Assembly: GCF_003385845.1 (NCBI RefSeq)
Contig: NZ_QRDJ01000007.1
Location: forward strand, 275,380-339,379
Direction: 5' to 3'
DNA from: Kushneria indalinina DSM 14324
GTDB taxonomy: Bacteria > Pseudomonadota > Gammaproteobacteria > Pseudomonadales > Halomonadaceae
Length of the DNA: 64,000 bases
Positions 1 to 64,000 of the stretch are shown here, piece after piece. Each line of letters begins with the position of its first letter. Positions within the stretch are counted from its first letter, which is position 1. The notes under the pieces are model-generated. The model made no database searches, had not been told where the DNA came from, and saw only the letters and a program-made list of their open reading frames with translations. Position numbers and translations under genes: made by a program.

Positions 1-1319
<1,319 letters not shown>

Positions 1320-1568
1320 GTGTGCTTCCCGAAGCAATGACACATTATCGTGCCTTTCCCCCCTGACATGCCGGTAGGGCCAGTTTGACGTCCTCAATGA
1401 GACATCCCGGTATCGTCGTTACCTGATCGCTGTCACAGGAGATAAGGGATTCTGGCTCTACCTGTCCAGCATTGCCCCCTCTAGGGTGAAGCCACACCTT
1501 GATGAGCACGGCAATCGATGTCCTGCCCGGCTCTTTCACCCGCCTGCCCCTGCTAGAGGATTGCCCAC

Positions 1569-2888
1569 ATGAGTGTCCAGGTCACCAATGCCCATGTCCA
1601 AAAGCTCGACCGCCAGCACGTCTTCCATTCGTGGTCGGTTCAGGGCAGCCTCGACCCGCTGGTCATCGCCGGCGGCAAGGGATGTCGCCTGTGGGACTAT
1701 GCGGGGAAAGAGTATCTCGACTTCTCCAGTCAACTGGTCAACACCAACATCGGCCATCAGCACCCCAGGGTAATCGCCGCCATCCAGGCCCAAGCCGAAA
1801 CGCTTGCCACTGTCGCTCCGGCGCACGCCAACCTGGCCCGCGGCGAAGCCGCTAAGCGAGTCTTGTCGCACGCTCCGGCAGGCTTCGAGAAGGTCTTTTT
1901 CACCAACGCCGGCGCCGACGCCAACGAGAACGCCATACGCATGGCGCGCGCAGTCACCGGGCGCGACAAGATCCTCTCGGCCTATCGCTCGTATCACGGC
2001 AGCACCGGCGCCGCCATCGCCGCCACCGGCGACCCCCGGCGAGTGCCCAACGAGTTCTCCCGCGGTCACGCCCACTTCTTCAATCCGTTTCTCTATCGCA
2101 GCGACTTCTGGGCGGAGAACGAAACCCAGGAGTGCGAACGCGCCCTTGCCCACTTGAAGCGCGTGATCGAGTGTGAGGGGCCTGGTTCGATCGCCGCGAT
2201 CCTGCTTGAGTCGATCCCAGGGACCGCCGGCGTGCTCGTGCCCCCCAGGGCGTATCTCGAGGGGGTTCGTCGGCTCGCCGATCAGCACGGCATCCTGCTG
2301 ATCTTTGACGAGGTGATGGCGGGCTTCGGCCGAACCGGACGCTGGTTCGCCTTCGAACACTTTGGCGCATGTCCGGATCTGATCGTGTTCGCCAAGGGCG
2401 TCAATTCGGGCTACGTACCCGCCGGCGGTATCATCATCTCCGAGACGATCTCTCGGCATTTCGACGAGCGCATGTTCTTCGGCGGCCTCACCTACTCGGG
2501 CCATCCGCTGGCGATGGCGGCGATTGTCGCCACGCTGGATGCGATGGCGGAAGAAGGCGTGGTTGAAAATGCCGACCGCATCGGCAACGGCGTGCTGGCG
2601 AGCGGGCTTTCGCGGCTGACGGATAAACATGCCGTCATCGGCGAGACGCGCGGGCTCGGCGTCTTCCACGCCCTCGAGCTTGTCAGCGACCCTGAAACCC
2701 GCGCCCCGCTGCCGGCCGCAGAGGTGGCAACAATCAAGCGCGCGCTGATCGACAAGGGCGTGCTGCCGTTCGTGGTCGAGAATCGGATTCATGTGGTGCC
2801 GCCATGCATCGTCAGCGAAGCGGAGGTGGCGGAAGGGCTCGCCGCGCTCGATGCGGTGCTCGGCGAGGCCAGCGCTCGCCTCGGCTGA
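1569..2888 (+). CDS. Class III PLP-dependent aminotransferase
   Basis: Omega-type transaminase of 439 residues; transfers an amino group from a terminal amine or omega-amino acid to a keto acid such as pyruvate or 2-oxoglutarate. Visible fold-type I motifs: substrate/PLP segment SYRSYHGSTG, DEVMAGFGRTG with the cofactor-binding Asp at 247, and FAKGVNSGY with the Schiff-base Lys at 276. The N-terminal HSWSVQGSLDPLVI and NTNIGHQHP segments resemble taurine:pyruvate aminotransferase-like proteins as I recall them. Start ATG has AGAGGA 8 bases upstream. Faces a MocR regulator (convergent), a common pairing. Leu codons favour CTC compared with genes beyond 13 kb. Confidence 0.88.
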   Translation: MSVQVTNAHVQKLDRQHVFHSWSVQGSLDPLVIAGGKGCRLWDYAGKEYLDFSSQLVNTNIGHQHPRVIAAIQAQAETLATVAPAHANLARGEAAKRVLSHAPAGFEKVFFTNAGADANENAIRMARAVTGRDKILSAYRSYHGSTGAAIAATGDPRRVPNEFSRGHAHFFNPFLYRSDFWAENETQECERALAHLKRVIECEGPGSIAAILLESIPGTAGVLVPPRAYLEGVRRLADQHGILLIFDEVMAGFGRTGRWFAFEHFGACPDLIVFAKGVNSGYVPAGGIIISETISRHFDERMFFGGLTYSGHPLAMAAIVATLDAMAEEGVVENADRIGNGVLASGLSRLTDKHAVIGETRGLGVFHALELVSDPETRAPLPAAEVATIKRALIDKGVLPFVVENRIHVVPPCIVSEAEVAEGLAALDAVLGEASARLG

Positions 2889-2905
2889 GGTAAAGAGAAA
2901 GGCGA

Positions 2906-2928
2906 GCGGGCGTTGGCAAGGCGCCCGC
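2906..2928. terminator. Hairpin between convergent aminotransferase and MocR genes
   Basis: Seven-base stem GCGGGCG / CGCCCGC (2906-2912 and 2922-2928) with a 9-base loop, between two converging stop codons. No good T tract on either side, so an intrinsic terminator is possible but not certain. Confidence 0.4.
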
Positions 2929-2958
2929 CAGAAATGCATTCTCTGGACAGCGCCTCCG

Positions 2959-4416
2959 CTAGAAGACGTCAGCCAGACGTTCGATGCCGGGACGAATGCG
3001 CTCGTTGTCGATGACGCCGAAACCGAGCCGGAAGAAGTTGCACGGCGGCGCACGATCAAAGAAGTGCTGAAACCCCGGCTCGATCAGCACGCCCTGCTGG
3101 GACGCGCGCCAGGCCAGGCGCTGGGTATCGATCTCACTCGGCGCCTCCAGCCAGAACACGCTGGCGTGATCGTTACCGATGCGCCGGCATGACGGCAGCG
3201 CCCGGGCGATAGCGTCATCCATCGTCTCCCAGCGTTGTCTCATCTTTTCCGAAAACGTACGCAGATAGCGATCGTAGTGCCCCTGGGCGAGAAACTCCGC
3301 CAGCTGTTGCTGTAGCCCCGAGGGCGGATGACGGTACATCAGCCGCCGCAGCGCTCTGAGCTCGTCGATCAGCTCCGCGTCTGCCACCAGGTAGCCCAGC
3401 CGCAGGCCGGCAGAGAGCGGTTTGGAGAGCGAGCTCATGTAGATCACGCGGGCGCCGGCGCGACTCGCCTTCAGGGCTGGCTGAGCGTGGCGGTCGAAAT
3501 TGACCTCGGCGTCGTAGTCGTCTTCCAGCACGATCTGATCGCGCTCAAGGATCTGGGTGATCAGCGCCTCGCGCCGCGCCCGACTCATGGTCACGCCCGT
3601 CGGCACCTGATGGCTCGGCGTCACGTAGAGGTAGTCGCAGCTTGCGGCCACGGCGTCAAGCTGCATCCCTTCATCATCGAGCGGCTGGTAACTCAGCGTC
3701 GCGCCCTGGCGGCGAAAGACGTTGGCCGCCTCCCGATAACCGGGGTTCTCCATCGCCACCCGCGTGCGGGCATCAAACAGGAGCTGAGCGATCAGATAGA
3801 GGGCGTTCTGGGAGCCAAGGGTGATCAGAATTTCGTCGCTGCGAGCATGAATACCCCGTTTGGGCAGCACCCTGGTGCGGATCTGCTCGACCAGCATGGG
3901 ATCGTCCTGGTCGTAGCGGTCGTTGAGCCAGTGCCGCTCGCGGTGCCCGCCCAGTAGCCGGCGTGAGGCCTCTCGCCACTGCTCGAGCGGAAAAAGCCGG
4001 GCATCGAGCTGGCCATAAATAAAAGGAAATTCGTAGTCCATCCAGTTACTCGGTCGCAGTACGCCCTGGAGATGACTCGGCCGATGAGTGAAGCGCCTGC
4101 CCCAGGATGGCGCATCGACGACCTCGTCATGCGCTCCCGCTATCGCTCCTGGTGCGGCGCCTGGCTGGTAGGCATCGTCGAGGTAGTAGCCGCTGCGCGG
4201 CCGGCTCACCAGGTAACCATCCTCGACCAGTTTTTCGTAGACGAGCGCGACGGTGTTACGCGAGACCCCAAGCTGCAGCGAGAGTCTGCGACAGGAGGGC
4301 AGCGCTTCCTCGGTGGGGATGGTGCCGGTATGGATGGCATCCAGTAGCGCCTTGCGCAGTTGCTCCTGCAGCCCTCGCTGGCAGTCGAAATCAAGGTGAA
4401 AGTAGTGATCGAGCAT
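2959..4416 (-). CDS. MocR/GntR family regulator with aminotransferase-like domain
   Basis: Transcription factor of 485 residues. N-terminal winged helix of the GntR type (LPSCRRLSLQLGVSRNTV, then the wing LVSRPRSGYYL, about residues 38-85) is joined by a linker to a fold-type I aminotransferase domain that binds PLP; SSLSKPLSAGLRLG holds the PLP Lys (about 332). Such proteins (PdxR, GabR, TauR) sense PLP or an amino compound through PLP and control a nearby operon. It is divergent from the symporter/amidohydrolase operon at 4654 and convergent with the aminotransferase, so the 4417-4653 gap is the likely target. Confidence 0.9.
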   Translation of the reverse strand: MLDHYFHLDFDCQRGLQEQLRKALLDAIHTGTIPTEEALPSCRRLSLQLGVSRNTVALVYEKLVEDGYLVSRPRSGYYLDDAYQPGAAPGAIAGAHDEVVDAPSWGRRFTHRPSHLQGVLRPSNWMDYEFPFIYGQLDARLFPLEQWREASRRLLGGHRERHWLNDRYDQDDPMLVEQIRTRVLPKRGIHARSDEILITLGSQNALYLIAQLLFDARTRVAMENPGYREAANVFRRQGATLSYQPLDDEGMQLDAVAASCDYLYVTPSHQVPTGVTMSRARREALITQILERDQIVLEDDYDAEVNFDRHAQPALKASRAGARVIYMSSLSKPLSAGLRLGYLVADAELIDELRALRRLMYRHPPSGLQQQLAEFLAQGHYDRYLRTFSEKMRQRWETMDDAIARALPSCRRIGNDHASVFWLEAPSEIDTQRLAWRASQQGVLIEPGFQHFFDRAPPCNFFRLGFGVIDNERIRPGIERLADVF

Positions 4417-4653
4417 GGACGACTCCTGATGGAGAATGCCGGTACGTCCTTATGCGATGCAATTAGCGCGCCACTACCGCATGGCGGCCTGCAGGACCCG
4501 GGCCGTCAGCAGGCTGTCCCGCGCACACGGTTGTTCTGTCCTGCCCCGTGATGCGCCAGACTCTTTAGTATGAGCAACGAATCAGGATGAGCGGCGGCCC
4601 CCTGCGTCCGCACGCTGCCAGCGCAACGACAACGACAACGAAGAGGATTCCTC
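4417..4653. promoter_or_regulatory. Divergent promoter region, MocR regulator / symporter operon
   Basis: 237-base gap between divergent starts (MocR at 4416, symporter at 4654). A TATAAT-like element TAGTAT near 4568-4573 could serve the rightward operon. AAGAGGA is the ribosome binding site for the symporter. I saw no convincing GabR-like direct repeat by eye. Confidence 0.35.
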
Positions 4654-6057
4654 ATGGGCAGTACGTTTCACGGCGTCATCGCCTTCGCCCTGATGACCGC
4701 CCTTCTGGTCATCGGCAGCCTTCTGCGCTCGCGTCTGCCCTGGCTGCGCGCGAGTCTGGTACCGGGGAGCATCGTCGCCGGCGCCATCGGCTTCGCTGCG
4801 CTCTCGCTCGGATGGATTCCTGGCTACAGTCCGCAGGATTTTACCGCGCTGGCATTTCATTTCTTCACCCTGAGCTTCATGTCACTGTGTCTGACCGGCA
4901 GCCCGCCCGCAGCCGATGGCAGCGAGCGTCAAAGTATCGTCGGTGGCGGGCTCTGGCTGACGCTGATGTGGACAGCGAGCCTCGGCGTCCAGGCAGTGAT
5001 CGGCTACGCCGTGATGTCGGGATTCGATTTCGTCAGCGGTGCCGATCTCGATCCGCTGCTCGGCGCCATCGCCACTCACGGCTTCACCCAGGGGCCAGGG
5101 CAGGCGCTCACCTACGGCACGATCTGGCAAAACGATTACGGCATCGCCGACGCCGCCCAGGTCGGCGTGATCTTCGCGTCGATGGGCTTTATCGCCGCCT
5201 TTGCCGTCGGCGTGCCGATGGCACGCTACTTCCTCAAGCGTGGGCGCAACGCCAATCGTCACTCCACCCTCGACGACGACTTCATTAACGGCTTTCATCG
5301 TCCCGACACGCAGCCCAGTGCCGGCAAACAGGTTTCACATGCCGGTACGGTGGACTCTTTCGCCTGGCACCTGGGGCTTCTCGGCGTGGCCTACGTCATC
5401 ACCTATCTGTGGCTGTCGCTGATGCAGCCGCTGGTCGCCGGCAATCAGGTGCTCTCGGTGTTTTTCAGCTACAACCTCTTCTTCGCCCACGGCCTGACGG
5501 TCTGCGTGTTGATGCGTCTGGCGATCGACCGCCTGGGCTGGGCGCATCGCGTCGATGACGACACCCTCAAGCGCATCACCAGCGCCTCGGTGGACTTCAT
5601 GGTGGTGGCGACGTTGATGAGCATTCAGATCGCGGTGCTCGCCGCGCTGCTGCTGCCCATACTGCTGGTGGCGGCCTGCATCACGCTGGTGACCCTTTTC
5701 GGCGCGCTGGCCATCGGGCGCCTCAGTGGCCCGCTCGGCGCCGAGCGGGCGGTGACCGCCTTTGGCTGCTGCTGCGGCTCCACCGGTACGGGACTGTTGC
5801 TGCTGCGCATGCTGGACGCCGATTACAGCACGTCGGTGCCCAAGGAGCTGGCGTTTTTCAATATCGCCATTCTGATCGTCAATATTCCCACGCTGTTCTT
5901 CTTCGCCCCCATCGCGCCGAGCCTGAGCCCGACGGTTTATCTCCTGATCTTCGGCGGCTACGCCCTCATCACGCTCGCCTGCATTCCGCTGCTGCTACGC
6001 TGGCAGCGTCGACGTAATGCCGACGCCGCGAGTCACACCACGGAGCGTCCCGCATGA
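4654..6057 (+). CDS. Sodium/glutamate symporter (GltS) family permease
   Basis: Integral membrane protein of 467 residues with about 11-12 hydrophobic helices. Layout and the repeated small-residue hairpins (VPGSIVAGAIGF near residue 30, ATHGFTQGPGQALTYG near 140, FGCCCGSTGTGLLLL near 370) fit the GltS family of sodium-coupled carboxylate/amino-acid symporters; identity is distant, so the substrate may be a different carboxylate. ATG preceded by AAGAGGA. Its stop overlaps the amidohydrolase start by 4 bases (ATGA), so transporter and hydrolase are translationally coupled, which suggests that the transporter imports the hydrolase's substrate. Confidence 0.75.
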   Translation: MGSTFHGVIAFALMTALLVIGSLLRSRLPWLRASLVPGSIVAGAIGFAALSLGWIPGYSPQDFTALAFHFFTLSFMSLCLTGSPPAADGSERQSIVGGGLWLTLMWTASLGVQAVIGYAVMSGFDFVSGADLDPLLGAIATHGFTQGPGQALTYGTIWQNDYGIADAAQVGVIFASMGFIAAFAVGVPMARYFLKRGRNANRHSTLDDDFINGFHRPDTQPSAGKQVSHAGTVDSFAWHLGLLGVAYVITYLWLSLMQPLVAGNQVLSVFFSYNLFFAHGLTVCVLMRLAIDRLGWAHRVDDDTLKRITSASVDFMVVATLMSIQIAVLAALLLPILLVAACITLVTLFGALAIGRLSGPLGAERAVTAFGCCCGSTGTGLLLLRMLDADYSTSVPKELAFFNIAILIVNIPTLFFFAPIAPSLSPTVYLLIFGGYALITLACIPLLLRWQRRRNADAASHTTERPA

Positions 6058-7733
6058 GCTGTCGCATCTACGCTGCCAAACGCATCGTCACCATGAACCC
6101 CTCGCAGCCCACCGCCGAGGGGGAGCGCCCCACCCATATCGCGGTGCGCGATGGCCGTATTCTGGGCGTCGGCCCGCTCGAGACGCTGACCGAATTCGGC
6201 GACTACGTGCTCGACGAACGCTTCACCGACAAGATCCTCATGCCGGGGTTCGTCGAGGGGCACAGCCACGCGCTGGAAGGGGCGATGTGGGCCTACGTCT
6301 ACGCCGGTTTCTTTCCCCGTACCGACCCGAAGGGCCGGGTCTGGGCGGGGCTGACCGATATCGCCTCGGTTCAGTCGCGGCTCAGTGACCATGCGTCAAC
6401 GCTCGAGGCCGAGACCCCGCTGATCGCCTGGGGGTTCGATCCGATCTATTTCCCGTCGCGCCGGCTCGACCGGGACGATCTCGACGCCGTCGACGACCGG
6501 CGCCCGATCGTGGTGATCCACGCCAGTCTCCACATGATGACCGTCAACTCCGCGATGCTGGCACTCGCGGGGCTCGAGGCGCATGCCAACATCGACGGCG
6601 TCATGACCTTCGCGGACGGCAGATTGAACGGCGAACTGCGGGAGATGGCGGCCATGCACGCCGTCTTCGACACCCTGGCCCTCGATCTCTTCGACCGCGG
6701 CAGCACGCCGGAGACGCTGAATCGCTACGCCAGGATCGCCCAGCGCAACGGCGTCACCACGCTCACCGATCTCTACAACCCGCTCAGCGAGACCGGCGTG
6801 GCCAGCATGCGCGAGTGCCTCGGCGACGATACATTGCCGATGCGCCTGGTGCCGGCGATGAGCGCGCTGACCTACAGCGCCGAGGTGGGGATCGAGCGCC
6901 TCATGGCGTGTCGTGAGCTAGCCACGGACCGGCTGCACTTCGGCCCGGTGAAGCTGATGACCGACGGCTCGATCCAGGGCTACAGCGCTCGCCTGCGGTG
7001 GCCCGGGTACCACGACGGCGCCCCCAACGGGCTCTGGAACGCCGAGCCCGAGCGCCTGGTCGAGCTGGTGCACCGCTACCACATGGCCGGGCTGCAGCTG
7101 CACATTCACACCAACGGCGACGAGGCGGTGGCGCTGATGCTCGATGCCATCGAGTCAGCACTCGAGCTCTCGCCGAGACCCGATCACCGCCATACGCTCC
7201 AGCACTGCCAGATCATCGATCACGCCCAGATGAAGCGCGCCGCGCGGCTCGGCGTCTGCCTCAACATGTTCGCCAACCACCTTTACTACTGGGGCGACAT
7301 TCACTGCGAGCGCACCCTCGGTTTCGAGCGCAGCCAGCGCCTGGAGCCGCTGGCGAGCGCCGACCGCCTGGGCATTCCCATCGCCGCCCACTGCGACGCC
7401 CCGGTGACGCCGCTGTCACCGCTGTTCACGGCCTGGTGCAGCGTCGCCCGCCGGACCGCCAGCGGTCGCGTGCTGGGTGCCGCCGAGGCGCTGACGGTGG
7501 AGCGGGCGCTGAAGCTGATCACCCTCGATGCCGCCTACACCCTCAAGCTCGACGACCGTATCGGCAGCCTGGAGGTCGGCAAGTTCGCCGACATCGCCGT
7601 GCTCGACGAGGACCCCATGGAGGTGCCGCTGGAGCGGCTGCCCGGGATTCGCATCGCCGCGACGATGGTCGGCGGCAAGGTGTTCGCCAACGACATCGAC
7701 GACGGAGCTTACGATGACAAAGCGCGCGACTGA
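6054..7733 (+). CDS. Metal-dependent amidohydrolase (YtcJ-like)
   Basis: Amidohydrolase-superfamily enzyme of 559 residues (amidohydrolase 3 / YtcJ type), hydrolysing C-N bonds of amides, ureas or imines. Ligands visible in order: HSH in GFVEGHSHALEG (about residue 70), HIHTNGDEA (about 350), HTLQHCQIID (about 380) and HCDAPVTPLSP (about 440), with the C-terminal beta-sandwich return SLEVGKFADIAVLDEDP. No signal peptide, so cytoplasmic. Translationally coupled to the symporter upstream and followed after 2 bases by a G3E GTPase that may load its metal. In its first 16 Leu codons I count 10 CTC and 6 CTG, unlike core genes here. Confidence 0.88.
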   Translation: MSCRIYAAKRIVTMNPSQPTAEGERPTHIAVRDGRILGVGPLETLTEFGDYVLDERFTDKILMPGFVEGHSHALEGAMWAYVYAGFFPRTDPKGRVWAGLTDIASVQSRLSDHASTLEAETPLIAWGFDPIYFPSRRLDRDDLDAVDDRRPIVVIHASLHMMTVNSAMLALAGLEAHANIDGVMTFADGRLNGELREMAAMHAVFDTLALDLFDRGSTPETLNRYARIAQRNGVTTLTDLYNPLSETGVASMRECLGDDTLPMRLVPAMSALTYSAEVGIERLMACRELATDRLHFGPVKLMTDGSIQGYSARLRWPGYHDGAPNGLWNAEPERLVELVHRYHMAGLQLHIHTNGDEAVALMLDAIESALELSPRPDHRHTLQHCQIIDHAQMKRAARLGVCLNMFANHLYYWGDIHCERTLGFERSQRLEPLASADRLGIPIAAHCDAPVTPLSPLFTAWCSVARRTASGRVLGAAEALTVERALKLITLDAAYTLKLDDRIGSLEVGKFADIAVLDEDPMEVPLERLPGIRIAATMVGGKVFANDIDDGAYDDKARD

Positions 7734-7735
7734 CG

Positions 7736-8737
7736 ATGCCCGAGACGACTGAACCCGCGACGGCGTCATCACCGGCGACGATTCCCGTGACGCTGGTCGC
7801 GGGCTATCTGGGGGCCGGCAAGACGACCTGGCTCAACCGGCATCTGCGCGCAGGCGTCACCCCGGGGACGCTGGTGCTGGTCAACGATTTCGGCGCCATC
7901 AACGTCGATGCCGAGCTGATCGACTACCGCGGCGACCGGCTGCTGTCCCTCGACAACGGCTGTCTGTGCTGCTCGCTGAGCGATGCTCTCGGTGCCCAGC
8001 TCTCGCGGATCGCCCGCTGGCCCGAGCCGCCGACGGCGCTGATCATCGAGACCAGCGGCGTCGCGCTGCCGGGGCGCATCGCCGACATGGTCCGCGTCGC
8101 GCGCCAGTACCATCTGGCCTCGATCGTGACTCTGGTCGATCTCGGCGCTCTGCCCCGCCATCGTCGTGATGACCGCATCGCTGACCTCGTCGAGATACAG
8201 ATCGCCGCGGCGGATCGCCTCTCGTTCAACCGTGAAGACAGGCTCGGCCCCGACGAACTGGCATCGGCAAGAACCTGGCTTGCGTCGATCAACCCTCACG
8301 CGACGCACGAACCCCGAGCGAGCGACAGCCAGACCGCCGAACCCGGCGACACCGACATCGAGACTGTCGACGCCGGGGAGGCCGAACCCCGCGCCCCACG
8401 TTTTCTTGCCCGCCGCACGGGCCTGCTCGACGCTCCGAACTGGCAGCGCTTCACCTGCCAACTCCCTGCGATGGCCGAGCGAGATGCGCTGGAGACGTTA
8501 CTGGCACGCCACGCCGGTGCAGTGGCTCGCGCCAAGGGGTTTCTTCAGGTCGACAACCGCCACTTCATCTTCCACTGGAGCGGGGGACGGGCCAGCTGGA
8601 CGCCCACCGCACCGCGTGCCGGGGCGGGCCAGCTGGTGGGCATCGGCTTCGCGGGTACCGAACTCGACGCTCTGCTCGACGCCCTCGCCGAACTCTCGAC
8701 CTCACCACGGGACGAACGCTCCCCCAGGGACCACTGA
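7736..8737 (+). CDS. G3E family GTPase, CobW/YjiA-type metallochaperone
   Basis: P-loop GTPase of 333 residues in the COG0523 group that delivers metals such as zinc to client enzymes. Walker A GYLGAGKT at residues 23-30, the metal-binding CxCC (CLCC, 76-79), and a C-terminal CobW_C-like domain beginning near residue 220. The insert around residues 190-220 is acidic and poor in structure. It begins 2 bases after the amidohydrolase stop, in one operon; the arrangement suggests that this protein serves that metalloenzyme (inference). No Zur-like box was recognised. Confidence 0.87.
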   Translation: MPETTEPATASSPATIPVTLVAGYLGAGKTTWLNRHLRAGVTPGTLVLVNDFGAINVDAELIDYRGDRLLSLDNGCLCCSLSDALGAQLSRIARWPEPPTALIIETSGVALPGRIADMVRVARQYHLASIVTLVDLGALPRHRRDDRIADLVEIQIAAADRLSFNREDRLGPDELASARTWLASINPHATHEPRASDSQTAEPGDTDIETVDAGEAEPRAPRFLARRTGLLDAPNWQRFTCQLPAMAERDALETLLARHAGAVARAKGFLQVDNRHFIFHWSGGRASWTPTAPRAGAGQLVGIGFAGTELDALLDALAELSTSPRDERSPRDH

Positions 8738-8980
8738 ACCGCCGCGCTGGCGCCGCCCACGGCGTAACTGGCCAGCCAATACCGCCGAACTGGCTCTACA
8801 GCGACCTCCTCGATCTTCTTTAGGGTGATTTGAGTCCCGTGAGCCGCCGCGCGCCGGTGCTTCATGCCAGGGGTGGCTGCCATGAGACGGCGTGAAGAGC
8901 GCCTGTCACGGGCCCCCCAGGACACTCCCACTCCGAACACCGCTCAAAGACAGCACTCAACAACAACATCGAGGTGTCTC
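8738..8980. other. Intergenic region before the ABC transporter operon
   Basis: 243 bases. Contains no ORF with coding character; the in-frame extension of the binding protein to 8864 is a Ser/Arg/Gln-rich leader without a signal sequence and is probably not translated. No clear promoter was found. Confidence 0.4.
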
Positions 8981-9880
8981 ATGAAACGATCCAGTACGTA
9001 CTCTCCCATCGCCGCGCCCGACACTGGCTCGCTCAGACGCTGGATCACCGCTGCGCTCGCGGGGTCGCTGATGAGCGTCGCCCTTCCCGGCATCGCCGCC
9101 GATCTGGAGGAGATCGAGCGCCGCGGCAGCATGAACGTGGCGACGGAGGACAATTACGCGCCGTTCAACTTCATCGAGAATGGCGATGCCAGAGGCTTTA
9201 ACGCCGACGTGCTGGAGGAATTGCGAGAGTACGCCGACTTCGACATCGAACAGGAGATCCTACCCTGGACGGGGCTGCTGGCGGCGGTCTCCACCGGTCA
9301 GTACGACATGGCGCTGACCGGCGCCTCGGTCTCCGATGAACGCCTGCGCGTGTTCGACTACACCCCGCCCTACGCCTCCGCTCAGCACTTCGCCATCACC
9401 CGCGCGGGCTCGGAGATCGACAGCGTCGACGATCTCGGCGGCCTGACCCTGGGCGTGCAGGCGGGCAGCGTGCTGCTGTCCCGGCTGCCAGAGCTCGAGA
9501 CGATGCTGAGTGAAGAGGATGGCGAACTCGGTGAAGTGGTGCAGTACGAATCCTACCCCGAGGCGTTTGCCGATCTCGCCAACGGCCGGCTCGACTACGT
9601 GATCGACTCGGCGGTGCCGGCCAATACGCTGGTCGCCTCGCGGCCGGACGTTTTCGCCAGAGGACCCGCGGTTTCCGGCGCCGGCTACGTTTCCTGGCCC
9701 ATCCCCAAATCAAGCCCGGCGCTGCTCGAGTACATGACCGGCTTCCTTGCCCACCTGCGCGACAGCGGCCGGCTGGCCGAGCTGCAGGAAAAGTGGTTCG
9801 GCGAGAGCTTCCCCGACCTGCCCACCGAAGCGTTGACCAGCGTTGAACAGTTCCACGAGCTGGCCGGGCTCGACGACTGA
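8981..9880 (+). CDS. ABC transporter substrate-binding protein, family 3 (polar amino acid type)
   Basis: Periplasmic binding protein of 299 residues (SBP_bac_3). The hydrophobic stretch WITAALAGSLMSVALPGIAA ends with a signal-peptidase I site near residue 40. The mature part has the family pattern: DNYAPFNFIENGDARGFNAD, VSTGQYDMALTGASVSDERL, GVQAGSV and LANGRLDYVIDS. The start at 8981 was preferred because GAGGTG precedes it and the signal peptide follows. First gene of a four-gene import operon. An intergenic hairpin follows at 9904-9922. Confidence 0.9.
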   Translation: MKRSSTYSPIAAPDTGSLRRWITAALAGSLMSVALPGIAADLEEIERRGSMNVATEDNYAPFNFIENGDARGFNADVLEELREYADFDIEQEILPWTGLLAAVSTGQYDMALTGASVSDERLRVFDYTPPYASAQHFAITRAGSEIDSVDDLGGLTLGVQAGSVLLSRLPELETMLSEEDGELGEVVQYESYPEAFADLANGRLDYVIDSAVPANTLVASRPDVFARGPAVSGAGYVSWPIPKSSPALLEYMTGFLAHLRDSGRLAELQEKWFGESFPDLPTEALTSVEQFHELAGLDD

Positions 9881-9903
9881 GCGAGGTTTTCCGGCACCGC
9901 GAG

Positions 9904-9922
9904 CGGGCGCTGACAGCGCCCG
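9904..9922 (+). promoter_or_regulatory. Intercistronic hairpin after the binding-protein gene
   Basis: Perfect 7-base stem CGGGCGC / GCGCCCG with a 5-base loop, 23 bases after the binding-protein stop and 42 before the first permease. It lacks a T tract. Such hairpins usually protect the upstream mRNA or partly terminate, raising binding protein over permease. Confidence 0.5.
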
Positions 9923-9964
9923 TCTCGTTACGTTGTCCTTTACCAGTCACCCAGGAAATCGCCC

Positions 9965-10606
9965 ATGAATGCCAGCGCCTGGCAGATGCTGTTCGACGGG
10001 GCCTGGACCACGCTCTGGATCTCTGCGGTGTCGATCGCCATCGGCGTCGTCGCCGGTTTGATCATCGCACTGATCCGCCTGGCCAGAATTCCCGTCATCG
10101 ATCAGATTCTCGTGCTCTACATCAGTCTCGCGCGGGCCACACCGCTGGTCACACTCGCGCTGTTCATCTTTCTCAGCGCGCCGACGCTCGGCTTCGGACT
10201 GGATCGCAGTGTCGCCGGCATCCTGGCGCTGACCATCAACACCACCGCGTTCAACGCCGAAATCTGGCGCAGTGGCTTTCGCAATTTCTCCCGCGATCAG
10301 CGCGAGGCCGCCATGGCGACCGGCATGACGCCATGGATTACCTTTCGCCGCATCATGCTGCCGCAGATGATCATCACAAGCCTTCCGGGGCTGATCAACG
10401 AGATGTCCTTTCTGATCAAGGGCAGCCCCGCCATCGCCGTTATCGGCGTCGTCGACCTGACCCGCGTGACCAATCGCATTTCGGCGGTCACCTACGAGCC
10501 GCTGCCGCCGATTCTCGTCGCCTGTGCGCTCTATATGGTGATCATCGGCGCGCTGGTGTGGCTGCAGCGTCTTGCCGAGCGCCGCGCCAATCGTCTGGCC
10601 ACCTGA
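9965..10606 (+). CDS. Amino acid ABC transporter permease (HisM/ArtQ type), subunit 1
   Basis: Membrane subunit of 213 residues with about five helices. The EAA loop that docks on the ATPase is visible (EAAMATGMTPWITFRRIMLP, about residues 117-136). ARATPLVTLALFIFL is the conserved early segment of polar amino-acid permeases. Works with the second permease (10617-11282), the binding protein (8981-9880) and the ATPase (11275-12033). Confidence 0.92.
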   Translation: MNASAWQMLFDGAWTTLWISAVSIAIGVVAGLIIALIRLARIPVIDQILVLYISLARATPLVTLALFIFLSAPTLGFGLDRSVAGILALTINTTAFNAEIWRSGFRNFSRDQREAAMATGMTPWITFRRIMLPQMIITSLPGLINEMSFLIKGSPAIAVIGVVDLTRVTNRISAVTYEPLPPILVACALYMVIIGALVWLQRLAERRANRLAT

Positions 10607-10616
10607 GGAGAGGCGC

Positions 10617-11282
10617 ATGAGCAACTGGGACATCCTGTGGCAGGCCCGCGACGAGTTCTGGACGGGCTTTCTGAACACAATGCAGATCTTCGGGCTGTCG
10701 ATCACCGCTGCCTTCGTGATCGGCTGTTTCATGCTCTATCTGCTTGAGGGCCGCCCTTCGGTGGGCAAACTCTCGTTGCGTGTATTCATCGATGGCATGC
10801 GCATGCTGCCGTTTCTGATGCTCGCCTATCTGCTCTACTACGGCCTGCCAACCCTTGGCGTTCGCCTCGATGCCTGGTGGGCGGGGGTGGGCGCACTGGC
10901 GGTTTATCACGGCTGCTACTTCGCCGAGATCTTTCGTGGCAGCCGGCTGGTCTTTCCGCAGGGCCAGATCGAGGCGGCCCAGGCCCACGGCTTCACCCGC
11001 GCCAGGATGTTCGTCCGTCTGATCCTGCCGCAGATCGTCATGCAGACCCGGCCGCTGATCGGCAATCAGCTGATCTATGCCCTCAAGGACACGGCCTTTC
11101 TGGTCATCATCACGGTGCGCGAACTGACGGCGGCGGCCAACAGTCTCTCCGGCACCTATTTCATTCCCACCGAGGCATTTCTGGTGGTCATCGGTTTCTA
11201 CTGGGCAGTGAGTATCGCCATGGAGATCATCATCAAACAGTGCGGGCGCTTCGGCGCCAGGCGAGGGCTCGATCATGCCTGA
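10617..11282 (+). CDS. Amino acid ABC transporter permease, subunit 2
   Basis: Second membrane subunit, 221 residues, about five helices, EAA loop IEAAQAHGFTRARMFVRLIL (about residues 116-135). Start chosen at ATG 10617, after GAGGAGAGG, rather than an in-frame upstream start at 10572 that overlaps the first permease. Its end overlaps the ATPase gene by 8 bases. The paired permeases imply a heterodimeric channel. Confidence 0.92.
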   Translation: MSNWDILWQARDEFWTGFLNTMQIFGLSITAAFVIGCFMLYLLEGRPSVGKLSLRVFIDGMRMLPFLMLAYLLYYGLPTLGVRLDAWWAGVGALAVYHGCYFAEIFRGSRLVFPQGQIEAAQAHGFTRARMFVRLILPQIVMQTRPLIGNQLIYALKDTAFLVIITVRELTAAANSLSGTYFIPTEAFLVVIGFYWAVSIAMEIIIKQCGRFGARRGLDHA

Positions 11283-12033
11283 CGACACAGCGGTCTCGAT
11301 CCACCAGCTCTCCAAGAGCTTCGACGACGTCGAAGTCCTGCGCGACGTCAGTCTGGAGGTCGCCCCGGGGGAGGTGGTCACGATTCTCGGCGCCTCCGGG
11401 TCAGGCAAGTCGACGCTTTTGCGCTGCATCAACTGGCTCGAGCAGCCCGATCGCGGCAGCATTCACATCGCGGGGCAGCGCATCGGCGTCGACGATGCGG
11501 GCAAGCGCATGAATGCCAGGGCGCTCGCCCGCGTGAGAGCGCAAACCGGCATGGTGTTTCAGAGCTTCAATCTCTGGCCGCACCTTAACGTGCTGCATAA
11601 CATCACCGAAGCGCCGGTTCACGTGATGGGCAAATCAAAAGGCGAGGCGCAGACTCACGCCCGCGAGCTGCTCGACAAGGTGGGGCTCTCGGACAAGGCG
11701 CAGGCCTATCCCGGAACGCTCTCCGGCGGCCAGAAACAGCGCGTGGCCATCGCTCGGGCGCTCGCCATGCAGCCGGAGGTGATGCTGTTCGACGAGCCGA
11801 CCTCGGCGCTGGACCCCGAACTCGTCGGCGAAGTGCTGACGGTGATCAAGGATCTCTCCGCGGAGGGCTACACCATGGTGATCGTCACCCATGAAATGAG
11901 CTTCGCCCGCGCCGTTTCCGATCAGGTCGTGTTTCTCGACAAGGGGCTGATTATTGAAAAGGCGGCGCCGGCAACCTTTTTTGATACACCGTCTACCCAG
12001 CGTGTCAGGGATTTCCTGAAAAACCACCATTAG
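11275..12033 (+). CDS. Amino acid ABC transporter ATP-binding protein
   Basis: ATPase of 252 residues that powers the importer. Walker [10 protein letters not shown] (39-47), Q-loop [15 protein letters not shown], signature LSGGQKQR (149-156), Walker [14 protein letters not shown], and the H-loop [10 protein letters not shown]. Family match is to GlnQ/HisP-type polar amino acid ATPases. Last gene of the operon; a bidirectional terminator follows at 12045-12072. Confidence 0.95.
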
Positions 12034-12044
12034 AGAGGGGCATC

Positions 12045-12072
12045 AAAACGCCGGCCCATGGGCCGGCGTTTT
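12045..12072. terminator. Bidirectional intrinsic terminator
   Basis: AAAACGCCGGCC / GGCCGGCGTTTT perfect 12-base inverted repeat around a 4-base centre, T-rich on both strands, lying between the converging ABC operon and SDR gene. Confidence 0.85.
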
Positions 12073-12092
12073 CGTTGCAGAAGCGAGAACGC

Positions 12093-12926
<834 letters not shown>

Positions 12927-13928
12927 TTATGTGGTCTGTGCCTCGCCGGCCATCGCTGCACGGCGCGTCGCATAGCGCCGCGCCAGCATGGCGCATACGA
13001 AAAGCTGGATCTGGTGAAACAGCATCAACGGCAGCAGCGCACTGCCGACCTGCCCGGGCGGAAACAACACGTTGGCCATGGGCACCCCGGAGGCCAGCGT
13101 CTTTTTGGAACCGCAAAAAACGATGGCAACTTCATCCTCGCGCGAAAAGCCCATCAGACGGCTGACGGTCCGGGTAATCAGCAGTACCACCGCCAGCAGC
13201 ACGCAGTCCACCACCACCATGGTGGCGATGCTGACGCCGTCGACCTGCTGCCACAGCCCGCCCACGATCGCCTCGCTGAAGGCGAGATAGACCACCATCA
13301 GAATCGAACCGCGGTCGACAATGGCCAGCGGCGCCTTGTGCTCACGCACCCACTGCCCGATCCAGGGCTGCAGAAGCTGACCCAGCAGGAAGGGGGCCAG
13401 CAGCTGCATGAGGATATTGCCGATCGCCCCCAGCGACGGCCCGGCGCCGGCGTCTGCATTGACGCTGAGCACCAGCCCCAGAAGGATCGGAGTGATGAAC
13501 ATGCCCAGAATATTGGAGGCCGTGGCCGAACAGATCGCCGCTGCCACGTTGCCGCCACCGATCGAGGTAAAGGCGATCGAGGACTGCACGGTCGAGGGCA
13601 ACACGCACAGAAACAGCACACCGGTATACAGCGCCGGTGACAGCAGCGCCGGCGACAGCAGCCCGATTATCAATCCCAGTACGGGAAACAGTGCAAAGGT
13701 GGTCAGAAAGATCACCAGGTGCAACCGCCAGTGAGTCATGCCCTGTACGACGGTTTTAGGCGACAGCCGTGCACCATGAAGAAAGAACAGCAGGCCAATG
13801 GCGATGGTGGTCGCCACCGAAAACCACTCGGCGTAGCGACCTGAAATCGGCAGCAGTGAGGCCAGCACCACGGTGCAGACAAGATAAAGGAGGAACTTGT
13901 CGATATTAAGACGGGCAATCAGGGACAC
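12927..13928 (-). CDS. Bile acid:sodium symporter family transporter (YfeH-like)
   Basis: Ten-helix membrane protein of 333 residues of the SBF-like/BASS superfamily. The closing motif VFCGSKKTLASGVPMA (about residues 275-290) and the N-terminal FFLHGARLSPKTV are typical of the YfeH branch. Substrates in that branch are poorly known; organic anions are likely. The start is GTG at 13928 with only a weak ribosome binding site; no better start is visible. It stands 72 bases upstream of the SDR gene on the same strand, possibly in one transcript. Confidence 0.82.
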   Translation of the reverse strand: MSLIARLNIDKFLLYLVCTVVLASLLPISGRYAEWFSVATTIAIGLLFFLHGARLSPKTVVQGMTHWRLHLVIFLTTFALFPVLGLIIGLLSPALLSPALYTGVLFLCVLPSTVQSSIAFTSIGGGNVAAAICSATASNILGMFITPILLGLVLSVNADAGAGPSLGAIGNILMQLLAPFLLGQLLQPWIGQWVREHKAPLAIVDRGSILMVVYLAFSEAIVGGLWQQVDGVSIATMVVVDCVLLAVVLLITRTVSRLMGFSREDEVAIVFCGSKKTLASGVPMANVLFPPGQVGSALLPLMLFHQIQLFVCAMLARRYATRRAAMAGEAQTT

Positions 13929-14054
13929 GGCAGACTCGAAGCTTGAGCATTTGGGATTGTTGGATCAGCCGGGCCTTCGCCCCGGCCGCCCGTCGATCAT
14001 ACGCCAGCCCTTCGGATTTGGCACGACCGGGCATCATGTGAAGAGACAGACATG

Positions 14055-14080
14055 AAAAAAGCGCCCGCAGGCGCTTTTTT
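14055..14080. terminator. Bidirectional intrinsic terminator
   Basis: AAAAAAGCGCC / GGCGCTTTTTT with a 4-base loop. Serves the leftward DUF3072 gene that ends at 14098; T-rich on both strands. Confidence 0.85.
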
Positions 14081-14097
14081 CTCCAGCAACAGCACAA

Positions 14098-14328
14098 TCA
14101 GTGGTTCTCGCCACGCCCCGTCTTGTGCTGGAGCTCATCAATCATTCGGGAAGCATCAGCCTTGCTGAGCGTTTCATCGAAATCAACGCCGGCTTCTTCA
14201 CACAGGGTGCGCAGATAGGAGGCCTGCGCACCGGTCATGCTTTCATCACCGGTCGCCCAGTCGTTGGGGTCCTTCTCGAGATTGCTGGCCTGATCGTTAT
14301 GGCTGGGGTCTTCCGTGCGATTGGTCAT
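14098..14328 (-). CDS. DUF3072 domain protein
   Basis: Small acidic protein of 76 residues. NLEKDPNDWATGDESMTGAQ followed by SYLRTLCEEAG and the C-terminal KADASRMIDELQ match DUF3072, a helical domain of unknown function often found in stress-linked small proteins. Start at ATG 14328 is supported by GGAGAG 6 bases upstream; the longer ORF to 14352 has none. Confidence 0.85.
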   Translation of the reverse strand: MTNRTEDPSHNDQASNLEKDPNDWATGDESMTGAQASYLRTLCEEAGVDFDETLSKADASRMIDELQHKTGRGENH

Positions 14329-14552
14329 GAGGCGCTCTCCGTGAATGGCCATGTCAGTACTGGATAAAAATATAGACTATTGTATTGAGTGTGCACGCCT
14401 TCGTCAGGGCAGCACGTCCAGAGCACCAGCGGCACAGGCAATCCATGTTATGGCGTGACTTCATGGCGAATGCTTGTATAAGAAATAATCATCCTTGCCA
14501 TTGAAGGCGAGATGGTTCGTGGAATTTGAGTCAAGTTGTAAGGAGCAGAACC
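14329..14552. other. Divergent intergenic region, DUF3072 / 88-aa protein
   Basis: 224 bases, AT-richer than average, between divergent small genes. A TATAAG element near 14475-14480 might be a -10 box for the rightward gene. No repeat or RNA structure stood out. Confidence 0.3.
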
Positions 14553-14819
14553 ATGGAAGGTATCGTCAGCAATTATCGCGACATTGTACGCAAGGGCGGC
14601 TACACCCTGACCTCCGAGCAGGCGCCGCCGCGTGATACACCTCTGGAGTGCATCTATATCGACAGCAAGAGCCAGTCGATTCGTACGACCAATGCCCGTC
14701 TGGGCCTGTCTGAAAGCCAGACATGGTGCACCGAATGTGGTGTCACCGAAGCCCTGATCAGTGGCTCCTCTTCTTTCATCTCCTCGGTTGCCTGGCGCGC
14801 CGGTGATCGCGGCCTGTAA
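14553..14819 (+). CDS. Small hypothetical protein with CxxC
   Basis: 88-residue protein I do not recognise. The ATG at 14553 is preceded by AAGGAG (spacing 8). Features: a central IYIDSKSQSIRTTNARLGL strand-like part and WCTECG, whose CxxC could bind metal or be redox active. No signal peptide or membrane segment. Stands alone between divergent and downstream operons; codon use is ordinary for the window. Confidence 0.65.
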   Translation: MEGIVSNYRDIVRKGGYTLTSEQAPPRDTPLECIYIDSKSQSIRTTNARLGLSESQTWCTECGVTEALISGSSSFISSVAWRAGDRGL

Positions 14820-14830
14820 TTTCTGCATGG

Positions 14831-14849
14831 CGCCCGCAGACGGCGGGCG
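14831..14849 (+). terminator. Probable terminator of the 88-aa protein gene
   Basis: Seven-base stem CGCCCGC / GCGGGCG with a 5-base loop, 11 bases after the stop codon; only a weak T run follows. Confidence 0.45.
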
Positions 14850-14956
14850 TCGTATTCCATCAAGCCTGTTTTACACTCCTGTACGCATGATCACTGGTAG
14901 CCAGGGCCGATCAAGGCCCATACTCCAGTGTTCATCATGTTCTGCGGGATGTCGTC

Positions 14957-15787
14957 ATGTCCGGACCCACGTCTTTTGATAACAGCGTCACCCGCCGACG
15001 GCGTCACCGCCTGCCGGTACGAGCGTGGCACTGGATCAATCTCTGGTGTCTGATCGTGCTGTTGCTCAGCGGCCTGCAGATATTTAACGCCCACCCTGCG
15101 CTTTACTGGGGCAGCGCCTCCGATTTTGACGCCCCCTGGCTTGAGATGTATGCCATGCGCGCCGCCGACGGCAGCATTGATGGCATCACCGCTCTGGGCC
15201 CCTGGCAGTTCACGACCACCGGTGTTCTGGGGTATTCAGGCGATAGCGTTCGCGGCTTCCCGGCCTGGGCGACGCTGCCGAGCTATCAGTTTCTGAGCAT
15301 GGGCCGAATCTGGCACTTCTTCTTTGCCTGGCTGTTTGCCCTCAGCGGCGCGCTCTTTGCCCTTTACGCACTATTGAGCGGCCACTTTCGCCGCAACTTC
15401 TGGCTTGATCGCCGCGACTGGCGCGGGCTCGGCCAGGATATTGGCAACCACCTGAAGCTGCGCTTTCACGCCCATGCCGGCAAGTACAACAGTCTGCAGA
15501 AACTGAGCTACCTGAGCGTGGTATTTCTGGCCCTGCCCCTGATGATCGTCACCGGCCTTTGCATGTCGCCCACCATCAATGCGGCCGCCCCCTGGATGCT
15601 GGACCTGTTCGGCGGGCGTCAGAGCGCCCGATCGATCCATTTCATTACGGCCTTTTCGCTGGTGCTGTTTGTCATTGTCCATGTGGTGATGGTGCTGCTC
15701 TCGCACCCCCTGCGTCAGCTTCGCGGCATGATCACCGGCCATGTGCCACGCCAGTCAAAGTCGTCTGATCCGGAGTCACCGTCATGA
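14957..15787 (+). CDS. Cytochrome b/b6-type membrane subunit (b561-like)
   Basis: Membrane cytochrome b of 276 residues with four main helices. RAWHWINLWCLIVLLLSGLQ holds the first haem-ligand type His; IWHFFFAWLFALSG, RSIHFITAFSLVLFVIVHVV add further His in helices, as in thiosulfate-reductase/hydrogenase cytochrome b subunits. It overlaps the molybdopterin oxidoreductase by 4 bases (ATGA), so it is the probable quinone-linked electron partner of that enzyme in the inner membrane, analogous to MsrQ for MsrP but of a different family. Confidence 0.85.
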   Translation: MSGPTSFDNSVTRRRRHRLPVRAWHWINLWCLIVLLLSGLQIFNAHPALYWGSASDFDAPWLEMYAMRAADGSIDGITALGPWQFTTTGVLGYSGDSVRGFPAWATLPSYQFLSMGRIWHFFFAWLFALSGALFALYALLSGHFRRNFWLDRRDWRGLGQDIGNHLKLRFHAHAGKYNSLQKLSYLSVVFLALPLMIVTGLCMSPTINAAAPWMLDLFGGRQSARSIHFITAFSLVLFVIVHVVMVLLSHPLRQLRGMITGHVPRQSKSSDPESPS

Positions 15788-16566
15788 GCCCTCAATCGCC
15801 ATCAGACGCCTCCCTGACTCGCCGCACCCTGTTGAAACGCACCCTGCTGGGCGCCGCCACGCTGGGGCTGGTCGGATGTGACCGGCTGTCCGAAAACGAT
15901 GCTGTGGTACGCCTTCTGAGCAGCGCCGAGACGCTCAATCTCAAGGCGCAGCGGCTTTTGGCCGGGCGCGAGTCGCTGGCGCCCGAGTATCCGGCCTCGA
16001 TGATCTCGCCGGTTTTTCGACCCAACGGCACGATCGATCCGCAGACTGCGCTCTATCAAGGGCTTGCCGCCAACGATTTTGCCGACTGGCGCCTGAGCGT
16101 GGGCGGGCGGGTACGCACACCGCTGCAACTCTCGCTGGAAACACTTCGCTCAATGCCCTCGCGTACCCAGATCACCCGCCACGACTGCGTGGAGGGCTGG
16201 AGCGCCATCGGTCAGTGGTCCGGCCCGGTGCTGGGCGACATTCTGGAGCAGGCCGGCGTGCACCCCTCGGCGCGCTATGTGGTGTTTCACTGCATGGACC
16301 AGCTCGATGGCGAGCACGACTACTACGAAAGCATCGACATGGTCGAGGCCTTCCACCCCCAGACCCTGCTGGCCCACTCGCTCAACGGCGAGCCGCTACC
16401 GGTGGGCAATGGCGCACCGCTGCGCCTGCGCGTGGAGCGACAGCTCGGCTACAAGATGGCCAAATACCTCAAGGGCATCACCCTGGTCGAGCACTTCGAC
16501 GATATTCAGGGCGGCAAGGGCGGCTACTGGGAGGATCGCGGCTATACCTGGTACGCGGGCATCTAG
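15784..16566 (+). CDS. Tat-exported molybdopterin-dependent oxidoreductase (sulfite oxidase fold)
   Basis: 260 residues. Twin-arginine signal (TRRTLLKRTLLGAATLGLVGC, given in part: RRTLLKR near residue 12) ends with a lipobox-like LVGC, so the protein may be a Tat-exported lipoprotein facing the periplasm. The Mo-ligand Cys is Cys135 in RHDCVEGWSAIGQW; GNGAPLRLRVERQLGYK and the C-terminal GYWEDRGYTWYAGI are typical of the oxidoreductase molybdopterin-binding family (YedY/MsrP relatives). Substrate unknown: sulfoxides, sulfite or others. Coupled to the cytochrome b upstream. Confidence 0.88.
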   Translation: MSPQSPSDASLTRRTLLKRTLLGAATLGLVGCDRLSENDAVVRLLSSAETLNLKAQRLLAGRESLAPEYPASMISPVFRPNGTIDPQTALYQGLAANDFADWRLSVGGRVRTPLQLSLETLRSMPSRTQITRHDCVEGWSAIGQWSGPVLGDILEQAGVHPSARYVVFHCMDQLDGEHDYYESIDMVEAFHPQTLLAHSLNGEPLPVGNGAPLRLRVERQLGYKMAKYLKGITLVEHFDDIQGGKGGYWEDRGYTWYAGI

Positions 16567-16701
16567 CGCACCGCTACTGCTTTGGTCGTGCCGGAGCGGT
16601 CACGAATTGACAAAACCTTGTGCCAGGCTGAACTAAAGGACACCCGGCGCAACGACGCCGCGTCAGTGCGCCGCGTCCCATCCGCTTCAGGAGTATGTTC
16701 G

Positions 16702-17541
16702 ATGACGCAACACAAGACGTTTCGCCCCACCCTGCTGGCCTCGGCCATCGCGCTGGCCTGCGCTGTCTCGGCAGGTTCTGCGCTGGCCGCCGATCAATCG
16801 GCCGAAACCCCCGAGCATCTGCGCGGCACCATCACCGCCGTCAGCGATCACGGCTTCAGCGTTGAATCGACCCGCGACGGCAGCACCCACGAGGTCCGCC
16901 TGAGCGATGACACCCGTCTGGCCGGCGTCACGCCCTCGAGTCTGGACGAGATTCAGGAAGGCACCTTCATCGGTACCGCCAATGCGCCCGGCGACAACGG
17001 CCAGGCCTCGACAGCGCTGGAAGTGGTGATCTTTCCCGAGTCCATGAAGGGCACCGGCGAGGGCGACTACCCGTGGGATACCCCGCGCGGCCATGATCAG
17101 GCCGGTCAGGGCGGCAGTGGCAAAATGGGCGGCGCCGACGGCGGCTCGACCATGACCAACGGCACCGTCAGCCAGAGCGATGACGGCAAAATGGGCGGCG
17201 CCAGCGGCGGCTCGAGCATGACCAACGGCACCGTCAGCCAGAGCAGCGATGGCAAAATGGGCGGCACCGGCGGCGGCTCGACCATGACCAACGGCACCGT
17301 CAGCCAGAGCGACACGAAAAGCGGCGGTGACAAGGGCATGATGACACTGACGGTAGATTACGGTGACGGCAGCAAGCAGATCATGGTGCCGCGCGACGTG
17401 CCGGTGGTGGCCGTTCAGAAGGCGACCATGGATGATATCAGGGAAGGCGAAGCCGTGTTCGTGGCCGGCGATCTGTCAACATCGCCTATCCAGGCGAAGG
17501 CCGTGATTGTCGGCATCGACGGCACCATCCCGCCAATGTAA
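16702..17541 (+). CDS. Periplasmic DUF5666-like protein with three 22-residue repeats
   Basis: 279 residues after choosing ATG 16702 (AGGAG upstream) over the ORF start at 16582. Signal peptide LLASAIALACAVSAGSALA is cleaved near residue 29. Residues 37-120 (GTITAVSDHGFSV..., DDTRLAGV) and 210-279 look like two OB/beta-barrel DUF5666-type halves. Between them lie three tandem 22-residue units beginning GKMGG and containing MTNGTVSQS (residues 140-205). It follows the cytochrome b / Mo oxidoreductase pair by 135 bases on the same strand and may be functionally tied to them. Confidence 0.75.
   Translation: MTQHKTFRPTLLASAIALACAVSAGSALAADQSAETPEHLRGTITAVSDHGFSVESTRDGSTHEVRLSDDTRLAGVTPSSLDEIQEGTFIGTANAPGDNGQASTALEVVIFPESMKGTGEGDYPWDTPRGHDQAGQGGSGKMGGADGGSTMTNGTVSQSDDGKMGGASGGSSMTNGTVSQSSDGKMGGTGGGSTMTNGTVSQSDTKSGGDKGMMTLTVDYGDGSKQIMVPRDVPVVAVQKATMDDIREGEAVFVAGDLSTSPIQAKAVIVGIDGTIPPM
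17119..17316 (+). repeat. Three in-frame 66-base tandem repeats
   Basis: Units start at 17119, 17185 and 17251, each 66 bases and encoding GKMGG[A/T]xGGS[T/S]MTNGTVSQS plus two residues. Divergence is only a few bases per unit, so copy number may vary between strains. Confidence 0.92.
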
Positions 17542-17577
17542 TCGACCCATCCCGATGCCCGGTGTTCCTGCCGGGCA

Positions 17578-18090
17578 TCACCCCGCCAGCACCAGATGCA
17601 TCACGCCGCTGCGCAAGCCATCGTCACGGGCACAAAGCCTGCCGGTCGTGATCGGCAGTTTAAAACGGCGTTTGCCGGCACTGCCCGGGTTGAAGTAGAG
17701 CCGCCGTGTGCCCGCCTCCTCTGTCACCCACTGCTGACGCGGCTTGTGGGAGTGGCCAAACAACACGGCGTCGCAGGCCATGTCGGTATCGAAATCCGCG
17801 ATGTCGTGAACCAGATGCAGCCGCCAGCCGTTGACCACGATATCGCGATGCATCGGCAGCACCTCGCACCACGCTTCCCGATCGATATTGCCGCGCACCG
17901 CGATCAAGGGCGCCCGCTCGGCAAGTCGCTCAAGGATGGCAGGATCTCCCACATCACCCAGATGCAGGATCAATGCACAGCCTTCCAGCGCCTTTAACGC
18001 CTCATCGCGCAACAGCCCGTGGGTATCGCTGATCACACCGATGGCGGGATCAATGGAAAAGGATGTCCGGTCACACAGTGACAGCGCCAT
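17578..18090 (-). CDS. Metallophosphoesterase, YfcE/MJ0936 family
   Basis: Cytoplasmic phosphodiesterase of 170 residues with the full metal-ligand series: GVISDTHG (Asp, His), HLGDVGD (Asp), VRGNID (Asn), LVHD (His) and FGHSHKP (His-x-His). Family members cleave small phosphodiesters or 2',3'-cyclic nucleotides with Mn. Stop lies in a small hairpin (17554-17579) shared with the end of the converging upstream gene. Confidence 0.88.
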   Translation of the reverse strand: MALSLCDRTSFSIDPAIGVISDTHGLLRDEALKALEGCALILHLGDVGDPAILERLAERAPLIAVRGNIDREAWCEVLPMHRDIVVNGWRLHLVHDIADFDTDMACDAVLFGHSHKPRQQWVTEEAGTRRLYFNPGSAGKRRFKLPITTGRLCARDDGLRSGVMHLVLAG

Positions 18091-18110
18091 GGCGTCCTCC
18101 CCTGACAGCA

Positions 18111-18134
18111 GAAAGGCCCCGGTTGGGGCCTTTC
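18111..18134. terminator. Hairpin terminator, weak T tract
   Basis: Perfect stem GAAAGGCCCC / GGGGCCTTTC (10 bases) with a 4-base loop, between the small periplasmic protein gene (ends 18157) and the phosphoesterase start. It can end the leftward transcript. Confidence 0.65.
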
Positions 18135-18156
18135 ACATGAATATTTCAAGCGATGA

Positions 18157-18522
18157 TCAGCGGGTGGAGCCTGCCGGCGTGCCGGCCTTTTGATACTCCT
18201 CATAGGTCACGTTGCCCTGCTCATCCACGTTGCAGCTGACGTTATAGATGGTCGTGCCGTGGCCCAGCATGTTGATGTGCAGCAAAAGCTCTTCGCCCGG
18301 CTCGTAGTCTCCGGCATTTTGCTGCTCCATTAAAAGCTGCGAACTTTCGAAGGTGTCACCATCCTTGCTGTTCATGGCGGCATCGTGGCACTGATTCACC
18401 AGCTCACGCTCTTCCTGCGGCACGTCAGCCGACTCTTCGACGGAGGCCTGTGCCATCTGAGCAAACCCGGTCATCGCCAGCGTCATTGCACCCGCGCACC
18501 ACATACCCTTGTGTACGTTCAT
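18157..18522 (-). CDS. Small secreted hypothetical protein
   Basis: 121 residues with a signal peptide (WCAGAMTLAMTGFAQMAQAS, cleavage near residue 27). The mature acidic domain has two Cys (NQCHDAAMNS and YNVSCNVDE) that could form a disulfide, plus a final YEEYQKAGTPAG. I do not recognise the family. Single gene, no operon partner. Confidence 0.7.
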   Translation of the reverse strand: MNVHKGMWCAGAMTLAMTGFAQMAQASVEESADVPQEERELVNQCHDAAMNSKDGDTFESSQLLMEQQNAGDYEPGEELLLHINMLGHGTTIYNVSCNVDEQGNVTYEEYQKAGTPAGSTR

Positions 18523-18746
18523 GATTCATCCCTGACTATTGGCTTCGTGTTGAGTGTAGAAACTCCCGGCGCAACTTACCCGACTATTGTTGCGAAACGC
18601 TCGATTCTGTCCGGTCATCCAGACCTGCCGCACCCGGTACCAAATGATGATTTGCACCCTTCCTCACCGGCTCGTATGGTGCACGGCGTTTATCAATGGC
18701 CTGTCCCGGCCGTTTCGCTTCCGGGTCTTATCTGCTGGATACTGTC

Positions 18747-20288
18747 ATGGCAACTTCCTCTGAACGCGGCTTTTTCGGCCACCCCCGCCCGCTGGGGCCC
18801 CTCTTTTTCACCGAAATGTGGGAGCGCTTCTCCTTTTACGGCATTCGCCCGCTGCTGGTGCTCTACATGGCGGCAACGCTTGCCGAAGGCGGGCTGGGCA
18901 TTCCTCGCGAGACCGCCGCCGCCATCGTGGGCATCTTTGGTGGGATGATCTATTTGAGCGCCCTGCCGGGCGGCTGGCTGGCCGACAACTGGCTGGGCCA
19001 GCGCCGCGCGGTCTGGTACGGCTCGATTCTGATAGCGCTGGGGCACCTGTCCATTGCGCTGTCGGCGCTGTGGGGGGCGCCCATGTTCTATATCGGGCTG
19101 ATTCTGCTCGTACTGGGCTCGGGCATTTTCAAGACCTGTATGGCGGTCATGGTCGGCACGCTCTACCCGGAAGGGGACGGCCGTCGCGACGGCGGCTTCT
19201 CGATCTTCTACATGGGCATCAATCTGGGCGCCGTGATCGCCCCGCTGATCACCGGCCTTGCAATGGAAAGTGGCGGCTGGCACTGGGGCTTTGGCGCCGG
19301 CGGCATCGGCATGCTGGTAGCGCTGGCCATCTTTCGCGTGTTCGCCATCCCTTCCATGAAACGCTTTGACCGCGAGCATGGGCGCGAATCGAGCTGGGAC
19401 GCGCCGGTCAACCGGCGCCGCCATGTCGGCACCGGCGTGCTGGTCTGCCTGCTGCTGGTCGCGCTGTTCACGGGGCTTGGACTGACCGGCGTCATTACCT
19501 TCAACCCGGTCATGATCGCCACCACCATGAGCTACGTCGTCGGGCTGTTCGTGCTGGGCTGGTTTCTCTATCTGATGTTTTTCACCGGTCTGGATCGCAT
19601 GGGCCGTGCCCGGGTGATCGTCTGTCTGGTGCTCTTTGTGGCCGCCGCCCTGTTCTGGGCCTCATTCGAGCAGCAGCCCACCTCCTACAATCTGTTTGCC
19701 GCGGACTACACCGATCGCCGGGTGCTGGGCATGGAGATTCCGGTGCTCTGGTTTCAGTCGCTCAATCCGCTGTTCATCATTGTGCTGGCGCCGCTGTTTG
19801 GCTGGCTGTGGCCGGCCATGGCCCGTCGCGGCTTCGAACCGTCAAGCGTCACCAAATTCAGTGCCGGCCTCGTGTTTGCCGCGGCAGGCTTTGGCCTGAT
19901 GATGATGGCCGCCTGGCAGATTGTAGGCGGTGCCGGCCAGGTCTCACCCATGTGGATCGTGATGAGTCTGCTGCTGTTGACCCTGGGCGAGCTGTGTCTG
20001 AGTCCGGTCGGACTTTCGACCATGACCGAGCTGGCGCCGACGCCGATACGCGGGCAGATCATGGGCATCTGGTTTGCCGCCACGGCGCTGGGCAACCTGG
20101 TGGCCGGTCTGATCGGCGGCCATGTCAGCGCCGAGCAGGTCGCACAACTGCCCGAGCTTTTCGGACGCTGCGCACTGGCGCTGCTGATCGGGGCGATCAT
20201 ACTCATGATATTGATCCGACCCATTCGCCATCTGCTCGGCAAGAGCACCCATGATGATGCCGGACATGGCACTCAGGAGACCTCGTAA
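18747..20288 (+). CDS. POT family proton-coupled di/tripeptide transporter
   Basis: MFS peptide symporter of 513 residues, about 14 helices (DtpA/DtpB-like). Family signatures: FFTEMWERFSFYGIRPLLVL (helix 1, ExxER-like), GGWLADNWLGQRRAVWYGS, and FWASFEQQPTSYNLFA in the middle. Start at ATG 18747 omits a 17-residue upstream extension. A weak promoter lies at 18652-18680 (TTGCAC, 17-base spacer, TATGGT). The next gene, aminopeptidase P, starts immediately after its stop, so imported Xaa-Pro peptides are probably cleaved by that enzyme. Confidence 0.93.
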   Translation: MATSSERGFFGHPRPLGPLFFTEMWERFSFYGIRPLLVLYMAATLAEGGLGIPRETAAAIVGIFGGMIYLSALPGGWLADNWLGQRRAVWYGSILIALGHLSIALSALWGAPMFYIGLILLVLGSGIFKTCMAVMVGTLYPEGDGRRDGGFSIFYMGINLGAVIAPLITGLAMESGGWHWGFGAGGIGMLVALAIFRVFAIPSMKRFDREHGRESSWDAPVNRRRHVGTGVLVCLLLVALFTGLGLTGVITFNPVMIATTMSYVVGLFVLGWFLYLMFFTGLDRMGRARVIVCLVLFVAAALFWASFEQQPTSYNLFAADYTDRRVLGMEIPVLWFQSLNPLFIIVLAPLFGWLWPAMARRGFEPSSVTKFSAGLVFAAAGFGLMMMAAWQIVGGAGQVSPMWIVMSLLLLTLGELCLSPVGLSTMTELAPTPIRGQIMGIWFAATALGNLVAGLIGGHVSAEQVAQLPELFGRCALALLIGAIILMILIRPIRHLLGKSTHDDAGHGTQETS

Positions 20289-22109
20289 ATGACGCTTTCC
20301 ATCGACACACCGGCACAGCGACTTCATGCCCTGCGACAGGTCATGACAGAACAGGGGATTGATGCCTGGCTGGTGCCCTCCTCCGACCCGCATCTGTCCG
20401 AGTATCTCCCCGGGCACTGGCAGGGGCGCGAGTGGCTGACCGGCTTTACCGGTTCGGTCGGCACGCTGCTGGTGACCCGCGATTTCGCCGGACTCTGGGT
20501 CGACAGCCGCTACTGGGTGCAGGCCGACAAGGAGCTGGCCGGCAGCGGCATCGAGATGATGAAGGTGGCGCAGGGTCAGCAGATTCTCGCCCCGATCGAC
20601 TGGCTGGCCGTCAATCACTCCGACCATGCCACACTGGGGCTCGATGGCGCCGTTTTGCCACTGGCCGCCCATCGCGCCTTCAGGGACCGCCTGGGGGAAG
20701 CGGTCACGATCACAAGCGAACGGGACCTGCTGGAAGAGATCTGGCCCGATCGCCCGGCCCTGCCGCAGGCGCCGGTGACCGCCCATGACGCTGCCTTTAC
20801 CGGCCAGAGCCGGGCCGAGCGTCTGGCGCAGCTGCGCCAGGCCATGAACGAGGCCAACGCCGATACGCATCTGATCTCGACGCTGGATGACATCGCCTGG
20901 CTGTTCAATCTGCGCGGCAGTGACGTGGACTACAACCCGGTGTTTCTCGCCCACGCCCTGGTGGATACCCACCACACCCGTCTGTTCATTGATCAGGACA
21001 AGGTGCCCGCGTCGCTAAGCGAGGCGCTGGCCGATGACGGCGTGATGCTGCATGATTACGCCGAGGCCGTTGATGCCCTAGCGCGGCTGCCCGAGGCCAC
21101 GCGGCTGCTGATCGACCCGGCGCGGGTCACGCTCTCGCTGTTCACGGCGCTGCCCGGGCACGTCACGCTCATCGAGGCCTTTCAGCCGACCACGCTGGCC
21201 AAGGCGTGCAAGCATGATGACGAGATCGCGCATGTCCGGGCGGCCATGGCCCGCGACGGCGCGGCGCTGTGCCGTTTTCTGTGCTGGCTTGAGGCAACGC
21301 TGGCCACTGATGAGACGATCACCGAGCTGACCATCGATGCGCGCCTGACCGCCGAGCGTACGCGGGGGAAACACTTCATCTCGCGCAGCTTTCCCACCAT
21401 TGCCGGCTTCAACGCCAACGGCGCCCTGCCGCACTATCACGCCACCGAGACGGCGCACTCGACCATCGAGGGTCAGGGGCTGTTGCTGATCGACTCCGGC
21501 GCCCAGTACCTGGACGGCACCACCGACATCACCCGGGTTATCCCGGTGGGTGCGCCAACGCCGGCCCAGAAGGCCGACTACACCCGCGTGCTCAAGGGCA
21601 TGATGGCGCTGTCACGCACCCGCTTTCCGGACGGCCTCGAAGCGCCTCGGCTGGACGCCATTGCCCGTGCCCCGTTGTGGGAGGCGGGCCTTGATTACGG
21701 CCACGGTACCGGCCACGGGGTGGGCTATTTCCTCAACGTGCACGAAGGCCCGCAGGTCATCTCCCGCGGCGCGCAACCCACGCCGCAGACCGCCATGCGC
21801 GAGGGCATGATCACCTCGATCGAACCGGGGCTCTATCGTCCGGGTCAGTGGGGCATTCGCATCGAGAACCTGGTGGCCAACCGCCGGGTGACCGATGACA
21901 TCGAGCCCGGGGCGGACACATTCATCGAGTTCGAGACGCTCACCCTGTGCCCCATCGACACCTGCCTGATCGAGCCTTCGCTGCTGCGCGATGACGAGAT
22001 CCGCTGGCTCGATGACTACCACCACACGGTGTTTGAGCGCCTGGCCCCGGGGCTTGATGATGAGACCCGCAGCTGGCTTGCCGAGAAAACACAGCCGCTG
22101 GCGCGCTGA
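20289..22109 (+). CDS. Xaa-Pro aminopeptidase (aminopeptidase P), three-domain M24B type
   Basis: Cleaves the N-terminal residue from peptides with Pro in position 2; 606 residues, the long three-domain form found in eukaryotic XPNPEP1 and some bacteria. Two creatinase-like N-domains (1-310) precede the pita-bread domain with dinuclear Mn ligands: LIDSGAQYLDGTTDITR (two Asp), HGTGHGVGYFLNVHEGP (His), TSIEPGLY (Glu) and IENLV (Glu). The C-terminal extension from about 540 fits Peptidase_M24_C. ATG begins one base after the TAA of the peptide transporter, so the two are one operon. Confidence 0.94.
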   Translation: MTLSIDTPAQRLHALRQVMTEQGIDAWLVPSSDPHLSEYLPGHWQGREWLTGFTGSVGTLLVTRDFAGLWVDSRYWVQADKELAGSGIEMMKVAQGQQILAPIDWLAVNHSDHATLGLDGAVLPLAAHRAFRDRLGEAVTITSERDLLEEIWPDRPALPQAPVTAHDAAFTGQSRAERLAQLRQAMNEANADTHLISTLDDIAWLFNLRGSDVDYNPVFLAHALVDTHHTRLFIDQDKVPASLSEALADDGVMLHDYAEAVDALARLPEATRLLIDPARVTLSLFTALPGHVTLIEAFQPTTLAKACKHDDEIAHVRAAMARDGAALCRFLCWLEATLATDETITELTIDARLTAERTRGKHFISRSFPTIAGFNANGALPHYHATETAHSTIEGQGLLLIDSGAQYLDGTTDITRVIPVGAPTPAQKADYTRVLKGMMALSRTRFPDGLEAPRLDAIARAPLWEAGLDYGHGTGHGVGYFLNVHEGPQVISRGAQPTPQTAMREGMITSIEPGLYRPGQWGIRIENLVANRRVTDDIEPGADTFIEFETLTLCPIDTCLIEPSLLRDDEIRWLDDYHHTVFERLAPGLDDETRSWLAEKTQPLAR

Positions 22110-22141
22110 ACGTTTATAAGAACGTAAAAGGGAAAGGCACA

Positions 22142-22175
22142 AAAAAACGCCCCGGCCATGGCCGGGGCGTTTTTT
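22142..22175. terminator. Strong bidirectional intrinsic terminator
   Basis: A-tract, palindrome CGCCCCGGC-CATG-GCCGGGGCG, T-tract; lies between converging aminopeptidase and ilvD genes. Confidence 0.9.
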
Positions 22176-22194
22176 GGCAAAGCCAGCGCGAGGA

Positions 22195-23940
22195 TCAGCT
22201 CAGATCGTCGGTCGCCTCCGGCAGATCGGTGATCGCACCGAGCGAGGCCGAGCTGACCGTGCGGGCATACTTGGCCATCGCGCCGCGGGTATAGCGCGGC
22301 TTCGGCCGCTGCCAGGCCTCGCGTCGACGGGTCATTTCCGCCTCATCAATGTGCAACGTCATGACGTCGTTTTCGGCATCAATCGTGATCTGGTCACCGT
22401 TCTCGACCAGCGCGATCGGCCCGCCGTTGAAGGCTTCCGGGGTGATGTGTCCCACCACAAAGCCGTGGCTGCCGCCGGAGAAGCGCCCGTCGGTAATCAG
22501 CGCCACGCTATCGCCCAGACCGCGCCCCATGATGGCGGAGGTTGGCGTGAGCATTTCACGCATGCCCGGGCCGCCGCGCGGGCCTTCGTAGCGAATGACC
22601 AGCACGTCACCGGCGACCACGGTCAGGTCGTTGATGCGCGCCTGGGCCTCCTCTTCGGAGTTAAATACCCGCGCCGTGCCGGTAAAGCGGGTGCCCTCCT
22701 TGCCGGTAATCTTGGCAACCGACCCCTCCGGTGCCAGATTGCCGTAAAGCACGCGCAGGTGGCTGGAGGCCTTCACCGGGTTATCCAGCGGCTTGATGAT
22801 GTTCTGGCCTTGCGGATAGGGCGCAACATCCGCCAGGTTTTCGGCCAGCGTGTTACCGGTCACGGTCAGGCAGTCGCCGTGCAAAAGGCCCGCATCGAGC
22901 AGGATCTTCATCAAGGGCTGAATACCGCCAATGGCAACCAGCTCGCTCATCATGTAGTGACCGCTGGGGCGCAGGTCCGCCACCACCGGTACGCGCTTGC
23001 CGATTTCGGTGAAGTCATCCAGCGTAAGCTCCACGCCGATGGTGTTGGCAATCGCGATCAGGTGCAGCACCGCATTGGTCGAGCCACCAAGCGCGATGAC
23101 CACGGTCACGGCGTTTTCAAACGCCTTGCGGGTCATGATGTCAGAGGGCTTGATGTCGAGTTCGAGCAGCTTGAGCACGGCGGCACCGGCTTCGCGGCTG
23201 TCGTCCTGCTTGGTCTGCGACACGGCATTTTGCGCCGAGGAGTTCGGCAGGCTCATGCCGAGTGCCTCAATGGCAGAGGCCATGGTGTTGGCGGTGTACA
23301 TGCCCCCGCATGAGCCCGGCCCCGGAATCGCGGTCTCTTCGATGCGCTTGACGTCGATAAGATCCATGTTGCCCTGGGAGTGGGCGCCCATCGCCTCGAA
23401 CACCGAGACGATATCGGTGTGGCCTTCGCCCGGCAAAATGGTGCCGCCGTAAACGAAGATGCCGGGGCGGTCCAGACGGGCCAGGCCCATCATGCAGCCG
23501 GGCATGTTCTTGTCGCAGCCACCGATGGCGACCACGCCGTCAAAGCCTTCGCAGCCGGCGACGGTCTCGATCGAATCGGCAATGACCTCGCGCGAGATCA
23601 TCGAGTACTTCATGCCCTCGGTGCCGTTGGCGATGCCGTCACTGATGGTGATGGTATTGAACACCACGCCCTTGCCGCCGGCAGCATCGGCGCCGTCACT
23701 GGCAGCGTCCGCCAGCACGTTGATGTGGCTGTTGCAGGGGGTGACGCGACTCCAGGTCGAGGCGATACCCACCTGGGGTTTGGTGAAGTCCTCGTCGTTA
23801 AAGCCCACGGCGCGCAGCATGGCGCGGCTGGCGGCCTTGCCGGGGCCGTCGACCACGGCAGACGAGTGTCGACGGGTATGGGCGCGGTCATTGGCAAGCG
23901 GTGCTGTCGAGGGGCTATCCGGCCGGTCTTCCTGGCTCAT
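22195..23940 (-). CDS. ilvD: Dihydroxy-acid dehydratase
   Basis: Third enzyme of valine/isoleucine synthesis (also supplies pantothenate): dehydrates 2,3-dihydroxy-isovalerate and -methylvalerate with an Fe-S cluster. 581 residues from the ATG at 23940. Cluster and Mg segments visible: [10 protein letters not shown] (Cys), GGCDKNMPG (Cys), [14 protein letters not shown] (Cys). C-terminal [15 protein letters not shown] is the standard signature. Monocistronic; the branched-chain partner genes are not nearby. The ribosome binding site is weak, and the ORF runs open to 24045 without a better start. Confidence 0.96.
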
Positions 23941-24209
23941 GATCTGATCACTTTTAATGGTAATGAATACGAACAGGTCTCGGGGCGCATCATGTCGGGC
24001 ATGGGCCCGGGACCCACGAAAGCGCTGTCGATATCGCTCCGGCACAGGCGCTGCGCCGCGTGCTCAAAACGCATCAGGTATCGACAGGAGTGTGCCCCGG
24101 GGCTCCCGGATCTTCGGGAGCAGGCGACACACACTGCGCGGATAGCGCGGCCGGGTGTCAGGCCCGGCGCAGGGTGTCGAGTATACGCCCTGGCCGGTTC
24201 AGCGTGAAA
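23941..24209. other. Intergenic region upstream of ilvD
   Basis: 269 bases. One small hairpin, GCCGGG / CCCGGC around 24150-24168, without T tract, after the FAH-family gene. I saw no leader peptide with runs of Leu/Val/Ile codons, so no classical attenuator is supported. Confidence 0.35.
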
Positions 24210-24872
24210 TCAGCTGCGCCCCGTGATTTCGAAATGCCCGTCAAGCTCAAGCGCCAGGCGAGCGCCCTCGGGCAGTGCCCCGACCCCTTCCGGCGTGCCG
24301 GTCAGGATCACATCCCCCGGCTCGAGCGTAAACGAGCGCGACATCTCAACGATCAGCTCGACCGCCTTGAACAGCATCAGGGCGGTATGCCCGGTCTGAC
24401 GACGTTCGCCATCGATGGTCAGGCTAAAGCGCAGATCATCAAGACGCATCGTCTCCGGGTCAAAGGGCACAAAATCACTCATCGGGCAGGCGCCGTCAAA
24501 GCCCTTGGCCCGCTCCCACGGATGGCCCTTGTCCTTGAGCCGTGACTGGACATCGCGCAGGGTCAGATCCAGTGCCAGCCCCACGCCGGCAATGGCCGGG
24601 AGCACCTCTTCCGGGCGAGCGCGACACAGTCGGGTACCGATTAACAAAGCCACCTCGGTCTCGAAATGCACCTCCCCCAGGTGGCGCGGTACCCGAATGC
24701 GCTCGCGCATGGGCGTCGCGCTGGAGGCCGGCTTGATGAACAAAAGCGGTGTGGTGGGCACCTCATTGTTGAGCTCTCGGGCATGGGCAGCATAGTTGCG
24801 CCCCACGCAGACAATCTTGCCCAGCGGCTCGGCAAGGGTGCGTCCATCGGTAAAACCGGGCTGAAAGGCCAT
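24210..24872 (-). CDS. Fumarylacetoacetate hydrolase (FAH) family protein, YcgM-like
   Basis: 220 residues. Mg-dependent FAH fold: IVCVGRNYAAHARELNNEVP at the N-terminus, then LGEVHFETEVALLIG with the metal-binding Glu pair, SRLKDKGHPWERAKGFDGACP, and GDVILTGTPEGVG at the end. Small members like this act as acylpyruvate hydrolases or oxaloacetate decarboxylases. Start at 24872 is preceded by AAAGGAA; an upstream ATG at 24896 is less well placed. Single gene. Confidence 0.87.
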   Translation of the reverse strand: MAFQPGFTDGRTLAEPLGKIVCVGRNYAAHARELNNEVPTTPLLFIKPASSATPMRERIRVPRHLGEVHFETEVALLIGTRLCRARPEEVLPAIAGVGLALDLTLRDVQSRLKDKGHPWERAKGFDGACPMSDFVPFDPETMRLDDLRFSLTIDGERRQTGHTALMLFKAVELIVEMSRSFTLEPGDVILTGTPEGVGALPEGARLALELDGHFEITGRS

Positions 24873-25048
24873 GACCTGTTCCTTTTGAAGATCCATGCGT
24901 TGTTATTGAATCACCACAAGCTTTATCACACCCATAAAAAGCGGCAAGGCGCGATGGCGCCCTGCCGCTTGTCTTTCGTATCTGCCCCCGGGCATCCCAG
25001 GGGCACGCCGTACGCTCACGACGGTTATACGGCCTGCACCGGACAGGC

Positions 25049-25978
25049 TTAAAGGGTCAGATCACGCCAGCGACCGTCCGGCGTATGCGCCAGGAAATCG
25101 GGGCGCTGTTTTTTGGCCGCGAACGGCGTGTCCAGGGCGTTATCACGCCGATTGAAGACGAAAAAGATATTACTGCGCGCATCGGGCGACATGTTGGCAT
25201 TGGAGCCGTGCAGCGTGTTGCAGTCAAACAGCAACAGGCCACCGGCGCGGCCCTTGGGCGCCTCGATGCCGTGCTCGGCGACCAGCTCGGCCAATGCTTC
25301 CCGGCTCGGCACGCCCGCTTCCTGCTTTTTCAGGGAGCTCTTGTAGTTGTCCTCCGGCGTTTCGCCGATGCAGGGCACGAACTTCTCGTGCGAGCCCGGA
25401 ATCAGCATCAGGGGGCCGTTGAACTCATGGTTGTCGGTGAGCACGATCGAGGCGCTGATGGCGTTCATGCGCGGCATGCCGTCCTCGGCGTGCCAGGTTT
25501 CAAAGTCTGAATGCCAGTCAAAGCCCTTGCCTTCAAAGCCGGGCTTGTAGTTGATGCGCCCCTGCATCACGTAGACATCCTCGCCGATCAGCTGCTCGAC
25601 ACTTTTGACCAGCTTTGGCGACTGCGCCAGCTGCCCAAACTTCGCCGAGAGAAAATGCATGGCAAAGATCGAGCGAATATCGTTGCTGCTCGGCTCGGTG
25701 ATGGTGAAGTCCTGGTCACGATAATCCTCGCGCGCCAGCAGGGTATCCAGCTCGCGCTGGTACTCGGCAAGCTCGTCGTCATCGAGAAAACCGGGGATAA
25801 AGACATATCCCTTCTGGCGAAACTCCTCGCGCTGCTCGCTCGTAAGCGGTCCCTCTTCCGGCCCGCGCAGAATCTCTTCCTGACGCGGCAACCAGCTGCG
25901 CTCAGCAGGCGTCGCCAGGCGCGTAGGGTACGGGTCTTCCATAAGGGTGTTGTGACGCTGTGCGTGTACGGCTGACAT
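25049..25978 (-). CDS. ectD: Ectoine hydroxylase
   Basis: Fe(II)/2-oxoglutarate dioxygenase of 309 residues that converts ectoine to 5-hydroxyectoine, a compatible solute. Iron ligands are His156 and Asp158 in FDWHSDFETWHAEDGMPRM, and His257 in NTLHGSNANMSPDARSN; the long conserved block around 150-170 is the EctD fingerprint. Start at 25978 has a perfect AAGGAGG; the ORF extension to 26059 is ignored. ectABC are not in this window, a usual arrangement in Halomonas. Hairpins in the leader are described separately. Confidence 0.96.
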   Translation of the reverse strand: MSAVHAQRHNTLMEDPYPTRLATPAERSWLPRQEEILRGPEEGPLTSEQREEFRQKGYVFIPGFLDDDELAEYQRELDTLLAREDYRDQDFTITEPSSNDIRSIFAMHFLSAKFGQLAQSPKLVKSVEQLIGEDVYVMQGRINYKPGFEGKGFDWHSDFETWHAEDGMPRMNAISASIVLTDNHEFNGPLMLIPGSHEKFVPCIGETPEDNYKSSLKKQEAGVPSREALAELVAEHGIEAPKGRAGGLLLFDCNTLHGSNANMSPDARSNIFFVFNRRDNALDTPFAAKKQRPDFLAHTPDGRWRDLTL

Positions 25979-26371
25979 GCTTTCCTCCTTGATCAATACA
26001 AGACGACGGCTTCCTGCCTGACGTCGCCCCTGGCGGGGCGCTACGGATATCCGGCGCAAAAGGCGCCTGTGGATACATGCTTTCGGTCCTGGGACGTCAG
26101 CAGATCATGAACCATCGTCTGACCCTTTCAGGGGCTCGCAGGCGCTGCATCCGTTTGACACGGCGCCGGCAAGCGCCACTACGTGAACATGGCACCCCCC
26201 GACCTTCCATAACTCAGGTTACGCGTATCGCGCCGTGGCGCGTTCAATGCTTTAATGCGCGCATCGATCATGTTCCCGACCCCCGCCTGGATGTTATCAA
26301 TGTCGCTGCCGTGATCCCTGACCGCGCGCCGCCGGCGTCACCGGTCCACTTCCCGACACGACATTGATTTC
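25979..26371. promoter_or_regulatory. Divergent upstream region of ectD and NlpC/P60 gene with two hairpins
   Basis: 393 bases without a gene. Two inverted repeats lie on the ectD side: CGCCCC-TGGC-GGGGCG at 26025-26040, and at 26048-26075 a stem GGCGC-AAAAG-GCGCC extended by TATCC / GGATA. Both would sit in the ectD mRNA leader if its transcript starts beyond 26075. The rest holds no ORF with coding character; I could not place a promoter with confidence. Confidence 0.5.
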
Positions 26372-27130
26372 ATGAGCACTCACATGCCCTCTCACACTGC
26401 TATTCGTCGCGTTTTGAATCAGCTGTCGGCCGGCCTGCTGATGACAGCACTGCTGGTCACCGCCCTGCCCCTGACGGCCACCCAGGCACACGCTCGTCAG
26501 CTGATTCAACCGGAACACGGCACGGCCAGCGAACTGCGCGCCAAACGCAAGCGCGAGCAGGCGCGCGCCCGGCAGATGGGACTTTCCGAAACCGAGATGA
26601 AAAAGGCGGCCGCTCAGGGCCGTTCGCTGCTGCCGCAGGGCATCGCCCCGGGTGTGGATAACTTCAACTACAAGAAATACGCCTTCAACGGCGAGATCGA
26701 CCAGCCCGGCGAAATCGCCATGGCACGCGCCATGGACACCGTCACCGACCAGCTCGGGCGGCCCTATCTCTGGGGCGGCACCACGCCCCAGGCCGGCTTC
26801 GACTGCAGCGGCCTGATCTATTACGCCTTTCGTGACCTGCTCTCCGGCGAGCTGCCGCGCACCGCCAACGGCATGTATCACTGGTCCCAGGCGGCCCCGG
26901 TCGCCACCGATTCGCTCAAACGCGGCGATCTGGTCTTTTTCCGCATCAAGGCCGCCAGCGCCGCCGACCACGTTGGCGTCTATCTGGGCGACGGCAGGTT
27001 CATTCAGGCCCCACGTACCGGCGAGAACATTCGCATCAGCTCGCTCGAGGGCGCCTACTGGCAGCGCCACTATCTGGGCGCGCGCCGCCTTTTGACCGGC
27101 GAGACCGTACGCCAGCTCGCCTCGCGCTAG
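26372..27130 (+). CDS. Secreted NlpC/P60 peptidoglycan hydrolase
   Basis: 252 residues. Signal peptide (LLMTALLVTALPLTATQAHA, cleaved near 43), a charged linker rich in Arg/Lys/Glu (50-80), then an NlpC/P60 Cys-peptidase domain (about 120-245) that cuts stem peptides of peptidoglycan. Catalytic Cys145 in GFDCSGLIYYAF, His in ADHVGVYLGDG, third polar residue His in RHYLGARR. Single-domain secreted form; divergent from ectD. Confidence 0.9.
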   Translation: MSTHMPSHTAIRRVLNQLSAGLLMTALLVTALPLTATQAHARQLIQPEHGTASELRAKRKREQARARQMGLSETEMKKAAAQGRSLLPQGIAPGVDNFNYKKYAFNGEIDQPGEIAMARAMDTVTDQLGRPYLWGGTTPQAGFDCSGLIYYAFRDLLSGELPRTANGMYHWSQAAPVATDSLKRGDLVFFRIKAASAADHVGVYLGDGRFIQAPRTGENIRISSLEGAYWQRHYLGARRLLTGETVRQLASR

Positions 27131-27462
27131 GCAGTTCGTACCGTAATAAGGATGACCTTCCAAACCCGCCGTTGAGACCGCCGTCGCGCCACACGCTCGA
27201 GTCGCGCCGCTGGCAGCACGCTCTCCTTTCTGCTCGGCCCCGATCGCGACACCGCCGGGCCTTCCCGGCCGGGGCGTCCTCGAAAGCGACCCGGACAGTG
27301 TTGTTTTGATGAGCAAGCGTTTATTGTGTTTCAAAACGAAACCTGGTGGCGAAGTGACGTTTCGATCCTTTGTGGCTGCTGCCCGATGACTTCCCGGACA
27401 CAGGCGTCCGGCGCCATCGAAGGGACCGCATTCGTCATGCTGCCACGCCTTCCTTGAGCAAC
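27131..27462. other. Intergenic region, no gene seen
   Basis: 332 bases. One small hairpin GCCGGG / CCCGGC (27254-27269) without a T tract. Nothing coding in any frame beyond a shadow of the neighbouring gene; AT-richer stretch at 27300-27350 may hold the promoter of the next gene. Confidence 0.3.
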
Positions 27463-28596
27463 ATGATGTTTTCAAAAATTCTGTTCTGGGTAGTTCGTGT
27501 ACTGACACTGCTTTTGATCGTGGCAAGCCTGCTCCCCGAGCTTCCCAGTGGCCAGTGGTTTATCAAACTCTGGGAATTTCCACGACTACAGCTGACCCTG
27601 GCGATAGCCGTGACGCTGTTGCTGCTGATTTTGCATGCCTGGCTTAAAAGGCCGCGAAAGGAGCATGCCGTGCTGCTGGTCCTGCTGCTCGCCACCGGCG
27701 GGTGGCAGGCGTTTCATATCCTGCCGTTCACACCTGTCTGGCCGAAGGAAGTGCCCACGGCCGATGCCCGGACCCTTGAGGATCAGGCCACATTCAAGGT
27801 CATGACCGCTAACGTCGACTACAAGAATGACCGCTATGCCGAGGCCGTGGATCTGATCCGGCGTGAGGACCCTGACCTATTGCTGTTGATCGAGGTCGAT
27901 GATGAGTGGAAGCAGGGTCTGGCGCCATTGAGTGAAGCCTATGAATATCGCATCGGTGAGGTGCGAGGCGAGGGGCTGGGCATCATGCTCTGGTCACGCT
28001 TCCCCATGCGGGAACAGGAAGTGGCACACCTTGTCTCCGAACGTCGCCCTTCCATTTTTGCCACGCTGGACATTCCGGACCTGGGGCTTGTGCGCTACAC
28101 GGGTATTCATCCGGTGCCCCCGGGGCTGAAGGATCGTATCGCACACAATGATGAAACCACCGAGCGCCGCGACAGCCGGGTTCGCGACGCCGAGGTCATG
28201 CTCGTTGCCCGCCATGTCCAGCAGAACCCGGACAACCGCTGGATCGTTACCGGAGACTTCAACGATGTCGCCTGGTCCGATACCAACCAATTGTTCAGCG
28301 AGCTGAGCGACCTCAAGGACCCACGTCGCGGCCGGGGGTTGCTGAGCACTTATCACACCGCGTATCCCTTTTGGCGCTACCCGATCGATCACATGTTTGT
28401 CTCTGACGGTTTTCAGCTCGTCGACCTGAACCGGGTCAAGCTTCAAGGTTCGGATCACTTCGCCATTACGACGACATTAACGGCCGCGAGAAAGGATCAC
28501 ACGGCGCCCGAAGCCTCAAGGCAAGCGCATCAAAAGGCCGAGGAGCTGATCGAAGAAGGCGCCGAAGATGCCAGCGAACATGGCGTAAGCAACTGA
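27463..28596 (+). CDS. Membrane-anchored endonuclease/exonuclease/phosphatase family protein
   Basis: 377 residues. Three N-terminal hydrophobic helices (about 1-25, 38-56, 66-80) followed by an EEP domain: VMTANVDYKN, LLLIEVDDEW (Glu), YTGIHPVPPG (His), VTGDFNDVAW (Asp-x-Asn) and a final GSDHFAI (Asp-His). Architecture matches YafD/YdhM-like membrane EEP proteins of unknown substrate facing the periplasm. Start is uncertain: the ATGATG at 27463 has only a weak ribosome binding site. Confidence 0.82.
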   Translation: MMFSKILFWVVRVLTLLLIVASLLPELPSGQWFIKLWEFPRLQLTLAIAVTLLLLILHAWLKRPRKEHAVLLVLLLATGGWQAFHILPFTPVWPKEVPTADARTLEDQATFKVMTANVDYKNDRYAEAVDLIRREDPDLLLLIEVDDEWKQGLAPLSEAYEYRIGEVRGEGLGIMLWSRFPMREQEVAHLVSERRPSIFATLDIPDLGLVRYTGIHPVPPGLKDRIAHNDETTERRDSRVRDAEVMLVARHVQQNPDNRWIVTGDFNDVAWSDTNQLFSELSDLKDPRRGRGLLSTYHTAYPFWRYPIDHMFVSDGFQLVDLNRVKLQGSDHFAITTTLTAARKDHTAPEASRQAHQKAEELIEEGAEDASEHGVSN

Positions 28597-28608
28597 ACCA
28601 CCGATATG

Positions 28609-28642
28609 AAGGCCACCCCGGCATCAATGCGGGTGGCCTTTT
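28609..28642 (+). terminator. Intrinsic terminator after the EEP gene
   Basis: Stem AAGGCCACCC / GGGTGGCCTT with a 12-base loop and a short T run, 13 bases after the stop. Confidence 0.75.
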
Positions 28643-28799
28643 GCGCCATGCGCCTTTCCCGCCACTTTTCTTCAGCTTCCGAACCAACGACACCAGGTCT
28701 TTAAAACGCTCGGTTCGGGTGCGGTCATCAGCTCTGGATGAAGCCAGCCTGTAAGCGACAGGGCGCGTCACGCGGGGCTGCCGTCGGGCAGCCCTTTTT
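28643..28799 (+). ncRNA. Possible small RNA ending in an intrinsic terminator
   Basis: After one terminator (28609-28642) a second, good terminator occurs at 28774-28799 (GGGCTGCC-GTC-GGGCAGCC then five T), with no gene between. The interval can fold into CCGAACC / GGTTCGG (28679-28685 with 28712-28718), CTGG / CCAG (28734-28737 with 28744-28747) and CCTGT / ACAGG (28748-28752 with 28758-28762). No clear promoter is seen, so it could also be a processed 3' region. No known family was recognised. Confidence 0.35.
28774..28799 (+). terminator. Intrinsic terminator, orphan
   Basis: Eight-base stem, three-base loop and five T; there is no protein gene immediately upstream. Confidence 0.8.
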
Positions 28800-28869
28800 G
28801 TATCCAACTGCAATTTTTTAACTTCGGTCAACGTTGCGTACAGGCGTCCTGACTATTCTCGGGCGTTCC

Positions 28870-28908
28870 CCTGTCATTTTTTATCGGGCACGGATCGCCC
28901 GTGACAGG
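28870..28908 (+). promoter_or_regulatory. Bulged leader hairpin before the four-gene operon
   Basis: CCTGTCA (28870-28876) pairs with TGACAGG (28902-28908), and CGGGC (28885-28889) with GCCCG (28897-28901); an 8-base T-rich bulge separates the two stems on the left arm. It lies immediately before the AAAAAGGAG ribosome binding site of the gene at 28926. Confidence 0.45.
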
Positions 28909-28925
28909 CAGAAAAAGGAGTTTTC

Positions 28926-29954
28926 ATGGATGCCTCCCCCCTCCGGCGTCTGGACGATGTGCTGACATGTCACGACACACCCGCTGAGCACATCAGTGCG
29001 CTGGCCAATCCTCTTGATCGACTGATTGCCCTGGGGCCGCTGCCCCCGCCCGGCGCCGGCGACACGCTACTGCGATGGCGCGTTCTTTACCGCGTGGCAG
29101 CCTGCGATCTGGCGCTCATCAAGCTCTATGAAGGGCACACGGACGCGCTGGCGATCATGACAGAGCTTGGCGTTACGTTTGATGCCCCGACAGACGCCCG
29201 CTGGGCGATGTGGGCCGCCGAGCCGCCGCAGGCCCGGGTGTATATCAGCGATGATGCCAGCACTGGCGAGGCAGATCGGATCACTCTCAACGGCACCAAG
29301 GCGTGGTGTTCGGGTGCTTCGATCGTCAGTCATGCCCTGATGACCGTGTGGCAGGACGACCAGCAGCGTCTCGCCGCCGTGGCGCTGGACCAGCCGGGCG
29401 TTAACGTCACCGACCGGGGCTGGCAGGCCGTCGGCATGCAGGCCACTGCCAGCGTTGAGGTCGATTTTGACAACGCCCGGGCCACGCTGATCGGCCCACC
29501 CAATGCCTATCTGAACCGATCCGGCTTCTGGCAGGGCGGTGCCGGCATCGCCGCCTGCTGGCTGGGCGGTGCGCAGGCCCTTGCGCGTGCACTCCAGGCG
29601 AAGGCCGCCACCCGCCGGGACGACACGCTCATGATGGCGCACCTGGGGCATGTCGATGTGGCCCTGCATGCCGGCCTTGCCGGGCTTCGCGACGCCGCCG
29701 CCACGATCGATGCCGCACCGGATCAAAACCACCAGAGGCTGGCGCTGCGCACCCGCGCGCTGATCGAACACAGCGTTGAACAGATCATCACGCACTGCGG
29801 CCGCGCGCTGGGCGCCGGCCCCTTCTGTCGCGACCGTGCTTTCGCCCACATGATGGCCGACCTGCCCGTTTATCTGCGCCAGAGCCACGCCGAACGCGAT
29901 CTTGAAGCGCTGGGCCAACGCTGCGCCGACACCGCCAGCGGGTGGCAACCATGA
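28926..29954 (+). CDS. Acyl-CoA dehydrogenase-like flavoprotein
   Basis: 342 residues, short for the family (usually ~380). N-terminal helical part, mid beta-domain (ITLNGTKAWCSGAS, VEVDFDNARATLIGPP) and a C-terminal helical bundle (HCGRALGAGPFCRDRAF). The usual catalytic Glu of a YEGT loop is not evident; instead the end reads YLRQSHAERDLEALG, so it may be an oxidase, desaturase or a non-CoA flavoenzyme. Excellent ribosome binding site AAGGAG. First of a coupled four-gene operon with PIG-L, methyltransferase and GT2 genes. Confidence 0.8.
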   Translation: MDASPLRRLDDVLTCHDTPAEHISALANPLDRLIALGPLPPPGAGDTLLRWRVLYRVAACDLALIKLYEGHTDALAIMTELGVTFDAPTDARWAMWAAEPPQARVYISDDASTGEADRITLNGTKAWCSGASIVSHALMTVWQDDQQRLAAVALDQPGVNVTDRGWQAVGMQATASVEVDFDNARATLIGPPNAYLNRSGFWQGGAGIAACWLGGAQALARALQAKAATRRDDTLMMAHLGHVDVALHAGLAGLRDAAATIDAAPDQNHQRLALRTRALIEHSVEQIITHCGRALGAGPFCRDRAFAHMMADLPVYLRQSHAERDLEALGQRCADTASGWQP

Positions 29955-30739
29955 TGCAGGACGATCGTCGCATCGAAGGCGAAGGCACGCCCGAGTCCGC
30001 TTGGCAGGCCCGGGGCAGGCTCGAAGCGCTGCCGTATATAACGCATGACGCCCTGGTGGCCCCCCATGAGCGCCCCGTGATCGTCGCGCCGCACCCCGAC
30101 GATGAAACGCTGGGCTTTGCCGGGCTCATGCTGCAACTCACTGCCGCCGGCCATGCCATCCACTTGATCGCCGTCACCGATGGTACGGCCAGCCACTCGG
30201 GCTCCACCCACTGGACGCCCGAGCGGCTGGCGCAGCAGCGCCCGCAGGAGAGCCTGCGCGCGCTGCTCAAGCTGGGCTGTGAGCGCCACACGAGCGTGGC
30301 GCGCCTGGCGCTGCCGGATACCGCCGTGGCACAGCATGAAGCGGCGCTGAGTGAGCATCTCGCCGCGTGGCTCACCCCCGAGCATGTGGTCCTGACCACC
30401 TGGCGTGGCGATGGCCATCCCGATCATGAAGCCACCGGGCGCGCCTGTGCCCGTGCCTGTGAGCTCAGCGGGGCGCGCCTGATTGAAATCCCGATCTGGA
30501 CCTGGCACTGGGCCACGCCGGGCGACCCCCGCGTGCCATGGGCGCGCGCCCGGCGTCTGGAGCTTGATGCCAACATGCTGGCCAGAAAGCAGGCCGCCAT
30601 TCAGGCCCATGAGAGCCAGTTGCGTATTGATCCGGACACCGGACAGGCGCCGATTCTGCCCGAGGCGGTGCTGGCCCGCCTGATGCGCCCTTATGAAGTT
30701 TTCCTGATGAGCGAGCCATGCGATGGCGCTCATGACTGA
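29951..30739 (+). CDS. PIG-L family N-deacetylase
   Basis: Zn-dependent deacetylase of 262 residues acting on N-acetylated sugars or similar (LmbE/PIG-L fold). The metal motif is PHPDDETLGFAG (about residues 45-56) and GHPDHEATG supplies the third ligand (about 160). Start is the ATG that overlaps the preceding stop (ATGA); a GTG at 29942 and a second ATG at 29954 are alternatives. N-terminal 40 residues precede the domain. Position between a flavoenzyme and a methyltransferase suggests that it modifies a sugar or amino-polyol intermediate. Confidence 0.88.
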   Translation: MMQDDRRIEGEGTPESAWQARGRLEALPYITHDALVAPHERPVIVAPHPDDETLGFAGLMLQLTAAGHAIHLIAVTDGTASHSGSTHWTPERLAQQRPQESLRALLKLGCERHTSVARLALPDTAVAQHEAALSEHLAAWLTPEHVVLTTWRGDGHPDHEATGRACARACELSGARLIEIPIWTWHWATPGDPRVPWARARRLELDANMLARKQAAIQAHESQLRIDPDTGQAPILPEAVLARLMRPYEVFLMSEPCDGAHD

Positions 30740-30754
30740 CCGGAGGCGATGCCC

Positions 30755-31369
30755 GTGACCCGTCTGGATGCTCAAGCCTTTGAACAGCTGCACGCCCGGT
30801 ATGTTGATCCCTGGCGCTACCACACCCGCTGGTATGAAAAGCGCAAGCGCGACCTGACAATGGCCATGCTGGCCCGCGAGCGCTACCGCCGCGCGTTTGA
30901 ACCGGGCTGCTCCATCGGCGTACTCAGCGCAGCGCTTGCAAAACGCTGCGACGCCCTGTGGATACAGGACGTCAGCGACAGCGCCGTGGCCCGCGCCTGC
31001 GAGACGCTGGGCGGGCTGGATCATGTGAGCATCACCGGCGGTGCCGTGCCCGAGCAGTGGCCGGAAGGTCGTTTTGATTTGATCGTGATCAGCGAGATGG
31101 GGTACTACCTGAGCCGTGAGGCACTAACGACGCTGTGCGCGCGCATTGACGCCTCATTGAGTGATGACGGCGAGCTGCTGGCCTGTCACTGGCGCCATCC
31201 CATCGACGGCAGTGATCTGAACGCCGACAGCGTTCACGACACGCTGGGCGAGCGTCTGGGCTACGCGCACCACGGCCATTACCAGGACAGGGATACCCGG
31301 ATTGATCTGTGGCAGCGCACGCCGTCTCCCGTGGCCGCTCGTCAGGCGTTCGGCAATGAGGGGCAATGA
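30755..31369 (+). CDS. SAM-dependent methyltransferase, NodS-like
   Basis: 204 residues, class I methyltransferase. SAM motif I is RAFEPGCSIGVLSAALAKRC (about 45-64), motif post-I WIQDVSDSAV, and FDLIVISEMGYYLSR matches the NodS/nodulation N-methyltransferase branch, which methylates the free amine of a deacetylated sugar. That fits the deacetylase next door. GTG 30755 was chosen: GGAGG lies 8 bases before it, whereas the in-frame ATG at 30749 leaves only 2 bases. Confidence 0.85.
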   Translation: MTRLDAQAFEQLHARYVDPWRYHTRWYEKRKRDLTMAMLARERYRRAFEPGCSIGVLSAALAKRCDALWIQDVSDSAVARACETLGGLDHVSITGGAVPEQWPEGRFDLIVISEMGYYLSREALTTLCARIDASLSDDGELLACHWRHPIDGSDLNADSVHDTLGERLGYAHHGHYQDRDTRIDLWQRTPSPVAARQAFGNEGQ

Positions 31370-31370
31370 T

Positions 31371-32063
31371 ATGGCACGCATGGGCGTGGTGGTGCCGGCC
31401 CACAATGAAGAGCAGCACCTGCCCGAGTGTCTGCGCTCGCTGTGTCGCGCCGCCGACCATGCGCGCGGCCTGGGGCATGAGGTCACGCTGGTGGTGGTGC
31501 TCGACAGCTGTCGGGACCGTTCGGCTGCCATAGCCGCCGAACATGGGGTTACCGTGGTCAGCATGGCCGCTGCCAATGTGGGCATGGCCCGCCATGCCGG
31601 CGTGCTGGCCTTGCCGGCGGGCATCGACTGGCTGGCCTTTACCGATGCCGATACCTGCGTACCCGACACCTGGCTGAGCCACCAGCACGGCTTTGGTACC
31701 GAGGCGGTCTGTGGCGGGGTCCATCTGAATCAATGGCAGCGGCTATCGCCGGATCTGCGCGCGCGCTATCTGACGCATCGGCGCCAGAACCTCAAGCGAC
31801 AGCACATTCACGGCGCCAACCTGGGGATCAGCATGGCGGCCTACCAGCGGCTGGGCGGCTTTCGCCCGCTGCGCTGTCACGAGGATGTAGATCTGATCGA
31901 GCGCCATCTGGCCGCGCACGGCAGCATGACCTGGGCCCCCGAGCTTCGCGTCATGACCAGCGCCCGATGCCATGCACGCGCCCCCGAAGGGCTGGGCGCA
32001 CTGCTGTACGCGCTGGAATATGCCCAGCCCGAGCCTTCCCCGAGTGCCCGGGACGCCGGCTGA
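31371..32063 (+). CDS. Family 2 glycosyltransferase
   Basis: 230 residues, GT-A fold, no membrane helices. VVVPAHNEEQHLPECLRSL starts the nucleotide-binding fold, TDADTC carries the metal-binding DxD (about 90), GANLGISMAAYQRLGGF and CHEDVDLIERHL (ED general base region) complete the pattern. ATG 31371 follows GAGGGG at proper spacing and starts one base after the methyltransferase stop. Last gene of the operon, converging on ccmI. Confidence 0.88.
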   Translation: MARMGVVVPAHNEEQHLPECLRSLCRAADHARGLGHEVTLVVVLDSCRDRSAAIAAEHGVTVVSMAAANVGMARHAGVLALPAGIDWLAFTDADTCVPDTWLSHQHGFGTEAVCGGVHLNQWQRLSPDLRARYLTHRRQNLKRQHIHGANLGISMAAYQRLGGFRPLRCHEDVDLIERHLAAHGSMTWAPELRVMTSARCHARAPEGLGALLYALEYAQPEPSPSARDAG

Positions 32064-32072
32064 CGTCGCGGT

Positions 32073-32993
32073 TCAGGGTTTATCGCCCTGCTCGTTGCGC
32101 GACTCGCTGTTCTGCTCCACCGGCGCACCGTCGGCGGTGGGGCCCATGCGGGCCCTGGCCGCCGCCATCGCCTGGCGCAGTGCCTGCTGGCTGTCGTCGC
32201 TGTCGCTGCCGGCAATGGCCGTGCGCCAGTGATCGATCGCGCCCTGATAGTCGCCCGCGCGGAAATCGGCAAAGCCCAGCAGCCCGTGCACCGTGGGCTG
32301 GCGCGGGTCGGCTTTCAGCACTTCATCGGCAAGCGCCTGAATGTCGTCGTTCATCTCGCGGTCGTTTTCGACAAAGCGAATCTGGGCCAGCTCGGAGACC
32401 AGCGACGGCTCGCGCCCTTTCAGCGCGATCAGCCGGGTCAGGGCGTGATCGGCCTTGTCATACTGCCGACTGTCGCGATAGAGCGGATAGAGTGACGCCC
32501 ACACGCTGGGATTGTCCGGCTGGCGCTGCGCCTCCTGTTCAAAGCGCGCGATAAACTGCTGCGGCTCGCCGCCGTCCTGCTCGACCTGCACGCGGGCCTG
32601 ATAGAGCGTCAGATCATCCACGCTCCCCTCGCGGTGGTAGGCGTACAGCGAGCCAAAGCCCACCACCACTACCACGATCGCGGTCAGCCACACCCCGCTG
32701 TAGGCTGACTTCAGCCCGCGCGGCGCCCGGCCTTCGGTGTCGGCGAGCAGATCGCGCTCAAGCTCCAGGCGTCGCGCCTCGAACCGCGCCTGGTCGATCT
32801 CGCCGCGGGCGAGCTCCTCCTCCAGGCCTGCCAGCCGGTCACGAAAGATGGTGACGTTGTCGCGGGCATCGTCATCGCGCGTCTCCAGCGCCGCCTGGGC
32901 CTCACGCAGAGGCCGGCTTCGCCACAGCGGCAGCAGCAAAAACCCCACCGCCACACTCAGCAGCAGGGCAAGGCCTACCCATAACGCCGTCAT
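32073..32993 (-). CDS. ccmI: Cytochrome c biogenesis protein CcmI
   Basis: Apocytochrome c chaperone of the System I haem ligation complex; 306 residues. Two N-terminal membrane helices (3-20 and about 98-116) flank a cytoplasmic coiled-coil stretch rich in Glu/Arg (RLAGLEEELARGEIDQARFE), followed by a periplasmic TPR domain (about 150-290). Start overlaps the ccmH stop by 4 bases. Last gene of the ccm operon. Confidence 0.93.
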   Translation of the reverse strand: MTALWVGLALLLSVAVGFLLLPLWRSRPLREAQAALETRDDDARDNVTIFRDRLAGLEEELARGEIDQARFEARRLELERDLLADTEGRAPRGLKSAYSGVWLTAIVVVVVGFGSLYAYHREGSVDDLTLYQARVQVEQDGGEPQQFIARFEQEAQRQPDNPSVWASLYPLYRDSRQYDKADHALTRLIALKGREPSLVSELAQIRFVENDREMNDDIQALADEVLKADPRQPTVHGLLGFADFRAGDYQGAIDHWRTAIAGSDSDDSQQALRQAMAAARARMGPTADGAPVEQNSESRNEQGDKP

Positions 32994-33493
32994 TGATGGC
33001 TCCTGTCCTGATCGTCATTGCCCTGATGGCGCGACAGCAGCGTGTCGAGCCGCTGTTGCTCGTCATCATCGAGCGCCTCGGCGCGCTCATCGCGGCGTGA
33101 GCGAATCACCGCCGCGATGGCGGCCAGCCCGAGCAGCACGCCCACGCCCGGCCCGGCCCAGAGCGCGACGGTGCGCCACTCAAGGCGCGGGCGATAGAGC
33201 ACGTAGTCGCCAAAGCGCTCGACCATGGCCTGGCGGATGTCGTCGTCGCTGTCGCCACGCCTTAACGCGCGCGCCACGTGTGTGCGCATGTCACCGGCAA
33301 TCGGCGAGCCGGAATCGCCGATCGCCTGATTTTCACACTTGGGACAGCGAAGTGTGGCGATCAGCTCGCTGTAGCGCGCTTGCAGGGCCGGGTCGTCAAA
33401 GCGGTGCAGATCGTCGGCGCCGGCAGTGGCGGCCAGCAGGATCGCCACGGCTGCAATCAGAGCCCGCATCAGCGCTTTCGGGGTTACTGCCAT
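32990..33493 (-). CDS. ccmH: Cytochrome c maturation protein CcmH (CycL)
   Basis: 167 residues; periplasmic thiol reductant that keeps the apocytochrome CxxCH motif reduced. Signal sequence (residues 8-26), redox site RCPKCENQ (LRCPKC), three-helix domain, then a membrane helix WAGPGVGVLLGLAAIAAV and a cytoplasmic charged tail. Start has GGAG upstream and lies within the end of ccmG (overlap 10 bases). Confidence 0.95.
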   Translation of the reverse strand: MAVTPKALMRALIAAVAILLAATAGADDLHRFDDPALQARYSELIATLRCPKCENQAIGDSGSPIAGDMRTHVARALRRGDSDDDIRQAMVERFGDYVLYRPRLEWRTVALWAGPGVGVLLGLAAIAAVIRSRRDERAEALDDDEQQRLDTLLSRHQGNDDQDRSHQ

Positions 33494-34011
33494 CGCCTGA
33501 TCTCCGGCAGGATCACATCCTCGACGTCCTCGGGCGTGATATAGCCCGTGTGGTGATAGCGGATATTGCCGCGGGCATCGACAATAAACGACTCGGGCGC
33601 GCCATAGACACCCAGATCAAAGCCGAGCGAGCCTTCCGGGTCAAAGATATTGAGCGCAAACGGGTTGCCGAACTCCTCCAGAAACCCCTGCCCCTTGTCG
33701 CGGGTGTCCTTGTAGTCCACCCCGACCAGATGCACGCCGCGCTCGGCCAGCGTCAAAAGCTGCGGCATTTCGCGCTTGCAGGTCGGGCACCACTCGCCCC
33801 AGACGTTGACCAGCGTCACCTGCCCTTCAAGCAGCGAGGCGTCCACCGTGCGCTCGTCGTTTTCCAGCGTGGTCAGCGAAAACGCTGGAAAGGGTTTTTC
33901 CAGCAGCGCCGAATCGCGATGAGACGGGTCGCGCCCCAGCCCCTGCCAGAGCAGAAAAGCCAGCACCACGAAAATCAGAAGCGGCACGAACAGCCAGTAG
34001 CGTTTTTTCAT
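33484..34011 (-). CDS. ccmG: Thiol:disulfide interchange protein CcmG/DsbE
   Basis: 175 residues; membrane-tethered thioredoxin-fold reductase that passes electrons to CcmH and apocytochromes. N-terminal helix WLFVPLLIFVVLAFLLW, active site WGEWCPTCKREMP (WCPTC, the CcmG form), and the cis-Pro region VYGAPESFIVD. ATG 34011 has GGAGG and overlaps the ccmF stop by 4 bases. Confidence 0.95.
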   Translation of the reverse strand: MKKRYWLFVPLLIFVVLAFLLWQGLGRDPSHRDSALLEKPFPAFSLTTLENDERTVDASLLEGQVTLVNVWGEWCPTCKREMPQLLTLAERGVHLVGVDYKDTRDKGQGFLEEFGNPFALNIFDPEGSLGFDLGVYGAPESFIVDARGNIRYHHTGYITPEDVEDVILPEIRRWQ

Positions 34012-35981
34012 GCTCGAGCCTCCATTGTTTGCCGGGTTCGACTGCGGTGGCGGTAGCGCTTGTCGCACACGGCCAGAATGCCGCCCGCCGCCATCAACAG
34101 CGCCCCCAGCCACAGCCAGCGCACGAAGGGCTTGACCTGGATGCGCATCGCCCAGGACTCGCCGTCATCCAGCGCCTCGCCCATCGCCACGTACAGATCG
34201 CGGGTCAGACCGTTATCCAGCGCGGTTTCGGTCATCGCCTGACGCCGGGTGGTAAAAAAGCGCTTTTCCGGATGCAGCAGCGTTACCAGCCGGTCCCCCT
34301 GGGTGACCCGGATGGTGGCGCGGTCGCTTAAATAGTTGGGCCCGCGTGTCTCGTTGAGCTGAGTCATGGTGAAGCTGTAGCCGCCCACCTCGACCGAACG
34401 GCCGGGACTCATGCGCACGTTATCGGCGTGGTCGTAGTTCGACACCATGGTCACCCCGACAATGGTCACTGCCATGCCGATATGGCCCAGCACCATGCCA
34501 TAGTGGCTGCGCGAGAGTTTCCCCGGCCCGCGCAGGCCGAAGCGGCGTATCAGGATCAGCGGCTCGCGCGCCAGCGGCACCACGATCCACGCCGCCACCA
34601 GAAGCCCCAGGCTGACCGGCAGCGACCAGGCACCGTCATAAAGCCAGGGAATCATCAGCGCCACCGCCAGCGACACGGCTGCACTCAGCCACAGCCGCTT
34701 GATCAGCTCGCGCGCCGTCATCTGCTTCCAGCGCGTCACGGGGCCGGCGCCCATGAACAGCCCCAGCGCGACAGTGAGCGGCACGATCAAAGCGTTGAAA
34801 TAGGGCGGGCCGACCGAGATCTTGCCCATGTTCAGGCTGTCGAGAATCAGCGGATAGAGCGTGCCCAGCAGCACGGTCACCGTCATCACCAGCAGCACGA
34901 TGTTGTTGAACAGGAGCATGGCATCACGCGACAGCCAGCCAAAGCCGAGCGGGCTTTTGACCCGGGGGGCGCGAAAGGCATACAGCGTCAGCGAGGCGCC
35001 CACGGTCAGCCCCAGCAATACCAGAATGAAGGTGCCGCGGGAGGGGTCGTTGGCAAAGGCGTGCACCGAGGTCAGCACCCCCGAGCGCACCAGGAAGGTG
35101 CCCAGCAGCGATAGCGAGAAGGTGACGATTGCCAAAAGCACCGTCCAGCTTTTGAAGCCGCCGCGCTTTTCGGTCACCGCCAGCGAGTGCATCAGCGCCG
35201 TGCCGGCAAGCCAGGGCATCAGTGAGGCGTTTTCGACCGGGTCCCAGAACCACCAGCCGCCCCAGCCCAGCTCGTAGTAGGCCCACCAGCTGCCCAGCGC
35301 AATGCCCACACTCAAAAACGCCCAGGCAAGATTGGTCCAGGGGCGCGCCCAGCGCGTCCAGGCCGCATCCAGCCGCCCGCCCATCAACGCGGCGAGCGCA
35401 AAGGCAAAGGCCACCGAAAAGCCGACATAGCCCATGTAGAGCATCGGCGGATGCACGATCAGCCCCGGGTCCTGCAGCAGCGGGTTAAGGTCGGCGCCCT
35501 CCATGGGCGGGGCCGGCAGGATGCGCTCAAACGGGCTCGAGGTGGCCAGAATAAACAGCAGAAAGCCCGCGTTGATCATGCCCAGCACCGACAGCACGCG
35601 GGCGAGCATGTCGCGCGGCAGATTGCGCGAAAAGACGCTGACCGCCAGCCCCCAGAACGCCATCATCATCGACCACAACAGCACCGAGCCTTCATGGCCG
35701 CCCCAGACCGCACTCAGGCGGTAATACCAGGGCAGCTGTGAATTGGCGTTGCCCGCGATGTAGTCCACGCTGAAATCATTGAACAAAAAGCCCAGCGCCA
35801 GACAGACGAAGGCCACCAGCAGAAACAGCGCCTGGCCCCAGGCCATGGGGCCGGCATAGCTCATCCACAGCGGCCGGCGGGTCAGGCTGCCGGCCAGCGG
35901 CACGATCGCCTGCACCAGCGCCATGGCCAGCGCCAGCATCATGGCGTAGAGCCCGATTTCGGGAAGAATTTCAATCAGCAT
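34008..35981 (-). CDS. ccmF: Cytochrome c haem lyase subunit CcmF
   Basis: 657 residues, about 15 membrane helices; the core subunit that attaches haem to apocytochrome c. The WWD haem-handling domain is WGGWWFWDPVENASLMPWL (about residues 235-253), with flanking His residues in helices. C-terminal periplasmic domain begins near 520. 12 bases after ccmE. Confidence 0.97.
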   Translation of the reverse strand: MLIEILPEIGLYAMMLALAMALVQAIVPLAGSLTRRPLWMSYAGPMAWGQALFLLVAFVCLALGFLFNDFSVDYIAGNANSQLPWYYRLSAVWGGHEGSVLLWSMMMAFWGLAVSVFSRNLPRDMLARVLSVLGMINAGFLLFILATSSPFERILPAPPMEGADLNPLLQDPGLIVHPPMLYMGYVGFSVAFAFALAALMGGRLDAAWTRWARPWTNLAWAFLSVGIALGSWWAYYELGWGGWWFWDPVENASLMPWLAGTALMHSLAVTEKRGGFKSWTVLLAIVTFSLSLLGTFLVRSGVLTSVHAFANDPSRGTFILVLLGLTVGASLTLYAFRAPRVKSPLGFGWLSRDAMLLFNNIVLLVMTVTVLLGTLYPLILDSLNMGKISVGPPYFNALIVPLTVALGLFMGAGPVTRWKQMTARELIKRLWLSAAVSLAVALMIPWLYDGAWSLPVSLGLLVAAWIVVPLAREPLILIRRFGLRGPGKLSRSHYGMVLGHIGMAVTIVGVTMVSNYDHADNVRMSPGRSVEVGGYSFTMTQLNETRGPNYLSDRATIRVTQGDRLVTLLHPEKRFFTTRRQAMTETALDNGLTRDLYVAMGEALDDGESWAMRIQVKPFVRWLWLGALLMAAGGILAVCDKRYRHRSRTRQTMEARA

Positions 35982-35993
35982 GACGCGCGGACC

Positions 35994-36476
35994 CTAAATG
36001 CGTTCATCGTTGCCGCCGGTGACCGCGCCACTGGAGGGAATCGACTTGCGGGCCTCGGCGGCCTTGAGCGCCCCATCCACCTCCGGCGGCATGTAGTTTT
36101 CATCGTGCTTGGCCAGTACTTCGCTGGCCTCGAGCCAGCCGCGCTCGTTGAGCGTGCCGACAATGACCACGCCCTGCCCTTCACGAAAGAGATCCGGCAG
36201 GATGCCGCGATAGTGCACCGGCACATCCTCTTCGAAATCGGTCACGGTGAAGGTCACATCCAGCGTCTGCTGATCGCGCTGGACGCTGTCGTCACGCACC
36301 ACCCCACCGGCGCGCAGCGAGCGCCCCGGCGGCGCCTCGCCGGCGCTGATCTGGGTCGGGGAGTAAAAGAGGTTCATGTTGGCGCGCAGCGAATAGAGCG
36401 TCAGACCGATGGCCACGCCTGCCAGCGCCACCAGCACCAGGATAATGATCAGCCGCTGCCGACGATGCGCCTTCAT
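35994..36476 (-). CDS. ccmE: Haem chaperone CcmE
   Basis: 160 residues. One N-terminal anchor helix, OB-fold periplasmic domain, and the haem-attachment motif HDENY in VLAKHDENYMPPEV (His covalently binds haem, about residue 129). The C-terminal tail is flexible. Start overlaps the ccmD stop (ATGA). Confidence 0.96.
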   Translation of the reverse strand: MKAHRRQRLIIILVLVALAGVAIGLTLYSLRANMNLFYSPTQISAGEAPPGRSLRAGGVVRDDSVQRDQQTLDVTFTVTDFEEDVPVHYRGILPDLFREGQGVVIVGTLNERGWLEASEVLAKHDENYMPPEVDGALKAAEARKSIPSSGAVTGGNDERI

Positions 36477-36688
36477 GACGTCTCCTCGACGGTCGCCGTC
36501 GCTGATCGCCCCGGACGGCGCGCTTCGCGGCGTTCAAGCGCTGACACATGCCGCAGCAGCCGGCGCTGCTCGATGACGCTGACCAGCGCAAACGCCACCA
36601 GCGCGCCGAGCACCACGATAAAGGCCGGCCAGACGTAGGCGGCGTAGCCGTTCATCGCCCAGAAGTCGGTCAGCGAATCAAAGGCCAT
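36473..36688 (-). CDS. ccmD: Small haem exporter subunit CcmD
   Basis: 71 residues from ATG 36688. MNGYAAYVWPAFIVVLG is the hallmark periplasmic/first half-helix of CcmD; a single membrane helix and a basic C-tail (RRLLRHVSALERREARR). Links CcmE release from CcmABC. Start lies inside the end of ccmC (11-base overlap). Confidence 0.92.
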   Translation of the reverse strand: MAFDSLTDFWAMNGYAAYVWPAFIVVLGALVAFALVSVIEQRRLLRHVSALERREARRPGRSATATVEETS

Positions 36689-37427
36689 TGCGCTCTCCTT
36701 GCGCCAGCGCACGCACCCAGCGGGCACTCGGCTGGCGTCTGATGATCTCGTTACGGGTGCGCGCCACCGTGACGGCGGCAAAGATCAGGTAAAAGCCGAT
36801 CACCATGAGCAGCAGCGGCAGCCACATGCTCGCCGGCATGGCCGGCTTTTCGGTGAGGCTGAAGGTGGCGCCCTGGTGCAGGGTGTTCCACCACACCACC
36901 GAATACTTGATGATCGGCAGATTGATCACCCCCACCAGGGTGAGGATGGCGGCCGCCCGCGCCCCGCCATCGCGGCTGGCAAAGGCCCCGCGCAGGGCCA
37001 TAATGCCCAGATAGATAAACAGCAGCAGCAGCATCGAGGTCAGCCGCGCATCCCATACCCACCAGGTGCCCCAGGTCGGCACGCCCCAGATGGCCCCGGA
37101 AAAGAGCGCGCTGAAGGTCATCGCCGCGCCAAAGGGAGCGGCGGCGCCGGCGGCCATGTCGGCCAGCTTGATGCGCCAGACCAGGAAGATCACGCTGCAC
37201 AGTGCCATCATGGCAAAGCACGACTGGGCCAGAATGGCCGCCGGCACATGCACGTAGAGAATGCGAAAGCTGTCGCCCTGCTGGTAATCGGCCGGCGCAA
37301 ACGCCAGCCCCCAGAGACTGCCAATGGTGATCAGGATCGCACCGATCCCCCAGAGAAACGGCAGCCAGCGCCCGCTCATGGTGTAAAACCATTTGGGGGA
37401 GCCGAGTTTATGAATGATGGGCCACAT
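36678..37427 (-). CDS. ccmC: Haem exporter/ligand protein CcmC
   Basis: 249 residues, six helices. WWD motif WGVPTWGTWWVWDARLTS (about residues 114-131) and two conserved His flank the haem that CcmC loads onto CcmE. Follows ccmB by 41 bases. Confidence 0.96.
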   Translation of the reverse strand: MWPIIHKLGSPKWFYTMSGRWLPFLWGIGAILITIGSLWGLAFAPADYQQGDSFRILYVHVPAAILAQSCFAMMALCSVIFLVWRIKLADMAAGAAAPFGAAMTFSALFSGAIWGVPTWGTWWVWDARLTSMLLLLFIYLGIMALRGAFASRDGGARAAAILTLVGVINLPIIKYSVVWWNTLHQGATFSLTEKPAMPASMWLPLLLMVIGFYLIFAAVTVARTRNEIIRRQPSARWVRALAQGERNGL

Positions 37428-37468
37428 GATTATCGGTCAGCGTTGTTCAGGTCGGTATCGGGAAGGGA

Positions 37469-38191
37469 TCAGCCATCCAGCGAGAGTTTCAGGGCGGCCC
37501 CTGCCGCCCAGGGCGCGGCCAGCAGGGACAGGGCGAGCATGGCGCCCATCAGCGCAAGCCAAGGCGTGACCACCGCGCCCTCCACGGCCAGACGCACGAT
37601 GCCGGCACCAAAAATCAGCACCGGCGCATAAAGCGGCAGAATCAAAAGCGACAGCAGCACGCCGCCGCGTCGAAGCCCCACGGTCAGGGCGGCGCCGATG
37701 GCGCCGATCAGACTCAGCGTGGCCGAGCCCACAAGCAGCGTGAGCATCAAAACGCCCATGCTGTGGCCCGGCAGCGCGAGCATGACGGCCAGCAGCGGCG
37801 AGAGCAGCGCCAGCGGCAGACCGGTGGTCAGCCAGTGCGCCACGATCTTGGCCAGCACCAGTACGCCGGCCGGCTGTGGCGCCAGCAACAGCTGCTCGAG
37901 CGTGCCGTCGTCAAAGTCATCGCGAAACAGGCCATCAAGCGAGAGCAGTACCGCCAGAAGCGCCGCCACCCATAAAAGCCCCGGCGCAATCTCGGCCAAC
38001 AGCGTGCTGTCGGGTGAAAGCCCCAGCGGAAAGAGCGTGACCACCAGCGCAAAGAAGATCAGCGGATTGGCCAGCTCGCTGCGGCGTCGAAAGCGCAGCC
38101 GGCAGTCGCGATAAAGCGTTGCCGAAAACCCCTGCCACAGTCCCGGCAGGCCTGCTGCAGTGTTGTCGGTGGCGGCGCGCTCAGCACTCAA
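37469..38191 (-). CDS. ccmB: Haem exporter permease CcmB, TTG start
   Basis: 240 residues, six helices, permease of the CcmAB transporter. Typical parts: NPLIFFALVVTLFPLGLSPD and DDFDDGTLEQLLLAP. I place the start at TTG 38191: AGGGAGG sits 8 bases upstream and it overlaps the ccmA stop by 11 bases, as usual for translational coupling. The open frame continues upstream inside ccmA to 38266, which would give a non-homologous N-terminus. Confidence 0.88.
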   Translation of the reverse strand: MSAERAATDNTAAGLPGLWQGFSATLYRDCRLRFRRRSELANPLIFFALVVTLFPLGLSPDSTLLAEIAPGLLWVAALLAVLLSLDGLFRDDFDDGTLEQLLLAPQPAGVLVLAKIVAHWLTTGLPLALLSPLLAVMLALPGHSMGVLMLTLLVGSATLSLIGAIGAALTVGLRRGGVLLSLLILPLYAPVLIFGAGIVRLAVEGAVVTPWLALMGAMLALSLLAAPWAAGAALKLSLDG

Positions 38192-38846
38192 TGTGCACGC
38201 CTCCCTGACCGTCGAATCGCAAATGCTTAAGAACATCTGAAGCGGGGGAAAGTTCCCCGCTGTCATGGTGCGAGGTCACCACGACGCTGCCGCCGGCCCG
38301 GCAGTGCCCCATCATCCAGGCCTCCAGCTGGCGCACGCCGTCGCGGTCGATGGCGGTGAAGGGCTCATCGAGAATCCAGAGCGTCTGATGGCCCAGCGCG
38401 AGCCTGGCCAGCGCCACCCGGCGCTGCTGACCGGCAGAAAGAGCCTCTACCGGCGACTCTTCAAAACCGGCCAGCCCGACCTTCTCAAGCGCCTCAAGGC
38501 CGGCCTCGCGGCGAGTGCGAGCGCCCCCTGTTATCGTGCTCATGGCCTGATACCAGTCCAGATTCTCCAGCGGCGTGAGCGCCTTCTTGATGCCCGGGCG
38601 ATGGCCGATATAGAGCATCGCGGCCATGAACGCCTCGCGGCAGCGCCCCAGCGGCTCCCCCTGCCATAAGAGAGTGCCGGTATAGTCCGCCATCTGACCG
38701 GACAGAATGCGCAAAAGCGTAGTCTTGCCCGACCCGTTGGGTCCTTCGACGCGCCACAGCTCGCCCGGACCGATGTGCCAGTCAAGGTCGCTGAAAAGCC
38801 AGCGCTCATCGCGCTCGCAGCCAAGCTTTCGGGTGTCGAGTTGCAA
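38181..38846 (-). CDS. ccmA: Haem exporter ATP-binding protein CcmA
   Basis: 221 residues. Walker A GPNGSGKTTLLRIL (about 36-49), signature LSAGQQRRVALARLAL, Walker B LWILDEPFTAID, H-loop VVTSHHD. Energises release of holo-CcmE. First gene of ccmABCDEFGHI; the 129-base gap 38847-38975 is the likely promoter region. Confidence 0.95.
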   Translation of the reverse strand: MQLDTRKLGCERDERWLFSDLDWHIGPGELWRVEGPNGSGKTTLLRILSGQMADYTGTLLWQGEPLGRCREAFMAAMLYIGHRPGIKKALTPLENLDWYQAMSTITGGARTRREAGLEALEKVGLAGFEESPVEALSAGQQRRVALARLALGHQTLWILDEPFTAIDRDGVRQLEAWMMGHCRAGGSVVVTSHHDSGELSPASDVLKHLRFDGQGGVHIEC

Positions 38847-38975
38847 GACGGGGTCCGCACGGTATCGTCACGACCACGCGCGCAGCGTCAGGCTGGCGCA
38901 GTCATGAAGGGGGCAAGGAATTTGCGGCGCAGTCTACGCCATTTTGGCCCGATCATCGACCCGCGATGACGCAAA

Positions 38976-39794
38976 TCAGAGGGGACTCATCCCGGACGCG
39001 ACGCCTCCGGGGTGCGCCATCCGCCGCCGCCGGCGCAGCCAGGCCAGCATCAGCGCCCCGACCAGCACCGCCTCGGCCAGATCGCCCCAGTAGTACATCC
39101 ACACCGCCGCCTGCTGAAGTTCCTCAAGCGCAGCGCCGGTGCCACGCGGGAAGCCGAACGCATACAACAGCTTGCCAAGCGTGGCGTGCGCGGCCATGGC
39201 GACAAACAGCACCGCCATGCGCATGCGCCAGCCGGGACGGTGCGGTGCGGGGTCGGGCCCGGCGATCGCCCAGGTAAAGAGCGTGCCCGAAATCACGAAG
39301 TGCAGATGCAGGACATTCGAAAGCCAGGGGCTATGCAGGCTGTGCGCATACAGCGAGGTCATGTAGAGCAGATACATGCCGCCGATATCCAGTATCGCGG
39401 CCGTCAAGGGATGGGTCAGTACACGAATCGGCCCGGTGCCGAGAAAGCGCACCAGCCCCCGCGCGCCGCCGGGCGGCAGGTTGCGCAACAAAAGCGTCAT
39501 GGGGGCGGCAAAGACCAGCCCGAGCGGGGCAAACATGCCCAGCAATAGATGCACCACCATGTGCATGCGCACATCCTGATGCGCGGCGTGCATGAGATCA
39601 GGCACAAACCCCACGGCCAGCGTGGCGCAGCCGGCGGTGAACAAAAGCGTGCGCCACCAGGGCCAGGGCTTTTGCCGTCGCGTGCGCCACACGCCGAAAA
39701 GGTAGGCCAGCCACACAAGCGCCATCAGAAAAAACGCGACCGCGGAGGTCGCGCCCATGGCCATGGGGCCATGCAGGATAGAGTGTGACGTCAT
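38976..39794 (-). CDS. Cytochrome c oxidase assembly protein, caa3-type CtaG
   Basis: 272 residues, about seven helices (PF09678-like CtaG). Conserved: VPDLMHAAHQDVRMHMVVHL (His-rich, copper-ligand type) and LHLHFVISGTLFTWAIAGPDP. Thought to help copper delivery to the CuA/CuB oxidase sites, as CtaG of Bacillus. ATG 39794 preferred over GTG 39800 because of AGGGG spacing. Follows the DUF2243 gene by 18 bases in the same direction; the two families are often neighbours. Confidence 0.87.
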   Translation of the reverse strand: MTSHSILHGPMAMGATSAVAFFLMALVWLAYLFGVWRTRRQKPWPWWRTLLFTAGCATLAVGFVPDLMHAAHQDVRMHMVVHLLLGMFAPLGLVFAAPMTLLLRNLPPGGARGLVRFLGTGPIRVLTHPLTAAILDIGGMYLLYMTSLYAHSLHSPWLSNVLHLHFVISGTLFTWAIAGPDPAPHRPGWRMRMAVLFVAMAAHATLGKLLYAFGFPRGTGAALEELQQAAVWMYYWGDLAEAVLVGALMLAWLRRRRRMAHPGGVASGMSPL

Positions 39795-39812
39795 GGGCAC
39801 GCCCCTGCCGGA

Positions 39813-40283
39813 TCAGTGCTGACTGGTGGCCTGGCCCTGGCGGGCGCGCTGCAGCAGTTTCCAGCCGATGGCCAGCATGATCAGGCCCGCGCCAATCCAG
39901 GCGATATCGTAAAACCAGACATGATCGACGTAGCGCACCTGGTGCAGGCCCAGAATCTTGTGATCGACGATGCCGTCAAAGGTCTGAAAGCCGCCCATGC
40001 CGAGCAAAAAGCCGGGGCCGCGGTAGCCGGGGGCCTGGGCAGCGCGCCCGTGCAGCTCGATCATCATGAACGCGCCCACGATAAAGAGCACCAGCTCCAT
40101 GGTATGCAAAATACCGTCAGAGGCGAGTGCCAGCGCCGTGGAGCCGGTATCGACGAAGTGGTGCCAGGCCAGCAGCTGGTGGAAGATGATCTCGTCGATG
40201 GCCGCCATGAAACCGATTCCCAGCAAAACGGCGGCGATCATCGTGCGGCGAACATCCTGGGCAACGGGGGGCTGTACGGCCAT
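39813..40283 (-). CDS. DUF2243 membrane protein
   Basis: 156 residues, four helices. Strongly conserved acidic/His helix ends GFMAAIDEIIFHQLLAWHH and GGFQTFDGIVDHKILGLHQV are diagnostic of DUF2243. Function unknown; the link with CtaG suggests metal or oxidase assembly. Good AGGAG before the ATG at 40283. Confidence 0.9.
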   Translation of the reverse strand: MAVQPPVAQDVRRTMIAAVLLGIGFMAAIDEIIFHQLLAWHHFVDTGSTALALASDGILHTMELVLFIVGAFMMIELHGRAAQAPGYRGPGFLLGMGGFQTFDGIVDHKILGLHQVRYVDHVWFYDIAWIGAGLIMLAIGWKLLQRARQGQATSQH

Positions 40284-40410
40284 GGCGCTCTCCTGGCAGG
40301 CTCTGGTTCAGGCAATGCGGTATCGTGGTCTCAAGCCTGGCGCATGACGACGGATCCGACATCATGACCGGGACAAAAATTTCACTGCTGTCGATGATCG
40401 GAGCCTGTCC

Positions 40411-41496
40411 ATGCTCTCCCTTTTAACGCGCTGGTGGCGCCCTGTACTGCGCTGGATGTGGCGTAGCCTCGTCGCCCTGTTGATCGTGTTCGCCACCCTG
40501 TGGGGCGCGCTGGCGCTCTGGTATCAGCTGCCCGGGCCCGCCGCGCTGGTGGTCACCGTCATGACCCTGTGGGCCCTGCTCGGACTGGGGGCAGCGCTGG
40601 CGATGCTGAGACTGTTCGGCGTCCGGCGACGGCCACGGGCTATTCCATGGGCCTGGCTTGTGGCCTCGATGATCCTGCTGGCCTGGTGGCAGACCATCAC
40701 GCCCCGGGGCGATCGTGACTGGGCCGATGACATGGCGCATCTGCCGCGCGCCGAGATTCAGGGGGATCAGGTCACGCTCCACAACGTGCGCAACTTCGAC
40801 TGGCACAGCCGGGAGCACTATACCCAGCGCTGGGAGACACGCACCTACGACCTCTCCGAGCTTGAATCCACCGACCTGATCGTCTCCTACTGGATGGGCC
40901 CCGCGATCGCCCATACGCTGGTCAGCTTCGGCTTTGAAAACGGCCAGCAGCTGGTGTTCTCGGTCGAGATTCGCCGCCAGCGCAATGAAGCCTTTTCCGC
41001 CATCGGCGGCTTTTTCAAGCAGTTCGAACTGGCGCTCATCGCCGCCGATGAGCATGACATCGTGCGCACCCGCTCCAACGTGCGCGATGAAGACGTCTAT
41101 CTTTATCGAGTGGCCCTGCCCGATGACGCTGCCCGTCAACTTTTTCTGGCCTATCTCGATGAAGCCGACGACCTGCGTGACACGCCTGCCTTCTACAACA
41201 CCCTGACCAGCAACTGCACCACTCTGGTCTTTGACATGGTGAAACGGATCATCCCGGGGCTGCCCGCCGACTATCGCTTGCTGCTGTCGGGCTATCTGCC
41301 CGGCTATCTGTTTGATCTTGACGCGCTGGATACGTCCCGAACGCTTTTAGAACTAAAGTCGCGAGGGCATATCAGTTCCCGCGCCCGAGCGGCCGATAAC
41401 GGGGGGCACGCACTGCCCGACTTCTCCGCCGCGATTCGACAGGGCGTGCCAGCGCCGGACGGCCGACTGATCGATACCGGCACGCCAAACGAGTGA
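40411..41496 (+). CDS. DUF4105 domain membrane protein (Lnb N-terminal-like)
   Basis: 361 residues. Three N-terminal helices (about 15-36, 43-65, 78-93) then a large periplasmic domain. HNVRNFDWHSREHYTQRWE and SNCTTLVFDMVKRI (Cys-Thr-Thr) match DUF4105, a papain-like fold related to the N-terminal domain of lipoprotein N-acyltransferase Lnb; the Cys near 270 and His near 160 might form an active site. Divergent from DUF2243. Possible lipid or peptide hydrolase/transferase. Confidence 0.85.
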   Translation: MLSLLTRWWRPVLRWMWRSLVALLIVFATLWGALALWYQLPGPAALVVTVMTLWALLGLGAALAMLRLFGVRRRPRAIPWAWLVASMILLAWWQTITPRGDRDWADDMAHLPRAEIQGDQVTLHNVRNFDWHSREHYTQRWETRTYDLSELESTDLIVSYWMGPAIAHTLVSFGFENGQQLVFSVEIRRQRNEAFSAIGGFFKQFELALIAADEHDIVRTRSNVRDEDVYLYRVALPDDAARQLFLAYLDEADDLRDTPAFYNTLTSNCTTLVFDMVKRIIPGLPADYRLLLSGYLPGYLFDLDALDTSRTLLELKSRGHISSRARAADNGGHALPDFSAAIRQGVPAPDGRLIDTGTPNE

Positions 41497-41633
41497 GATC
41501 AGGTCCGACCAATCATTAAAGACATGAATTGGAGGGTTCAAGGGCCTGAGCTTGAAGTATGAAAAGGCAATTTCATGCTAGGGGGAGCGCGCGTTATCAC
41601 ATAACATGGGTAAACAAATTACAGAGGTGTTTC
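41497..41633. other. AT-richer gap before zinc-ribbon gene
   Basis: 137 bases with lower G+C than the flanks; CATAACAT near 41600-41607 could be a -10 element. No other feature seen. Confidence 0.3.
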
Positions 41634-41942
41634 ATGAGGCCCACAGAGCTCAATGTCCGCTGTTTCCACTGTGGCAGCCGACGCATTACCGTTCGTTCAG
41701 GCCACATGCGCCCGGTCGAAGACCCCGTGCACTGCCGGGACTGTGACACTTACCTGGGTCGTCGCAGCGATCTCGCCTTTGAACGTCGCCGCCTGATTAT
41801 CGGCGCGGCCAATGAACCGTTTGATCACCATCCGGATGCCGTGACCCTTCACACGCCGGTCGCGCTCAGGGTGATCAACGACAGTGAGGCATCAACGCCT
41901 GTAGCGTCGCTGGCCACCAGCGCCACCTCCTCGGCAGAATAG
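41634..41942 (+). CDS. Small zinc-ribbon protein
   Basis: 102 residues from ATG 41634 (AGAGGTG upstream). Two Cys pairs, VRCFHCGSRR and VHCRDCDTYLG, spaced by about 25 residues, form a classic CxxC...CxxC ribbon in residues 8-45; the C-terminal half is low in structure. Could be a nucleic-acid-binding or ribosome-linked protein. I do not recognise a named family. Confidence 0.7.
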   Translation: MRPTELNVRCFHCGSRRITVRSGHMRPVEDPVHCRDCDTYLGRRSDLAFERRRLIIGAANEPFDHHPDAVTLHTPVALRVINDSEASTPVASLATSATSSAE

Positions 41943-41947
41943 AGCCC

Positions 41948-41964
41948 GCCGTCTCGAAGACGGC
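41948..41964 (+). terminator. Hairpin after zinc-ribbon gene
   Basis: GCCGTC / GACGGC stem with a 5-base loop, 5 bases after the stop; no T tract. Confidence 0.4.
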
Positions 41965-42128
41965 CGCCACCCGGGCCGCGATGTTTCAGTGCCGATCCTG
42001 TCTGCCATACCCCGTCGGTGTTCAGTGTCGTCCAGGCCACACGCCCCTGGCGGGATGTTCTCAAACGCCGGTTTGCGTTAAAGTCACAGGCCTCAAACGT
42101 ACCCCTTAGGCGCTGCCTTTCCCTGCCC

Positions 42129-42563
42129 ATGACTCGTCTGCGCTGCTCGTTTCCGGCCTGGCTGGCCCTGGCCGCAATGATGGTGATCTTTCTGGCCCCG
42201 GTGCTGTCGCAGACACTGGCGCTGGCCCATGAGCGTGAGCGCACCAACCCCGATCCCCCCTGGCAGGATCAGACCTCCGACATGCATGCCGGCCATGTCA
42301 TGGCCGCGCCAGCGACGCAGGAAAGCCAGCAGGCCACCACACACCAGTACACCGAGACCCATCCGGCAGGCCACGTCGATCTCGCCCAGTGTGGCTACTG
42401 CTCGCTGCTGGCCCATACCCCGCTGATGGTCGAGGCCGCCCTGGCGCTGCCCCCCAGCCGTGCCGGGCCCAATAGCGCCCCGGTTCCTGCCCGTCTACAG
42501 GGCCATGCCCGGCATCCCCACTTTCCCAATGCCCGCTCACGCGCACCACCCCTGTCCGTCTGA
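42129..42563 (+). CDS. DUF2946 family small protein
   Basis: 144 residues. N-terminal hydrophobic helix (WLALAAMMVIFLAPVLSQ), a His/Met-rich periplasmic stretch (HAGHVMA, HQYTETHPAGHVD), and the DUF2946 core QCGYCSLLAHTPLM with a CxxC. DUF2946 genes usually sit beside TonB receptors or PepSY proteins of metal uptake, and a PepSY gene follows here. Copper or haem handling is suggested by His/Met/Cys content (inference). Start ATG 42129 chosen; upstream in-frame starts lack a ribosome binding site. Confidence 0.75.
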   Translation: MTRLRCSFPAWLALAAMMVIFLAPVLSQTLALAHERERTNPDPPWQDQTSDMHAGHVMAAPATQESQQATTHQYTETHPAGHVDLAQCGYCSLLAHTPLMVEAALALPPSRAGPNSAPVPARLQGHARHPHFPNARSRAPPLSV

Positions 42564-42666
42564 TACCCGGTTCGACCCCGCTCTGCCCCCTTCCGGCCCG
42601 TACCGGGAAGGCGCGAACCAGACAGATGCCATGAGATCGTCGCTCATGGCCGTGACAGGTGATTTC

Positions 42667-44061
42667 ATGACACACGACACCGCCACCTCTCCCCCGAGTC
42701 GCAGACCCTGGGGCTGGGCTTTTATCGCCCGACTGCATTTCTATATCGGCCTGCTGGTCGGCCCGTTTCTGCTGGTGGTCGCCCTCAGCGGCATTGTCTA
42801 TGCCCTGACCCCGCAGATCGAGCAGGCGCTCTATCACGAGCAGTTTTATACCCAGAGCGACGGCGGCACACCGCTGCCGCTGGCCGAGCAGATCCATGCC
42901 GCCCAGCAGGCGCTGGGGCGCGACGAGGCGCCCATGGCGGTACGTCCGGCCCCCGCGCCGGGCGAGACCACCCGGGTCATGTTCTCGGACCCCAGCGTTG
43001 GCCAGTGGGAACATCTGGCGATGTTTGTCGACCCGGTGACCGCCGAGGTGCGCGGCGCCCTGCCGGTCTACGGCACCAGCGGCATTTCAGCGTTTCGTAT
43101 CACCATCGACAAGTTTCATCGCAGCCTGCTGCTGGGCGAGCCGGGACGCTTCTACAGCGAGCTGGCCGCCTCCTGGCTCTGGATCGCGGCACTGGGCGGG
43201 CTGACGCTGTGGTTCAAGCGCCGGCGCAGCCCCCTGCGCGATGGTGCCGGCCGGCGCGCCAGTCGCTGGCACAACCGGCTGGGCCCCTGGGCATTGATCG
43301 GTTTTCTGTTCTTCTCCGCCACGGGCCTGACCTGGTCGAAATACGCCGGCGACAATATCGGCGAGCTGCGCCACATGTTCGGCTGGCAGACCCCGACGGT
43401 CTCGACGCATCTGGACGGCGTGACGCCGGCCGAGCAGGGCCCGCACGCCGAGCACGCCGATCACGCCGGCCATGACATGGCGATGGTGGAACACACCTCC
43501 GACCCGGCGCTTTATGACCGCGTCCTGTCAGCGGCGCGCGACGAGGGGCTCATGGCCGGCAGGATCGAGATTGTCCCAGCGGCCGGACCGGGCAGTGCCT
43601 GGAAGGTGCGCGAGATCGGTCGTGAATGGCCCACCGAGGTGGATGAAGCCGCCATCGATCCGACCACCCTGGCCGTGATCGATCGCACCCGGTTTGAGAC
43701 CTTTCCACTCGCCGCCAAACTGACCCGCTGGGGGATCGACCTGCACATGGGCGTGCTGTTTGGCGTGATCAATCAGCTGGTGCTGGTCATTTTCGCCAGT
43801 GCGCTGGTGATCATGCTGGTGCTGGGCTATGCCATGTGGTGGCGCCGACGCCCGACCCGTGCCAGCACTGCCGTCACGCCCGTGACGCTGATCCAGGCCC
43901 TGGTCCGGGCACCGCGCCCGGCGGCGCTGGTCGTGGTGGTGGCCGCCGTCCTGCTGGGGCTGGCCCTGCCGGTTCTGGGCGCCAGCCTGGTGCTGCTGAT
44001 TTTGATCGATGGCGCCGTGGCGCTGGCCCAGCGGCGGCGACGCGTCCTGGCCGTGGCCTGA
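42667..44061 (+). CDS. PepSY-associated TM helix protein (PiuB-like)
   Basis: 464 residues, four membrane helices (about 18-40, 155-175, 212-230, 385-410) with PepSY domains in the periplasmic loops; a further two helices close the protein. Similar proteins (PiuB, FoxB-type) reduce or process ferric siderophores, often linked to TonB receptors. A loop rich in His (HAEHADHAGHDM, about 260-275) may bind metal. Start at ATG 42667; an ATG at 42631 would add 12 residues. Probably co-transcribed with the DUF2946 gene. Confidence 0.85.
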   Translation: MTHDTATSPPSRRPWGWAFIARLHFYIGLLVGPFLLVVALSGIVYALTPQIEQALYHEQFYTQSDGGTPLPLAEQIHAAQQALGRDEAPMAVRPAPAPGETTRVMFSDPSVGQWEHLAMFVDPVTAEVRGALPVYGTSGISAFRITIDKFHRSLLLGEPGRFYSELAASWLWIAALGGLTLWFKRRRSPLRDGAGRRASRWHNRLGPWALIGFLFFSATGLTWSKYAGDNIGELRHMFGWQTPTVSTHLDGVTPAEQGPHAEHADHAGHDMAMVEHTSDPALYDRVLSAARDEGLMAGRIEIVPAAGPGSAWKVREIGREWPTEVDEAAIDPTTLAVIDRTRFETFPLAAKLTRWGIDLHMGVLFGVINQLVLVIFASALVIMLVLGYAMWWRRRPTRASTAVTPVTLIQALVRAPRPAALVVVVAAVLLGLALPVLGASLVLLILIDGAVALAQRRRRVLAVA

Positions 44062-44068
44062 TCAGGGC

Positions 44069-44677
44069 TCAGACCGGGGCGCTGTCGGTGATGGCCGCCA
44101 GCAGGGCATCGGCACGACGGGCCAGGCCATCGCGGGAAAGCAGCGCCCGGTCACGGGCGTCGTCGCTGCCGAGCTGGCCGGCATTGGCCTGGACGTTGAG
44201 CAGCACGCCGTGCAGCGCGGCATGAATCAGCCGAGCGCCAGCAAGCGCGTCGCTGACGAACTGCTGTTCGATGTCCTCCCGGGCCTGATGGGACAGCACC
44301 AGCGCTGCGTCACACAGCTGCGCGGTCTTCAGGGGCACCTCAACGGCGGTGGCAGCAGCCGCGTGGATGGCCTGCGTACGGCCCTCATCGTCCTTATCGC
44401 GGCCAACAGCTGCCATGAACGCCTCGAAGGCATCCACATCCTCCTGAGCCAGCGGCGCCAGGCGCTGCTTGAGCGATGCGCCTTCATCGATCAGCGCCTG
44501 CCGCGGGGCGCTGGCGTCATGCTGCTGGCTCAGATGCAGGCCCTTGAGCACCAGTGCCAGCCCCAGATCGGCACTGACCACCGCCGTGGCGCCGCAGCCG
44601 GGCATCGGCTCGCGGGCCACGGCGTCACGAAAATCGCTCAGTCGGTGCTGCCAGAGCGGCGTTGTGTTGTCCGTCAT
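44069..44677 (-). CDS. Cyclodeaminase/cyclohydrolase (FchA-like) family protein
   Basis: 202 residues, all-helical. PMPGCGATAVVSADLGLALV (N-terminal folate-site loop) and EVPLKTAQLCDAAL, VQANAGQLGSDD match the formiminotransferase-cyclodeaminase C-domain / methenyl-THF cyclohydrolase FchA. Role: one-carbon folate interconversion or, in some members, unknown. Monocistronic, divergent from the PAS-LuxR gene. Confidence 0.83.
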   Translation of the reverse strand: MTDNTTPLWQHRLSDFRDAVAREPMPGCGATAVVSADLGLALVLKGLHLSQQHDASAPRQALIDEGASLKQRLAPLAQEDVDAFEAFMAAVGRDKDDEGRTQAIHAAAATAVEVPLKTAQLCDAALVLSHQAREDIEQQFVSDALAGARLIHAALHGVLLNVQANAGQLGSDDARDRALLSRDGLARRADALLAAITDSAPV

Positions 44678-44706
44678 GGTGTCGGTATCCCTTGTTGGCC
44701 ATTGGC

Positions 44707-44723
44707 GGCGTGTATCACACGCC
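44707..44723. promoter_or_regulatory. Perfect palindrome in divergent promoter
   Basis: GGCGTGT-ATC-ACACGCC, 7-base arms with a 3-base centre, 30 bases upstream of the cyclohydrolase-family start and about 130 upstream of the PAS-LuxR start. Its length and symmetry fit a dimeric repressor or LuxR-type operator. Confidence 0.5.
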
Positions 44724-44854
44724 GGATAGACACAGCATAGCGGTCACGGCGCACTGGACAGCGATATGGTGTACTATCCGGCACTTTTCATGCTCGTGAG
44801 CGCAAAGCATCATGAAGGTCTGCCCTTTTCCGATCACGCCGCGCAGGAGCGAGC

Positions 44855-46342
44855 ATGTCTGACAGTCCCCTTGCCTGTGCCACCCGCCCCTCACCGCTTT
44901 ATGCCCTGCTCGAGGAGATGCGCGAAGGCGTCATCCTGCTGGGCCCGGATGGCACGCTGTGCTGGGCCAACCAGGCCGCACTGGCCATGCACAACGCCCA
45001 TGATATCGAGTCGCTGGGCCTTGATATTGCCGAGTACCGACAGCGCTTTCAGCTGCGCTTTCGACCGCCCGATATAGAGGATGACTCACTGGTGCCCGCC
45101 CTGCTGGCAGGCACGCCCTTTGACGAGATCGGCGTGGAGATCATGCTGCCGGGCCCGGAAGAGGTTCTGCGCGTTCACAGCATCCGGGGGCGGGTGCTGT
45201 CCAGCGACGACGGCGCCCACCTGGCCGCCCTGCTGATCGAGGACATCACGGAGCTGGTCAGCGCCGAGGACCGCTTCGAGAAATCCTTCAATACCAACCC
45301 GGCCCCTGCCCTGATCTGTCGACTGCGTGATCAGTGCTTCATCCGCGTCAATCAGGGATTTCTGGACATGACCGCCCTGGAAGAGGATGACGTGCTCGGG
45401 CGCACCCTCCATGATCTGGACGTCTTTGCCGGCGCCGACCAGCGTGACCAGGCGCTTCGCCGCCTCGATGAAGGCCTGATGATTGCGCAGATGGAAGCCG
45501 TACTGCATCCGGGCGCCACGGGGGAAAGCAAGTGTGTCGTGGTGGCCGGGCAGCCCATCGAGGTCAATCAGGACGCCTGCATGCTGCTGACCTTTACCGA
45601 CCTCGAGCCCATTCGGCGTGCCCAGACCGCGCTGCGTCGCAGTGAGAACCAGTTTTCAACGCTGTTTCACATGTCACCGGTGCCCACGGCGCTGGCCGAC
45701 TGCCGAACGCTGTCACTGATCGAAGTCAATGAAGCCTTCAACACCACTCTGGGAGACGCCGCCGGGGCGTTCACTACCGGCCGGCTGGAAGAGCACGTAC
45801 TGCTGACCTCGCCGATCCGCCAGTGCATTCTGGCCGCGCTTGAGGCCGGTAATGCCCTGAGCGGATTTGAAAGCAGTGTGACCAACCAGCGCGGCGAGCG
45901 CCTGACCTGTCTGATTTCGGCCACGCTCGTGCAGATCGATGAGCACGACCGGGTGCTGCTGACACTGGTGGATATTACCGAGCGCAAGCGCAGTGAAGCG
46001 GAGCTCTTTGCTGCCATCGACACCGTCATGCAGGACGCCTCATGGTTTACCCGCACGCTGGTCGAAAAGCTGACCAGCGTGCGTCATGCCAGTGGTCCCG
46101 ACCCCGCCCCGATGCCACCAGCCGTCAGCCTCAGCCTGCGCGAGCACGACGTGCTGGCCCTGCTGTGTCAGGGCCTGTCCGACAAGCGTATTGCCGCCGA
46201 GCTGGCACTGGCCCACAGCACGGTGCGCAACTACGTCGCCTCGCTGTATCGCAAGCTGGATGTTCACAGTCGCAGCGAGGCGATCATTGTCGCGCGCCAG
46301 CAGGGGCTGGACGGCAGGCCGGACGCAGAGAAGAGATCATGA
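44855..46342 (+). CDS. PAS-sensor LuxR/NarL-type transcriptional regulator
   Basis: 495 residues without membrane segments: three PAS-like domains (about 15-125, 135-260, 265-385; LLGPDGTLCWANQAAL, FIRVNQGFLDMTALEEDDVL, LIEVNEAFNTTLGDA) and a C-terminal GerE/LuxR helix-turn-helix (LSLREHDVLALLCQGLSDKR, then AHSTVRNYVASLYRKL). A one-component cytoplasmic sensor; ligand unknown. The gene directly precedes the GGA-rich RNA (about 100 bases), on the same strand, so it is a natural candidate to control it (inference). GTGAGC... no; ATG 44855 has GGAG upstream. Confidence 0.85.
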   Translation: MSDSPLACATRPSPLYALLEEMREGVILLGPDGTLCWANQAALAMHNAHDIESLGLDIAEYRQRFQLRFRPPDIEDDSLVPALLAGTPFDEIGVEIMLPGPEEVLRVHSIRGRVLSSDDGAHLAALLIEDITELVSAEDRFEKSFNTNPAPALICRLRDQCFIRVNQGFLDMTALEEDDVLGRTLHDLDVFAGADQRDQALRRLDEGLMIAQMEAVLHPGATGESKCVVVAGQPIEVNQDACMLLTFTDLEPIRRAQTALRRSENQFSTLFHMSPVPTALADCRTLSLIEVNEAFNTTLGDAAGAFTTGRLEEHVLLTSPIRQCILAALEAGNALSGFESSVTNQRGERLTCLISATLVQIDEHDRVLLTLVDITERKRSEAELFAAIDTVMQDASWFTRTLVEKLTSVRHASGPDPAPMPPAVSLSLREHDVLALLCQGLSDKRIAAELALAHSTVRNYVASLYRKLDVHSRSEAIIVARQQGLDGRPDAEKRS

Positions 46343-46409
46343 ACCGTCGCTGAACAGCGACAGGGCATGCCCTGCAAATGCACCCTGCCCGCCGGTGCAT
46401 CTGTATCTA

Positions 46410-46436
46410 TTGGCTCCGTTGTAAAGCCGCTATATT
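46410..46436 (+). promoter_or_regulatory. Weak candidate promoter of the GGA-rich RNA
   Basis: TTGGCT (46410-46415), 15-base spacer, TATATT (46431-46436). The spacer is short. I looked for a GacA-type upstream site (TGTAAG-N6-CTTACA) and did not find one. Confidence 0.35.
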
Positions 46437-46440
46437 GCTC

Positions 46441-46670
46441 ATGGCTTGAGGCGGTGCCAGGAAGGCGCCAGGACAGAAGGACCTGGCTAATGAAGGGAAT
46501 CATGTTCCTCGGGCCCGGCACCTGCCCGGGCAACCGGAAGGTGTCCGCCAAGGGAAGACAGGACGCGCCAGGGACGACACCCGCGTCGACCCGGCAAGGC
46601 CCAGGGACGGGCCCCATGGCAGGATGCCATGGAGGTCAGTGATGACAATTGCCGGGTCACCTTCTTGTAC
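46441..46670 (+). ncRNA. Structured GGA-rich RNA, CsrB/RsmZ-like candidate
   Basis: No coding character in 46343-46690, but 11 GGA triplets in about 230 bases on the plus strand, several in hairpin loops: GGTGCC-AGGAA-GGCGCC (46453-46469), CCAGG-(9-base loop with AAGGA)-CCTGG (46468-46486, partly alternative to the first), GGCCC-AGGGAC-GGGCC (46598-46613) and CCATGGC-AGGAT-GCCATGG (46614-46632). The last two are enclosed by a perfect 10-base long-range stem, GACCCGGCAA (46588-46597) with TTGCCGGGTC (46649-46658). GGA in hairpin loops is the CsrA/RsmA binding signature, so this is a likely CsrA-titrating RNA. Ends are estimates; the 3' end (CTTCTTG) is a poor T tract. Confidence 0.65.
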
Positions 46671-46690
46671 GCCACACCACGCCTCATCCC

Positions 46691-47005
46691 CTACACAATG
46701 CTTTTGAGCCCGCGCTCAAGCGCCTCATGATCCGTCGGGCGCACGCAGCGTGAGCGCTCCTCGCCACCCTTCAAAAAGATCAGCGTCGGCCAGAGCTTGA
46801 CCTGATAGCTCCGCCCCAGCCGCTTGCCCTTGCCATCCTCCACCCGAATGTGGCGCACGCCGGGTGCCTGATCAATCACCGCCTGGATCAATGGCTGCGC
46901 GGCCTTGCAGTGGCCACACCAGGGCGTGCCGAATTCCACCACCACCGGCCCCTGGCTGGCATCGAGTTCGCTTCGCTCGGGAACGACGCTATCGGGCATG
47001 GTCAT
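46691..47005 (-). CDS. Thioredoxin family protein
   Basis: 104 residues, cytoplasmic. Active site WCGHCK in EFGTPWCGHCKAAQPL, with cis-Pro in VKLWPTLIFLKGG. Start at ATG 47005 follows GGAGG with 6-base spacing. Function: dithiol reductant, not the canonical TrxA (which has WCGPC). Transcribed divergently from nothing on its left; it converges on the GGA-rich RNA. Downstream of YedI and SQR genes on the same strand. Confidence 0.87.
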   Translation of the reverse strand: MTMPDSVVPERSELDASQGPVVVEFGTPWCGHCKAAQPLIQAVIDQAPGVRHIRVEDGKGKRLGRSYQVKLWPTLIFLKGGEERSRCVRPTDHEALERGLKSIV

Positions 47006-47088
47006 ATACTGCCTCCTGTTCTGTTGGCAGGCCCCGCATCCCTTGAGGCCTGATGGGCTTGACGGCTGTCGTGCCAGCCGGGCCGGCT

Positions 47089-48012
47089 TTAGTGGGCTCC
47101 GCGCATCCTTTGCACCAGTGATACCGCGCCCAGAATCAGCCCGCCCAGCACCAGCCCTACCAGCATATTGATCAGCGTGGGCGTGATCGGCTGCAAAATG
47201 ACGCCAACGCCTGGAATGTCGCCTTCGGCCAGCGTCAGCGCCTGGATGGCATGATGCAGCACCGGTATGCCGTGGGTCAGGATACCGCCGCCGACCATGA
47301 ACATGGCCGCCGTGCCGGCAATGGATAGAAACTTCATCAGCCACGGCGCGGCCGTCAGGATGCCACGCCCCAGCGACTGTGCGATGGAGGCGCTGCGACG
47401 GCTGAGATACAGCCCCAGATCATCCAGCTTGACGATCGCTGCCACCAGCCCGTACACGCCCAGCGTCATGGCCAGAGCGATAATCGAGAGCACCACGACC
47501 TGCTGCATGAAGGCCGCCTCGGCCACGGTGCCCAGCGTGATGGCAATAATCTCCGCCGATAAAATGAAATCGGTCCGCACCGCGCCCTTGATGCGCTTTT
47601 GCTCAAAGGCTTTTTGCTCCTCCGGAGAACGCTCGGCGGTTTTGGCGTCCTTTTTGGCCGCCTGCGGATGTCGCCACTTGTGCCAGGCATGGGCCAGCTT
47701 CTCCACACCTTCATAGCTGAGATAGGCGCCGCCCAGCATCAACAGCGGCGTGACCAGCCAGGGGGCAAAGGCACTGATCAAAAGCGCCGCCGGCACCAGT
47801 ATCAGCTTGTTGCGCAGCGAGCCCTTGCAGACCGCCCACACCACCGGCAGCTCCCGTTCGGCGCGCACGCCGGTGACCTGCTGAGCGTTCAGCGCCAGGT
47901 CATCACCCAGTACACCGGTGGTTTTTTTGGCGGCCACTTTCGTCATGACGGAGACGTCATCCATTAAAGCGGCAATATCATCAAGCAGGGTTAACAGACT
48001 ACCAGCGGCCAT
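47089..48012 (-). CDS. yedI: DUF808 family inner membrane protein
   Basis: 307 residues with about seven helices. GSLLTLLDDIAALMDDVSVM at the N-terminus, KKTTGVLGDDLALNAQQV, and the KRIKGAVRTDFILSAEIIA segment are diagnostic of YedI/DUF808. Function unknown. A Lys/Glu-rich cytoplasmic loop (about 110-140) separates the two halves. Confidence 0.93.
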   Translation of the reverse strand: MAAGSLLTLLDDIAALMDDVSVMTKVAAKKTTGVLGDDLALNAQQVTGVRAERELPVVWAVCKGSLRNKLILVPAALLISAFAPWLVTPLLMLGGAYLSYEGVEKLAHAWHKWRHPQAAKKDAKTAERSPEEQKAFEQKRIKGAVRTDFILSAEIIAITLGTVAEAAFMQQVVVLSIIALAMTLGVYGLVAAIVKLDDLGLYLSRRSASIAQSLGRGILTAAPWLMKFLSIAGTAAMFMVGGGILTHGIPVLHHAIQALTLAEGDIPGVGVILQPITPTLINMLVGLVLGGLILGAVSLVQRMRGAH

Positions 48013-48093
48013 GGGGCATTCTCATTGAGAGCAGTGGCCGGCAGCTTAAAGCACCCCCTGTCCTCCAACATGATCAAAAGATTATGGCAGGCG

Positions 48094-49335
48094 TCATGAC
48101 ACCATCCATTCACGCCCTTTCAGCATCATCTGCCAGTACATGGCCGGCATGAGATGCGCTTTGAGCTGCCAGGCAAGGGCCGTGGCGCGCTGGCCATCGT
48201 TGAGCCAGCCCGGCAGGGTCGGCATGAGCTCACCGCCATAGCCGAACTCGGCGAGCACCACCCGCCCATTGGCGACCGTCAGCGGACAGGCCCCATAGCC
48301 CTGATAGCGTGGCGACAGCGGCCTGCCCTGCAGATACGCCACCACATTGTCGGCCACGATCGGTGCCTGAACCCGCACGGCCGCCGCCGTCTTGGCATTG
48401 GGCGTGGCACTGACGTCGCCAGCGCCGAAAATGGCGGGATGGTTCTGGTGCTGCAGGCTGTTGGGGTGCAGATCAAGCCAGCCGGCGTCGTTGGCCAGCC
48501 GGCTGTCGCGCACCAGTGCAGGCGCACGCTGCGGCGGCACCACATGGAGCATGTCAAAGGACTCGACGTGTTCACGCTGACGCCCGTCGGCGTCGTGAAT
48601 CACGAAGTGCGCCTGGCGCCTCTCTCCATCCACTGCCACCAGCTGCTGATAAAACGCAAGATGAATGCCGTAGCGCTCGACGTACTCCATCAGGGCCGGG
48701 ATATAGGCCGGTCCCCCGAACAGCGCACCGCCCACGTTGTGAAACTGCACGCTGATGTTGTGAAGCTTCCCCTGCCGGCGCCAGTGGTCGCAGGCCAGAT
48801 ACATCGCCTTTTGCGGCGCGCCGGCACACTTGATCGGCATGGCCGGCTGGGTAAAGAGTGCGCGCCCCTGGTGCAGCTCCTGTACCAGTGACCAGGTATA
48901 GGGCGCCAGATCAAAGCGGTAGTTGGAGGTCACGCCGTGATTCCCCAGTGCCCCGGCAAGCCCGTCGATGGCCTCCCAGTCCAGCTCGAGCCCCGGCGCC
49001 ACCACCAGCGCCCGGTAGTACAGCATGCGACCATCACCGAGCTGCACCATGCCCCGGTCAGGATCGATCGCAGCGGCCGCCTGCGCGTAACGGGTCACCC
49101 CCGAGGGCAGTACCGCCTCCATCGTCTTCCGGGTCTTTTCGGCCTCGAACACCCCGCCGCCGACCAGCGTCCAGCCCGGCTGGTAATAGTGGTCGTCAGC
49201 CGGCTCGATGATGGCCGTATCAAACTGTGCCTCACGCTGGCGAAGCCCCTGGGCGATGGCGATACCGGCGGTGCCGCCACCGATCACCACCACATCGTGG
49301 TGCACTTCACGAACCTGGTGGGTTCGGCCTGTCAT
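48094..49335 (-). CDS. Sulfide:quinone oxidoreductase, SQOR (type II-like)
   Basis: 413 residues, FAD flavoprotein that oxidises sulfide and feeds electrons to quinone. FAD loop DVVVIGGGTAGIAIAQGL (about 12-29). The two redox Cys are Cys170 in PIKCAGAPQKAMYL and Cys350 in GYGACPLTVA; their spacing (180) and flanks match the mitochondrial-type enzyme, which has only two Cys, rather than the three-Cys bacterial type I. C-terminal LMPAMYWQMMLKGRE is the amphipathic membrane-binding tail. ATG 49335 follows AAGGAG. Neighbouring genes (thioredoxin, YedI) are same strand but spaced. Confidence 0.92.
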   Translation of the reverse strand: MTGRTHQVREVHHDVVVIGGGTAGIAIAQGLRQREAQFDTAIIEPADDHYYQPGWTLVGGGVFEAEKTRKTMEAVLPSGVTRYAQAAAAIDPDRGMVQLGDGRMLYYRALVVAPGLELDWEAIDGLAGALGNHGVTSNYRFDLAPYTWSLVQELHQGRALFTQPAMPIKCAGAPQKAMYLACDHWRRQGKLHNISVQFHNVGGALFGGPAYIPALMEYVERYGIHLAFYQQLVAVDGERRQAHFVIHDADGRQREHVESFDMLHVVPPQRAPALVRDSRLANDAGWLDLHPNSLQHQNHPAIFGAGDVSATPNAKTAAAVRVQAPIVADNVVAYLQGRPLSPRYQGYGACPLTVANGRVVLAEFGYGGELMPTLPGWLNDGQRATALAWQLKAHLMPAMYWQMMLKGREWMVS

Positions 49336-49451
49336 GATCACTCCTTGCAGCATCAGGTGAGGATTCACGACGACTCGATACGGTGATACCAGCATTCACA
49401 AGAAAGCTACCACCTGCCGTCGGGTAGTCCATTCTTTATATAAGTTATTAT

Positions 49452-50513
49452 TTATTCAACAATTTTTAATTGACCCTGAAGATTTCGGCTTTCGGCGCAC
49501 AGCTGCAAGACCAGTTCGCCCGCCGGCAGCGCGCGTGACAACGCGGCCCCCTGCCCGGCCCAGCAAACTTCAAACGCCTCTTCACCCGCTTTTGAAGCAG
49601 CCGCAGCCAGTGCCTTGCCGACCAGATAGGCCCGCGGGTAGTCGGGCACCTCGATCGGTGCGATCTCGCGGGTATGACCGTTGACCAGCGCGCGCGCCGG
49701 CCGCCCGGAAATGACCGATGTCACCACCGTCTCAAGCGAATGCGCCCCGGCCAGCCAGACACGATGCGTGTCACTGGCCGCAGACTCCGGGCAGGCGATA
49801 AAGGCCGTACCCAGCTGCACACCGCCGCCCCCCGCCGCCAGTACCGCGTCAATGCCCGCCCCATCCATGACACCGCCGGCGGCAATCACGGGGATCGACG
49901 TGTTTTGTACCAGCATTCGCACCAGCGGCAGCACGCCCAGCAGAGCATCCCCTCGCTCGGGCTCGAACACGCCGCGATGGCCGCCCGCCTCGCTGCCCTG
50001 CGCGACGATCACATCGACGCCGGCGGCCTCGATAGCCCGACCTTCGGCCAGAGTGGTGGCCGTGGCCAGCAGCGTGATGCCACAACCTTTAAGCGCATCG
50101 ATGACCGGCTGCGGTGGCAGCCCGAAATGAAAGCTCACCACCGCCGGGCGCTGCTCGCACAGCAGCGCCTGCATCGCCGGGTCGTCATTGAAGCTGGTGT
50201 AGATCGTCTCCAGCCGCTCGGGCGGCTCGGCATCGAAACGGGCAAACAGCGGCGCCAGCCCTGATAGCCAGCGCGCTTCGCGCTCGGCATCAACAGAGGG
50301 CGTGCGGTGGCAGAACACGTTGACGTTGAAGGGCCGGTCCGTCAGCGTCCGTGTCCGCTCGATCATCGATCGCGCAGCATCGGGCGTGGCCGCGCCGATG
50401 GCGATCGAGCCGAGGGCGCCGGCGTCGCTGACCGCTGCGGCCAGCTCGGGCGTCGATACCCCGGCCATGGGGGCCTGAATGAGAGGAAGGGATACGGGCA
50501 GTGCTGCTGTCAT
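49452..50513 (-). CDS. Nitronate monooxygenase family flavoprotein
   Basis: 353 residues, FMN TIM barrel. LPLIQAPMAGVSTPELAAAVS at the start, FNVNVFCHR, VDVIVAQGSEAGGHRG with the phosphate-site Gly and active His, and GGVQLGTAFIACPES near the end. Oxidises alkyl nitronates such as propionate-3-nitronate. GGGAGG before the ATG at 50513. Codon use is typical for the window. Confidence 0.92.
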   Translation of the reverse strand: MTAALPVSLPLIQAPMAGVSTPELAAAVSDAGALGSIAIGAATPDAARSMIERTRTLTDRPFNVNVFCHRTPSVDAEREARWLSGLAPLFARFDAEPPERLETIYTSFNDDPAMQALLCEQRPAVVSFHFGLPPQPVIDALKGCGITLLATATTLAEGRAIEAAGVDVIVAQGSEAGGHRGVFEPERGDALLGVLPLVRMLVQNTSIPVIAAGGVMDGAGIDAVLAAGGGGVQLGTAFIACPESAASDTHRVWLAGAHSLETVVTSVISGRPARALVNGHTREIAPIEVPDYPRAYLVGKALAAAASKAGEEAFEVCWAGQGAALSRALPAGELVLQLCAESRNLQGQLKIVE

Positions 50514-50600
50514 GGGGACCTCCCTGAAGCCTGTCGGTGATGGCAGAACATGCCGGTCATGCCGCAGCGATCAAACCGGAGCGGTCATGCCAGAGTCGTG

Positions 50601-51482
50601 TCAGCTCTGAACGGGGGCCGCCGAACGGGCCGTCAGCGTGGTGCCCATCGAGGCCATGATGACGGTGCCGATCGCCAGCCACTGCAGCACCGTGAGCTGC
50701 TGGCCCAGAAAAAGCAGCCCCGACAGCGCGCCGATGGCCGGCTCCAGGCTCATCAGGGTGCCGAACATATGGGTCGGCATGCGCGACAGGGCGAACATTT
50801 CCAGCGTATAGGGCAGCGCCGTGGAGAGCACCGCGATCGTCAGCCCCACGGGCAGGACGGCCGGGGCAAAGATCGCCGTGCCGGCCTCGATCAGCCCGAT
50901 CGGCGCCATGACAATAGCGGCAATGGTGATGCCCAGCGCAGCGCTCTGGGTGCCGTTACCGCTGCCGGCCTTGCGGCCAAAGAGAATATAGAGCGCCCAG
51001 CACACGCCCGCCCCCAGCGCACACAGGGCGCCGCGGGGGTCGATGCCGTGCTCGATGCCCTTGTCCGGCCACAAGAGAATCGCCAGCCCCACAATGGCCA
51101 GCGCAATCCAGGCCAGGTCGCGCGGGCGGCGCGAGGTGAACACCGCCACCGCCAGCGGTCCGGTAAACTCGAGCGCCACCGCAATGCCCAGCGGCACGGT
51201 GACCAGCGCCTGATAGAGCAGAAAGTTCATCATCCCCATCGCCACGCCATAGACGACGATCGCCTTCCAGGCCTGGCGCGTCACCGGCCACCGCCAGGGG
51301 CGAATGATGACCAGCATCAGGGCGGAGGCCAGCAGCAGACGCAGCGAGGTCGCCCCGGAGGCGCCGATCACCGGGAAGAGCTGCTGGGCGATGGAGGCGC
51401 CGCTTTGAATCGAGGACATGGCCACCAGCAGCAGAGCCACCGGCAGCAGGCGTTGAACGACGAGGGCGCGCGCAGAGGACAT
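50601..51482 (-). CDS. EamA family exporter, RhtA-like
   Basis: 293 residues, ten helices (two EamA repeats). FVALEFTGPLAVAVFTSRR-type core (ALEFTGPLAVAVFTSRRPRD), LWPDKGI and MPTHMFGTLMSLEPAIGALSG resemble threonine/homoserine exporter RhtA. Exports small amino acids or metabolites. ATG 51482 preferred to GTG 51488. Separate from the upstream gene by about 90 bases. Confidence 0.88.
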   Translation of the reverse strand: MSSARALVVQRLLPVALLLVAMSSIQSGASIAQQLFPVIGASGATSLRLLLASALMLVIIRPWRWPVTRQAWKAIVVYGVAMGMMNFLLYQALVTVPLGIAVALEFTGPLAVAVFTSRRPRDLAWIALAIVGLAILLWPDKGIEHGIDPRGALCALGAGVCWALYILFGRKAGSGNGTQSAALGITIAAIVMAPIGLIEAGTAIFAPAVLPVGLTIAVLSTALPYTLEMFALSRMPTHMFGTLMSLEPAIGALSGLLFLGQQLTVLQWLAIGTVIMASMGTTLTARSAAPVQS

Positions 51483-51581
51483 GGGCACTCATTCCGAAAC
51501 GATCATTGAAAGACGACCCATGATAGCCGCCGGATCCGGGGAGCGGGCGTCGTAACTGGAAGAATTATCAGCGCCCATGAC

Positions 51582-52079
51582 CTAACAGGGCGCGGTCTCC
51601 TCGTGATAGATCACAAACCCGCGCTTTTGGTAGTTATCCAGCGCCGCCGGGTGATCCAGCGAGCAGGTGTGCAGCCAGACCCGCTCGGTGCCCGACCAGC
51701 CCCAGGCCTGGTCGATGGCGTGACTTAACAGCCCTGAGCCAAATCCCATGCCGATGAAGTCCGACACCAGCCCGAAATAGAGAATCTCGACGTTGACGCC
51801 ATCCGGGCGATAGAGCTCGTAGTAGCCGGCGATCGCGCCGCGGTGGTACGCCACAAAGGTGCGATGGGCGTCACTTTCGATCATTGATCGCCACGCATTC
51901 TGATCGCCAGTGAGCTTTTCATCCCACTGCCACTGCGCCCCGACCAGCTGATACAAAAAACGATTGAACGCCAACCGGGGGATTTCGCATTCGACCACAT
52001 TGAGGGCCTCCGGCAGTGCGCGGGCGTGATGGGCGCCCGGATCGCACATCTCCAGATACCAGATGGTCTGCTCACCCAT
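51582..52079 (-). CDS. GNAT family N-acetyltransferase
   Basis: 165 residues. The acetyl-CoA site is FGLVSDFIGMGFGSGLLSHA (motif A, about residues 108-127), with ERVWLHTCSLDHPAALDNYQ-type motif B following. Substrate unknown. Start ATG 52079 overlaps the OsmC gene stop by 8 bases, so both are one transcript. Confidence 0.85.
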   Translation of the reverse strand: MGEQTIWYLEMCDPGAHHARALPEALNVVECEIPRLAFNRFLYQLVGAQWQWDEKLTGDQNAWRSMIESDAHRTFVAYHRGAIAGYYELYRPDGVNVEILYFGLVSDFIGMGFGSGLLSHAIDQAWGWSGTERVWLHTCSLDHPAALDNYQKRGFVIYHEETAPC

Positions 52080-52551
52080 GAGTGGCGTCCTGTCGAGCAA
52101 ATACCGGCTGACAGTTCACCTCGAAGTTGACCGAAGCGGCGATAAAGCACTTGTCGTGGGCCTTGTCGTGCAGCTCAAGCGCCCGCTGCTCGCAGCTCTC
52201 ACCGCTCAGGGTAATGTGCGGGCGCAGATTGACCCGGGTAAAGCGCCCGAGTGCTGCATCCATCTCGCCCTCGGCGTGATCCTCGTAGGCCAGCACCACC
52301 ACGCCCGCCTCGGCGCACAGATGCAGATACCAGAGCTTGTGACAGGCCGAGAGCGAACCGACCAGCAGCTCCTCCGGGTTCCAGCGGCCCTTATCGCCCA
52401 GAAAGGCCGGGTCGGCGGAGCCCGCAATGGGCGCCTTGCCGGGGGCACGCAGCTCGTGCTCGCGCCCGTAGTCGTGATAGCCGGTCGTGCCGGTGTCGCC
52501 ACCGCCCTGCCAGAGTACCGTCACCTGATACTGATGCTGCTGTCCTGCCAT
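52072..52551 (-). CDS. OsmC family peroxiredoxin-like protein
   Basis: 159 residues. Two redox Cys as in OsmC/Ohr: GSLSACHKLWYLHLC and HDKCFIAASVNFEV. WNPEELLVGSLSACH is the usual family signature. Likely reduces organic hydroperoxides with a dihydrolipoyl or other thiol donor; dimeric. Gene pair with the GNAT. Confidence 0.9.
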   Translation of the reverse strand: MAGQQHQYQVTVLWQGGGDTGTTGYHDYGREHELRAPGKAPIAGSADPAFLGDKGRWNPEELLVGSLSACHKLWYLHLCAEAGVVVLAYEDHAEGEMDAALGRFTRVNLRPHITLSGESCEQRALELHDKAHDKCFIAASVNFEVNCQPVFARQDATHG

Positions 52552-52612
52552 GTCGTCGGCTCCGCATTCATGAGTGCGGGCTTATCATCGCCATTTTGAG
52601 TGGCCGCGTCGA

Positions 52613-53530
52613 TCATGACACCGAAGGCTCGGCCTCTCGGGCTTCCTGACGCGCCACCGCCTGGTAGCACTTGATCCGCTTGCCCAGCGCCTCGGGTTTC
52701 TCGGCGAACAGCCGTCGTCCCAGCAGCAGCGCTTCCCCTTGAAGCGTTTGCCGGCGCTCGGCGATCATCTCCAGTAGCGCCCCTGCCTTTTCCTGTCCCT
52801 GGAAGGCCGTGGCCGGGTCGCTCAGCACCTGCGCCAGCATGGCCAGATCGTGCTCCTCGCCGAGCAGGTCCGCCAGCCGGTGGGCCTCTTTGGCACGCGC
52901 ATCCATCGGGGCCTTCCACACGTTTGCCAGCAGCTCGCAGTGATGACGGTGATACTTCACCTGCTTGCGCCACTCGTGAAAGGTCACTTCATCACTGGCG
53001 CCTTCGGCCTGCTTCATTGCCTGACGCGCCCGTCGGCTGGTGTCGGTCAGTCCCTCACTCAACGCCTTGAAGCGGTCGATGGCCGGCGCCCAGTCATTGA
53101 CCGCCTCACGGGCCTTTTCAAGCTCGCTTGATAACCACGCCCTATCCGGCAGGGCGGTCGCTTTCAGGGCCTGGCGATGGCGCTTGAGCAGCTGCTGGCG
53201 CGTCGGTGTAAACTGGCGTCGGTCCACGCGGTCCTTGTTGACGGCCATCAGCGCATCAAGGGTATCGATCAATATCTGTTCATCGCGCGGCCCACCCACC
53301 GCCCGGGCGAGATCGCGAAAGCGCCGGTTTTCGCGAGCGTAGTGCTTGCCCAGCGCCGGTCGCCCCAGGCGCAAAACGGCGCGAACACGCTTGCAGCGCT
53401 GGCGCAGCTTGTGAATACCTTCCACCGTATCGCGCCTGGCAATATCGCGGCGCGCCCGGTCAATCTGCTCGGCGGCAATGCGCGCGAGTCCCTTTGAGGT
53501 ACTTTCAGACATCTCAAGACGATAAGCCAT
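52613..53530 (-). CDS. CHAD domain protein
   Basis: 305 residues, helical and basic. His and Lys/Arg residues in repeated motifs (ARRDTVEGIHKLRQRCKRVR, FHEWRKQVKYHRHHCELL) match the CHAD domain, which binds polyphosphate granules. No CYTH domain is present, so this is a stand-alone CHAD protein. ATG 53530 with GAGG upstream. Confidence 0.9.
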   Translation of the reverse strand: MAYRLEMSESTSKGLARIAAEQIDRARRDIARRDTVEGIHKLRQRCKRVRAVLRLGRPALGKHYARENRRFRDLARAVGGPRDEQILIDTLDALMAVNKDRVDRRQFTPTRQQLLKRHRQALKATALPDRAWLSSELEKAREAVNDWAPAIDRFKALSEGLTDTSRRARQAMKQAEGASDEVTFHEWRKQVKYHRHHCELLANVWKAPMDARAKEAHRLADLLGEEHDLAMLAQVLSDPATAFQGQEKAGALLEMIAERRQTLQGEALLLGRRLFAEKPEALGKRIKCYQAVARQEAREAEPSVS

Positions 53531-53755
53531 GACCACCTCCCTCGAACGTGACAGACCCTTCAGGCAGTGTACTGCGCGCCGCTGTCGCCTCCCTGTTCAT
53601 TATGACCCTTGCAGCGGCCACACGGCCGTTTCACCACGAAGGTCGAAGCCATCGCCAAATGACGCCCATCGGGCGCTGCCAGGGGCATTGCTCAACCGCT
53701 GCCGGGTCGATAGGCATTACACTCGGACGCGTCATGACCGCTTTCAGGTATTCCC
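53531..53755. other. Divergent intergenic region
   Basis: 225 bases between CHAD (left) and YoaK-like (right) genes. No clear gene or palindrome seen. Confidence 0.3.
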
Positions 53756-54397
53756 ATGTTTGACAGAAAGATCCCCTTTCCGGCCTTCGCCCTGCTCTTC
53801 ATGGTGGCCGGCGCCACGGACGCGCTGATCTATTTGCACAGCCGGGACCTGCTGGCGGTCTACATGACCGGCAACAGCTCGCATATCGGGCGGGACATTG
53901 GTGACGGGCTGTGGGGCGATCTCAAGCCGCTACTGGCGGTCATTGCCACCTTTTTTACGGCCACCACGCTGGCTGCCTGGATCGGCATACGCGCCGGGCG
54001 CTGGCGCCCCACGGTGATTTTGCTGCTGACCGCGGCCCTGATGAGCGCCTCGATGCCCTTTGCCCACAGCGACGACTACCCGTTCACCACCGTGCTGTTC
54101 ATTGCCGCCGCCATGGGCGTGCTCAACCAGGTCAGCGCCAACGAATCGGGGGTGACGTTTCTGACCGGCATGCTGGTCAAGACCGGGCGCGCCTTCGCCG
54201 AAGGCAATTTCTCGGCCTGGTTTGACGGTCTGGTGCGCTGGAGTGCGCTGGTGGCAGGGGCCGCACTCGCCATCCCGCTGGATCAACATCTGGGCCGGCA
54301 CGCCCTGCTGGCCGTCGCCGCCATGCTGGCGCTCGGCGCGGTGTTCACGGCGGGGCATGCGCTGATGAGGCGGCATCGAACGAAGCAGGCGTCCTGA
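53756..54397 (+). CDS. DUF1275 (YoaK) family membrane protein
   Basis: 213 residues with about six helices. GATDALIYLHSRDLLAVYMTGNSSHIG and NQVSANESGVTFLTGMLVKT hold the DUF1275 signature, the TGN motif being the most conserved. Small-molecule permease of unknown substrate. Confidence 0.9.
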   Translation: MFDRKIPFPAFALLFMVAGATDALIYLHSRDLLAVYMTGNSSHIGRDIGDGLWGDLKPLLAVIATFFTATTLAAWIGIRAGRWRPTVILLLTAALMSASMPFAHSDDYPFTTVLFIAAAMGVLNQVSANESGVTFLTGMLVKTGRAFAEGNFSAWFDGLVRWSALVAGAALAIPLDQHLGRHALLAVAAMLALGAVFTAGHALMRRHRTKQAS

Positions 54398-54496
54398 TAC
54401 ATGGCGAACAGCGTTCGCTCGTTTGCCGTCTCCGAGAGACGAGACCATTGAATTCGGTCAACGCTGGCAGGCAAGGCTAGAGTCAAGGAGTTCCCC

Positions 54497-54727
54497 ATGG
54501 AGGGCTCTGACATGACCTACGCCTACAAACCTGCCACGCAGGACGCGCTGGATGCCACCTCAGCTTCTGAAACCGATCAAAGCTTCATTATCTATGACGA
54601 AGAGACCCTTGATCAGGAAGGCATCTATGCCTCGGAGCATGAGGCACAACGCCGCTGCGAGACGCTCAACCGCTCGGCGACCGACAACCCCGGACCGGAT
54701 GATGTTCACCCCGAGCAGAAGATGTAG
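54497..54727 (+). CDS. Small acidic hypothetical protein
   Basis: 76 residues, no signal or membrane helix. QSFIIYDEETLDQEGIYASE is the only ordered-looking part; rich in Glu, Asp, Thr. ATG 54497 follows AAGGAG with 6-base spacing; ATG 54512 is an alternative. I do not recognise the family. Confidence 0.6.
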   Translation: MEGSDMTYAYKPATQDALDATSASETDQSFIIYDEETLDQEGIYASEHEAQRRCETLNRSATDNPGPDDVHPEQKM

Positions 54728-54799
54728 CGGCACTGTCGTCACAACGCGCCCGGCTCCGGCCGGGTGTTTTGTTGGCCCACATGGAAAATCCATTACTGG

Positions 54800-54889
54800 C
54801 GAATCGTCCCCGCGCCTGCGGGGAACGGAGCTCCGGATTAAGGTCCTCGTCGGCGCTTTTCGGTTCATCCCCGCGTCTGCGGGGAACGG
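54800..54889 (-). CRISPR. Orphan type I-E CRISPR mini-array: two repeats, one spacer
   Basis: Repeat copies at 54861-54889 and 54800-54828, 61 bases apart (29-base repeat plus 32-base spacer, the standard I-E spacing). The first reads CGGTTCATCCCCGCGTCTG then CGGGGAACGG on the plus strand; the second has 4 mismatches in 29. The spacer occupies 54829-54860. The palindrome CCCCGC/GCGGGG is intact in both. By comparison with the E. coli orientation the transcript runs leftward, so the altered copy is the leader-distal one, which is usual. No cas gene is in the window. Confidence 0.85.
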
Positions 54890-55022
54890 TCTAAATATAA
54901 CCATCTGTTTTTAAAGAGCAAAAAGGCATGATGCTTTTCCACCAACTGCCCTCGCTAAAAGCGCGATAATTTTAAGCGCTTTATCAATGGCTTAAACTTC
55001 AGAAAAAACAGATATAACCATG
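54890..55022 (-). promoter_or_regulatory. AT-rich CRISPR leader
   Basis: About 131 bases adjacent to the intact repeat, about 35% G+C by my count against a window average well above 60%. Contains TATCAATGGCTTA (54982-54994), a full match to the IHF consensus WATCARNNNNTTR, and several A/T runs. Position and composition fit a I-E leader. Confidence 0.65.
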
Positions 55023-55162
55023 CCACCAGCGCTATTCAAACAACTCCCCTTTCAGCCTCGCAGCAGCAGTGATCCCGCCCCCCTTACCGCTCAAAATTTC
55101 ACGTTCATCATGATTTGGTCGATGCAGATCCCGTTGATGCCGTGCGTTGAAAAATATCGCTG

Positions 55163-55381
55163 TCACAGCGCCCGAATCGAGACGAACCGCCCATTGTCAT
55201 CGAAGGTGACCCGATAGGTGCCGCGTACGCCATCGCGCCCGATGATGTGGTGCAGGACCCGCGAGGGCAGCACCACGCTGCGCCCATCGAGCGTGCGGGT
55301 ACGAATGCTGTCGGCGGCGCCGGCGTAGTGGGCGCGGCACTGCTCGGCGCTGATATTGAGGGCGATATCAATGCTGGGCAC
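55163..55381 (-). CDS. DUF2835 family protein
   Basis: 72 residues from GTG 55381 (AGGAG 6 bases upstream). ALNISAEQCRAHYAGAADSI, then GRSVVLPSRVLHHII and the end RVTFDDNGRFVSIRAL match DUF2835, a small beta-rich protein of unknown function common in marine and halophilic gammaproteobacteria. Confidence 0.85.
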   Translation of the reverse strand: MPSIDIALNISAEQCRAHYAGAADSIRTRTLDGRSVVLPSRVLHHIIGRDGVRGTYRVTFDDNGRFVSIRAL

Positions 55382-55453
55382 GTCGGTCTCCTGAACGGCG
55401 CAAGGGTCATCCCGGGTACTCAGCATAACGGCAGACCGACATCCCGGCGACGG

Positions 55454-55596
55454 TCAGGACGTGGCCGCTGCCGGGTGTTGTTCATACCTCTGGCTGAACG
55501 CCTGGTTGTAGTCGGTGTAAAGCTCGCGGGTCGGATCGCAGGAGACGTTGAGCAGGCTGACCTTCTCGGCGAAGGCCGCCCCGGGCAACCGCAGCG
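55454..55596 (-). pseudogene. Remnant of a sulfate ABC transporter binding-protein gene
   Basis: On the minus strand an open stretch encodes AFAEKVSLLNVSCDPTRELY followed by TDYNQAFSQRYEQHP and then a stop. This is the mature N-terminus of sulfate-binding protein (Sbp/CysP family; family form LLNVSYDPTRELY). Only about 40 of ~330 residues remain, without signal peptide start or the rest of the gene. It sits between DUF2835 and the chemoreceptor gene, pointing to a deletion. Confidence 0.7.
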
Positions 55597-55605
55597 CACC
55601 AGGAC

Positions 55606-56982
55606 TTACAAGGCGACCGATGCGGGCGTGTCCCGATCCTCCCACTGCGGAGAGGCGGCCAGTGACTTGCAATCCGGCAACTGGCGCACGGCACCGGACT
55701 CATCGTTCATGTCCACGGTAGAGGCCATGCTGCGTACGGCCATGATCATATCGTTGGTACAGGCACTGATCCGCACGATCGCTTCGCCGGCATTGCCGGC
55801 CATGTCCACGCCCTTGTCCACGCTTTCCCGACAGGTGTGCATGCTGGTGTTGGCATTGCGAGAGAGCTGTTGCAGGGTGTCGATCGTACCGGAGATATCG
55901 CTGGTGGCCTCGGCCGTTCGGCGGGCCAGCTGACGCACCTCATGCGCGACGACCGAGAAACCGCGCCCGTGTTCACCGGCGCGCGCCGCTTCAATGGCAG
56001 CGTTCAGGGACAGCATGTTGGTCTGGGACGCAATGGAGCGGATGGTCTCGACAATGGCCGTGATGCCGGCCGCCTGCTGCGTCAGATCATTCAATAGCCT
56101 GGAGGTCGCCTCGACCCGATCGGCAATGCTGCGAATCTCGCGTACGGTCTCATCAATGATGCGACTGCCATCCCCGGCCGTGTTTTCCGTATCGGCCGAG
56201 ATGCGACAGGCCAGGCGCAGGCTTTCGGTCTCCCGGTCGACCCGCTCGGTGATGTTGCTGGCAAACTTGATGACCTTGTAGAGCTGACCATCGTCATCAA
56301 AGATCGGATTGTAGGTGGCCTCCAGCCACAGGGTGCGCCTGTGTTTATCGAACCGCTTGAACTGGCCGGACATGAACTCACCGGCGTTGAGCTGTGCCCA
56401 GAACGCCCGATATTCGGGACTGGCCGCCAGCGTTTTGCAACAGAAGATCCGGTGATGCGCGCCTTCGATCTCCTCAAGCGTATAGCCGACCGTATTCAGA
56501 AAGTTCTGATTGGCGGTGAGGATATGGCCATCGGGTGTGAACTCGATGACCGCCATCGAGCGGTCGATGGCCTTGAGGCGACTGTTCATCTCCTGCTCTT
56601 CGCGAATCTGTGGGGTAATGTCAGTGGCGATCTTGATCACACGCACGACACGACCGCGCCGGTCGCGGATCGGATTGTAGGTCGCTTCCAGCCACAGGGG
56701 CTGACCTTCATGGTCCAGGCGTTTGCAGCGGCCGTTGATGAACTCACCGTCACGCAGCCGCGCCCAGAAGGTCGCATAAGCCTCATCTGCCACATGTTCC
56801 GGGGTACACAGCACGCTGTGATGCTGGCCCACCAGCGTCTCGGCACTGTAGCCGGTGGCCTCAAAAAAGGCCGAATTGGCGCACAAAATGGTGCCCTGCG
56901 GATCAAACTCGATGACGGCCATGGCGCGATGAATGGCGTCTATCAGCGGTTCACGCTGACGAGGGGTTCTGGTTCCAAACAC
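55606..56982 (-). CDS. Soluble PAS-PAS chemoreceptor, BdlA-like
   Basis: 458 residues, no membrane helix. Two PAS domains with PAC (about 16-130 and 135-250; both contain WLEATYNPI), then a methyl-accepting signalling domain whose tip [24 protein letters not shown] is intact. This is the arrangement of BdlA, which promotes biofilm dispersal, and of Aer-2-like sensors. Start is GTG 56982 with AGGAG 7 bases upstream. Ends in a polar tail, no pentapeptide for CheR. Cytoplasmic redox/oxygen sensing is possible. Confidence 0.88.
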
Positions 56983-57176
56983 GTGGTTACTCCTGCCATG
57001 ACAGTGCCGCCGATACTGTCGGATGTCTGCGGTTCAGGTGGGGTCTGAGACCAGCATCGGCATATCAAACTCATTCCTTGAGGTTTTACCGATATTGATC
57101 TACACAACCCGACGATGCCTGTCTGACCGCCAGCGCGAATCAGCCACGTCTCATCAGGTGCCCCATGTCAGATGCC
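56983..57176. other. Intergenic region between chemoreceptor and ars operon
   Basis: 194 bases; no terminator-like hairpin with T tract or ORF was noticed. Confidence 0.3.
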
Positions 57177-58490
57177 CTACCCGCCGGTTCCGATCACCCG
57201 TGGCCCCCACATCGCCAGCGCCACCAGCGTGACCAGCAGCACCGGCGGCGTAATCACAAGCCCCACCTTCATGTACTGCCCCCAGCCAATGCGATGGCCC
57301 TTGCCGGCCAGTACATGCAGCCACAGGAGCGTTGCCAGGCTGCCGATCGGGGTGAACTTGGGCCCCAGGTCGTTGCCGATGACGCTGGCATAGGCCATCA
57401 GCTGACGGGTGAGCTCGGGCACCTGGGCCTGATCGATGGCCAGTGCTCCGATCAGGGTCGAGGGCATGTTGTTGACGATGGAGGCCAGGATTGCCAGCGC
57501 GATGCCGGTGCCCAGCGTGGCGACAAACGCGCCCTGGGCGGCAAGCCAGGTCAGCACGCTGGCAGCGCGCTCAGTCAGCCCTGCATTGCCCAGTCCATAC
57601 ACCACCAGATACATGCCGACCGAGAACAGCACGATCTGCCAAGGGGCGTTTTTGACCACCTTGTTCAGTGAAATGACCGGTTTACCGCGAGCGCCCCAGC
57701 GCCCGGCAATCGCCATCAGCACCAGTGCCGCCGCACCCATGATGAAGGCAAAGGGAATGTGCCAGCGGGCCGTCACAAACAGCGCGATCAAAAGCACCGC
57801 CAGCAGCGGAAAGGCGGCGCGAAAGACGCGACTGTCCACGATCGCACTGGCCGGCGCCTCCAGTTTGCGACGATCATAATGACGCGGCACCTCGCGACGG
57901 TAATAGAACCACAGCACCAAAAGCGTGGCCGCCAGCGAGACCAGATTGACCGGCACCATCACCCGGGCGTATTCACCAAAGCCGATATCGAAGTAGTTGG
58001 CGGTGACAATATTGACCAGATTCGAGGTCACCAGCGGCAGGCTGGTGGTATCGGCCACAAAGCCGGTGGCGATGATAAAGGCGAGTGCGGCACTGGCACT
58101 GAACTCAAGACGCACCAGAATCGCCAGCACGATCGGCGTGAGCAGCAGCGCGGCGCCATCGTTGGCAAAGAGCGCGGCAATCACCGCACCCAGCATCACG
58201 ATCAGCATGAAAAGCCACGGCCCGCGCCCGTTGCCCCAGCGGGCGATATGCAGCGCTGCCCAGTTGAAAAAGCCCGCCTCATCGAGAATCAGCGAGATGA
58301 TGATCAACGCCACGAAGGTGAAGGTGGCGTCCCAGACAATCTCCCAGACGGTGGCGACATCGCCCCACCCCACCACGCCGGTAGCAAGCGCCACGGCGGC
58401 GCCGCCCAGCGCGCTCCAGCCAATGCCCAGCCCGCGCGGCTGCCAGATCACCAGTACCAGGGTGATCACGAAAATGGTCAGTGCCAGCAT
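57177..58490 (-). CDS. arsB: Arsenite efflux permease ArsB
   Basis: 437 residues, about 12 helices, ion-transporter superfamily. FANDGAALLLTPIVLAILVRL and GFVADTTSLPLVTSNLVNIV are the two conserved ArsB/NhaD-type hairpins. Extrudes arsenite (and antimonite) in exchange for protons. Starts 12 bases after arsH; last gene of arsRCHB. Confidence 0.93.
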   Translation of the reverse strand: MLALTIFVITLVLVIWQPRGLGIGWSALGGAAVALATGVVGWGDVATVWEIVWDATFTFVALIIISLILDEAGFFNWAALHIARWGNGRGPWLFMLIVMLGAVIAALFANDGAALLLTPIVLAILVRLEFSASAALAFIIATGFVADTTSLPLVTSNLVNIVTANYFDIGFGEYARVMVPVNLVSLAATLLVLWFYYRREVPRHYDRRKLEAPASAIVDSRVFRAAFPLLAVLLIALFVTARWHIPFAFIMGAAALVLMAIAGRWGARGKPVISLNKVVKNAPWQIVLFSVGMYLVVYGLGNAGLTERAASVLTWLAAQGAFVATLGTGIALAILASIVNNMPSTLIGALAIDQAQVPELTRQLMAYASVIGNDLGPKFTPIGSLATLLWLHVLAGKGHRIGWGQYMKVGLVITPPVLLVTLVALAMWGPRVIGTGG

Positions 58491-58502
58491 GCAGGAACCT
58501 GT

Positions 58503-59216
58503 TTAGTGAGTGCGTTGATTGACGCGCCGGGAAACGTCTTCGGCGCTCTCGACACGTTCGGAATAACGATCGGTCAGATAGGCCGCCCGGCCACGCGTCA
58601 GCCAGGTGAACTTCACCAGTTCCTCGCAGACATCAACGATGCGGTTGTAAAGCGGTGAGGCAAGCATGCGCCCCGCCTCGTCAAACTCGTTGAAGGCCCT
58701 GGGCACCGAGGACTGATTGGGGATGGTCAGCATGCGCATCCAGCGCCCCAGCAGGCGCATCTGATTGACCGCGTTGAAGCTCTGGCTGCCGCCGGAGACC
58801 TCCATCACCGCCAGCGTCTTGCCCTGGGTCGGACGCACGCCGCCCAGTGACAGCGGAATCCAGTCGATCTGGGTTTTCATGATGCCGGTCATCGCGCCGT
58901 GGCGCTCGGGGCTGACCCACACCATGCCCTCCGACCACTGCGCCAGTTCGCGCAGCTCGGCGACCTTTGGGTGATCGGCTTCGGCGTCATCGGGCAGCGG
59001 CAGTCCGGAAGGATTGAAGGTTTTGACCTCACAGCCAAACCAGCGCAGAAGCCTGCCGACCTCTTCGGCTACCAGCCGTGAGTAGGAACGCTCACGCAGC
59101 GAGCCATACAGCACCAGAATACGCGGCGCATGGCGTGGATCATCGGGATGGATCAGTGCCTCGACATCAATGGGCTGGAGCTGATCCGTATCGATATGGG
59201 GCAATGTGTCACTCAT
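58503..59216 (-). CDS. arsH: NADPH-dependent FMN reductase ArsH
   Basis: 237 residues, flavodoxin-like. [20 protein letters not shown] (FMN phosphate loop), [39 protein letters not shown] match ArsH, which oxidises trivalent organoarsenicals and reduces quinones or azo dyes. ATG 59216 preceded by AAGGGG and overlapping arsC by 8 bases. Confidence 0.94.
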
Positions 59217-59625
59217 GCCCGACCCCTTTGAAACGCACCACTTCACCATCTTCCTTGGTGAATTCGGTCAACGGATGGTCCAGCAGCGCCAGCACCTGTT
59301 CGGAGGGCCGGCATAGACGCGCGCCCCGGTCGGTGACCACGATCGGCCGGTTGATCAGAATCGGATGCGCCATCATGGCGTCAATCAGCTGCTCATCGCT
59401 CAGGGCCGGGTCATCAAGGCCCAGCGCCTCAAACGGTGTGCCCTTTTTTCGCAGCAGCTCGCGGGGCGCGATGTTCATTAACGCCAGCAGCTCGACCAGC
59501 CGCTCCCGCGTGGGCGGGGTCTTCAGATACTCGATCACCTGGGGCGTTTCGCCGGACTGGCGCATCATGTCCAGCACGTTGCGCGAGGTGCCGCAGTCAG
59601 GGTTGTGATAGATCACGGGGGTCAT
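59209..59625 (-). CDS. arsC: Arsenate reductase, glutaredoxin-linked
   Basis: 138 residues. [10 protein letters not shown] carries the catalytic Cys (about residue 11), and the anion-binding Arg residues lie in [16 protein letters not shown] (about 95-110). Reduces arsenate to arsenite using glutathione and glutaredoxin. ATGA overlap with arsR. Confidence 0.95.
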
Positions 59626-59975
59626 GGCGTTTTTTCCTCATTCAGGCAGCAGGGTTGAAGCGCTTCCAGCAGCGGCGCACAGAGCTCGGGGTGCCCCGCG
59701 CAGCAGTCACGCACCAGAAAGGCCAGCGTGTCCTGCATTTGTTCAAGGCTTGCGCGGTAGATGATCGAGCGGCTCTGACGCTGTGACACCACCAGCCCTG
59801 CCCGCGACAGCACGCTCAAATGCGCCGATAGCGTGTTGTGCGGCACGTCCAGATGACGCGCCAGTTCGCCAGCCGCCAGCCCCTCGGGCTCGTGCTGTAC
59901 CAGCAGGCGAAACGCATCCAGACGGGTGCTCTGAGCCAGCGCAGAGAAGATGTCGATAGCAGTTGTATTGTCCAT
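59622..59975 (-). CDS. arsR: ArsR family repressor
   Basis: 117 residues, winged helix. GELARHLDVPHNTLSAHLSV is the recognition helix-turn-helix; the metalloid-binding Cys lie in the C-terminal RDCCAGHPELCAPLL, the arrangement of the C-terminal-Cys ArsR group rather than the E. coli CVC type. Start chosen at 59975 just after its own operator; an ORF extends upstream to 60377 through the palindrome and is not used. Confidence 0.93.
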   Translation of the reverse strand: MDNTTAIDIFSALAQSTRLDAFRLLVQHEPEGLAAGELARHLDVPHNTLSAHLSVLSRAGLVVSQRQSRSIIYRASLEQMQDTLAFLVRDCCAGHPELCAPLLEALQPCCLNEEKTP

Positions 59976-59976
59976 A

Positions 59977-59994
59977 TGTCCAAACTTATGGACA
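59977..59994. promoter_or_regulatory. Operator candidate for ArsR
   Basis: Perfect inverted repeat TGTCCA-AACTTA-TGGACA, immediately upstream of the arsR start codon, in the AT-rich promoter gap. Size and position fit an ArsR-type dimer site. Confidence 0.7.
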
Positions 59995-60080
59995 TAAAGG
60001 GGATCCGTCAAGCGTGACGCGTCGCTGCGGCACGGCATCGGGCGTATGATGCTGTCTTTTATCCGAGGGTTGAGGCAACG

Positions 60081-60977
60081 ATGGACAAGCGCGAACACAG
60101 TGCCGGGCTTCTGGCCGCGCTGGGCTGTTTTTCGATGTGGGGCGTGATGCCGATCTATTTTCATCTGATCGGCCCGAGCGTCTCTCCCTGGGAGATCCTG
60201 ACCCAGCGCATGGTGTGGGCCGCGGTGCTGCTGACCCTGTTTGTCCTGATGACCCGCCGTCATGAGAGGGTGATGGCCATTGTGCGGCAGCCTCGACTGC
60301 TGCTGGCGCTTACGGCCTCGGCGCTTTTGATCAGCTGTAACTGGGGCCTGTTCATCTGGGCGGTATCGAGCCATCACGTACTGCAGGCAAGCCTGGGCTA
60401 CTACATCAATCCGCTGCTCAACGTGGTGCTGGGGCTGATCTTTTTTCGCGAGCGGCTGCGCCCGCTGCAGATGGTCGCGGTGCTTCTGGCTGCCGCCGGC
60501 GTATTGATCATGGTGGTGGGCTTTGGGCGAGTGCCCTGGGTATCGCTGATGCTTGCCGGCACCTTTGGCATTTACGGCCTGATTCGAAAGCGCATCGCCG
60601 TGGACAGCATTACCGGACTTTATATCGAAACCATGCTGCTACTGCCGTTTGCCCTGCTGTGGCTGGGGGGGCTGTATTTTCAGCAGCAGGTCGTTTTTTT
60701 ACAGGGCAGCGTGCGCACCGATGCATTGCTGATCGGCTGCGGCCTGATCACGGTGCTGCCGCTGGTGCTCTTTACCATGGGGGCGCGGCGACTCAAGCTC
60801 GGCACGCTGGGGCTGATGCAGTATCTCACCCCCACCCTGCACCTGCTCACCGGCGTGTTCCTTTTCGGTGAACCCTTCAACCAGGCAAGCCTTGTCACCT
60901 TTGGCTGCATCTGGGCCGGGCTGGTGCTCTACACAGTGGATACCCTGCGGGCACAGCGCCAGGTGACGCAGCCCTGA
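60081..60977 (+). CDS. rarD: EamA family permease RarD
   Basis: 298 residues, ten helices. GCFSMWGVMPIYFHLI (N-terminus), SCNWGLFIWAVSSHHVLQAS, SLGYYINPLLNVVLG and FRERLRPLQMVA are characteristic of RarD (chloramphenicol-sensitivity protein). Substrate unknown. Divergent from arsR. Confidence 0.93.
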   Translation: MDKREHSAGLLAALGCFSMWGVMPIYFHLIGPSVSPWEILTQRMVWAAVLLTLFVLMTRRHERVMAIVRQPRLLLALTASALLISCNWGLFIWAVSSHHVLQASLGYYINPLLNVVLGLIFFRERLRPLQMVAVLLAAAGVLIMVVGFGRVPWVSLMLAGTFGIYGLIRKRIAVDSITGLYIETMLLLPFALLWLGGLYFQQQVVFLQGSVRTDALLIGCGLITVLPLVLFTMGARRLKLGTLGLMQYLTPTLHLLTGVFLFGEPFNQASLVTFGCIWAGLVLYTVDTLRAQRQVTQP

Positions 60978-61023
60978 CCATGCCCCACCCCAGGGTTTGA
61001 TGACTGGCTTCGGCTGCACTAAA

Positions 61024-61066
61024 CCCTTTATGGCATCAGGTAAATTCAGACTGAAGCCATAAAGGG
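61024..61066 (+). promoter_or_regulatory. Inverted repeat overlapping the ribosome binding site of the DUF4396 gene
   Basis: Eleven-base perfect arms CCCTTTATGGC (61024-61034) and GCCATAAAGGG (61056-61066), with a smaller TTCAG-A-CTGAA hairpin (61045-61055) inside the loop. The right arm holds most of the Shine-Dalgarno AAGGGAG (61062-61068), 9 bases before the ATG at 61076. In RNA the stem would close the ribosome binding site; in DNA it could be an operator. Confidence 0.65.
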
Positions 61067-61075
61067 AGTGCTGCC

Positions 61076-61768
61076 ATGCTGATCTTCTGGTCGTGGGTGT
61101 TCTTGCTACTGGGCGTGGTGACCTGCGCGCTGATCGCTGCGGATGTGCGCCGGCGCCCGCAGCATATGGCGATCATGAACGTGACCTGGCCGATCACGGG
61201 GCTCTATATGCCGGTGCTGGGCTGGTGGGTCTACCAGAAGATGGGGCGGACAGCGCGCGCTGATCAGGGTCATGACGCCTCGGAACACCATCAACACGGC
61301 GGTCATGAGCATCACGGCGACAAGCCTCAATGGCAGGGCGTGTTTGTCTCCGCCACCCACTGCGGCGGCGGCTGTACGCTGGGCGATATCACCGCGGCAC
61401 CGCTGGCCACGGCACTGGGGTTCACCCTGTTCGGTTCGCACATGGCCGGCCATTTTCTGCTGGCCTTTGTGGCCGCCTATGCCTTTGGCATCCTGTTTCA
61501 GTATCTGCCCATTCGCGAGATGGGGGAGCGCTCGCCCAAAGCGGGACTGCTGGATGCCATCAAGGCCGACACGCTGTCGTTGATCGCCTTTCAGATCGGC
61601 ATGTATCTCTGGATGCTGATCGCCACGCCGCTTTTGCTGGACGGCCAAATGGATGCTGCCACACCCGAATTCTGGTTCATGATGCAGATCGCCATGCTGG
61701 TCGGGTTTTTAAGCTCTTATCCGGCCAACTGGCTGCTGGTCAACAAGGGCATCAAGCACGCCATGTAG
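61076..61768 (+). CDS. DUF4396 membrane protein
   Basis: 230 residues with about five helices. SATHCGGGCTLGDI (two Cys, one His) is the signature of DUF4396; a His-rich loop precedes it (HHQHGGHEHHGDK, about 65-80). Metal handling is suggested by these residues but not shown. Single gene ahead of a strong terminator. Confidence 0.87.
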   Translation: MLIFWSWVFLLLGVVTCALIAADVRRRPQHMAIMNVTWPITGLYMPVLGWWVYQKMGRTARADQGHDASEHHQHGGHEHHGDKPQWQGVFVSATHCGGGCTLGDITAAPLATALGFTLFGSHMAGHFLLAFVAAYAFGILFQYLPIREMGERSPKAGLLDAIKADTLSLIAFQIGMYLWMLIATPLLLDGQMDAATPEFWFMMQIAMLVGFLSSYPANWLLVNKGIKHAM

Positions 61769-61803
61769 GGCACTGACACGAGGCAGGGCACTGACGAATA
61801 ACA

Positions 61804-61839
61804 AAAGGGGCCCGCAGCCATACGGCTGCGGGCCCCTTT
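61804..61839. terminator. Strong bidirectional terminator
   Basis: Sixteen-base perfect stem AAAGGGGCCCGCAGCC / GGCTGCGGGCCCCTTT with a 4-base loop, between converging DUF4396 and entericidin-like genes. Confidence 0.9.
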
Positions 61840-61859
61840 GCGTGTTTGATACAGCGGTC

Positions 61860-61991
61860 TCAGTCGGAGGCGTTCTGGATGGCCTGGCCACCGTCGGAGA
61901 TGTCCTCGCCTGCGCCATGCATGGTGTTACACCCGCCGAGTACTCCGGCAGACATCAGTACAACCAGAACCAAAAGCGTCATGTGTTTCAT
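61860..61991 (-). CDS. Entericidin A/B-like small lipoprotein
   Basis: 43 residues, too short to be listed among long ORFs. Start ATG 61991 follows GGAAGG. Sequence MKHMTLLVLVVLMSAGVLGG then CNTMHGAGEDISDGGQAIQN: a signal peptide with a lipobox GGC (Cys21), then the CNTxxGxGxDI...GG pattern of the entericidin family. Entericidins are small membrane lipoproteins of the stationary phase, EcnB being the bacteriolytic one. No partner gene is adjacent. Confidence 0.85.
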   Translation of the reverse strand: MKHMTLLVLVVLMSAGVLGGCNTMHGAGEDISDGGQAIQNASD

Positions 61992-62073
61992 GGCATTACC
62001 TTCCCGTGTGATCGGCCGCCCGGCGGCGCGCGATCATGACTTTAGCACCATCCGTTCACAAACCGCTACGGCG

Positions 62074-63063
62074 TCAGTGCAGGCGAATGTGCCGATATGA
62101 GGCCAGCCTTAATCGCTGCTCGATGAGCTGACACAGCGTCAGGGTCTGCCAGCACTCATCGGCGCTGGCAAGCCCGTGGGCCCGGCCATCCATGACGCTG
62201 GCAATCATTGCGCGGGCCTGATGTGACAGGGCATCCCCCTGCGTACTGACCGCGGGTATCGGCGGTTCGGCCCCATCGGCAAACTGCAGGTCATGACAGT
62301 GATTGAGCAGATCCACATGCAGACTGCCCTGCGTCCCACGGGCATGAATGGCGCGGGCACGGTGTTCCGGCAGCCGCCCGGTGGTCAGGGAGATCGGATA
62401 GCCGGCATCGGTCTGCAGGCGCACCATCACCTGATCGGCGCCCTCCCCAGCGCTGCGCCCTCGACCGTTGAGTCCGCCTTCGACTTCCAGCAGCGCCTCG
62501 GGCATGAGCCCCATGACGTGCTGCATGATGTCCAGATCATGGATCATCAGATCCGTCACGATGGAGTCTCCGGAAAGTCGCGCGCTGCTCGGGTTCTGCC
62601 GTGTGATGACCACCTCCTCCCAGCCTTGGGTGCGCAGGACGCCGGCCGTGGCCACCAGCGCCGGATTAAACCGCTCAATATGCGCACAAAAGAGCCCAGT
62701 GCCGCGAGCCCGGGCCAGCTGACTCAACATCAGACACTCCTGTGGTCGCACGGTCATGGGCTTTTCGACCAGACACGGCAGGCCACAATTGATGAGATCA
62801 CGGGCCACGCCAAAGTGTGTGGCCGTAGGCCCGGCCACCACCGCCACGTCGGCCAGCCGCGCCCGCTCAAGGAAGGCCCGGTAACTCTGGAAGCAGCGAC
62901 GTCGCATGGGCGCTGACAGATCACACTCGGCCGCCGGCAGGGGGTCATAAATCACGCTGACCTCAACATCGGTCAGCGCATCGAAGGTGCGCACGTGCCG
63001 GGCGCCCATCTTCCCGGCACCGGCGATGGCCACATGGAGGGTGTTCGGCGACCTGGCCGTCAT
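62074..63063 (-). CDS. Gfo/Idh/MocA family oxidoreductase
   Basis: 329 residues. N-terminal NAD-binding fold VAIAGAGKMGARHVRTF (about 10-26), VVAGPTATHFG, CLVEKPMTV with the conserved EKP, and a C-terminal alpha/beta domain with DLMIHDLDIMQHV (catalytic His/Asp). With the DegT aminotransferase directly upstream it probably oxidises a nucleotide-sugar in making a surface sugar (WbpB/WlbA-like role inferred). Confidence 0.88.
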   Translation of the reverse strand: MTARSPNTLHVAIAGAGKMGARHVRTFDALTDVEVSVIYDPLPAAECDLSAPMRRRCFQSYRAFLERARLADVAVVAGPTATHFGVARDLINCGLPCLVEKPMTVRPQECLMLSQLARARGTGLFCAHIERFNPALVATAGVLRTQGWEEVVITRQNPSSARLSGDSIVTDLMIHDLDIMQHVMGLMPEALLEVEGGLNGRGRSAGEGADQVMVRLQTDAGYPISLTTGRLPEHRARAIHARGTQGSLHVDLLNHCHDLQFADGAEPPIPAVSTQGDALSHQARAMIASVMDGRAHGLASADECWQTLTLCQLIEQRLRLASYRHIRLH

Positions 63064-64000
63064 GGCTGCTCCCTCACCGCCTGACAGATCTGCTCGACAT
63101 GCACGGGCTCAAGATAGGGATGCATCGGCAGGCTGAAGGTGCCGGCGGCCACCCGATCGGTCCAGATCAGCCCATCATGCACCACCGTCTGATAGGCAGG
63201 ATGACGATGCAGCGCCGGGGAGTAATAACAGCGCACCGGAATAGCCTGCTTTTGAAGAGCGGCCATGAACGCGTCACGGCGCCCCGTCAGCGCGGCATTG
63301 TCCTCCCCGGGCTCCTCCGGCAGACGCACCGTATACTGCGCCCAGGCCGAGCGACAGCCTGCCGGCAGGTCAGGCGTCAAGAGCCGTTCGCCAAGCCCCT
63401 TTTGATAGGCGCAGGCGATGCGCTCACGGCGCTCGAGCTCGTCATCGAAGATGGTCAGTCTGGCCAGCAATACGCCGGCCTGCAGCGCATCCAGACGCGA
63501 GCACATGCCGATCTCGTCATGGCGGGCGCGATCGTGGCTTACGCCATGGTTGCGCAGCGAGCGCAGCCGCTCGGCCAGGGCAGTATCACGCACGAACAGG
63601 GCACCGCCATCGCCGTAGCAGCCCAACGGCTTGGAGGGGTAAAAGGAGGTGATCGTGATGTCGGCCAGCGACCCGACCGGGCGGCCGTGATGAGCACCGC
63701 CAAAACTCTGGGCGGCGTCGGCAACAAGATGGAGATCAAAACGCGCAGCGATGGCGTTGAACCGGTCATGATCGGCCGGCTGACCAAAGATATCCACGGC
63801 AATAATGGCGCGTACGCGGGCGCTGCCATGCACCGCCAGCCAGCGCTCAAGGCGTTGGGCGTCCAGGTTGAAGGTGATCGGGTCAATATCGATGAACACC
63901 GGCTCGGCGCCGACCCGGTTAATGGCCTCGACCGTGGCGGCAAAGGTGTAGGCCGGACAGAGCACCTGATCACCGACCCCGATATCCAGCACTCGCAGGG
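63060..64000 (-). CDS. DegT/DnrJ/EryC1/StrS aminotransferase, N-terminus beyond window
   Basis: Sugar aminotransferase; at least 310 residues visible, still open at the window end, so about 50 N-terminal residues are missing. PAYTFAATVEAINRVGAEPV, then LVADAAQSFGG (PLP Asp), SFYPSKPLGCYGDGG (Schiff-base Lys), and RLDALQAGVLLARL. Converts a keto nucleotide-sugar to an amino sugar for O-antigen or capsule. Its stop overlaps the start of the Gfo/Idh/MocA gene by 4 bases (ATGA), so they form an operon. Confidence 0.9.
   Translation of the reverse strand, partial: LRVLDIGVGDQVLCPAYTFAATVEAINRVGAEPVFIDIDPITFNLDAQRLERWLAVHGSARVRAIIAVDIFGQPADHDRFNAIAARFDLHLVADAAQSFGGAHHGRPVGSLADITITSFYPSKPLGCYGDGGALFVRDTALAERLRSLRNHGVSHDRARHDEIGMCSRLDALQAGVLLARLTIFDDELERRERIACAYQKGLGERLLTPDLPAGCRSAWAQYTVRLPEEPGEDNAALTGRRDAFMAALQKQAIPVRCYYSPALHRHPAYQTVVHDGLIWTDRVAAGTFSLPMHPYLEPVHVEQICQAVREQP

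Follow-up and report, generated by a model that had tools for sequence, protein, structure and literature searches.

In Kushneria indalinina DSM 14324, the stretch of 64,000 nucleotides that was analysed (hereafter, the window) contains a 348-base gap at 46343-46690, which lies between a regulator gene on the plus strand (44855-46342) and a convergent thioredoxin-family gene on the minus strand (46691-47005; Pfam PF00085). The regulator, defined by its open reading frame and by Pfam, is a 495-aa protein with PAS domains and a C-terminal GerE (LuxR) helix-turn-helix, and Pfam found no receiver domain in it; we refer to it as “PAS-LuxR.” On the plus strand of the gap we place an RNA with GGA hairpins at 46443-46658, based on an alignment (A2), covariation, and DNA matches, with the thioredoxin-family gene outside it. 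Its start is inferred from a -10 box and its 3′ end is not fixed: the RNA reaches at least to a closing stem, hence a length of ~215 bases or more. The gap was matched at the DNA level in 7 of 10 Kushneria genomes, K. indalinina DSM 14324 included, and all 7 displayed, when aligned, the identical order of PAS-LuxR gene, gap, and thioredoxin gene; a PAS-LuxR ortholog was found in 8/10 (E<=1e-60). Beyond the thioredoxin gene, a DUF808 gene (47089-48012) lies near the RNA in Kushneria, and a DUF808 gene was also seen directly 3′ of the RNA in a genome of another genus (G018; L145:3276-4214).

Conserved GGA-loop hairpins in the gap

Three hairpins stand closest to the 5′ end of the RNA. The first, SL1 (46453-46469; GGTGCC-AGGAA-GGCGCC), had 97.6% of cells paired, a folding energy of -11.2 kcal/mol, and one pair that was changed on both sides among the 7 Kushneria. 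SL2 (46474-46485; CAG-AAGGAC-CTG) kept five stem pairs in 15/15 sequences of three genera, and a predicted 5-bp stem at 46468-46486 competes with it in this genome. SL3 (46490-46503; loop AGGGAA) is a weak hairpin of only -0.7 kcal/mol, almost invariant across the aligned Kushneria and paired in 96.4% of cells. Further downstream, a hairpin at 46562-46587 presents AGGGA in a 12-nt loop (95.7% of cells paired, two pairs changed on both sides); for the segment 46566-46592 folded alone, another pairing was preferred over it. A 10-bp closing stem, formed by 46588-46597 with 46649-46658 (98.6% of cells paired, two pairs changed on both sides), encloses the last two hairpins within 46588-46658: GGCCC-AGGGAC-GGGCC at 46598-46613 (89.3% of cells paired, -10.2 kcal/mol, a double-sided change in one pair) and a hairpin with the loop AGGAT at 46613-46633 (92.9% of cells paired, -13 kcal/mol, no pair with a double-sided change). 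The latter includes the perfect 7-bp stem at 46614-46632 (CCATGGC-AGGAT-GCCATGG). A previous reading of the letters alone (the “sequence-only reading”) had claimed hairpins at 46453-46469, 46598-46613, and 46614-46632 along with the perfect 10-bp stem, and each was found exactly there.

Over the stretch that starts at the -10 box and ends with the closing stem, the 7 Kushneria gaps align with a mean column identity of 89%. We drew a structure of local hairpins by hand while viewing these same 7 sequences; RNAalifold, in its global fold of the 7 RNAs, links distant segments in the 5′ half, and the local hairpins were chosen instead. In the drawn structure, 96.3% of cells were paired (slid controls, 22-42%), 7 of 51 pairs were changed on both sides, and 7 to 9 GGA per RNA remained unpaired. 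The covariation score amounted to 0.175 versus 0.121 in shuffles, with 0/500 shuffles as high. The number of doubly changed pairs is a less clear measure, matched by 15/500 shuffles, and the count of further pair types was no better than in shuffles, 249/500 of which did as well. As shown by computation, the RNA encoded in the gap is conserved and structured, and its GGA hairpins covary.

The abundance of GGA itself turned out to be a poorer guide. A recount agreed with the 11 GGA previously reported for the plus strand of the gap; the accompanying expectation of ~4 was too low, as shuffles give 7.2-7.5. For the segment 46441-46670, the expectation is 6.4-8.0 (mono- and dinucleotide shuffles) versus 11 observed, and the raw count alone (P 0.03 to 0.10) is therefore weak evidence, near chance. 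In a scan of 230-base windows on both strands (step 10), this segment was the densest GGA stretch of the window: 5 of 12754 scan windows reached 11, and elsewhere the count never exceeded 9. The 7 aligned Kushneria have 8 to 11 GGA per gap. Hairpins are the better signal. By a strict rule (stem of at least 5 bp, GGA in a loop of 4-8 nt), the RNA contains 3 hairpins versus 0.45 in shuffles, 0/200 of which reached 3, and the opposite strand of the gap contains 0. Folding energy cannot choose the strand, because the complement folds equally well (z = -4.21, versus -4.24 for the RNA strand).

Rfam yielded no match at gathering score in the window or in 19 related loci, and at E<=10 only unrelated families matched 46200-46900; the cut-offs of CsrB, CsrC, RsmX, RsmY, PrrB_RsmZ, and TwoAYGGAY were not reached. 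The RNA, which had not been recognised as a described family member before, is thus no member of the described Rfam families by this test either. For RF00166, 0/10 Kushneria genomes scored over the cut-off, and weak hits appeared in 9/10 as well as in 8/14 control genomes; these hits were set aside, and terminators are seen in the majority of the loci fetched. One such weak locus (L095) led to the eno-fdxA region, where 9/9 Kushneria examined (G001 excluded) have 11 to 21 GGA versus 6 to 10 TCC, and 2 to 5 GGA hairpins versus 0 or 1 on the opposite strand. In G000, this region (~8070-8640 of L160, G000:C1:160000-172000) has 16 GGA versus 6 TCC. By eye, the region has a terminator-like end. No DNA match was seen that would link this region to the window RNA. 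With the region found, the window RNA was no longer regarded as the genome's only one of its kind. A literature search found no report of a CsrB-type RNA in Kushneria or Halomonadaceae.

A dyad tied to the PAS-LuxR gene

Upstream of the RNA lies a 31-bp dyad, GCAAATGCAC-N11-GTGCATCTGT (46374-46404, plus strand), an inferred operator that fits 18/20 arm positions of the consensus GCAAATGCAC-N11-GTGCATTTGC. This consensus, which was derived from the relatives' own sequences, occurs 26 nt before the -10 box in 16/16 Halomonadaceae with a PAS-LuxR gene, with 16 to 18 of 20 arm matches. In this genome, the inferred -10 hexamer is TATATT (46431-46436), 26 nt after the dyad, a spacing kept in Halomonadaceae: the fit to TATAAT averages 4.12 of 6 at offset 26, versus 2.25 at the next best offset. 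Outside the family the fit is less sharp (3.1 at offset 26, 2.84 at 24). Consensus scans of 46300-46800 gave no sigma-70 promoter with a recognisable -35 and no intrinsic terminator. A site just upstream of the -35 region is the usual place for activators.

Apart from the dyad at 46374-46404, no site in this genome comes as close as 2 mismatches to the search pattern; at one mismatch or fewer, 8/10 Kushneria have one site per genome, and G006 and G008, which have no PAS-LuxR, gave no site. If two mismatches are allowed, G003, G004, G007, and G009 have 1 to 3 more sites, a number similar to that from a reversed control pattern (0 to 2).

We then have 76 further loci with a PAS-LuxR gene (L012-L087), 74 of them from outside Halomonadaceae and two (L016 and L074) from within. 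Calling a dyad at 14 or more arm matches, within 260 bases 3′ or 270 bases 5′ of the gene, we found it downstream of the gene in 65/76 loci, versus 28/1704 other pieces of the same loci, and also upstream in 54/76. These computations show that the dyad is tied to the PAS-LuxR gene and stands at a fixed distance to the -10 box. By crude text rules, the gene after the dyad was CsbD-like in 36 of the 65 loci, DUF1652-like in 22, and of another kind in 7; the 11 loci without a dyad of 14 or more were left out, the rules caught the wrong frame in L038, and two genes classed as “other” resemble CsbD or DUF1652 on inspection. Three CsbD loci, one Halotalea CsbD, and one DUF1652 were confirmed by Pfam. 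No report of the PAS-LuxR/csbD pair was found in a literature search.

As a separate observation, the regulator is widespread (Pseudomonas, Xanthomonas, Serratia, Lysobacter, Paraburkholderia), and its gene is flanked by the dyad both downstream and upstream. A membrane protein encoded divergently precedes PAS-LuxR in the loci read; the one tested had no Pfam match.

The unit, GacA, and CsrA in Halomonadaceae

Among 250 sampled Halomonadaceae genomes, 16 carry a PAS-LuxR ortholog (E<=1e-60). They fall into 4 of the 24 genera, with Kushneria contributing 8 genomes, genus g4 5, g16 2 (one of which, G024, is identical in sequence to the Halotalea of L074), and g10 1. All 16 loci have GGA-loop hairpins directly 3′ of the gene, 2 to 6 each by the strict rule within ~290 bases, versus 0 or 1 on the opposite strand; in 12/16 loci 5 or fewer of 200 shuffles did as well, and in the other 4 it was 10 to 26. 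Over the first 240 bases past the -10 box, GGA outnumbers TCC in 16/16, narrowly (5 to 4) in the two g16 genomes. SL2 could be aligned by its loop in 15/16 loci from three genera (G018 excluded), and its loop always contains AGGA or GGGA. Stem pairs 2, 3, 4, 6, and 7 were paired in 15/15, and at four of these five positions two or three types of base pair occur. SL1 holds in Kushneria and g4 and pairs poorly elsewhere. A covariance model of the Kushneria RNA (R1) gave 14 matches in the 250 genomes, of which 7 in Kushneria and 2 in g4 were strong and full-length, so outside Kushneria such matches came from two genomes only; R1 misses the remaining PAS-LuxR loci. The other 5 matches (E 0.003-0.005) were taken as chance, four being partial and one lying off the PAS-LuxR locus in G018. 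G006 and G008 lack the entire unit of PAS-LuxR, dyad, and RNA, and they, like the other Kushneria examined, have the eno-fdxA GGA-hairpin region; the window RNA is therefore not indispensable.

With the UvrY/SirA/GacA model (E<=1e-60), GacA/UvrY was detected in 228 of the 250 family genomes (163 above the curated cut-off) and in 0/10 Kushneria; E. coli was the only control genome matched. The best match of this genome reached 106 bits versus a cut-off of 280 and scores NarL-like. The gacA gene usually sits near uvrC; a response-regulator query of the surroundings of uvrC (up to 1.5 kb) gave nothing in 10/10 Kushneria and a match in 11/11 control loci. The reported lack of a GacA box was reproduced as well: the best match in 46200-46445 was 7 of 12, no better than in shuffles. 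GacA was absent from 11/16 genomes with the unit versus 11/234 others (P = 5e-10). Counted by genus, it was absent from 3/4 with the unit versus 4/20 without (P = 0.06), and since genomes within a genus are not independent, the association with loss of GacA is no more than suggestive. Five g4 genomes have both the unit and GacA. Seven of the 24 sampled genera (g1, g8, g10, g14, g16, g17, and g18) showed no GacA at E<=1e-60, and four of these seven also lack the PAS-LuxR unit. Each of the 10 Kushneria genomes has one csrA. The functionally relevant residues L4, R6, R7, V42, R44, and I47 are present in the four CsrA sequences read, this genome's own not among them.

Interpretation and relation to known systems

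We consider it likely that the gap encodes a CsrA-titrating RNA under a PAS-LuxR activator that stands in for GacS/GacA, where CsrA binding, transcription, and activation are inferred. The RNA probably works like CsrB/RsmZ, again with CsrA binding as an inference. The sequence-only reading had proposed just such a likeness, control by something other than GacA, and the neighboring PAS-LuxR gene as a candidate regulator. The first gains support from stems that covary around GGA loops, the second from the genus in which no GacA was found, and the third from a conserved dyad that ties the gene to the RNA promoter and to the downstream promoters of its homologues. In the proposed mechanism, the GGA loops of several hairpins on a free-standing RNA of ~215 bases or more would bind CsrA dimers, and this capture would relieve CsrA-controlled mRNAs. 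The inferred promoter has a poor -35, and the dyad upstream of it would, by inference, be the operator of the PAS-LuxR protein. Upon sensing of a signal by its PAS domains, PAS-LuxR on the dyad would recruit RNA polymerase and switch on the RNA. The RNA may be the main or only target of the regulator in Kushneria, and the unit would supply a CsrA input where GacA is missing. The role of PAS-LuxR as the activator of the RNA remains inferred in both its parts, regulator binding and activation, and so do the transcript ends and the signal.

Could the RNA instead be a CsrA-binding 5′ leader that acts in cis, of which Kushneria keeps only a remnant? Halotalea displays such an arrangement: its RNA lies between the dyad-promoter and csbD (CsbD by Pfam), the start codon of which is 296-297 nt after the dyad, and in other families a csbD or DUF1652 gene follows the same dyad. 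In Kushneria, however, the next gene runs the opposite way, ending at 46691; a crude motif screen found no CsbD-like gene within 1.5 kb downstream in 11/11 Halomonadaceae loci, and csbD sits elsewhere in the screened genomes. Covarying stems around GGA loops, moreover, would not have survived in a remnant, and we regard a leader as improbable. It also seems unlikely to us that the RNA titrates CsrA under another LuxR-type or response regulator, or that PAS-LuxR acts as a repressor via the dyad. There are no binding data, g4 has the RNA alongside GacA, and the second dyad, upstream of the gene in 54/76 loci, would fit autorepression too. Against this, dyad, RNA, and PAS-LuxR co-occur in Kushneria (8 with, 2 without), and the dyad lies just upstream of the -35 region at a fixed distance from the -10 box, where activators usually bind.

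We give still less credit to a structured RNA that does not bind CsrA, such as an sRNA that acts by base pairing or a 3′ UTR on the PAS-LuxR mRNA, with its GGA owed to composition. The RNA does directly follow the PAS-LuxR stop codon, and its GGA count is only modestly above expectation (11 versus 6.4-8.0), but GGA is kept in the loop while stem bases change, the loops fit the A(N)GGA sites of CsrA RNAs, and a promoter of its own, inferred from the -10 box and dyad, is conserved. Finally, the absence of any functional RNA, with the gap being conserved regulatory DNA or a small protein gene, is hardly tenable: this is conserved DNA between two genes and a 91-aa frame is open on the plus strand here, but the gap alignment, with its 1- and 4-base indels, breaks the frames and leaves none open through all 7 relatives, and conservation spans the whole part inferred to be transcribed and follows base pairing.

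For the origin of the CsrA-titrating RNA, the hairpins in front of csbD in Halotalea suggest that it began as a leader. In this scenario, which we put forward tentatively and would not bet on, an old PAS-LuxR regulator, elsewhere found with csbD or DUF1652 downstream, came in some of the Halomonadaceae to drive GGA hairpins within the leader of csbD, as still seen in Halotalea. The CsrA sponge would have arisen there and later become free in Kushneria and g4, as the gene dropped out of that place, and PAS-LuxR would have taken over the GacS/GacA input in lineages without GacA.

CsrA-titrating RNAs form a central lifestyle switch in Gammaproteobacteria. Their general description is as outputs of GacS/GacA (BarA/UvrY) (PMC7652899), and another source gives the titrating RNA of Halomonas as unknown (PMC7366521). 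Kushneria, a genus without detected GacA, has a new RNA of probable CsrA-sponge type with an apparent one-component input. Such an RNA in this genus makes both a Csr input without GacA and the origin of new CsrA sponges open to test. The dyad, in turn, is a ready candidate binding site for a widespread and apparently unnamed PAS-LuxR regulator, the usual neighbor of which is the csbD stress gene.

With RsmX/RsmY/RsmZ and CsrB/CsrC, the window RNA shares several hairpins with GGA loops, its inferred nature as a non-coding stand-alone RNA, and a csrA gene in the genome. It differs from them in having neither an Rfam match nor a GacA box, in belonging to a genus without GacA found, and in its different kind of dyad beside a PAS-LuxR gene. 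The csbD and DUF1652 loci of Pseudomonas, Xanthomonas, Lysobacter, Serratia, and Paraburkholderia have an orthologous regulator (44-48% identity) with the same dyad directly downstream of its gene, but what follows the dyad-promoter in those loci, at 30-150 nt, is a protein gene, and they contain only 0 to 2 GGA hairpins each; on these grounds, a GGA RNA behind the dyad was rejected for Pseudomonas and the others. The eno-fdxA region resembles the window RNA in its GGA-loop hairpins and occurs in the same Kushneria genomes, but has another place and sequence and is also present in the two Kushneria without PAS-LuxR. It occupies the position of rsmZ in Pseudomonas, adjoining fdxA. Because of this region, Kushneria probably has two CsrA-titrating RNAs, with CsrA binding inferred, and that of the window would be the one with PAS-LuxR input.
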